From positions 1 through 22,528 of the IMG/VR virus record IMGVR_UViG_3300047444_000100: DNA of 22,528 nucleotides; one strand, written 5' to 3'. Below are positions 1 through 22,528 of this stretch, piece after piece; within the stretch, counting starts at the first letter, position 1, and every line of letters starts with the position of its first letter. The position numbers were made by a program, and so were the translations under genes. The notes beneath the pieces were generated by a model. The model was not told where the DNA came from, ran no database searches, and was given only the letters and a program-made list of their open reading frames with translations. The stretch comes from a virus.

Positions 1-34
1 TTTCCTTTACGGATTCCTTGGGGGTTTTTTCGTT

Positions 35-262
35 TCAGTTTGATACTACGGTTGCGCCACAGGTGGCCACACAGACCTTCAGGGATTCATTACACCCCGC
101 TTGGGCAGCTAGGGGGAACAGTTTGAATCCTGTTTGACACTCCGAGTATTCCGAGGCACACGCTCGGGAGCACTGCTTGTCTGCGTTCGTGTAGTCGATG
201 TGAGGAGCCGTGACACAGCCAGATAGTGTAACTACGAATAGCGCGGCGATTAGGGTTTTCAT
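35..262 (-). CDS. Cys-rich small lipoprotein, unknown role
   Basis: A 75-aa protein that starts with a lipoprotein signal peptide: Met-Lys, a hydrophobic stretch (residues 3-14) and the lipobox LSGC, so Cys15 would be lipidated. The mature part of about 60 aa has six further cysteines, mostly in CxxxC-like spacing (CSRAC, CVATC), which suggests disulfides in the periplasm. A longer reading from 313 adds 17 residues in front of the signal peptide; I chose the internal Met because it puts the signal at the N-terminus. The gene lies just past the origin-like region, outside the replication genes. By position it could be a lysogenic-conversion or superinfection-exclusion lipoprotein, like small phage lipoproteins known in other phages; that role is inference. 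No family is recognised. Confidence 0.6.
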   Translation of the reverse strand: MKTLIAALFVVTLSGCVTAPHIDYTNADKQCSRACASEYSECQTGFKLFPLAAQAGCNESLKVCVATCGATVVSN

Positions 263-289
263 GTAGGTTTTTAAGTTTGACTCGGAGCC

Positions 290-437
290 TGTGGATAACT
301 TTTTTGTGTTCATCCCGGCGAACGTAAGTGGCCGTTTGTGTTCATTTCGGGAGGTTTTGTGTTCACCCCCGTGAACAGAACTATATGTTAACTATATCTA
401 TGAACTATAGGCGTCGTCCGAGAGCGTCTGTGGATAA
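290..437. other. Plasmid-type origin of replication (candidate)
   Basis: In 148 bp there are two perfect DnaA boxes (290-298 and 429-437, both TTATCCACA on the minus strand), three 17-bp iterons (303-319, 335-351, 356-372) and an AT-rich stretch with three AACTATA repeats (379, 390, 403). DnaA boxes, iterons and AT-rich repeats in one place are the classical parts of an iteron-controlled plasmid origin. It abuts and slightly overlaps the 3' end of the winged-helix gene, the natural candidate for the iteron-binding initiator. No other perfect DnaA box was noticed in the window. The origin call is inference from this architecture. Confidence 0.65.
303..372 (+). repeat. Three 17-bp iterons (TTTGTGTTCA core)
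   Basis: Three direct copies of TTTGTGTTCAYYYCSG-like sequence begin at 303, 335 and 356. The 32- and 21-bp spacings are about three and two helical turns, so all copies face the same side of the DNA. The third copy extends into a perfect 7-bp palindrome, TGTTCAC-CCCC-GTGAACA (360-377), and the first has a weaker GTTC...GAAC inverted pair. Copies that can be read both as direct repeats and as an inverted repeat are typical of sites used by plasmid Rep proteins as monomers (iterons) and as dimers (operator). Confidence 0.65.
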
Positions 438-964
438 CTGCTCAGGACCTGCTCTGGGACTTCAGCAGCCGGAATTGATGCTTTCAACACTCCTCCTGCT
501 TGATCCCACACAAACCCGTCCCCAGGAATGATCTCGCACTCTGCGAACGCATCCGGGTCCGTCTGTCCTTTGATAGCCTTCTCGACCCCTTCCAACCTCT
601 TGGCGAGTTTCTTCGGTACGTAGTCGATGACCACAGTACAAAGCAAGCGGTCCCCAAGACGAACGTCCAGACGCTCCCGAGCAATGTAGGTCGCTGCCCT
701 TCCTCGGTTCCCCTTGGTGACAACCCGGAGGAGCTTGGAAGTCTCGAGGACCTCGATGCACTTGTTGACGGACCCTAGGCTCAGCCCGGTCATTTCCCCC
801 AGGCGTCTCTGGGACGGCCAGCACTCCCCTGTGTCCTTGTCGGCATGGCTCTTGATCGCTTGCCAGATACCAAGAGCATTCATACCAATCTGAGCGGCGA
901 TACCCGATGTGAACATATCTCTCTGCATCGTTTGAAAGGTAGTATCGATATCCGCACTCATCAT
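398..964 (-). CDS. Winged-helix DNA-binding protein, candidate replication initiator or regulator
   Basis: A 188-aa protein with an N-terminal helix-turn-helix of the HTH_36 type. Residues 28-95 carry the pattern of helices, TGECWPS and a recognition-helix region (about residues 50-80) found in many plasmid- and phage-encoded regulators and replication proteins. The C-terminal half is not recognised. The ATG at 964 overlaps the TGA of the upstream ribbon-helix-helix gene (ATGA), after a GGGGGGA ribosome binding site inside that gene. It is the last gene of the parA operon and its 3' end carries a DnaA box of the origin-like region. That position supports a Rep role, but a prophage-type regulator that binds the TGTTCA repeats is equally possible. 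Confidence 0.7.
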   Translation of the reverse strand: MMSADIDTTFQTMQRDMFTSGIAAQIGMNALGIWQAIKSHADKDTGECWPSQRRLGEMTGLSLGSVNKCIEVLETSKLLRVVTKGNRGRAATYIARERLDVRLGDRLLCTVVIDYVPKKLAKRLEGVEKAIKGQTDPDAFAECEIIPGDGFVWDQAGGVLKASIPAAEVPEQVLSSYPQTLSDDAYSS

Positions 965-1281
965 TCCCCCCGGTCGTAACTGTCCTGCCGTCGGGTCACC
1001 TCGGCCCCCAGGCACTCAATGATGATCTCGGTCATCGTGACCCCCGAGAGACCCGCGAGGACCTTGAGCCTCTTGTGCAGGGACTGGGGGATTCTCAGGT
1101 TCAATGGTTTGGTAGCTTCGACTTCAGGGACCCTCGCTACGATCTCCGATAGCCCTTGGGGCTTTCGTACAGGCTCGCCACGGGCCTCGTGGACCTCCGG
1201 GGGTACCACGCGTGCTCCCTCGGCTATCCGAGCCACGTCAGGGGGCAACTCAGGGCCTCTGAGTGCAGGACGATCAGCCAT
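961..1281 (-). CDS. Ribbon-helix-helix partition partner (ParB/ParG-like)
   Basis: A 106-aa protein with a flexible, Pro- and Arg-rich N-terminus (residues 1-56) and a C-terminal ribbon-helix-helix fold (about 58-98: NLRIPQSLHKRLKVLAGLSG, then an MTEIIIECL helix). In type Ib plasmid partition systems the gene after parA encodes such a protein; it binds the centromere and operator, and its disordered tail stimulates the ParA ATPase. The start at 1281 has a strong GAGGAGGT ribosome binding site 5 nt upstream and overlaps the end of parA by 8 nt, so the two are translationally coupled. The sequence is too diverged to name ParG or another subfamily. Confidence 0.72.
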   Translation of the reverse strand: MADRPALRGPELPPDVARIAEGARVVPPEVHEARGEPVRKPQGLSEIVARVPEVEATKPLNLRIPQSLHKRLKVLAGLSGVTMTEIIIECLGAEVTRRQDSYDRGE

Positions 1282-1933
1282 TGAAGACCTCCTCGTACAG
1301 TGAGGTGATTTCCTCGGATGCCTTGGGGTCCTGTAGGGACTTCTCAAGCTCCGTCACCGCCCTTCCTGACCGTGCTGAGGCTCTGAAGGCCTGACGACCC
1401 ACGATGTACTTGGTGGTTCTCCTCAGGTAGTCGTGAAGGGTGTCCAGCATCTCCAAGGAATCCCTCAGGTCATTCTTGGCATTGAACGGAACATTGTTCA
1501 GCACCGCATACACACGGGTATCTGGTCTGGTCTGTCGCATCTCGTTGGCGAGCTTGACCATGGGTCCCATGCCCGAAGTGTCGTACTGCCCTATCCCGAG
1601 GGGTATCACGATAACGTCAGCAGCCATGCAGGCAAGGCGCATCTCCAGACCGTTACCTGCAGGGACATCCACGATCACCACATCGTAGCGTTCCTTCTGT
1701 GCCAGTAGGTCGGTGTAAATATTACCTCGCAACATCGCTAGGTTGATCGAAGGGAGTCCCTCGGTATCCCTACGTGCCATGCCCCACGCGTAGGCGTATC
1801 GACCTGTGGACTCCTCGACATCCGTATCGGTGAGCATCACGCTATGTCCCCGTGCAGCGCTCATTCCAGCGAGGTTCGTAGCTATCGTTGTTTTTCCAAC
1901 TCCACCTTTCTCTGCAGCAACCGCTATCAGCAT
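1274..1933 (-). CDS. parA: ParA-family partition ATPase
   Basis: A 219-aa ParA/MinD-type ATPase. The deviant Walker A motif EKGGVGKTT lies at residues 8-16 with the signature lysine K9, followed by a Walker B-like strand (YDVVIVDVPAGNG) and a terminal helical region. Such ATPases bind non-specific nucleoid DNA in the ATP form and position plasmid copies through a centromere-binding partner. The short length without an N-terminal HTH matches type Ib ParA, where the partner protein autoregulates the operon. The ATG at 1933 follows AAGGGGG; the longer in-frame reading from 1975 would add residues before the normal N-terminal strand. It is first in an operon with the ribbon-helix-helix and winged-helix genes. 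Confidence 0.88.
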   Translation of the reverse strand: MLIAVAAEKGGVGKTTIATNLAGMSAARGHSVMLTDTDVEESTGRYAYAWGMARRDTEGLPSINLAMLRGNIYTDLLAQKERYDVVIVDVPAGNGLEMRLACMAADVIVIPLGIGQYDTSGMGPMVKLANEMRQTRPDTRVYAVLNNVPFNAKNDLRDSLEMLDTLHDYLRRTTKYIVGRQAFRASARSGRAVTELEKSLQDPKASEEITSLYEEVFNG

Positions 1934-1976
1934 ATGGCCCCCTTGGTGTAATGAGTCGTAGCTTAATCGGTGCATA

Positions 1977-2010
1977 TGTAGATGTAAAGATAGCTTTCTA
2001 CAAATCTACA
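1977..2010. promoter_or_regulatory. Operator or centromere of the parA operon (candidate)
   Basis: Upstream of parA, TGTAGAT (1977-1983) and its exact inverse ATCTACA (2004-2010) bracket a third copy, TTTCTACA (1995-2002). A short motif repeated in both orientations is the usual form of a ribbon-helix-helix operator, and in type Ib systems the operator or centromere sits directly upstream of parA. A weak sigma70-like pair (TTGTAG, 17 bp, TACATA on the minus strand) overlaps it, which would allow autorepression. The rest of the gap up to 2171 holds only imperfect hairpins, for example at 2113-2134, and no convincing gene. Confidence 0.5.
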
Positions 2011-2171
2011 CAGTTAAGGAGGGGTGGTCCTCGTTTGTGCAACACCCCTTGCACTATCCCCCTTCACTGCTAACTCTCATTAGCAGCCTTGCGTTTAATG
2101 CCCCAAGCCTGATAACGGCAATTATCGGGATGGTGTTTGGTACCTAGAAACCGGGTTAGTGGGGTTGGGCC

Positions 2172-2196
2172 AAGGACTCTCTAGGGGAGAACCCTT
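2172..2196 (-). terminator. Hairpin after the 96-aa gene, weak terminator candidate
   Basis: AAGG-AC-TCTC-loop-GAGA-AC-CCTT folds into an interrupted 8-bp hairpin 10 nt past the stop codon of the leftward gene that ends at 2207. No clear U-tract follows, so it may only slow transcription or protect the mRNA end. Confidence 0.3.
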
Positions 2197-2206
2197 GTGG
2201 CAACCC

Positions 2207-2497
2207 TCAGACTGCCCCCAGTTCCGTCAGGTATCTAGAGGCCAACTCGTTGCCAGCCTTGTCGAAGAACACTTGCATCGACCTGATCCCGCCTTTGTTC
2301 TCCATGAGCCACTTGATCTTCAGGTACAACTCAGGTTCGATCTTCAGGTTGTAGCTCATTCGAGCCTGCTCCTGCACGGTCTCCGGGTTCTCCCAGGGGT
2401 ACCGTGCCTTCTTCGCTGCCTCTTCCCGAACCTGCTCCTTCAACTTCGTGATCTCTGCCAGTGCGTCAGCCAGTTGTTGCTCTGCGGTCTTAGCCAT
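2207..2497 (-). CDS. Coiled-coil plus ribbon-helix-helix DNA-binding protein
   Basis: A 96-aa protein. Residues 5-30 form a charged amphipathic helix (EQQLADALAEITKLKEQVREE), probably a coiled coil. Residues 48-90 (YNLKIEPELYLKIKWLMENK, then an RSMQVFFDKAGNELA helix) fit a ribbon-helix-helix fold, which suggests a dimeric or higher-order DNA-binding protein. The start at 2497 was chosen over an in-frame reading from 2590 because AAGAG lies upstream and the upstream part reads like untranslated DNA. It sits between parA and the recombinase, so it may regulate recombination, lysogeny or copy number; which of these cannot be told. Confidence 0.6.
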   Translation of the reverse strand: MAKTAEQQLADALAEITKLKEQVREEAAKKARYPWENPETVQEQARMSYNLKIEPELYLKIKWLMENKGGIRSMQVFFDKAGNELASRYLTELGAV

Positions 2498-2552
2498 GGT
2501 GTTCACTCTTGTAAGTAGTTTGATTAGTGTGTGTTTCCGAACCCATGACTGC

Positions 2553-2581
2553 ACTGTACAGCCTTGTTTAACTCGTTGCAA
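2553..2581 (-). promoter_or_regulatory. Possible sigma70 promoter for the 96-aa DNA-binding protein
   Basis: On the minus strand TTGCAA (2576-2581), a 17-bp spacer and TACAGT (2553-2558) match the -35 and -10 consensus at four of six bases each. The pair lies 55-85 bp ahead of the start codon at 2497. An 8-bp palindrome, CTGTACAG, covers the -10. Moderate fit only. Confidence 0.35.
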
Positions 2582-2765
2582 TAGTACCAACGTTCTCCTG
2601 TGTGCGGGCTACCACATAACCACCGAAGTCCTCGAAGGCATCTTCGAAGTTCCCGTAAACGAAAGAAGGGCTCCCCAGCCCAAAGATTTCATAGCCGATC
2701 TCAGGGGTTCCCGAGAGGATCAGCGCGGCACCGACAGCGAATTGAGCAGTGAGGATAGTTGTCAT
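2568..2765 (-). CDS. Small protein with hydrophobic N-terminus, unknown
   Basis: A 65-aa ORF. Residues 3-19 (TILTAQFAVGAALILSG) are hydrophobic enough for one membrane segment or an uncleaved signal; the rest is acidic and rich in Phe, Tyr and Gly. The ribosome binding site in front of the ATG at 2765 is poor, and a TTG four codons upstream is no better. Its coordinates fit neatly in the gap between the recombinase and the DNA-binding protein and it reads in the same direction. No family is recognised, so it is hypothetical. Confidence 0.45.
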   Translation of the reverse strand: MTTILTAQFAVGAALILSGTPEIGYEIFGLGSPSFVYGNFEDAFEDFGGYVVARTQENVGTIATS

Positions 2766-2861
2766 TTTTGTTGGCAAGGGGCGTTACAAGTTGTTTCAAA
2801 AAGGGGAGAACGAATATTACGACTATACGAAGAGAAAGTGTTTGCCCTAGTGTTGTATTTA

Positions 2862-2884
2862 TGTTCACCATTCGTACGAACAAT
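2862..2884. promoter_or_regulatory. Palindromic operator or recombination-site candidate
   Basis: TGTTC...GAACA (2862-2882) encloses the perfect palindrome TTCGTACGAA (2871-2880), directly downstream of the recombinase stop codon and upstream of the 65-aa ORF. The left half, TGTTCACCAT, is identical to 17703-17712 in the RNA polymerase/nrdB divergent region and resembles the TGTTCAC core of the third iteron. It could be an operator for the same regulator, or a crossover site for the neighbouring recombinase. Confidence 0.4.
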
Positions 2885-2891
2885 GTAGTGT

Positions 2892-3680
2892 TTACCGAAC
2901 AGCCGCTAAAAGTTCGTCATCGGACAGGTGGGCGTACCGGAGCGTGGTCTTCACGTTCTTGTGTCCCAGGAGCTTCTGCACGATCACCACGTTCTTGGTC
3001 TTAGCCAAGGTCCTGGTGGCAGCGGTGTGCCTCAGGGTGTGCAGAACGAAGTCATCGTCAGCCTCGAGGTCCATAGCTTCCTTCAGACGACTCCAAACGG
3101 CCCTGAGGTGCCCGAGGTTGACATCGAACACACCTTTTGTAAGCGCTTCCTTAGCACGCTCAGACAGCGGGATCGACCTAGCACCTTTGGTCTTCGAAGT
3201 CCACAGGCGAACCCAGTCCCCATCGACATCCTTCTCCTTCAGTGCCAAAAGTTCCCCTCGGCGCATCCCAGTGTCGATGAGGACCGTAATGAACCTTGCA
3301 ATCTCATGCTCATTCCACGATGTGAGAAGAGCCAGCATCTGGGATTCCTCGGCCTCGCTGATCCAACGGACCCTTGAGTTGTCCTCGGACTTCCAGGTGA
3401 CCTTGGGCATCTTGTTGATCCAGTCACGATCCATGGCGTACTTCAGAACACTGTGGACGTTGGTCAGCTTGCGGTTGATCGTGCTGTCCTTCAGCACCCC
3501 CTCCATGGAATCCACGAAGGCATCGATGTGGATCGTCTTCACATCTTTGAGCGGAAGGTCACCGACACAGGCGATGAAAGCCTCTACGTTCGTGATGGCG
3601 GTCGAACAGTAAGCCTTACCGAGCCACAGGGGCTTCTTGGCGATCTGAAGGAGTTCCTTAAGAGTCGTAGGGGCTTTCAT
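2892..3680 (-). CDS. int: Tyrosine recombinase (phage integrase family)
   Basis: A 262-aa site-specific recombinase, short but complete. Residues 1-95 resemble a SAM-like core-binding domain. The catalytic domain has Arg140 (TGMRRGELLAL), Lys163 or Lys165 (TSKTKGARSIPL), His214-x-x-Arg217 (LHTLRHTAAT), His240 (LLGHKNVKTT) and the nucleophile Tyr249 (RYAH). The N-terminal arm-binding domain of larger integrases seems absent, so it is nearer XerC/D-like size. The ATG at 3680 follows GGAGGT. It lies beyond the terminator of the replication operon and has its own promoter. With parA and an iteron origin nearby it may resolve multimers or integrate the element; no clear attP was found beside it. 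Confidence 0.93.
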   Translation of the reverse strand: MKAPTTLKELLQIAKKPLWLGKAYCSTAITNVEAFIACVGDLPLKDVKTIHIDAFVDSMEGVLKDSTINRKLTNVHSVLKYAMDRDWINKMPKVTWKSEDNSRVRWISEAEESQMLALLTSWNEHEIARFITVLIDTGMRRGELLALKEKDVDGDWVRLWTSKTKGARSIPLSERAKEALTKGVFDVNLGHLRAVWSRLKEAMDLEADDDFVLHTLRHTAATRTLAKTKNVVIVQKLLGHKNVKTTLRYAHLSDDELLAAVR

Positions 3681-3720
3681 AAAATACCTCCGTGTTGGGT
3701 GTTACGCTGGTGTAGGACAG

Positions 3721-3749
3721 ATATTACTGTTTTGTGTGACATTGTGCAA
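3721..3749 (-). promoter_or_regulatory. sigma70-like promoter of the recombinase gene
   Basis: On the minus strand TTGCAC (3744-3749), exactly 17 bp, then TAATAT (3721-3726), between the operon terminator and the recombinase start at 3680. The spacing is ideal and the -10 matches four of six bases. It would start RNA about 35 nt before the start codon and separate recombinase expression from the lytic operon. Confidence 0.5.
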
Positions 3750-3758
3750 GTGCTTTCG

Positions 3759-3782
3759 AAAAGAAACCCCACAGAAGTGGGG
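3759..3782 (-). terminator. Rho-independent terminator at the end of the replication operon
   Basis: Read leftward: CCCCAC-TTCT-GTGGGG, a perfect 6-bp GC-rich stem with a tetraloop, followed by TTTCTTTT. It begins 14 nt past the stop codon at 3797 and would end the long leftward transcript from the RNA polymerase promoter before the recombinase gene. Confidence 0.75.
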
Positions 3783-3796
3783 GGTGGGGAAAACAC

Positions 3797-4234
3797 TTAC
3801 AGTGCCTCCTTGTTGGCGGCTAGGATTGCTGCGCGCATACGCGATTGATGGTCGTCCACGTCTTTCCCGTCCGTATCGAACCAAGCTTCTATGGCGGCTT
3901 CAATTTTCTCATTCGTCAGCGCCGCATCATTTCCGGCGTCCGCACTTACCCTTCCGAATCCATCGCACACATCACATTTGTATGGTTCGTATTCGCTCGA
4001 ACCTTTGTCGTCGATATGAAAGCGCCCGCCGTGCGATCCAGTACCGTTACAGTTCTGGCAAGTTGCTGTGTCGGCGTCCACTCGCGGTGCGCACTCGGGT
4101 TGTGGGGCGGTTTGGTGCTTCTGGTACTCAGCCTCACACTCTTGATAGATGCGTTCGGCCTTCTCGGTATCCCCGGCAATCAGGGCATCCCGAAGATCAC
4201 TACGGGTCGCTAGGAGAACGTCTTTGTATCTCAT
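3797..4234 (-). CDS. DnaJ-type zinc-finger protein, unknown
   Basis: A 145-aa protein with an N-terminal helical part, then two CxxCxGxG-like knuckles (CQNCNGTG and CDVCDGFG at about residues 59-92), which together bind one zinc as in the DnaJ cysteine-rich domain. The C-terminus (IEAAIEAWF...RMRAAILAANKE) has the I-x-A-W...RMR-A pattern seen in small phage restriction-alleviation/Lar-like proteins; that likeness is loose. The start at 4234 has AGGAACCAGGAG upstream and overlaps the TGA of the preceding gene (ATGA). It is the last gene of the operon, right before the terminator. Function unknown. Confidence 0.7.
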   Translation of the reverse strand: MRYKDVLLATRSDLRDALIAGDTEKAERIYQECEAEYQKHQTAPQPECAPRVDADTATCQNCNGTGSHGGRFHIDDKGSSEYEPYKCDVCDGFGRVSADAGNDAALTNEKIEAAIEAWFDTDGKDVDDHQSRMRAAILAANKEAL

Positions 4235-4452
4235 GCTCCTGGTTCCTTTTGGAAGAGGGGATTAACTGCGGTCACCCAGAAGCCATCACGGTTCCGGGAC
4301 ATACCCTTCGCGTACATCTCTGGTTGACTAAGGCACCTTCGGGGATTCGGAACAGAACTAAATTCCCCGGTACGGTGTTTATCGAAGGCCGCAGTCGAGT
4401 TGAAATACTCACCGCAGCCACAGCATTGGTTACGGTCACCACGAAGGTTCAC
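4231..4452 (-). CDS. C2H2-like zinc-finger phage protein
   Basis: A 73-aa protein read from GTG at 4452, which overlaps the previous stop (GTGA) and has GAGG upstream. CCGCGEYFNSTAAFDKHRTG gives a Cys-x2-Cys...His zinc-finger-like pattern. It is followed by RRCLSQPEMYAKGMSRNRDG and a Trp. This order (Cys pair, F-x-s-x-aFdkHR, RRC, M-x-x-x-GM, W) is common in small uncharacterised proteins of caudoviruses. It may bind nucleic acid. Start and stop are both coupled to its neighbours. Confidence 0.7.
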   Translation of the reverse strand: MNLRGDRNQCCGCGEYFNSTAAFDKHRTGEFSSVPNPRRCLSQPEMYAKGMSRNRDGFWVTAVNPLFQKEPGA

Positions 4453-4619
4453 TCGATACCTCGGCTTTCCAATACTCGTTCAAAAAGATCACAGGCGTAC
4501 TCGTACCCGGACCAGTTATCAACACCCGCGGTCCCAAGGCACTCAAGGAACAAAGCGTCAATCCTGAGGTCCTCTAGTACCTCTACGTCCACTAATACAT
4601 GAGGTCTTAGTTCAGCCAT
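4449..4619 (-). CDS. Small phage protein (56 aa) with DNWSGYEYA motif
   Basis: A 56-aa acidic ORF beginning MAELRPHVLVDVEVLEDLRI, with a DALFLECL helix and GVDNWSGYEYACDL near the middle. The AGVDNW-x-GY pattern is familiar from short phage proteins of unknown function. Its ATG overlaps the stop of the upstream small ORF (TAATG) and its TGA overlaps the next start (GTGA), so it fills the gap in the operon with no spare bases. No function can be given. Confidence 0.65.
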   Translation of the reverse strand: MAELRPHVLVDVEVLEDLRIDALFLECLGTAGVDNWSGYEYACDLFERVLESRGIE

Positions 4620-4756
4620 TAGAATCCTGGGATATTAGGGATGATGTTCCCTTGGTTATGGTGATCACAGGCATACTGCCAGTAATCCATGTGCGTAGGT
4701 GAGGGGACGCAGAACCAGAAGGGGAGAGACCACCATAGGTAGATGGTCTGGAACAC
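4619..4756 (-). CDS. Small hydrophobic peptide, possible membrane protein
   Basis: A 45-aa ORF from a GTG that shares its first G with the TAG of the MazG-like gene (TAGTG) and ends in TAA overlapping the next ATG (TAATG). The N-terminal 20 residues are very hydrophobic and aromatic (TIYLWWSLPFWFCV); the C-terminal half (MDYWQYACDHHNQGN) is polar. It could be a small membrane protein. A shorter reading from the internal ATG (23 aa) is possible, and no strong ribosome binding site supports the GTG, so the start is uncertain. Confidence 0.4.
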   Translation of the reverse strand: MFQTIYLWWSLPFWFCVPSPTHMDYWQYACDHHNQGNIIPNIPGF

Positions 4757-5067
4757 TAGCGATTGTCGCCACTACCAGAGATGACGCCTCGGGCACTACG
4801 GCTCTGCAGCTTGTCGATATTGGCTTCAGCAATGGAACCAAGGCTCATATTCAGGTCCGAGGCAATCGCAGCGACAAACCACAGAATATCCCCGAGTTCC
4901 TTTTTGATTACCTTGGGATCAATCTCGTATTGGTCACGGAGACCCTTGGCGATATAGGCATTCACTTCACCGACTTCTGCAGTAAGACCGAGGAGCGCAT
5001 AGGACTCACAGGCCGAAGGAAGTCGGAAGCTCATGGCTTCATCTTGATACAGGTTGAATGCGTTCAT
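4756..5067 (-). CDS. MazG-like nucleotide pyrophosphohydrolase
   Basis: A 103-aa single-domain MazG-type protein. It has the helix LLGLTAEVGEV (the ExxE metal-binding helix), KKELGDILWFVAAIASDL (ExxD helix) and the typical C-terminal RSARGVISGSGDNR loop. The family hydrolyses (d)NTPs to NMP and pyrophosphate through Mg ions in an all-helical dimer. In phages it may clean up aberrant dNTPs or lower host (p)ppGpp; which applies here is unknown. The ATG at 5067 follows AAGAGAGAGA and overlaps the upstream stop (ATGA). Confidence 0.85.
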   Translation of the reverse strand: MNAFNLYQDEAMSFRLPSACESYALLGLTAEVGEVNAYIAKGLRDQYEIDPKVIKKELGDILWFVAAIASDLNMSLGSIAEANIDKLQSRSARGVISGSGDNR

Positions 5068-5249
5068 TTCTCTCTCTTGATGTCTTTAAGTTGGGTCTCG
5101 AGGGTCCTGATCTTGGCCTCGAGTACCGCGATGTGATCGTAGGCATCCTGAGCACGTACCCAGTCGCCATCTGATGAAGCCTCTACTTCAAAGCCGCAGT
5201 AGCCTGTGTATTCCGAGTAGAGGTCGAAGCGCTTGAGTACGGTGCTCAT
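5064..5249 (-). CDS. Small protein with C-terminal coiled coil, unknown
   Basis: A 61-aa protein. The first half (LKRFDLYSEYTGYCGFEVEA) is probably a small beta-rich segment. The second half, ending IAVLEAKIRTLETQLKDIKREK, has a leucine/isoleucine heptad pattern over about 20 residues and a strong charge alternation, so a coiled coil is likely. The start overlaps the previous stop (TAATG) and the stop overlaps the MazG-like start (ATGA). No function is recognised. Confidence 0.65.
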   Translation of the reverse strand: MSTVLKRFDLYSEYTGYCGFEVEASSDGDWVRAQDAYDHIAVLEAKIRTLETQLKDIKREK

Positions 5250-5776
5250 TAGGTTCCTTTACAGCGGTCGTCCAAATCAGGACGGTGTTTGATCATCCAG
5301 CTTGCGAACATGAGGCAGCACGAAGCGTGGTACAGGTGGCCCTTGCCGGACTCAGGATCAAGGTCCTCACCATCATTGAAGGCCGCTTGGTGACGACCAG
5401 CAGCATCCATCAGACGGGACACAGAGATACCCTTGCGCCAGTTGTGGGCCTGATACTTCTTCTCGCCGAACGTGAGGACCTCAGCGACCCCGAGGAGCCA
5501 CGAGGAATCCAAGAGGGACATACGAGCCTTGCCTTGGTCGTGCTTGGTGCCACCCGAGTTGAACGGTGTGGGAGCCGGGGAGACCTTCAGGCCGTCCACC
5601 GTGGCACCCATCTGCTGTTCCGCGAGGATTTCCAGCAGCCGTTCCTTTTCCCTGTAGACCTGATCGGCGTTCGCCTGCTTCAGTAGTTCCCCAAGGTCCA
5701 GACACTCGTTCGAGGTCCGTACCGGTTTATACGGGTCACCCATGGCGATGTGGCCCATGGCAATCACGGAGTCCAT
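5249..5776 (-). CDS. dATP/dGTP diphosphohydrolase-like protein
   Basis: A 175-aa protein. From about residue 74 it follows the dATP/dGTP diphosphohydrolase N-terminal domain family: FNSGGTKHDQGKARMSLLDS, VAEVLTFGEKKYQAHNWRKG, SRLMDAAGRHQAAFNDGEDL, then HLYHASCCLMFASW. The conserved Lys, His, Asp and Glu residues fit a helical pyrophosphohydrolase for purine dNTPs. The N-terminal 70 residues are variable with one helix. The ATG at 5776 overlaps the exonuclease gene by 13 nt, and its AAGGAG site lies inside that gene. In context it would act on the dNTP pool with ThyX, RNR and the MazG-like protein. Exact substrate unknown. Confidence 0.78.
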   Translation of the reverse strand: MDSVIAMGHIAMGDPYKPVRTSNECLDLGELLKQANADQVYREKERLLEILAEQQMGATVDGLKVSPAPTPFNSGGTKHDQGKARMSLLDSSWLLGVAEVLTFGEKKYQAHNWRKGISVSRLMDAAGRHQAAFNDGEDLDPESGKGHLYHASCCLMFASWMIKHRPDLDDRCKGT

Positions 5777-6492
5777 AGAATCACTTCTCCTTTCTCAAAG
5801 TCCCAATCTGAATCGTGCAGAATCCGAGCACAGCGTGCCTGCGTCAGTGCATCGTCTTCCGTGAGACCAGCTTTGATGTATGCGTGCTTAACGGTTTCCC
5901 AGTTCACGCCCTTAGAATCCAGCAGTTTGTTAGCGGAGACCGGGCCGATACCTGGGCACCCGGGGAACCCATCGGTCGTATCGCCTGTGAGGGTTTGATA
6001 GAGGAACTGGCGATGAGCATCAGCCTCAGTGACCACGATCTTATGACCTTCGAGCTTGGGGTTCAGGTGCCACATGGTCCCAGGGATCGTCTTCAGGTCC
6101 TTGTCCATCGTAACGATCATGGTCTTGCCCTTGAACTTTGTCGCAAGGATTCCCATGCAATCGTCAGCTTCCAGCGTAGGCTTCTCGAAGAACGGGTACT
6201 GTTCCTTGGACCATCCCTTGAGAGCCGAGTAGCCGATGGGCTTACGGGACTTACGGTTCCCCTTGTACGGGGGATACACCGTGTTCCGAAAGTTATCCTT
6301 GGACGTATAGCAAAGCTTCAGGTCATCACAGCCAGTATCCTCAACAAACTTGTCGATGTACTTGACGAAGAGTTCCTTGGCTTGCCCTACGTCCGTGTAG
6401 GTAGTCCACACGTCATCGTCCCACTCGATCTCCGTCTCACACGCTGAAGCAGCCCGGTAGCAGGGGATGTCTGCGTCGATCAGGAGGAGCAT
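5764..6492 (-). CDS. 5'-3' exonuclease, T7 gp6-like (FEN/PIN fold)
   Basis: A 242-aa FEN-type nuclease. The N-terminal DADIPCYRAA places acidic metal ligands at D6 and D8. Further motifs follow in order: YKGNRKSRKP, EADDCMGILAT, VTMDKDLKTIPG and GDTTDGFPGCPGIGPVSANK, the last being the acidic pair plus helix-hairpin-helix DNA-binding element. In T7, gp6 removes RNA primers, degrades host DNA and makes single strands for concatemer formation. The start overlaps the previous stop (TGATG); GAGGAAG lies 7 nt upstream. Length and motif order match the family. Confidence 0.92.
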   Translation of the reverse strand: MLLLIDADIPCYRAASACETEIEWDDDVWTTYTDVGQAKELFVKYIDKFVEDTGCDDLKLCYTSKDNFRNTVYPPYKGNRKSRKPIGYSALKGWSKEQYPFFEKPTLEADDCMGILATKFKGKTMIVTMDKDLKTIPGTMWHLNPKLEGHKIVVTEADAHRQFLYQTLTGDTTDGFPGCPGIGPVSANKLLDSKGVNWETVKHAYIKAGLTEDDALTQARCARILHDSDWDFEKGEVILWTP

Positions 6493-6875
6493 CAGAGAGC
6501 TTCCTCGATCTTCAGGGTCGCCTTGTACTTCCCGTGGCTCACCACTTCGATGATCTCCACTTCCTGACCGTCCTGAGCGAACGGCTTCCAGCCTTGCAAA
6601 GCAGCCTCAAAGGTCTCGTAGGGTTGCATACTGATCGATGAGTCACCCCTACGGAAGAAACGGAATTCCTTCGCGACCGGTACGGCTTCGACGTGCTTCA
6701 GGCGCTTGTCATAGACAGCAACGTCATTGAGTCCTTCGACTTCCACGGTCACTAGACGATCACCCGGCTCGTCGTCGTGCTCACACACATCCTTGAGGGT
6801 CCCTTGGGTCCCCGCAGATGTGGTGTGATAGTCTTCGGTAAACTCAACGCGATCACCAACTTGAAACTTGCTCAT
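6492..6875 (-). CDS. Conserved phage protein with SH3/KOW-like N-terminus
   Basis: A 127-aa protein. The N-terminus, FQVGDRVEFTEDYHTTSAGT followed by QGTLKDV, looks like an SH3-like barrel of the KOW/CarS-type found in small nucleic-acid or protein-binding modules. After about residue 65 a second segment (FRFFRRGDSSI, then ETFEAALQGWKPFAQDGQEV) is of unknown type. The start overlaps the stop of the upstream gene and the stop overlaps the exonuclease start (TGATG). Function unknown. Confidence 0.65.
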   Translation of the reverse strand: MSKFQVGDRVEFTEDYHTTSAGTQGTLKDVCEHDDEPGDRLVTVEVEGLNDVAVYDKRLKHVEAVPVAKEFRFFRRGDSSISMQPYETFEAALQGWKPFAQDGQEVEIIEVVSHGKYKATLKIEEAL

Positions 6876-7135
6876 TCTTGAAACTCCTGTTCGTCAGCCC
6901 CAAGGGCATCATTGATTTGTCGTACGCCATCTTCAAGGGCGAAGAGCAGCGTCAGTGCTTCTTGTTCTTGCTCGAGGTCATAGGGATCGATACAGCCTGC
7001 GGTAGCCTTAAACAAGGTCTCGAGGTCCTCTTCGTATTCCCACTCCTGACCGTTCACTTGGATACTGAGGTACAACTTGTTCCCATAGAGATACGGGATT
7101 ACTTCGGGAATCATCTGGTCCTTCACTCGGCCCAT
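6872..7135 (-). CDS. Hypothetical acidic protein
   Basis: An 87-aa, strongly acidic protein (EYEEDLETLFKA, YDLEQEQEALTLLFALEDG), predicted mixed beta then long helix. I chose the ATG at 7135, which has GGAG five nt upstream and overlaps the preceding gene by 13 nt; the longer reading from 7168 lacks a site. It lies between the DNA polymerase and exonuclease genes, in the part of the operon that T7-like phages fill with small accessory proteins. Not recognised. Confidence 0.6.
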   Translation of the reverse strand: MGRVKDQMIPEVIPYLYGNKLYLSIQVNGQEWEYEEDLETLFKATAGCIDPYDLEQEQEALTLLFALEDGVRQINDALGADEQEFQE

Positions 7136-7314
7136 AGGTACTCCAAGCCCTTCTGTGTGATGAGCCACTGACCACCAAAGGTCTCACGGTCTCGTTGGGT
7201 TGTAATGAGGCCCATGGACGCCATAGCGGCAATCTCAGGGGCATTCTGTCGAGCGAGGTTCCCCTTCACATAGGCAGGGGAGAACCACACTTCACGTAGT
7301 AGGTCGTTAAACAT
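7123..7314 (-). CDS. Small winged-helix-like protein
   Basis: A 63-aa protein with the sequence order NAPEIAAMASMGLITT followed by WLITQKGLEYLW, the helix-wing pattern of small winged-helix proteins found after phage polymerase genes. I start it at the ATG at 7314, which overlaps the DNA polymerase stop (TGATG); an upstream in-frame ATG at 7332 lies inside the polymerase gene and has no better site. It may bind DNA or partner with the polymerase; this is not shown. Confidence 0.6.
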   Translation of the reverse strand: MFNDLLREVWFSPAYVKGNLARQNAPEIAAMASMGLITTQRDRETFGGQWLITQKGLEYLWAE

Positions 7315-9110
7315 CAGTGGCACGTTGCCCATGTAAGGCCGGTCTTGTATTCAGCGTCTACTTGGCACTTGAAGTTGAAGTGAACCCCAGCCTTGCGGGC
7401 ACAGATGGTCGTCATCTTCCCGAAGGAATCCTCGAGACCCTCACGGACTGCCCATTGCAATTCGTCGTGAATGAAGCCGAGAAGAACGTAGTCCTTGTCC
7501 CAGCCATACTGGAGACCATCACGTTCAGCTTCTAGGAAGCACTCGACCAGCCAACGCTTCGCCACAGCAGCACCAGCACCCTGCAGCAGCGTATTGAGGG
7601 CTGCGTGCTTATGACGTACGGTGATCCTGCGACCGTCGAGGCCGATGAGGTAACCTCGGGATGCTCGGTCATCCACCTTTTCCTTGAGTTTCCCCAGTGC
7701 AGGGAGCTTCTCTAGGAACGATTGCTTCAGTTGCTTGCCCCGCTTTGCACCAGCACCAACGATGGAGCCGATCTTCGCGTCACCAGCCCCGTAGAGCCAC
7801 CCGTAGATAAAGGTCTTGGCGTTGTCACGAGTAGGGAGACCAGCGGCCTGTTGATTGACCGTATGGATGTCACCTTCGAGGATTACTCGTCCGTACTCCC
7901 CTTGGTCCCAATGCGCCATGTAGTGCGCAAGGCAGCGCAGTTCGATCCCGGATAGGTCCACTCCGACTTGTCTGAATCCAGGGCGCACACCGAAAAGCCC
8001 TCGGCATTCTTTGCCCCACAAAGCTGACACACTTGGTACTTGGGCAATGTTTGGCCACGAGTGCGTGCAGCGTCCTGTAACCGCCCCATTAGTGTTGATA
8101 GAGTGGTGGATGTGCCCTTGGGTCTCAAGTTTGAGCCAAGCTTTGTCACCTTCTGCAAGCTGCCCAATTCGTTTCTCCAGTAGGAAGTATTGCGATAGAA
8201 GTTTTGCTTCGGGATACTCGAGTTTCTCAAGGATCGTTTCGTCAACCTGAGGCTTACCGCCGTCCGTGAACGCTGTGGGTTCCCACCCATACTTGACCTT
8301 CAGACGATGAGCGATCTGGTCACGGGAACCAGGGTTGAACTCGGTCACCTTGTCCTTAAGGCGCTTGCCGGTCTTCAGGGACCAGCGTTCCTCTACAAGT
8401 GGTGGGAACGTCTCGATCATCAACTGACGGATCGTGTCTCGTTCGACAGCAAGCTTCCCGTACAACTCCGAAGCTGCCTTCACATCGAAAGTCCAGCCCG
8501 AGCGTTCCATCATCGAACAGAACCAGCGAACATCGTGCTCAAGATCGATAGCTTCCTGAGAGTACTCAATGTCCTTCAGCTTCACGTAGAGAGCCTCAGT
8601 GACCTCAACGTCGAGGTCGCAGTACGCACCCATGTCCTCAGAGTACTCAAGCCACTCAGAGCCTTCTACGTACTCCTCGCCCATGCGTTCCTTGAAGTCC
8701 AGCTTGTACTCACCCTTCTGGAGACCCAGACGGTAACCCCAACTCTCTAGGGAATGGGAACCGACCAACTTACTCGGGAGCTTCCCGGCCTTGATATGCC
8801 CACCATCGCGGGTCATAAGGTCCGAGAAGATCAGCCGGGAGACTACGAGGGTGTCATAGACCTTCTTACGGTCCACGGTGAACCACGGGTACAGCTTGGC
8901 GATCAGAGGTAGATCGAATCCGATCACATTATGACCAGCTAGGATTCCTTGGTTCGCAGCTTCCTGAAGGTACCTAACGCCTTCCTCTATGTTCTCAGGG
9001 GTGAACCTGCGGAGTGCCCCTGTATCGAGGTCTTTCACAGAGATGCAGTGGATTCGTGTTGCATCTTGCAAGAGTCCGTTGCTCTCAAGATCGAAAAGGG
9101 TAGTCCGCAT
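7314..9110 (-). CDS. T7-type family A DNA polymerase with 3'-5' exonuclease
   Basis: A 598-aa replicative polymerase. Exonuclease motifs: Exo I D7/E9 (FDLESNGLL), Exo II N61-D66 (GHNVIGFDLPLI), Exo III Y163-D167 (YCDLDVEV). Polymerase motifs: A at D385 (GVDLSGIELRCLA), B at R428-K432-Y436 (RDNAKTFIYGWLYG) and C at H548-D549-E550 (IHDELQW). All catalytic residues are present, so proofreading and polymerisation should both work. It is about 100 aa shorter than T7 gp5 (704 aa), so the thumb insertion that binds host thioredoxin in T7 may be reduced or absent. The ATG at 9110 follows AAGGAAC. Confidence 0.96.
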   Translation of the reverse strand: MRTTLFDLESNGLLQDATRIHCISVKDLDTGALRRFTPENIEEGVRYLQEAANQGILAGHNVIGFDLPLIAKLYPWFTVDRKKVYDTLVVSRLIFSDLMTRDGGHIKAGKLPSKLVGSHSLESWGYRLGLQKGEYKLDFKERMGEEYVEGSEWLEYSEDMGAYCDLDVEVTEALYVKLKDIEYSQEAIDLEHDVRWFCSMMERSGWTFDVKAASELYGKLAVERDTIRQLMIETFPPLVEERWSLKTGKRLKDKVTEFNPGSRDQIAHRLKVKYGWEPTAFTDGGKPQVDETILEKLEYPEAKLLSQYFLLEKRIGQLAEGDKAWLKLETQGHIHHSINTNGAVTGRCTHSWPNIAQVPSVSALWGKECRGLFGVRPGFRQVGVDLSGIELRCLAHYMAHWDQGEYGRVILEGDIHTVNQQAAGLPTRDNAKTFIYGWLYGAGDAKIGSIVGAGAKRGKQLKQSFLEKLPALGKLKEKVDDRASRGYLIGLDGRRITVRHKHAALNTLLQGAGAAVAKRWLVECFLEAERDGLQYGWDKDYVLLGFIHDELQWAVREGLEDSFGKMTTICARKAGVHFNFKCQVDAEYKTGLTWATCH

Positions 9111-9118
9111 GTAGTTCC

Positions 9119-9274
9119 TTATTTAAGGTTCAGTTCGTCTTGTTCGTCCACGAGGTACTCATCAACGTCAAACGCGTTGGGCACTGTGGAGAACCCGAGG
9201 ATCAGGCCGATACCGATGACAGCCGATGCAGCCATGACAAGCACTGTGGTAATGATGATTCCGAGGATGTCCAT
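9119..9274 (-). CDS. Small single-pass membrane protein (51 aa)
   Basis: A 51-aa ORF in the gap between the RNA-ligase-like gene and DNA polymerase. Residues 3-29 (ILGIIITTVLVMAASAVIGI and on) form one long hydrophobic helix, followed by a short acidic cytoplasmic-type tail (VDEYLVDEQDELNLK). AAAGGAAC precedes the ATG, which overlaps the upstream stop (TAATG); the polymerase start follows 8 nt after its stop. Size and topology would allow a holin-like or membrane-anchoring role, but neither is shown. Confidence 0.7.
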   Translation of the reverse strand: MDILGIIITTVLVMAASAVIGIGLILGFSTVPNAFDVDEYLVDEQDELNLK

Positions 9275-9867
9275 TACGTTCCTTTAGGTTGGTGGTCGTT
9301 CTCGAGGAGGACCTTGAAGTTCTGTTGCGATGCGGTGTGGTACACGATGATTCCCTCGGGCTTCATGAACCCGGGGACCGCCATGCTTCCGAACTCGCTG
9401 AGGTTGTCCAGCGCAAACTGTGACTCTTGCATCGGGCCAACGGACAGCACAGGGACCACTTCGCAGCAGGCCGGGGTGTTTGGGTTGTGAGCGCCCCAAC
9501 GGGCCGTGTTGAACAGGGCGAATCGCTTGTGGTCGAGGCCGTAACCGCGTTGGATACCTTGGCCGTACCACTCACCGAAGTGCTGGCCTTCGCCGAGCTT
9601 GAAGAGTTCTTCAGCGTTCTCCTTGCACCAGCCAGCGAACCCGTAGTTGTCCGTGGTCTTCCCTGGGGTGATCCAACGGGTCCGTGAGCCGACTCGCATG
9701 GCGAAGAACCCCTGGGCGTCGAACAGGGTCGCAACGACGTTGGGGTCCATGCGGTCCTCGATGGTCCCCTTGGTGATCACCACCTGGGCGTTCGTGCCAT
9801 CCAGCTTCTCGGTGATCACGATGTCCCGCTTCAGACGGGGGGTCTTGGGGTACGGTGTGAATTCCAT
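9274..9867 (-). CDS. RNA/DNA ligase-like nucleotidyltransferase
   Basis: A 197-aa protein of the covalent nucleotidyltransferase ligase superfamily. Motif I is ITEKLDGTNAQV with the adenylated Lys at residue 21. Further candidates are FGEWYGQGIQRGYG (motif III), EGIIVYHT (motif IV) and NFKVLLEND (motif V). It is small and lacks any added C-terminal domain, like minimal RNA-ligase-family proteins of phages. It could seal RNA or nicked DNA during replication; the family alone does not decide. I start at 9867, where AAAGAGAGAGAT directly precedes the ATG; a longer reading from 9975 overlaps the helicase gene and lacks a site. Confidence 0.78.
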   Translation of the reverse strand: MEFTPYPKTPRLKRDIVITEKLDGTNAQVVITKGTIEDRMDPNVVATLFDAQGFFAMRVGSRTRWITPGKTTDNYGFAGWCKENAEELFKLGEGQHFGEWYGQGIQRGYGLDHKRFALFNTARWGAHNPNTPACCEVVPVLSVGPMQESQFALDNLSEFGSMAVPGFMKPEGIIVYHTASQQNFKVLLENDHQPKGT

Positions 9868-9889
9868 ATCTCTCTCTTTAGGTGAAGCG

Positions 9890-11509
9890 TTAAAATGTGT
9901 AAGCCTCAGGGTCTGCCTCAGGCGTGAAGTCACTTTGTTTGTCGAATAGGCGACCTGTGATCCGGTCGTACCCAAGCTTGATCAGGGTTCCTGTAGCGGC
10001 TCCCGTGAATCTGTCCTTCAGAACTCGAAGGGTCGTTGTGTTGCGTTCCTCAGGGTCTTCGCTTTGTTGATTACGCTCAAGGCCTAGCATCAGAAAAGAC
10101 CAAAATCCTATGGAGCGGGATCCCTTGAAAGACTTGATGGATACAGCACCTCCTTCCTCATGGGATTTCCCCTCAGGAGTGCTAAGGTGAGAGATTAAAT
10201 GAACGATGATCTTTAGTTCGTTAGCCAACCCTGCAACTTCTTTCATCAAGGTCTCAAGGGACTCCCGCTCGTTTGAGGTATCTGCCATCGCGGTTAAATT
10301 ATCGACGTAGAAGACACGGACTTCCTCAGCGTGAGCCATGAAGCGAATCTTTGCTGCTACTACGTCCCACTCGGTTTCGCCGAATGAGTCGTACATCACG
10401 ACCTTACCATCCAGCCCTTGTACAGCAGCCACACGCTCCTCTCTGGTCCAACTCCCATCAGGCACATGGAACCTACGGCCTGCGATCTTCCCAGCGAGGC
10501 GTGTAACGGTCTCAGCGGGGCGTTGCTCAAGGAACACAAGCCCAACCTTCAACTTCAGTTCTTCAAGGTCATACGCTGCCTGTTGTAGAACGAAGTCTGT
10601 CTTGCCGATACCAGTCCCCGCACCGATGGTGTAGACCTCCCCATACCGGCGACCATAGGTAACCTCGGACAACTTCGGGATGAACCAGGGCAACCCATGG
10701 GTAACATCTCGGTCGAGTTCTCCTATGACATCGGAGACACCTACGATCCCGTCAGGGCGGTACGAACGAGCATTCCAAATCGCTTGGATTACCTCTGCGC
10801 CTTTGCCCTGTTTCAAACACTCATTCGGGTCTTTGTATGGGAATGTAGCTATCTTGCAGTGACCCGGTGCGAACATCTCAGCCACTTCTTGTGCAGCCTT
10901 CTGCCCTGGTCCATCCATGTCGAAGGCCAACACGATTTCATCGAACTGCTCAAAGAACTCCATCTGACGAGCGATGTCTCGCTTTGCACCTTGGGCACCA
11001 TTAGGCACTGAGACTACCGGCCAACGATTCCCTTGAAGCTGGCTAATCGTCAAGCAGTCAATCTCACCTTCCGTTACGACTAACTTCTTACCCTTCGGCC
11101 ACAAGTGCTGACCGAAGCACGGGGGGTGTTTAGCGTCACCGAGGAACTTGAACTCTTTGTCCTGTCCTCGGGTTTTCATGGCAACAACCGTCCCATCTTT
11201 CACATATGGGTACATGTGAACAGTCTTACCGCTAACCTGCCCTACTCGAACCCCAAAGAACCTACAGGTCTCCTCGCTGATAAGACGGGCAGGGAGTCCC
11301 TTTACGTCTGCTTCTTTGTACTCTTTCAAATCTTCTGACACGGTTCTTCCTTTTCGGGTTTGTGTAACTTCACCTTCGCCGTGTTCTCGATATGAGCAGC
11401 CAAAGCAAAACGCGTGTCCGTCTGAATAACGGGCTAGGTTGTCTTTCGAACCGCACTCAGGGCACGATTCCTTCCTCACGAAGTTGCTCTCGGAGCCATC
11501 GTGTGACAC
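9890..11509 (-). CDS. T7 gp4-like DNA primase-helicase
   Basis: A 539-aa bifunctional replisome protein. Zn-finger Cys16, 19, 35, 38 (CPECGSKDNL...FCFGC) reads primase start sites. TOPRIM residues are E147 (VVTEGEID) and D197/D199 (AFDMDG). The RecA-like helicase has Walker A at 296-304 (GAGTGIGKT), YVDN as Walker B, and LISHLSTPEG/GSRSIGFWSF as later motifs. I propose GTG at 11509: GGAGG lies 9 nt upstream, and the resulting start (VSHDGSES) lines up with the SHDSDS start of T7 gp4. The ATGs at 11560 and 11533 lie deeper in the HNH gene. With this start the overlap with the HNH gene is 53 nt. Confidence 0.95.
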   Translation of the reverse strand: MSHDGSESNFVRKESCPECGSKDNLARYSDGHAFCFGCSYREHGEGEVTQTRKGRTVSEDLKEYKEADVKGLPARLISEETCRFFGVRVGQVSGKTVHMYPYVKDGTVVAMKTRGQDKEFKFLGDAKHPPCFGQHLWPKGKKLVVTEGEIDCLTISQLQGNRWPVVSVPNGAQGAKRDIARQMEFFEQFDEIVLAFDMDGPGQKAAQEVAEMFAPGHCKIATFPYKDPNECLKQGKGAEVIQAIWNARSYRPDGIVGVSDVIGELDRDVTHGLPWFIPKLSEVTYGRRYGEVYTIGAGTGIGKTDFVLQQAAYDLEELKLKVGLVFLEQRPAETVTRLAGKIAGRRFHVPDGSWTREERVAAVQGLDGKVVMYDSFGETEWDVVAAKIRFMAHAEEVRVFYVDNLTAMADTSNERESLETLMKEVAGLANELKIIVHLISHLSTPEGKSHEEGGAVSIKSFKGSRSIGFWSFLMLGLERNQQSEDPEERNTTTLRVLKDRFTGAATGTLIKLGYDRITGRLFDKQSDFTPEADPEAYTF

Positions 11510-11981
11510 TTTCAAGTTCCTCCAGTGATGCATCGTTCTTGATGCGGTTGGCACGTCCACTGATCCACGCTACATTCCCTTGCACATACCCATACGAAGG
11601 GATGATGCGGTCGAGTGACGGCGCAGTATCGTGCCCTGAGCAGTGAGCTATCGCTATACCCAGAACTGGGCATTTTTCAGGAACTGGCGGTAGGTCTTCG
11701 AACTTGATCCCAAAGGGGATGCCGAGTTTCTTTGCTACTACCTGTCGGTTCCTGAAACAATGCTTAGCGAAGAACAGTGGGTCACCATCTCGCTTCTTAT
11801 CCCACCACTCCCTGCTCTTAGCCTTGCGCCTTTCATACATTGCAGGGTTATTAGCCCGGCAGACCTTCCGGTACTCTTTACGACAGGGTTTGCAGAGGTA
11901 GGAGTACCCATCAGAAGCTGTGCAATCTTTGTTGAAATCTGTGAGTTCCTTATCGATCCCACATTTAGAACATACCTTCAT
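11457..11981 (-). CDS. HNH endonuclease, free-standing homing type
   Basis: A 174-aa protein with two CxxC pairs at the N-terminus (CSKCGIDKEL, CKPCRKEY), a basic linker rich in Arg/Lys, and an HNH core: CPVLG, then PSLDRIIPSYGYVQGNVAWI and SGRANRIKNDAS. The DRI-P-x-x-GYV-x-GNV-x-x-IS pattern is typical of HNH nucleases encoded between phage genes, where they spread by cutting intron- or endonuclease-less relatives. Its ATG overlaps the thyX stop (TGATG), and its 3' end overlaps the primase-helicase start by 53 nt, supplying that gene's ribosome binding site. Confidence 0.85.
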   Translation of the reverse strand: MKVCSKCGIDKELTDFNKDCTASDGYSYLCKPCRKEYRKVCRANNPAMYERRKAKSREWWDKKRDGDPLFFAKHCFRNRQVVAKKLGIPFGIKFEDLPPVPEKCPVLGIAIAHCSGHDTAPSLDRIIPSYGYVQGNVAWISGRANRIKNDASLEELESVTRWLREQLREEGIVP

Positions 11982-12655
11982 CAGTTATCCAAAAGTGATG
12001 CGGTTGACTCAGGGAATGCCCAACGGAGCCGTTCATCGATCTGCTCGGCTACCTCACGGCACTCAGCTTGAGCATGGGGGTCCATGCGTTGCTTGCAGAC
12101 CCGTGCGAAGGCCATAAGGGAACCCGACCATACCCACTCTGTGTGAGTGTTGAGTGGCAAGACCATCCGTGCCATTTCAGGGGCGACGCCAACAGTCAGA
12201 AGGTCCTTATAGGTCTCAAGGGATTCCTCGCTGTGCTTCACGATCCAATCCCGAGCACCTGGGGAACACACAAGAACATCACCAGAACCTTGCTTCACGT
12301 TCTCAGCGCGTCCTCGGAGTTCCTTGGGAATCCAGAACTCAGGCTCACTGTCCACGTACCGGCGGCTTACCTCGTTCCAACTAAGGCCGACCTGATGCTT
12401 CACCAACTGGCGAGCAACGAAGATCGGGGCCTTGATACGGAACGATAGAAACGTGTGGGCGAAGGGAGACCAGTGGTCATGTGTCGCGAGGTAGTTGATG
12501 AGCTTGATGTCCTTGGCCGGGAGAACTCGTTCCGCTTTCTCTAGGTCATACTCCCACTCACTTTGTTTGTCGAAGGACACTCGGGCCACGTTCGCGACAG
12601 TAAGATCGTTTCCCATGGTGTCGAGCAATTCGACCTTAATGTCCGCGGTCTTCAT
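11981..12655 (-). CDS. thyX: Flavin-dependent thymidylate synthase ThyX
   Basis: A 224-aa ThyX. It converts dUMP to dTMP with methylene-tetrahydrofolate, FAD and NADPH, acting as a tetramer. The signature region at residues 82-100 (RQLVKHQVGLSWNEVSRRY) is a relaxed RHRxxSxNExSxRY motif; the SxNExSxRY half is intact, the first half reads KHQ rather than RHR. Other family landmarks are the N-terminal VANVARVSF, WSPFAHTFLSFRIKAPIF and MVLPLNTHTEWVWSGSLMAF, ending in an AQAECREVAEQI helix. Length is normal. With RNR it lets the phage make thymidylate at its own rate, common in marine T7-like phages. The ribosome binding site is weak. Confidence 0.94.
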   Translation of the reverse strand: MKTADIKVELLDTMGNDLTVANVARVSFDKQSEWEYDLEKAERVLPAKDIKLINYLATHDHWSPFAHTFLSFRIKAPIFVARQLVKHQVGLSWNEVSRRYVDSEPEFWIPKELRGRAENVKQGSGDVLVCSPGARDWIVKHSEESLETYKDLLTVGVAPEMARMVLPLNTHTEWVWSGSLMAFARVCKQRMDPHAQAECREVAEQIDERLRWAFPESTASLLDN

Positions 12656-12658
12656 CGC

Positions 12659-12880
12659 TTAGAAGCACTCCGTCACGGGATATTGATCGGCGTCGATGAA
12701 GTCCTGCGTATCCTTCAGTTCCTTTCGGAGTAGCTTCAGGAACCGGATGAGTTCCTTGAGGTCTTCCCGGTTGAACCACTGGTCGGGGATTCGGATGCGT
12801 GCTGTCTGGTCATCGCGGTCCAACTTCGCAGTGGCACAGCCGCCCAAATCAGATGCGTCGAAATACCATTGATTTTTCAT
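12659..12880 (-). CDS. Hypothetical protein (73 aa)
   Basis: The N-terminus (WYFDASDLGGCATAKLDRDD) looks beta-rich, followed by a helix (REDLKELIRFLKLLRKELKD) and an acidic tail. AAGAGAGAAGAGAG stands directly before the ATG at 12880, the A/G-rich site shared by many genes of this operon. The helix pattern (LKxLIRFLKxLRKE) also appears in the 63-aa product of 13295-13486 (LKGLRKLIKQVEKQ), so the two may be related. Function unknown. Confidence 0.6.
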   Translation of the reverse strand: MKNQWYFDASDLGGCATAKLDRDDQTARIRIPDQWFNREDLKELIRFLKLLRKELKDTQDFIDADQYPVTECF

Positions 12881-12893
12881 CTCTCTTCTCTCT

Positions 12894-13082
12894 TTAAAAT
12901 GTAATGTTGATGTCGGCGTCCTCGAGCGTCATGTCGATGTGCGCAAGGATTTCCTGGGTCATCAGGGACAGGAAGCCACCCGTGGGACCTGAGGAGAAGA
13001 GCAGGCCAGCACGGAGAGCTTCGGCTTGCTCTAGGGACAGCGTGATCTTCACGTTGCCGTTGTCGGTATGCTTAACTTTCAT
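12894..13082 (-). CDS. Hypothetical protein (62 aa)
   Basis: A short acidic protein starting MKVKHTDNGNVKITLSLEQA with a central helix and an amphipathic C-terminus (EILAHIDMTLEDADINITF). I take the ATG at 13082, which overlaps the upstream stop (TGATG) and has GAGG upstream; a TTG one codon earlier is less likely. The 5' beta segment (NVKITLSLEQAEALRAGL) resembles the antitoxin-like or regulator-like small proteins seen in phages only loosely. Not recognised. Confidence 0.58.
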   Translation of the reverse strand: MKVKHTDNGNVKITLSLEQAEALRAGLLFSSGPTGGFLSLMTQEILAHIDMTLEDADINITF

Positions 13083-13294
13083 CAAAGGACCTCAGGGGAA
13101 CCAAGGGTGTACCGGGTGTAGTACTGACCAGTGACCGGGTGTTGCTTCCAATGGGATTCGATGTTGAACCCTGCGTCCCGAAGGTCCGTAATACGGCGGG
13201 TGAGCGATTGGATACTGTGGTCAAAGAGCGCCTCGCGTTGACTGATGGAGCCAGCCTTGCGAAGGTGTTTAAGTAGAACTTGTGTCTGTGTCAT
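13082..13294 (-). CDS. Small HTH protein (HTH_39-like)
   Basis: A 70-aa protein. TQVLLKHLRKAGSISQREAL, then SLTRRITDLRDAGFNIESHW and HPVTGQYYTRYTL follow the helix-turn-helix plus wing layout of the small HTH_39-type proteins common in phage early regions. It probably binds DNA. GGAGGAAATCTAA gives a strong site before the ATG at 13294, next to the stop of the preceding gene (TAA then ATG). Which promoter it controls, if any, is not known. Confidence 0.75.
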   Translation of the reverse strand: MTQTQVLLKHLRKAGSISQREALFDHSIQSLTRRITDLRDAGFNIESHWKQHPVTGQYYTRYTLGSPEVL

Positions 13295-13486
13295 TTAGAT
13301 TTCCTCCACGTTTGCTGCGTTTGCCTTGATCTGCTTCTCGACCTGCTTGATGAGCTTGCGGAGTCCCTTGAGGTCTGCGAGACCGTAGAACTGCCTGGGA
13401 ACCATTAGACTCACGTCATGCGTTGTTACCTCGGATACTTCAGGGAGCCGTGCGAGGCTCGGGAACATATCTGCGTTGACTTTCAT
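13295..13486 (-). CDS. Hypothetical protein (63 aa)
   Basis: Starts at ATG 13486, overlapping the endonuclease I stop (ATGA) after an AAAAGAGAGAAAG site; a longer reading from 13507 has no separate support. The sequence MFPSLARLPEVSEVTTHDVS then a Leu/Lys-rich helix (LKGLRKLIKQVEKQIKANAA) suggests a short beta part and a helical tail. It resembles the product of 12659-12880 in its helix. Function unknown. Confidence 0.58.
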   Translation of the reverse strand: MKVNADMFPSLARLPEVSEVTTHDVSLMVPRQFYGLADLKGLRKLIKQVEKQIKANAANVEEI

Positions 13487-13893
13487 TTCTTTCTCTCTTT
13501 TAACCAAGCTTCAGGGACAACCTTGTCGGAATAAAGGAATCCGTGGCGTTGACACCATGAGGCATAAGTAGACTTTGATCCCTTGTACAGGGGGCTTGCA
13601 CTACGGGAGAAGACGAAGCGGATGTCCTTCTCAGGGTGGGCTGCTTTCACTGCCAGATGCTTAGTTCGGTCTGCTGAGTCAAACAGTCCCTTACCCTCGA
13701 TGATGATTCCATTACCCAACATGAAGTCAGGCTTGTAGGAGTGCGGGATTACGTACTCAAGCTTCTGAGTTTCATACTCGTATGCCATACCCGCTTCATC
13801 GAGTTGCGCAGCGATCTTCTCTTCGAGACCACTACGCAACTTTTGCTTCACCTTAAGCCCGTGGTGTTTCTTAGTTACCCACGAGCGCTTCAT
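13483..13893 (-). CDS. Endonuclease I, T7 gp3-like Holliday-junction resolvase
   Basis: A 136-aa resolvase. The catalytic set of T7 endonuclease I (E20, D55, E65, K67) lines up with E24 (RSGLEEKIAAQL), D56 (SYKPDFML), E66 and K68 (GIIIEGKG). The downstream DIRFVFSRSA and KGSKSTYASWCQRHGFLYSD segments are also conserved. The dimer cuts four-way and branched DNA, breaks down host DNA and trims replication intermediates before packaging. Length is close to T7 gp3 (149 aa). The start overlaps the SSB stop (ATGA). Confidence 0.95.
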   Translation of the reverse strand: MKRSWVTKKHHGLKVKQKLRSGLEEKIAAQLDEAGMAYEYETQKLEYVIPHSYKPDFMLGNGIIIEGKGLFDSADRTKHLAVKAAHPEKDIRFVFSRSASPLYKGSKSTYASWCQRHGFLYSDKVVPEAWLKERKK

Positions 13894-14432
13894 CAGAAGT
13901 TCACATCTTCGTCTTCTTCTTGCTCGGCCTCAGCACCTTCGAGGTTATTCGAGGGCTTCGGGCTGCTAGGCGATGCTACGTAGCCTTCGTCTTCCTCGTC
14001 ATCGGTACCCCAATCGGCACTCGACTCGACCAGCTTCACGAGGCGCACTTCGTTCAGGTAGGCGCTAACACCTCCACCGAAGCCTTCATATTCCTTGAAG
14101 GCCCCACGGACCTGGATGGTCGAGCCACCACCGATGCGAATCTCATCGCGGATAAGGTTGCCCTTCGAGTCAACGACCTTCGGCTGCTTCTTCGACTTGA
14201 ACGTGAAGGTGTACGTGCCGTCTTCGTTGACCTTGAACGGGTTGCCCTTGGCGGTCTTGGCCTTCTTACCAAGTTCCAGGCGCTGTTCTTCTACCGCTTC
14301 CAGCAAGGGCTTTGCGGCCTCTTCGGACAGCGTGATGCTGGTCTTGTACTTACCTTCCGGATCGAACTTAACGTCCGGGGTGAACAGGTTGCTGTAGCCC
14401 GAGGGGCCTTTGGGTGTTACAAAGTTCTTCAT
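13893..14432 (-). CDS. Single-stranded DNA-binding protein, gp2.5-like
   Basis: A 179-aa protein with an OB-fold-like core (GKYKTSITLSEEAAKPL, TYTFTFKSKKQPKVVD, STIQVRGAFKEYEGFGGGVS, YLNEVRLVKLV) and a long acidic tail that ends in an aromatic residue (EQEEDEDVNF). The acidic tail with terminal Phe is the gp2.5 hallmark; it docks the protein to polymerase and helicase and is displaced by ssDNA. The C-terminal 50 residues are Ser/Pro/Asp/Glu-rich and should be disordered. It lies next to endonuclease I, as in T7. Confidence 0.88.
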   Translation of the reverse strand: MKNFVTPKGPSGYSNLFTPDVKFDPEGKYKTSITLSEEAAKPLLEAVEEQRLELGKKAKTAKGNPFKVNEDGTYTFTFKSKKQPKVVDSKGNLIRDEIRIGGGSTIQVRGAFKEYEGFGGGVSAYLNEVRLVKLVESSADWGTDDEEDEGYVASPSSPKPSNNLEGAEAEQEEDEDVNF

Positions 14433-14435
14433 GTG

Positions 14436-14570
14436 TCAATCTTCAAAGTAAGGGTCAAACAAAGGGTCAATGAGGTCCCAACCTTCGATCTCGTTCAGGT
14501 CGATGCCTTGGGCCATAAGGGCTACTGCTTGGTCGAGAGGCATTCGCATGTCCTCCACATAAACGTCCAT
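14436..14570 (-). CDS. Small acidic protein (44 aa), unknown
   Basis: A 44-aa ORF starting at the ATG at 14570 with AGGA upstream, just past the terminator-like hairpin. It reads MDVYVEDMRMPLDQAVALMAQGIDLNEI then WDLIDPLFDPYFED; one helix and a very acidic C-terminus. A longer frame from 14624 would run through the hairpin and overlap the upstream gene, so I prefer the short start. Only 3 nt separate it from the SSB start. Confidence 0.5.
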   Translation of the reverse strand: MDVYVEDMRMPLDQAVALMAQGIDLNEIEGWDLIDPLFDPYFED

Positions 14571-14586
14571 ACGGGGTCCTAGAAAT

Positions 14587-14608
14587 GGGAAAAGGCCCCG
14601 TAGGGCCT
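14587..14608 (-). terminator. Rho-independent terminator after the RNAP-adjacent gene
   Basis: Read leftward: AGGCCC-TACG-GGGCCT, a perfect 6-bp stem with tetraloop, then TTTTCCC. It begins 6 nt past the stop at 14614, inside the long operon. It could partly stop host polymerase so that RNAP and the 131-aa gene are made first; T7-type polymerases often read through such hairpins. Confidence 0.6.
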
Positions 14609-14613
14609 CGTGG

Positions 14614-15009
14614 TTACTGCTCAAGTTGTTTGATTAGCCGCTTGTACTTGGCTACCGTGTTGGTCGCGAAATCCACGTCATCACTGACATAAGACTTCGA
14701 CTTTGGAGGGCACTTGTCACGGTCTAAATACGACTGGCGTTTCAACCATGCTTCGTGTGCCACCCTTTCCGCCGATGCCAACCACTCTTCCGCCTTCACC
14801 ATCCCTGCCTGCAACTCCTCGAGGTTCATTTCCTCTAAGCGTTTCTTGCGGGGCTTAGGGACGGCGAAGATTCGCTCGAGGTCCTTCTTGGTCAGGTACA
14901 TTTTTCCGAGCGGGGAGTTCATGAAGACCCTCCCGTTCTCCGGGTCCCTTTGGTAAAACCCGTCAGGGTTCGTGAGGGCGCGGTCAAGACGTTCAATATC
15001 GAGCGACAT
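14614..15009 (-). CDS. Hypothetical helical protein (131 aa)
   Basis: Directly follows the RNA polymerase gene. The ATG at 15009 has AGGT upstream and sits behind a 16-nt leader repeat shared with the polymerase gene. N-terminal part: DIERLDRALTNPDGFYQRDP, then a KMYLTKKDLERIFAVPKP strand-helix; the C-terminal 60 residues are helical and basic/acidic (EELQAGMVKAEEWLASAERV, then VAKYKRLIKQLEQ). No family is recognised. Its position, between RNAP and the internal terminator, suggests it is made early, as are host-takeover proteins in T7. Confidence 0.65.
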   Translation of the reverse strand: MSLDIERLDRALTNPDGFYQRDPENGRVFMNSPLGKMYLTKKDLERIFAVPKPRKKRLEEMNLEELQAGMVKAEEWLASAERVAHEAWLKRQSYLDRDKCPPKSKSYVSDDVDFATNTVAKYKRLIKQLEQ

Positions 15010-15019
15010 GGTGGTAACC

Positions 15020-15035
15020 TGTGTTGTGTTGTGCA
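15020..15035 (-). repeat. 16-nt leader repeat, copy 1
   Basis: The plus-strand 16-mer TGTGTTGTGTTGTGCA here is identical to 17537-17552. Read leftward (TGCACAACACAACACA) both stand 10-17 nt upstream of a start codon. It may be a translation-enhancing, C/A-rich unstructured leader or a binding site. Confidence 0.55.
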
Positions 15036-15040
15036 AGAGT

Positions 15041-17521
15041 TTAAGCGAAGGCGAACGAAGAATCAAGCACCGACGACAGGTCGAAGGAGCCGCGTTGGGG
15101 AATTCCCAACTCCTTGATTTCCTTGATGGTCGTGGTGATCTTCTTCAACACCTTCACGTCCGTCTCAGCACGGGCAACTTCCAGCAGGTCTTCGGCCACA
15201 CGCTCCGTGATCTGCTCCAGCGGAGACATCGTCTCGTACATCTGGACGAACGTCTCGCGGACCAACTTCGAGAAGCGTGGCATATGGTTCGGAAGGGACG
15301 CAAAGGAGTCGTGAATCATCAGGAACTCTTCGATGCCTTCGTTCACCGCAGCAACGGCCACGCTCTGCAAGTGAGCCGCATCCATCGAGTGGATGAAGTT
15401 CGGGGCGATACTGTTGCGCTGCTTAGGCTGGTCCAACTGGTTCGTCGGAGCCAAGGGAATAGTCGCCTGCTGCATGACCATGACGTTCTGCGCTTTACTC
15501 CACACTTCACAACGAACAACCTTAGTCGGAATCGTACGATAGGCGTTCTCAACGTACAGTCCCATATGCGTTTCCCAACGGATCGAGACATTGTGCCGGG
15601 CGCTCTTGCTAGCCAAATCCTGCAGGTACTTCATCGCAGAGGCAGCAGCCGGGACCGTGGTCGCAACCGCTTCTTCGATCAGGCCAGCAAGGAACTCAGC
15701 GTGCTTCGAGTACGACTTCTCGTCTTCCTTATCCGAACCAAATACAGCCTTGCCAGCATCCTTGCGGATGATGTCGGTCACCAACTGCTTACGGAACCCT
15801 TGCTTACGTGAGCCGTACACATAGGTCATCACAGCACGCTTGGTCACCTTGCGGTCGATACCATACTTCAGCCACAGGGCTGCAGATTCGGCTACCTCAG
15901 GGTCGTTGAGGGCTTCCTGTACCTTGGGGACCACGAGGCCTGCCACGTACGCATAGACGTCCTGGGAAGCGTCTCCCGGTACCAAGTTGACTCGGGTAGC
16001 CCCTTGGACATCGCGGAGCATTGCGCTGTAGTGCTGCAGCCCCGAGCAGGAACCATCGATAGCCACGAAAGTGCGGCTGATGTGGTTCACCGGGTCTGCA
16101 TAGTAACCGGCGAGGTCGAAGCATGCAGCCAAGAAACAGAACGGGCTGTCCGCAACCATCCACAGGTCCATGGTTTCCAATGGGTCCATGGCGATGTCCA
16201 TGATGTCTGACAGGTTCGCATCGGTCCACGCTACACGCTTCTCGAAGGCCATCTTGTCGAGGGCAACACCATCGATCTTCTGAGCGTTGGTTGTAGCTGC
16301 GTGCCACTTGAGCCATTCGACACCATCAGCGTTCAGCTTCTGTCCTACTGCGGATTCAAACAAACCCTTACAGTAATCCGATCGTTGGTGATTGAACCCG
16401 GGAACCGCATACACACGGCCACGGAAGTCCACCTGTGCGGGCTGGAACATTGCGCCACCAAGATACCGGTCGACAACCGATAGGTCACGGCGGATGGCTG
16501 CACGCTTCGAACGGGCTGAAACGAAGTCCTTGCGCTTCATCCCTTTGACGGGACGGGCAGGAATCTTCTCACCAACCGCAATGTCATTCTCCCAGACATG
16601 CTTAAGAACTCCGAGGACTCGCTCGTTGATCTGTAAGGCAACCTTTTGGATAGCATTGACAGCTTGGACGAACGGCGCATCGTTCTGGATTGCCTCGCCG
16701 ACAGCGCCAATCTGACGCTTGCTTCGGGACTTCATGAACGGGAGACGCTCGGCCAGTTCTCGGGCCTTGTATGCACCAGTGTGGTAGTTGGTCCATGGGG
16801 TTGGCTGGTCACGCATGGCTTGAAACTCAGGTGCCATGTACTGTTGAAGCTCGACCACCGTCTCGATGGCCTCAAGGGCCTCAGGGGTGAACAGGAAGGT
16901 CCGAAGACCATTCTCGTCAACCGCCTCAACATCCCCCAATTCCGCACCCTCACGACTGGTGTAGAACAGGTGGGTGCCCTTGATAGCCATGTTCGCAAAG
17001 CAACGGCCAAGTTGGAATCGCTTGGTCTCGTCGAACGCCTCTTGGCCGTCCAACTTGCGGAACTGCTCAATACGAGCATCGCGACCATGGTGGTCCCTAA
17101 CTTCCCACTTCGTGATTTCCTTGTATTCCTCGGGGAAATTCTCACGAACCCGTACGGCCAGCATTTCGATCTCGATCTCTTCACCGAGTTTGCGGAACAC
17201 ATTAGCCACCGGCTCCTGAGCACCCGCACCTACACAGCACGTCTTAAGTGTGTGGGCAGCGAGGCGTTCAAGGTCAACAGCACGGAGCGCCTCGACATCG
17301 GTCGAAGGGCGACCACGCTTGTTCAGGTTGGCATCAATATAGGCTACCCGAATGGCACTAAGGACTTCCTCGAAATACGAGTGGAAGACCTTGCCTTGTG
17401 CTTGGGTCAGTTCTCCTGCATCGGCTGCAGCCCGATCTGCATTGTGGTAACGCTCAAAGCCTCGCTCATACATCATCGCTTCAGCTTCAGCATTGGTCAT
17501 CAGGGCTTTAGTCGCTTTCAT
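15041..17521 (-). CDS. T7-like single-subunit RNA polymerase
   Basis: An 826-aa DNA-directed RNA polymerase of the T7 type. Landmarks in order: DFRGR at about residue 365, DGSCSGLQHYSAML (palm, first catalytic Asp), KRAVMTYVYGSRKQGFRKQL (O/B helix with catalytic Lys and Tyr), SIAPNFIHSMDAAHLQ, IHDSFASLP (second catalytic Asp), and the terminal FAFA foot. All catalytic residues are kept. The start is the fifth codon of the open frame, ATG 17521, because GGAGAGAG precedes it. It is the first gene of the leftward operon, behind a strong host-type promoter, and should transcribe the rest from phage promoters. It is about 60 aa shorter than T7 gp1. Confidence 0.97.
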   Translation of the reverse strand: MKATKALMTNAEAEAMMYERGFERYHNADRAAADAGELTQAQGKVFHSYFEEVLSAIRVAYIDANLNKRGRPSTDVEALRAVDLERLAAHTLKTCCVGAGAQEPVANVFRKLGEEIEIEMLAVRVRENFPEEYKEITKWEVRDHHGRDARIEQFRKLDGQEAFDETKRFQLGRCFANMAIKGTHLFYTSREGAELGDVEAVDENGLRTFLFTPEALEAIETVVELQQYMAPEFQAMRDQPTPWTNYHTGAYKARELAERLPFMKSRSKRQIGAVGEAIQNDAPFVQAVNAIQKVALQINERVLGVLKHVWENDIAVGEKIPARPVKGMKRKDFVSARSKRAAIRRDLSVVDRYLGGAMFQPAQVDFRGRVYAVPGFNHQRSDYCKGLFESAVGQKLNADGVEWLKWHAATTNAQKIDGVALDKMAFEKRVAWTDANLSDIMDIAMDPLETMDLWMVADSPFCFLAACFDLAGYYADPVNHISRTFVAIDGSCSGLQHYSAMLRDVQGATRVNLVPGDASQDVYAYVAGLVVPKVQEALNDPEVAESAALWLKYGIDRKVTKRAVMTYVYGSRKQGFRKQLVTDIIRKDAGKAVFGSDKEDEKSYSKHAEFLAGLIEEAVATTVPAAASAMKYLQDLASKSARHNVSIRWETHMGLYVENAYRTIPTKVVRCEVWSKAQNVMVMQQATIPLAPTNQLDQPKQRNSIAPNFIHSMDAAHLQSVAVAAVNEGIEEFLMIHDSFASLPNHMPRFSKLVRETFVQMYETMSPLEQITERVAEDLLEVARAETDVKVLKKITTTIKEIKELGIPQRGSFDLSSVLDSSFAFA

Positions 17522-17536
17522 AACTCTCTCCAAACA

Positions 17537-17552
17537 TGTGTTGTGTTGTGCA
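17537..17552 (-). repeat. 16-nt leader repeat, copy 2 (RNAP leader)
   Basis: Exact second copy of the 16-mer at 15020-15035. It lies between the -10 box (17554-17559) and the ribosome binding site of the RNA polymerase gene, covering the expected transcription start. A shorter related string (ACACAACACA) sits ahead of nrdB at 18029-18038 on the other strand. Confidence 0.55.
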
Positions 17553-17553
17553 G

Positions 17554-17582
17554 ATTATGCTTCGGCGGTTCCTCCGTGTCAA
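17554..17582 (-). promoter_or_regulatory. Strong sigma70 promoter of the RNA polymerase operon
   Basis: On the minus strand: perfect -35 TTGACA (17577-17582), exactly 17 bp, -10 CATAAT (17554-17559; five of six). RNA would start near 17547, about 26 nt before the ATG at 17521. This is the best host-type promoter in the window and would be the key switch to lytic growth. Confidence 0.8.
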
Positions 17583-17699
17583 GGGAAAGTTTCGGTGGCT
17601 CCGGATGTCGGGCCGTGTTTCTTCTACATGCCCAACTTAAATACTAAGTCCTTGATTCCAAACGAAAAGCATCAGAGTGTATCTAGGTATGTGAGTGGC

Positions 17700-17724
17700 G
17701 ATTGTTCACCATAGCGCAACAATC
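17700..17724. promoter_or_regulatory. Palindromic operator candidate in the divergent region
   Basis: GATTGTT (17700-17706) and AACAATC (17718-17724) are perfect 7-bp inverted repeats 11 bp apart. Inside, TGTTCACCAT (17703-17712) is identical to 2862-2871. It is about 118 bp upstream of the RNAP -35 box, between the two divergent units, so a repressor or activator bound here could control both. Confidence 0.5.
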
Positions 17725-17870
17725 AGACTAGTTTTAGACCAATTGTATTTACGTTGGACATATAGAAGATACCTGCACAACATTGTGTGAGACCAACATT
17801 GTAGGGGGGTAGGGGGTTCCTTAGGATTCTAAGGGTTCACTTAAGACTTATTAGGTTGTAAATAACGGTT

Positions 17871-17888
17871 TAATACTAAAGAGAGACC
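17871..17888 (+). promoter_or_regulatory. T3-like phage promoter candidate
   Basis: The plus strand reads TAATACTAAAGAGAGACC. Bases 17875-17888 (ACTAAAGAGAGACC) differ at one position from ACTAAAGGGAGACC of the T3 promoter core and start. It points at nrdB. Many genes in the window have A/G-rich ribosome binding sites that look similar, but no start codon follows here, which favours a promoter. Specificity of this polymerase is unknown. Confidence 0.4.
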
Positions 17889-17901
17889 TAAGGGTCCTCA
17901 G

Positions 17902-18016
17902 GAATCACAAGGGAACCTCAGGCCCCATAGAAGGCAGCGCGACACCCGCAAGCACACCCTGCAATTCACATTAGGGTTCCTCGTGGCTGTAGATGCCTGG
18001 GGTTCCCTTGTGATTC
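17902..18016 (+). repeat. 22-bp inverted repeat with 71-nt loop, followed by U-tract
   Basis: 17902-17923 pairs with 17995-18016 over 22 bp with a single G-U pair, enclosing 71 nt; TTTTTCCTTTTT follows (18017-18028). As RNA this is a very stable long hairpin directly ahead of nrdB. It could be a large terminator or attenuator, an mRNA-protecting structure, or part of a replication origin at the phage promoter. The rest of 17583-17870 holds the palindromic operator, a small hairpin (CCTTAG-GATT-CTAAGG, about 17819-17834) and no convincing gene. Confidence 0.65.
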
Positions 18017-18038
18017 TTTTTCCTTTTTACACAACACA

Positions 18039-18054
18039 CTACTAGAGAGAGTAG
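18039..18054 (+). promoter_or_regulatory. Ribosome binding site in a hairpin loop (nrdB)
   Basis: CTACT-AGAGAG-AGTAG forms a perfect 5-bp hairpin whose 6-nt loop is the A/G-rich ribosome binding site itself, 2 nt before the nrdB ATG at 18057. The site could be exposed or hidden by the fold. Confidence 0.5.
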
Positions 18055-18056
18055 CC

Positions 18057-19049
18057 ATGAGAGATGTAGTCGTACCCAACATTCAGAGGAAGACCGATAG
18101 TCTCCTCACGCAGTACCCTGAGGTCGAAGCGTTCACCAAGCAGCAACTGAGCATCTTCTGGTTGCCTGATGAAGTGAAGGTCGAGAAGGATGTCCAGGAT
18201 GTCCTGGTCAACATGACCCCCGCTGAGAAGCATGGTGTAACGACCGTGCTCAAACTCTTCACCCAGTACGAACTAAAGGCTGGTGCTGAATACTGGACTG
18301 GTCGATTCAAACGGAAGTTTCCTCGGCCTGAGTTCCAAGAGATGGCTGCGACGTTCGGTATGTTCGAACTGGCTATCCACAAACGGTTCTACCAGAAGAT
18401 CAACGAACTGCTATTCCTGCACACCGATGAGTTCTATGGGTCCTATGGTGAAGACCCGGTACTCGCTGAACGTATGAAGTACATCGATGATGTGGTCTCA
18501 CATCCCAACGATCTGGTCTCCCTAGCAGGGTTTGCCTTGGTCGAAGGTGCGATCCTCTATTCGTCCTTCGCGTTCCTGAAGCACTTCCAGCAGCAAGGTA
18601 AGAACAAGCTCCTCAATCTGGTCCGAGGTATCAACTTCTCGGTACGTGATGAGAACCTGCATTCCATGGCTGGTGCTTGGGTCTTCAAGAAGCTGCTCGA
18701 GGAGACCAAGGGTTCCCCTGAGTACCTTGATGACATCGAGGACCGTGTCTATGCGATGGCCCATGCGCTGTACGCTCATGAATGCCGGATCGTGGACATG
18801 ATCTTCGACCAAGGCCCGATTGATGGTATCAATGCGGATCAACTGAAGAACTTCGTCGCCTCACGCCTTAATGCGGTCTTGGAGAGCCTGGGGTACACCC
18901 CAGAGTTCATCCTCACCGAAAACTCCATTGCTGAATGGTTCTACAAGGCCATCAACAGCTACACCTTTAACGATTTCTTTTCCGGCATGGGGTCGCAATA
19001 TCACAGGTCCTGGAGTGAGGAAGCATTCACATGGGACCTCCCAGCATGA
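18057..19049 (+). CDS. nrdB: Ribonucleotide reductase small (beta) subunit
   Basis: A 330-aa ferritin-like radical-generating subunit for a class I-type RNR, which supplies dNDPs or dNTPs. Candidate metal ligands: E72, E104/H108, E163, E199/H202 (RDENLHSMAG). The radical Tyr is probably Y112, four residues after H108 as in E. coli NrdB (FELAIHKRFYQ). The first pair reads E-x-x-x-H instead of the E. coli E-x-x-H, so either E104 binds metal from one residue further away or this is a family variant. It heads a rightward operon; nrdA starts inside its stop codon (ATGA). Confidence 0.94.
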   Translation: MRDVVVPNIQRKTDSLLTQYPEVEAFTKQQLSIFWLPDEVKVEKDVQDVLVNMTPAEKHGVTTVLKLFTQYELKAGAEYWTGRFKRKFPRPEFQEMAATFGMFELAIHKRFYQKINELLFLHTDEFYGSYGEDPVLAERMKYIDDVVSHPNDLVSLAGFALVEGAILYSSFAFLKHFQQQGKNKLLNLVRGINFSVRDENLHSMAGAWVFKKLLEETKGSPEYLDDIEDRVYAMAHALYAHECRIVDMIFDQGPIDGINADQLKNFVASRLNAVLESLGYTPEFILTENSIAEWFYKAINSYTFNDFFSGMGSQYHRSWSEEAFTWDLPA

Positions 19050-20743
19050 ATCTGTACGAACAACTGAGTGAGGAACGCAAGCAACTGCAGGCCGATGGTC
19101 TCGTACCAGAGTGGTACTCGACTTCAGGCTACCAGATGTTCAAGGACAAGTACGAGTATGATACTGATGGCCTATCGGTCAAAGGTCAGTTTAATCGTAT
19201 CGCCATCACCGCTGCGAAGCATATGCCCTTGGGCCTTAGGGACCTAGGATACGAATGGTTCTTCAGGCTCCTTTGGAACGGCTGGCTTTCCCCTTCAACC
19301 CCTATCCTCGCCAACATGGGAACAGACCGCGGTCTCCCTGTGTCGTGCTCGGGTGGAAAGATCGATGACTCAATCCATGGCTTCTATACGCACCGTCTTG
19401 AGACGGCTATGCTCACGAAGAACGGCTTTGGGACCTCAGGATACTTTGGTGACATCAGGCCTCGTGGAACGCCCATCAGTGTTGGCGGAAAGGCTAGTGG
19501 AGTCCTACCTGTCTTCACAGGACTCATCCGAGACATGCGAGATGTGGCTCAAGGTACTGCTAGGCGAGGAGCTTATGCAGGTTACCTACCAGTCATGCAT
19601 GGGGATTTCGATGAGGTCGCTGACTTCATCTACAACAATCCCGATGATGCAAACATTGGTTGGGTAGTTAATGATGAGTATGTGGCCCTGTTGAACACTG
19701 GGGACCCTGAGGCAACCCGTAGATTCCAGAAGATGCTCAAGCTGAAGATGGTCCACGGCAAAGGTTACTTCTTCTTTGTCGATAAGGCTAATCGTCATCG
19801 TCCTGATATGTACAAGGACCATGGTCTCAAGATCAACAATAGCAACCTGTGCAGTGAGATCATGCTCTTCAATGATGCTGACCACACTTTCACCTGTGTG
19901 CTTAGTTCGATGAACGTGGCTCGCTATGATGAGTGGAAGGATACCGATGCTGTCTATTGGGCCACATGGTTCCTCGACTGTGTAGCTGAGGAATTCATTC
20001 AGAAGGCCAAGGTAATCCCTGGTCTCGAGAATGCCGTACGGTTCACTGAGAAAGGTAGGGCATTAGGCCTCGGTCAGTGTGGTCTTCACACGTACCTGCA
20101 GATGAACTCGATCCCCTTCGAGGGCTTTCAGGCTCACATGAAGAACCTTGAGATTGCCCGGCATATCGATGACCACAGTCGCGATGCTTCAAAAGAGATG
20201 GCTAGGATTCTTGGGGAACCTGAGTGGTGCAAGGGCTATGGCCTGCGCAATACCCATCGTATCGCTATCGCTCCCACGAAGAGCACTGCGAATCTCATGG
20301 GTGGCGTGAGCGAAGGTATCAATCCCGATCCCGCGATGGTTTATACAACGAGCGGAGCCGCTGGTGAGATGGACCGTATCAATCCGGTACTCTTGAAGAT
20401 CATGAAGGCCCGTAGCGTCTATACGAAAGCTGTGGTGTCTGATCTTGCCGATAAGCAAGGTTCGGTACAGCATGTTGATTGGCTGGATGAGCACGAGAAG
20501 TCTGTGTTCAAGACCGCATTCGAGATAAACCAGGATGCTGTTCTGAGAATGGCAGGGACCCGTGGGAAGTTTGTTGACCAATGGCAATCCGTGAATCTGT
20601 TCTTCTCAGCTGATGAGGATGAGGCGTATATCGCTAAAATTCACCAGCAAGCTTTCCTAGACGAAAGTATACTTGCCTTGTACTACATTTATACCCAGAG
20701 TGGCGTTCAGGCTGCTAAGGGTGAATGTGAAGCCTGTCAATAA
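19046..20743 (+). CDS. nrdA: Ribonucleotide reductase large (alpha) subunit, compact form
   Basis: A 565-aa catalytic subunit. The redox and thiyl cysteines are C101 (LPVSCSG), C269 (SNLCSEI) and C284 (FTCVLSSMN); N267 and E271 complete the active site. PTKSTANLMGGVSEGINP is the phosphate-binding loop. Y546-Y547 take part in radical transfer, and the C-terminal pair C561/C564 (CEAC) accepts electrons. It is much shorter than E. coli NrdA (761 aa) and has no N-terminal ATP cone, so activity control by dATP is probably lost. I start at 19046, where ATG overlaps the nrdB stop. Confidence 0.95.
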   Translation: MNLYEQLSEERKQLQADGLVPEWYSTSGYQMFKDKYEYDTDGLSVKGQFNRIAITAAKHMPLGLRDLGYEWFFRLLWNGWLSPSTPILANMGTDRGLPVSCSGGKIDDSIHGFYTHRLETAMLTKNGFGTSGYFGDIRPRGTPISVGGKASGVLPVFTGLIRDMRDVAQGTARRGAYAGYLPVMHGDFDEVADFIYNNPDDANIGWVVNDEYVALLNTGDPEATRRFQKMLKLKMVHGKGYFFFVDKANRHRPDMYKDHGLKINNSNLCSEIMLFNDADHTFTCVLSSMNVARYDEWKDTDAVYWATWFLDCVAEEFIQKAKVIPGLENAVRFTEKGRALGLGQCGLHTYLQMNSIPFEGFQAHMKNLEIARHIDDHSRDASKEMARILGEPEWCKGYGLRNTHRIAIAPTKSTANLMGGVSEGINPDPAMVYTTSGAAGEMDRINPVLLKIMKARSVYTKAVVSDLADKQGSVQHVDWLDEHEKSVFKTAFEINQDAVLRMAGTRGKFVDQWQSVNLFFSADEDEAYIAKIHQQAFLDESILALYYIYTQSGVQAAKGECEACQ

Positions 20744-20758
20744 CTAAGAGAGACCATC

Positions 20759-20890
20759 ATGATCATCGTCGCACTTGCTGTTGCAGCACCCTTGTACTAC
20801 GTGGCCTCGAGGTACCGTAATGGTTCCACGGGATACTATGGCTGGGGATTCGTTGCGACCATGGTCGTGGCTGCTGGTATCTATCTGTGA
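20759..20890 (+). CDS. Small membrane protein (43 aa)
   Basis: A 43-aa ORF 15 nt behind nrdA with AAGAGAGACC just upstream of its ATG. It has two hydrophobic stretches (IIVALAVAAPLYYVA and WGFVATMVVAAGIYL) around a polar, Arg/Gly/Tyr-rich turn (SRYRNGSTGYYG), so a two-helix hairpin in the membrane is likely. Similar size and shape occur among phage holin-like and membrane accessory proteins. Function unknown. Confidence 0.6.
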   Translation: MIIVALAVAAPLYYVASRYRNGSTGYYGWGFVATMVVAAGIYL

Positions 20891-21096
20891 TTGGGTCCCC
20901 GAAGACTCCAGTGCAATGCTGGAGCCTCGTTTCCCTCATATCCCGAGGGATTCTGAGGATGTGTCTTGGCAAAAGGATTGGAAGTCTCCCTCTCTCCTTC
21001 TGGTCCTCCCAAGGCGCATCCTCAGAATTAGTCGAATTTGCTGGACCTTAGAAAGTTGCTTTTGAAACGCCCGTGGAAAAAACTGGAAAATTTTTT
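20891..21096 (+). other. Non-coding stretch after the nrd operon
   Basis: No convincing gene. A hairpin CTCCAG-TGCAATG-CTGGAG occurs at 20907-20925. A 49-aa frame from 20919 to 21065 lacks a ribosome binding site and is not counted. An A-rich segment (about 21076-21096) leads into the terminator. Confidence 0.5.
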
Positions 21097-21117
21097 AGGG
21101 GGTACCCCTCGTTTTTT
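21097..21117 (+). terminator. Rho-independent terminator of the nrdBA operon
   Basis: AGGGG-GTA-CCCCT followed by CG and six T. The stem is short (5 bp) but GC-rich and the U-tract is good. It would end the nrdB-nrdA-43-aa transcript. Confidence 0.55.
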
Positions 21118-21135
21118 GGATTATCAAGGTTGCAC

Positions 21136-21206
21136 TTGGCTGTCGTCTACGTTGGAAAGACAACTACCTCGGGTAGGAGACACTGGTTCGATTCCAGTTC
21201 AGCCTG
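21136..21206 (+). tRNA. tRNA-like element, degenerate, no normal anticodon loop
   Basis: A 71-nt partial cloverleaf. The T-arm is canonical: ACTGG-TTCGATT-CCAGT (21182-21198). The D-arm is good: GTCT-ACGTTGGAA-AGAC (21145-21161) with A14, G18-G19 and A21 equivalents and a T at the position of U8. The acceptor pairs GGCTG with CAGCC, with mismatches and one extra base. The anticodon arm is CTACC-TCG-GGTAG, a 3-nt loop where 7 are needed; the 5-nt variable loop is normal. No CCA is encoded. I read it as a decayed tRNA, a tRNA mimic or an att site derived from a tRNA; a functional tRNA is unlikely. Confidence 0.35.
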
Positions 21207-21437
21207 CTACACCCCTGTTTTTCCCCTATCTCTATCCCATTTCGGGTATAGATTCCCCCTGATTCGGACCTGGGTCGCACATAGCACCCTGCGGTACCCT
21301 CAGGAATACCGATTCCAGTCCCTGTAGCACGCCTAGAAACCGCTGGCGGGCATTTCACCTCCGGGTTTAACCCTTCGTTCCCTCCGGGCCGTTCTAGCGC
21401 CCCTGTAGCCATTCGGCTATCCATCGTTTTATCCCCC
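21207..21437 (+). other. Structured, C/T-rich non-coding stretch
   Basis: No gene is supported here. Several small palindromes occur: CTATCCC...GGGTATAG (about 21233-21252), GGGTTTAACCC (21363-21373) and a perfect TAGCC-ATTC-GGCTA hairpin (21406-21419) 18 nt before the HNH gene. CCTCCGGG occurs twice. This may be a folded 5' leader. Confidence 0.4.
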
Positions 21438-21929
21438 ATGACTACCAAAACAAACAGAGCCTTTGCTCAAAAGGCCATAGGTCACCTGTACAAACCGTAT
21501 GGTGACTCCCGTTCGTGCCTCTATTGCCAGTGCCGATACCCTGAACACAAAGACCATACGCCCGCACTAGCTCGCGTAATGGCTAGAGGTTCCCAGGCGT
21601 ACCGTGAGGCAAACATCCCATTGCTGCTAGTTCACGCCTGTGCTGAGTGCAACCTGAGCCTCAATGCAAGGCCTTTGGATACCCTGGAAGCTAGGACCGT
21701 ATGGCTATACAAGGACGTTCAGAAGAAACTACGTGCCAAGCGCCTATCAGGTGACTGGACACAGGACGAACTAAACGACCTGGGCAACACCTTGCGTTCC
21801 TTGGTCCAGGTACACACGAACAGACGTGACTACCTAATCGAACGCTTACAAGGCCTGAGCAACACCATCACCTTTTACGATGACGAAGGGTGGCCCAGTG
21901 CCTGTAGCACCGATGAGGTAGCTGTGTGA
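21438..21929 (+). CDS. HNH-type endonuclease-like protein
   Basis: A 163-aa protein with a zinc-binding treble-clef layout. CLYCQCRYPEHKDHTPALAR gives a Cys pair and a DH, and LLLVHACAECNLSLNARPLD gives a second Cys pair and the Asn of an HNH motif. The C-terminal half is helical and charged (LEARTVWLYKDVQKKLRAKR). The DH...C-x-x-CN order is found in small HNH proteins of phages, where they act as homing or packaging-associated nucleases. No good ribosome binding site precedes the ATG (TATCCCCC), which may follow from the folded leader. It is read rightward, opposite to its right-hand neighbours. Confidence 0.65.
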   Translation: MTTKTNRAFAQKAIGHLYKPYGDSRSCLYCQCRYPEHKDHTPALARVMARGSQAYREANIPLLLVHACAECNLSLNARPLDTLEARTVWLYKDVQKKLRAKRLSGDWTQDELNDLGNTLRSLVQVHTNRRDYLIERLQGLSNTITFYDDEGWPSACSTDEVAV

Positions 21930-21948
21930 TGGACCATACAAAGTAAAA

Positions 21949-21971
21949 AACCCCAGGGGTTACCTAGGGTT
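21949..21971. terminator. Bidirectional terminator between convergent genes
   Basis: A 9-bp stem with one G-U pair and a 5-nt loop lies between the rightward HNH gene and the leftward genes beyond. Read leftward, it runs straight into six T, a strong terminator. Read rightward, CTTTGGTTT follows, which is weaker. Confidence 0.7.
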
Positions 21972-21992
21972 CTTTGGTTTGTACGGTATCGA

Positions 21993-22217
21993 TCATACTG
22001 GCTTTACTGCACGTTCAGTAATGACTTTGAGTAGTGAGAGGAACCCATGCTGCGTGGTAGCTGCACCGATAGCTGTATCGTCACTCATGCGACGCCCACA
22101 AGCAAACTTACGGGACAAGGTAGCGTCACATGCCGTGAGCTTGCGGGCCGATACCTTGATAGCAGCGATACCCGTAAGGGCTTCAATCGATGTAGGGGCC
22201 ACAATCAACGTGTTCAT
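21993..22217 (-). CDS. Hypothetical protein (74 aa)
   Basis: A 74-aa Ala/Thr/Ser-rich basic protein starting MNTLIVAPTSIEALTGIAAI with two Cys. AAGGATG stands before the ATG at 22217, which overlaps the stop of the 37-aa ORF upstream (ATGA). It ends 22 nt before the terminator. No family is recognised; it might belong to the structural or packaging block expected beyond the window, but nothing in the sequence shows this. Confidence 0.55.
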   Translation of the reverse strand: MNTLIVAPTSIEALTGIAAIKVSARKLTACDATLSRKFACGRRMSDDTAIGAATTQHGFLSLLKVITERAVKPV

Positions 22218-22327
22218 TTTGCATCCTTGTTATACGTAGTGAAGTGACCATTGGCATACGTGGCACTAGAGGTTCCACATGCAACCCTTAGGACCTGTAG
22301 GGCATTGACTATTTGTTCTAGGGTCAT
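22214..22327 (-). CDS. Small ORF (37 aa), translationally coupled
   Basis: A 37-aa frame (MTLEQIVNALQVLRVACGTS and on) whose ATG overlaps the stop of the upstream gene (ATGA) and whose TGA overlaps the next ATG. The N-terminus is an amphipathic helix and the rest is polar. The double overlap and exact fit are the main support. Confidence 0.5.
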   Translation of the reverse strand: MTLEQIVNALQVLRVACGTSSATYANGHFTTYNKDAK

Positions 22328-22528
22328 ACATCAATCACCACGTTGGCAAGGAACCCTGAGGTATCCACAGTTACGTTAGGCGGGATACGGTCCATACGGA
22401 GACCCAAGGAACCGCCAACGATACCCGAACGAATCTTAGCCAACACCCCTGGGAACATATCGCTATTGGCGAGCATTCCGTACTTCGGGTGTTGTCTAGC
22501 TGCGTTCATATCCACATGCGAGCGCTTG
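22324..22528 (-). CDS. Hypothetical protein, cut by the window edge
   Basis: The frame is open to the right edge, so only the last 67 or so codons are seen. A GTG at 22515 or an ATG two codons later could be starts but have no clear site, so a longer gene is likely. Visible parts: MNAARQHPKYGMLANSDMFP, LAKIRSGIVGGSLGLRMDRI and a C-terminal NVTVDTSGFLANVVIDV, which suggests a beta-rich end. No family is recognised. Confidence 0.5.
   Translation of the reverse strand, partial: KRSHVDMNAARQHPKYGMLANSDMFPGVLAKIRSGIVGGSLGLRMDRIPPNVTVDTSGFLANVVIDV

Follow-up and report, generated by a model that had tools for sequence, protein, structure and literature searches.

The divergent gap between a T7-like RNA polymerase gene and nrdB in a phage genome contains a long hairpin at 17902-18016, which raises the question of what this element is and whether it belongs to the gene that follows it. 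The DNA analysed (22,528 nt, here called the window) represents a temperate T7-like phage. Leftward genes encode the T7-type RNA polymerase (RNAP), a helicase-primase, ThyX, a phage integrase and a ParA-like protein, while nrdB and an nrdA-type gene are oriented rightward. The features needed in the following are:

15044-17521, minus strand: gene of the T7-like single-subunit RNAP (PF00940, 6e-94; ~31% identity to T7-group RNAPs).
17554-17582, minus strand: candidate host sigma-70 promoter for the RNAP gene, TTGACA-17-CATAAT (a consensus match only, 11/12).
17620-17644, minus strand: P_left, putative divergent phage-RNAP promoter towards the RNAP gene (same 25-mer as P_right, 3 mismatches).
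17745-17769, plus strand: P_right, putative rightward phage-RNAP promoter GTATTTACGTTGGACATATAGAAGA (repeats P_left with 3 mismatches; equivalent pairs in relatives).
17804-17816, plus strand: G-tract GGGGGGTAGGGGG, located downstream of P_right and upstream of the element (at the equivalent position in all relatives inspected).
17900-17923, plus strand: 5' arm of the closing helix P1 (the reported arm 17902-17923 plus two more pairs; from the fold and compensatory changes in relatives).
17924-17933, plus strand: C-rich single-stranded 5' side of the junction (from alignments and fold; CTTCCCC(A)nACA in most relatives, degenerate in the window).
17934-17990, plus strand: inner domain P2, GCAGCGCGA..TCGTGGCTGT and ACCC..GGGT, with terminal loop (from the fold; covarying in relatives).
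17995-18018, plus strand: 3' arm of P1 (from repeat search, fold and compensatory changes in relatives).
18017-18028, plus strand: U-tract TTTTTCCTTTTT, terminator-like, directly 3' of the stem (in most relatives, not all).
18057-19049, plus strand: nrdB, ribonucleotide reductase (RNR) small subunit, cargo downstream of the element (PF00268).
19031-20743, plus strand: nrdA-type large subunit (closest model TIGR02510, NrdE-prime, just below cut-off).

The hairpin had been described in an earlier note as a near-perfect 22-bp inverted repeat with a 71-nt loop, located before nrdB and followed by a U-rich tract. All of this is confirmed. A repeat search returned arms at 17902-17923 and 17995-18016, each of 22 nt, 95% complementary and separated by 71 nt. 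Upon folding the helix grows to 24 pairs (17900-17923 with 17995-18018) via G-U and flanking pairs. The segment 17880-18030 reaches a minimum free energy of -68.1 kcal/mol (z = -6.7), and none of 200 dinucleotide shuffles was equally stable. The 71 nt between the arms are not an open loop but contain the inner stem, and the U-tract is found behind the stem on the plus strand only.

Homologues in the divergent gap were gathered via nrdB, RNAP and arm sequence. A structured RNA of 120-150 nt closed by P1 is found again in at least 13 distinct relatives, each time in the gap between the RNAP gene and the rightward unit, whereby the groups are unevenly sampled and many contigs stem from one metagenome series, so that the sequences are not independent. 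All 19 elements tested fold with z-scores between -3.0 and -8.0. Covariation, which the earlier note had suggested as a check along with RNA folding, was evaluated in group A (the window, L036, L043, L042, L041, L045, L046 and L056; n = 8). Here 94.5% of the cells are paired as compared to 34-57% when the alignment is slid. Eight pairs in the arms and the inner stem are changed on both sides versus 1-2 in the slid controls, and the covariation score was reached by 0 of 500 shuffles. A further covariance alignment, A6, was left out of these counts because the two hairpin strands are mixed in it. Cells with G-U are more frequent than those with A-C, 23 to 2 in P1 and 7 to 2 in P2, and one U-G pair is fixed in all eight sequences. 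The excess of G-U over A-C indicates that the selected molecule is the plus-strand RNA, and together with compensatory changes above control it is what a selected structured RNA displays.

A covariance model (R1) built from the eight group A sequences matches at the syntenic site in group B (2e-11) and group C (1.5e-9 and 2.6e-7), these E-values being rough. Group D matches are weak individually (mostly E 0.004-0.2, one 1.7), yet they lie exactly at the expected site, and their P1 resembles that of group A (GGAUCAC.. / ..UGGUCC). Group E (L071) and L087 are not matched by R1; L071 has a comparable stem nevertheless. No R1 match was obtained in T7-like prophages of other Burkholderiaceae genomes (L104-L112; RNAP 33-38% identical). 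The Rfam 15 covariance models, applied to the window and its relatives at permissive thresholds (riboswitches up to E = 10), gave nothing credible: apart from tRNAs elsewhere, there were only spurious sub-threshold matches, the 6S, cobalamin and 2'-dG riboswitch models included. An exact-pattern search of bacterial genomes for the group A arm found none, and a comparison of the gap DNA of the window and of a Caballeronia prophage (see below) with cultured phages returned RNR or tRNA matches only. A twister-sister ribozyme, considered for the ACCCGCAAG motif in the loop, was dropped, as the motif is not kept in relatives and has no Rfam match. By its sequence, the hairpin represents a structured RNA not catalogued before, located next to the RNA polymerase gene in a group of temperate T7-like phages of Burkholderia-type bacteria.

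The host assignment is owed to a close relative in one sequenced bacterium, Caballeronia temeraria LMG 29319. Its 47-kb contig NZ_FCOI02000046.1 (L102/L113-L115) carries a T7-like prophage in which the element is followed by a tRNA-like gene. Judged by eye, the ORFs at the contig ends look bacterial (a transporter-like protein and a second integrase-like protein), hence the relative appears to be an integrated prophage and the hosts of these phages are probably Burkholderiaceae. The nearest RNAPs of cultured phages are only ~31-33% identical. The temperate T7-like phages LUZ100, Pasto and HTVC019P likewise combine a T7-like RNAP with an integrase, and in LUZ100 the RNAP gene is itself preceded by a phage-specific promoter (PMC10134795). 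In contrast to these, the RNAP gene here diverges from a rightward unit that starts with a structured RNA. A tRNA-like sequence follows nrdA in the window (21138-21205; Rfam 23.7 bits, below threshold); with an integrase encoded at 2892-3680, this sequence is a possible attachment site.

The repeated 25-mers in the gap are best read as phage-RNAP promoters. Comparable pairs occur in the gaps of L049, L055 and L073; the sequence varies between phages, and both copies match within each phage. In the Caballeronia genome all four promoter copies are confined to the prophage contig. L071, L073 and L077 have extra copies close to where the RNAP gene ends. A second, longer inverted repeat in the gap, perfect over 36 bp in L059, was considered as another RNA and is explained by the two divergent promoter copies. 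The T3-like promoter candidate proposed earlier just upstream of the hairpin (~17864-17888) does not hold, as it does not share the sequence that gives the phage's own promoter its specificity; that promoter lies ~130 nt upstream. Motifs of the TGCACAAC/GTTGTGCA type are repeated near each promoter start and after the U-tract (17540-17560, 17775-17790 and 18028-18040 in the window, and in relatives) and are possible repressor operators.

Structure, conservation at one site, strand, position downstream of P_right and independence of the following gene are all given by the sequences. As the most plausible function, with a probability of about 0.5, we propose that the element is a leader or small RNA transcribed by the phage RNAP, in which the long stem would serve in most cases as a terminator and restrict read-through into exchangeable cargo. 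The plus-strand RNA would be transcribed from P_right and fold into the long closing helix P1 around the inner stem P2, with the U-tract as its end in most lineages. Transcripts would largely end at the U-tract behind P1, or P1 would be cut by RNase III, either way releasing a discrete RNA of between ~120 nt (processed) and 250 nt (full leader). Read-through would then provide lower-level transcription of the cargo, which is nrdAB in the window and nrdJ, tRNAs or small ORFs elsewhere. The transcript end or cut and the tuned read-through are suggested by the strength of P1 and by the U-tract in most lineages.

Like an intrinsic terminator, the element has, in the window and most lineages, a stable stem with a U-tract directly behind it on the strand that is transcribed. 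This arrangement is not kept in all homologues: L046, L063 and L071 lack the U-tract, and in the Caballeronia prophage (L087/L102) it is interrupted. Moreover, in groups A and B the base of the stem beside the U-tract is A-U-rich, a less than ideal composition for an intrinsic terminator. A consensus terminator scan, which permits short loops only, made no call on the element. In L046 the element (10844-10981) is placed between the promoter and the G-tract, thus still downstream of P_right, without U-tract; the contig ends ~97 nt past the element. Since P1 and P2 persist where the U-tract is lost, the RNA domain probably has a function of its own. The closest known counterparts are T-phi of T7 (class I) and other T7-like intrinsic terminators, which likewise consist of a stem and a U-tract downstream of phage-RNAP promoters. 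In the element, by contrast, the closing helix is much longer and encloses an inner domain of 70-110 nt with a conserved core, the location is the start instead of the end of a transcription unit, and the U-tract is not universal. In the Caballeronia prophage, large rightward ORFs, taken to be structural genes from their size and order, start ~4.5 kb downstream of the element. No further promoter copy was found before them with up to 3 mismatches. Hence the element may, in this prophage, also precede late transcription.

The long helix could instead be an RNase III processing site at which the downstream mRNA is cut off from the P_right leader, with the U-tract being incidental. T7 mRNAs are known substrates of RNase III, and their sites, like the element, involve a long helix in a transcript made by the RNAP of a T7-like phage. 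P1 of 18-25 bp in groups A-C is also about the length that RNase III cuts. However, group D has an interrupted P1 and group E a short one, and processing leaves the conserved P2 core and the U-tract unexplained. Unlike the T7 sites, the element has a conserved multi-part inner structure and a U-tract, and cleavage here is a prediction. We consider it unlikely that processing is its principal role.

The G-tract offers a different lead, namely to a primer-making origin; a phage origin element was among the possibilities named in the earlier note. AAGGGG(G)TAGGGG(G) or a close variant lies between P_right and the element in every relative inspected, or just after the element in L046. The T7 primary origin is located beside the RNAP gene and comprises phage promoters and an AT-rich stretch; in the gap, the putative promoters and an AT-rich stretch are seen next to the RNAP gene. 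Transcripts from P_right might prime DNA synthesis. The G-tract (GGGGGTAGGGGG) would then stop the T7-like polymerase in the manner of mitochondrial CSB II, and the hairpin would mark the primer region or protect it. Comparable G-tracts with two runs cause termination of T7 RNAP and of human mitochondrial RNAP, in the case of the mitochondrial enzyme through an RNA-DNA hybrid quadruplex (PMC5027508). Primase-type sites (G/T)GGTC are found on the minus strand at 6.7 per kb versus a background of 3.2-3.7, an excess that is modest and overlaps the promoter repeats. Moreover, in most phages the structured RNA lies beyond the G-tract and so would not be needed for a primer ending there. Overall a replication-origin RNA seems quite unlikely. 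The resemblance to the mitochondrial LSP/CSB II region consists in a promoter of a T7-like polymerase and, behind it, a G-tract of two runs on the non-template strand; here the setting is a phage, and priming and termination are putative. We know of no mitochondrial counterpart of the structured RNA. It is rather improbable that P_right, the G-tract and the RNA form one module in which the phage polymerase makes a replication primer as at LSP/CSB II, the RNA is dedicated to replication or acts in trans, and the accessory genes are merely parked behind.

A trans-acting small RNA, serving for example as decoy for a host protein or in counter-defence, with the U-tract as its mere 3' end, would suit a structure that is kept while the sequence changes. 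It would also suit group D, where no phage core gene follows for several hundred bases and tandem P_right promoters yield the element as their main conserved product. The lack of matches to 6S or any other Rfam family speaks against it, and we regard it as distinctly unlikely.

As to the gene behind the element, nrdB follows in the window, L036, L042, L043 and L045. Class II nrdJ (TIGR02505) is found instead in L041, L053 and L071, and by sequence also in L055 and L056. In group D the element is followed by tRNA-Asn, tRNA-Trp, other tRNAs or small ORFs, and in group C likewise by tRNA genes or small ORFs. L041 and L042 are particularly instructive: their elements are 97% identical, and right after the U-tract one continues with nrdJ and the other with nrdB (23% ungapped identity downstream). 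Hence the element belongs to the phage leader and not to the following gene. It is always located downstream of the phage's own promoter, before differing genes. A 5'-UTR regulator of the RNR gene, e.g. a dNTP-sensing riboswitch, would fit the nrdB or nrdJ found in L071 and in all group A and B phages with a visible downstream gene, and known nrd leader attenuators and riboswitches are likewise structured RNAs between promoter and RNR gene. Such a regulator should be constantly associated with the gene it regulates. The element also precedes unrelated genes, nrdB and nrdJ are exchanged behind a nearly unchanged copy, and no Rfam riboswitch matches up to E = 10; thus it is not an RNR-specific riboswitch, and we rate RNR regulation as very unlikely. 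Of the regulatory RNA or attenuator suggested in the earlier note, the structured, regulatory RNA stands (conserved architecture, compensatory changes, G-U asymmetry and directional U-tract) and an attenuator or terminator is plausible, while a tie to nrdB as such finds no support.

A DNA-level inverted repeat (cruciform, recombination or cassette-exchange site) is hardly credible: the cargo genes do change exactly at the 3' edge of the element, and the contigs L037 and L044, which come from different samples, both begin at one identical base of its 3' arm, but tolerance of G-U and not A-C (23:2) and the fixed U-G pair (8/8) are signatures of RNA.

In our preferred reading, the element is a phage leader RNA with a usually terminating stem. 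It represents a structured-RNA family, uncatalogued so far, in a branch of temperate T7-like phages about which little is known. The locus represents a natural cassette site, at which class II and class I RNRs are swapped behind a leader that stays the same, and the phages supply several natural pairs of T7-like RNAPs with differing promoter specificity. About 250 nt combine a phage-specific promoter with a G-tract and an RNA that are both conserved, and they occur in the sequenced Caballeronia temeraria LMG 29319, a clear reason for mapping transcripts at this locus.

Follow-up and report, generated by a model that had tools for sequence, protein, structure and literature searches.

A tRNA-like cloverleaf with a three-base UCG loop at the anticodon position is encoded in a 22.5-kb phage fragment from an environmental sample (IMG/VR record IMGVR_UViG_3300047444_000100; the whole stretch of 22,528 nucleotides that was analyzed is referred to as the window). 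The initial annotation had noted such a cloverleaf from the sequence alone, and its presence at 21137-21209, including a loop that is four bases short, is confirmed. Our findings suggest that the tRNA shape is used here for a purpose other than protein synthesis, and we see about even chances that it is a gene of the phage whose product is a tRNA-shaped RNA without decoding function, most likely serving as a processing mark for RNase P. Phage tRNAs are usually ascribed to codon supply or to escape from tRNA-cleaving defences, and both functions need an anticodon loop. If our reading is true, a tRNA-like phage gene that keeps its fold without an anticodon loop across lineages would represent another use of the tRNA shape.

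Fold and genomic setting of the tRNA-like element

All four arms of the tRNA family RF00005 (acceptor, D, anticodon and T) are present in the element (Table 1). The acceptor stem comprises five base pairs (GGCTG/CAGCC) with unpaired T.T positions at its outer and inner ends, the variable loop consists of five nucleotides (GAGAC), and the elbow residues, GG in the D-loop and TTC in the T-loop, are found in the window as well as in the element of a second lineage (locus L302, see below). The seven-base anticodon loop with U33 is absent and replaced by the three-base UCG, and CCA is not encoded (GCTA). In the place of CCA, L302 reads CTT and a further locus, L305, reads CTC.

Running the tRNA covariance model, as proposed in the initial annotation, gave a match of RF00005 to positions 21138-21205 with 23.7 bits, below the gathering score of 29, and with an E value of 0.62 against all 4227 families and of 1.4e-4 for the tRNA family alone in the record. 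ARAGORN at its standard setting called no tRNA at 21137-21209. A cloverleaf descriptor that admits anticodon-position loops of 3-9 bases found a single match, with a loop of three, on both strands of the window, and matches in none of 300 dinucleotide-shuffled windows. The tRNA-like cloverleaf with its CTACC-TCG-GGTAG arm therefore holds, and the combination that would have spoken against it, zero tRNA score together with no conservation in relatives, is not what was found. The cloverleaf (-19.9 kcal/mol) is not the minimum-energy fold (-21.0 kcal/mol), so free energy alone does not pick it out. For the anticodon arm on its own, five base pairs with a loop of three nucleotides amount to -5.1 kcal/mol as compared to +0.9 kcal/mol for a stem of three base pairs with a loop of seven.

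Reading away from the polymerase gene, the two RNR genes are followed by an ORF for 43 amino acids, the structured RNA, a hairpin resembling a terminator, the tRNA-like element and finally an HNH-like ORF without a Pfam match. Both RNAs fall in the interval from the RNR genes to the tail genes. In the minus-strand block, Pfam models identify T7-type RNA polymerase, DNA polymerase A, primase-helicase, 5'-3' exonuclease and integrase, and PHROG profiles a ParA-like protein, a replication-initiator-like protein and an RNA ligase. Genes for the replication-initiator-like protein, the ParA-like protein and the integrase (398-1015, 1274-1975 and 2892-3680, all on the minus strand) co-occur with a T7-type RNA polymerase, which points to a temperate and possibly plasmid-forming phage. 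The combination of T7-type RNA polymerase and tyrosine integrase is shared with the temperate T7-like phages LUZ100 and pelagiphage HTVC019P, and the LUZ100 integrase is the first match listed for that of the window (35% identity). The window phage differs from both in its ParA-like and replication-initiator-like genes, in the large distance between the element and the integrase, and in its terminase, the best matches of which lie outside the T7-like phages. The terminase gene was taken from a sister contig behind locus L088, and we infer its place in the window's own phage from there. Relatives of this terminase (alignment A1) include one with 79% identity on a 47-kb contig of Caballeronia temeraria LMG 29319, and of all relatives found in named genomes a Caballeronia prophage is the closest. 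Among 299 genomes drawn from the family of C. temeraria, the Burkholderiaceae, a close terminase (E 1e-80) was found in C. temeraria only. On this sequence evidence the host of the phage is likely a member of the same bacterial family.

Table 1. Features of the window relevant to the tRNA-like element
Feature	Position	Strand	Evidence and remarks
Tyrosine integrase	2892..3680	-	PF00589, E 3.4e-21; ~17.5 kb from the tRNA-like element
RNA ligase	9274-9975	-	phrog_548, E 2.2e-26; homologs in several relatives
T7-type RNA polymerase	15041..17533	-	PF00940, E 6.1e-94; divergent from the RNR and tRNA-like region
RNR small and large subunit genes	18057..20743 (18057-19049, 19031-20743)	+	Upstream of the element and codirectional; same order in L302
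Small ORF, 43 aa, hydrophobic by eye	20759..20890	+	Between RNR and structured RNA; similar small ORF in the relatives' alignment, by eye
Structured RNA (model R2)	20892..21035	+	94.2 bits in the window; no Rfam family
Terminator-like hairpin AGGGG-GTA-CCCCT with T-run	21097..21117	+	Between structured RNA and tRNA-like element
tRNA-like element, 3-nt (UCG) anticodon-position loop	21137..21209	+	RF00005, 23.7 bits; identical in 4 further contigs
Acceptor stem, 5' strand	21138..21142	+	Pairs with 21200-21204; RF00005 alignment
D-arm GTCT-ACGTTGGAA-AGAC, 4-bp stem, 9-nt loop	21145..21161	+	A after the stem and GG residues kept
Anticodon arm CTACC-TCG-GGTAG, 5 bp and 3-nt loop	21164..21176	+	CCACC-TCG-GGTGG in L302
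T-arm ACTGG-TTCGATT-CCAGT, perfect	21182..21198	+	RF00005 alignment, T-arm scan
Acceptor 3' strand CAGCC, then T and GCTA	21200..21209	+	GCTA where discriminator-CCA is expected
HNH-like endonuclease ORF	21438..21929	+	phrog_2118, E 7.8e-4; phrog_36777, E 2.7e-6; downstream of the tRNA-like element
Strong hairpin	21945..21975	.	Between convergent + and - genes; terminator-like on the - strand

Copies and lineages of the element

The element occurs in identical form in four other contigs. In L088, about 680 bases corresponding to ~21253 to 21932 of the window and including the HNH-like ORF are replaced, and 127 bases spanning the element are 99% identical. L088 thus shows retention through a recombination but little divergence, and the copies in the window lineage, being near-identical, carry little information on selection.

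A second lineage is represented by L302, located on the same contig as L366, and by L364, which stems from another sample and has an identical element. In aligned DNA, the RNR stretch of this lineage is 79-81% identical to that of the window. The L302 element reads CACCTGTCGTCTAGCGGAAAGACAACCACCTCGGGTGG..., follows the structured RNA and contains the same UCG triloop as the window; the stems of the D-arms are identical, and the arm at the anticodon position has changed from CTACC/GGTAG to CCACC/GGTGG. Over the four stems, six standard pairs of the window differ in L302, and five of these are still paired through changes on both sides (one in the acceptor, one in the anticodon and three in the T-stem), the remaining one being an acceptor pair that is broken in L302 (G-C to A.G). 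When 14 stem substitutions are placed at random, at least 19 of the 21 positions are paired with P ~7e-5 under a null of independent random substitutions without mutation bias and on a hand alignment. The pair table was made by hand and via the covariance model R1, because MAFFT (alignment A5) misplaced the anticodon arm of the window against L302. Alignment of the element between the window and the second lineage scores 27.5 (best of 1000 shuffles 6.1), and that of the downstream flank 3.9 versus at most 3.6 in 500 shuffles. Taken together, comparison of the sequences supports the fold, the position, the shared triloop, the compensatory change and the absence of a usable anticodon loop.

With model R1, L302 scores 46.6 bits, which is more than any Caballeronia control tRNA (best 34.9 bits for a tRNA-Val, 50 of 54 tRNA loci being searched). 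The 22 matches of R1 in 68 sources comprise five from the window lineage, three from the L302 lineage (L302, L364 and L366), L305 and 13 weaker ones, among them ordinary tRNAs; E values from the covariance models are rough owing to short calibration. With RF00005, none of the elements of L302, L364 and L305 reaches E 1. L305 (in G020) holds a tRNA-like sequence that starts with TGTCGTCTA as the window element does and has an anticodon arm of 17 nucleotides with a seven-base loop, GTG at the place of the anticodon, C33 and an A.C pair at the end of the stem. Since its R1 score of 32.9 bits is below the 34.9 bits of an ordinary tRNA-Val, the score alone cannot link L305 to the other elements, and the link consists in its position and the letters of its D-arm. 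In a three-row alignment fitted to the model, 96.4% of the cells pair, as compared to 82.6% upon shuffling (0 of 500).

Over 3.94 Mb of fetched loci, the descriptor gave 54 distinct matches, 44 of which have a loop of seven and three a loop of three; two of the latter are the lineages of this element and one is AT-rich and chance-like. The triloop is carried by two distinct sequences only. Sixty shuffled loci (0.74 Mb) yielded one match, with a loop of eight, and on Caballeronia tRNA loci (overlapping, with some repeats) the loop was seven in 75 of 77 matches. The 48 upstream regions of the polymerase relatives (A3) were scanned for T-arms and tRNAs, and a strict T-arm scan of 15 polymerase-to-tail regions was positive on the plus strand in five (window, G036, G032, G035 and G050) and on the minus strand in two. 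BLAST searches of phages and plasmids with the element returned short matches only, mostly to the T-arm and with E 0.2 or worse among the matches listed. The pattern GTCGTCTA...GGAAAGACA was present in 26 stretches of viral contigs, 20 of them outside the known lineages, and most of these 20 were without tRNA-like form by eye. Three of them, in unrelated viral contigs (L383, L384 and L385), look like other odd tRNAs with a GTCGTCTA...GGAAAGACA D-arm. Among the papers listed by literature searches, none described this tRNA-like element in its title or in the opening lines of its abstract.

The structured RNA and the arrangement of neighboring tRNAs

The structured RNA upstream of the element is built from hairpin 1 with the motif UGCAAYG, hairpin 2 and a long hairpin with a pyrimidine-rich tip. 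Among 74 sources, model R2 finds the RNA 38 times in sense orientation, with E values of 4e-17 or better, and gives 19 further weak matches on the opposite strand; the RNA is found in 34 of the 48 regions of polymerase relatives, the other 14 being mostly short or from distant phages. Covariation was counted on a set of 31 sense matches, each taken from a different chosen source and 25 of them distinct (A10). In this set 95.4% of the cells pair (72.7% when shuffled), 23 of 29 pairs exhibit two-sided change, and the covariation score is 0.726 versus 0.265 for shuffled alignments (0 of 500) and is lost when the partners are slid. The inner pairs of hairpin 1, with U-G in 21 of 25 and G-U in 11 of 25, identify the plus strand as the RNA strand. 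Rfam scans with E limits of 1 for the window and of 5 for the relatives matched no family to this RNA, the sole overlap being a microRNA family in L311 with 19.7 bits against a gathering score of 53. It is thus an RNA with strong covariation and without Rfam family that is widespread in the phage group, and it merits a study of its own. It resembles GOLLD and ROOL in being a phage RNA near tRNAs, GOLLD members often exceeding 800 nucleotides, and both families were absent from the Rfam scans of the window and its relatives. GOLLD and ROOL are described as phage structured RNAs of unknown function that often occur near tRNAs (PMC12286853). By eye, recurring RNA-like stretches were seen up to ~330 nucleotides 5' of the structured RNA in L302, L303, L307, L310, L311 and L324, reading CCGG...CCCGGC...GGGAAGC and GTCCC-hairpin-GGGTCG. 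Rfam scans of those in L303 and L311 gave nothing above the gathering score except a tRNA.

Judged by position in the DNA, a tRNA-like sequence lies directly 3' of another RNA, as in the mascRNA type, in three lineages, with a spacing to the structured RNA of 101 nucleotides in the window, 99 in L305 and 8 in L302. ARAGORN, on the other hand, called 13 tRNAs in 11 of the 34 regions with the structured RNA, all of them 43-320 nucleotides upstream of it (L294, L301 and L339 sharing one), and none downstream in the stretches available; runs at relaxed threshold, which make dozens of calls per region, were left out of these counts. Non-canonical tRNA-like sequences downstream of the structured RNA are present in four of the 34 regions, two of the window lineage, L302 and L305. 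Accordingly, the triloop form is found only 3' and the tRNAs called by ARAGORN only 5' of the structured RNA. Model R1 detected no tRNA-like sequence just 3' of the RNA in the other 30 regions, some of which (L298, L294) end soon after it, and the element is therefore not general in the phage group. Ordinary tRNAs near the locus in other members are those for Asn, Trp, Tyr, Gln and Asp.

Some tRNAs of the group are unusual in themselves. The upstream one on the contig of L302 (RF00005 match G369:26002-26102, 35.2 bits) stands out by a very long variable region, in which some 30 or more additional nucleotides are capable of forming a hairpin, and the second tRNA of L313 has an anticodon loop of about 4-8 nucleotides by different pairings. 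In the upstream tRNA of the C. temeraria prophage (G036:18949-19022) the anticodon loop counts six or eight nucleotides according to how the arm is paired, so unusual loops also occur outside the 3' place. In L303, L306 and L324, a UUCG- or GCAA-capped hairpin stands ~100 nucleotides after the structured RNA, that is at the place of the tRNA-like sequence, and may be a replacement RNA element.

Proposed role and competing explanations

Selection probably maintains the fold for a function other than decoding. Decoding by the element is unlikely because U33 and the seven-base loop are absent and restoration of the loop would cost ~6 kcal/mol. We envisage that it originated from a phage or host tRNA, the seven-base anticodon loop of which became the UCG triloop and the CCA of which was lost, and that the acceptor/T-arm helix, the D-arm and the elbow-forming residues would have been retained from this ancestor. 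The parts that were kept (acceptor/T helix, T-loop and GG of the D-loop) correspond to the recognition set of RNase P and RNase Z, as in mascRNA, which favors a processing mark. Host RNase P would recognize the elbow and the acceptor/T helix and cut at ~21137. The cut would define where the structured RNA, or an RNR transcript that reads through, ends, and would separate both from what comes after. Cleavage would also release a small tRNA-like RNA, as mascRNA is released at the 3' end of MALAT1, and a second life of this RNA is conceivable. Transcription, RNase P cleavage and any later role of the element are what we infer from its form and place. To punctuation by RNase P specifically we assign somewhat less than an even chance. 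The wider notion that the phage possesses a module of a new structured RNA and a dedicated non-decoding tRNA mimic, matured by the tRNA-processing enzymes of the host and forming a bacterial counterpart of MALAT1/mascRNA, is put forward more tentatively still. Retention of the element in L088 despite replacement of the sequence downstream counts in favor of the processing mark. The terminator-like hairpin that precedes the element in the window is a point against it, as this hairpin could by itself terminate the structured RNA with no need for RNase P; in L302 the two RNAs are separated by just 8 nucleotides.

The mascRNA and menRNA family (RF01684), at the 3' ends of MALAT1 and MEN beta (NEAT1), shares with the phage element the tRNA-like fold, the elbow, a compact anticodon-side loop and the location 3' of another RNA. 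The two differ in that the one is human and the other from a bacteriophage, that the phage element has a full D-stem and that its processing is predicted by analogy. mascRNA combines the compact anticodon-side loop with a preserved elbow, is processed by RNase P and RNase Z, then receives CCA and is not aminoacylated (PMC11693755). RF01684 itself is not matched in the window (E limit 1), and has weak matches only on tRNAs of the relatives L202 and L394. With phage-encoded tRNAs (RF00005), including those of related phages, the element has the fold, the genomic neighborhood and a probable origin in common; it differs from them in its three-nucleotide loop, the lack of CCA, a score below the family cut-off and its location 3' rather than 5' of the structured RNA. 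A tRNA-mimicking part is also found in the bacterial Y RNA YrlA (RF02553). A scan of the window with an E limit of 1 gave no hit to this family, and the relative L313 a single weak one (21.1 bits versus 69) over its two tRNAs; among the matches listed for the 16 window ORFs searched there is no Ro60 family.

The main rival reading, unlikely in our estimation, is that of a former tRNA gene in a tRNA-swapping phage region that lost its anticodon loop and is now drifting. It draws on the ordinary tRNAs near the locus in other members, some degenerate-looking neighbors in relatives, the lack of CCA, the mismatched acceptor ends and the sub-threshold tRNA score, and the near-identity of the window-lineage copies says little against it. 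The two lineages have the triloop in common and yet differ by compensatory changes, which is evidence against simple decay, and the element aligns far better than its flanks. Of the decayed tRNA considered in the initial annotation, descent from a tRNA is likely, and simple decay is less so. Among 47 Caballeronia tRNA sequences, Val(gac) scores highest with 61.5, ahead of a runner-up at 52.0, and the maximum over 200 shuffles is 47.5; it is the closest present tRNA, by which ancestry is not proven. An origin from tRNA-Gln, with a best score of 39.0, was rejected.

We regard it as improbable that the element is a tRNA mimic that titrates or signals to a tRNA-binding factor of the host (a synthetase, elongation factor, tRNA nuclease or modifying enzyme) and is not a cleavage mark. 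A mark for processing alone would presumably have little use for the anticodon-side stem, yet this stem is kept with compensatory change, and the phage encodes an RNA ligase; both points would suit such a role. No partner or target is indicated, however, and anticodon nucleases would presumably find no loop substrate. A tRNA mimic, as suggested initially, is therefore borne out in form by the kept cloverleaf, the missing usable anticodon loop and the triloop of the second lineage, and not with respect to a target of mimicry.

It is very improbable that the element is an attachment site, i.e. a phage copy of a host tRNA 3' half used by the integrase, although a tyrosine integrase is present and the element is tRNA-like. 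A search of host genomes with the 3' half as attB found the exact 23 bases in none of 84,980 species genomes (contigs of at least 3 kb), and the longest exact match among those listed for 299 genomes of the C. temeraria family is 19 bases. The integrase gene lies far away (Table 1), the contig of the Caballeronia prophage ends at host tRNA-Leu genes, and its own tRNA-like sequence is located between phage genes. The attachment site raised in the initial annotation is thereby largely refuted. At the right end of the prophage contig, NZ_FCOI02000046.1 (L213), two host tRNA-Leu(cag) genes lie beside an ORF that by eye resembles another integrase; the left junction was not found.

A minimal decoding tRNA with a three-base-pair stem, a seven-base CCUCGGG loop and a UCG anticodon (Arg, CGA codons) is scarcely credible: UCG is identical in both lineages and ARAGORN at relaxed threshold calls Arg(tcg), but this setting gives 34 tRNAs in the same 5-kb region, the refolding is costly in both sequences, C33 stands in place of U33 in an arm of 13 nucleotides, and CGA accounts for a non-dominant 53 of 353 Arg codons in 22 window ORFs.
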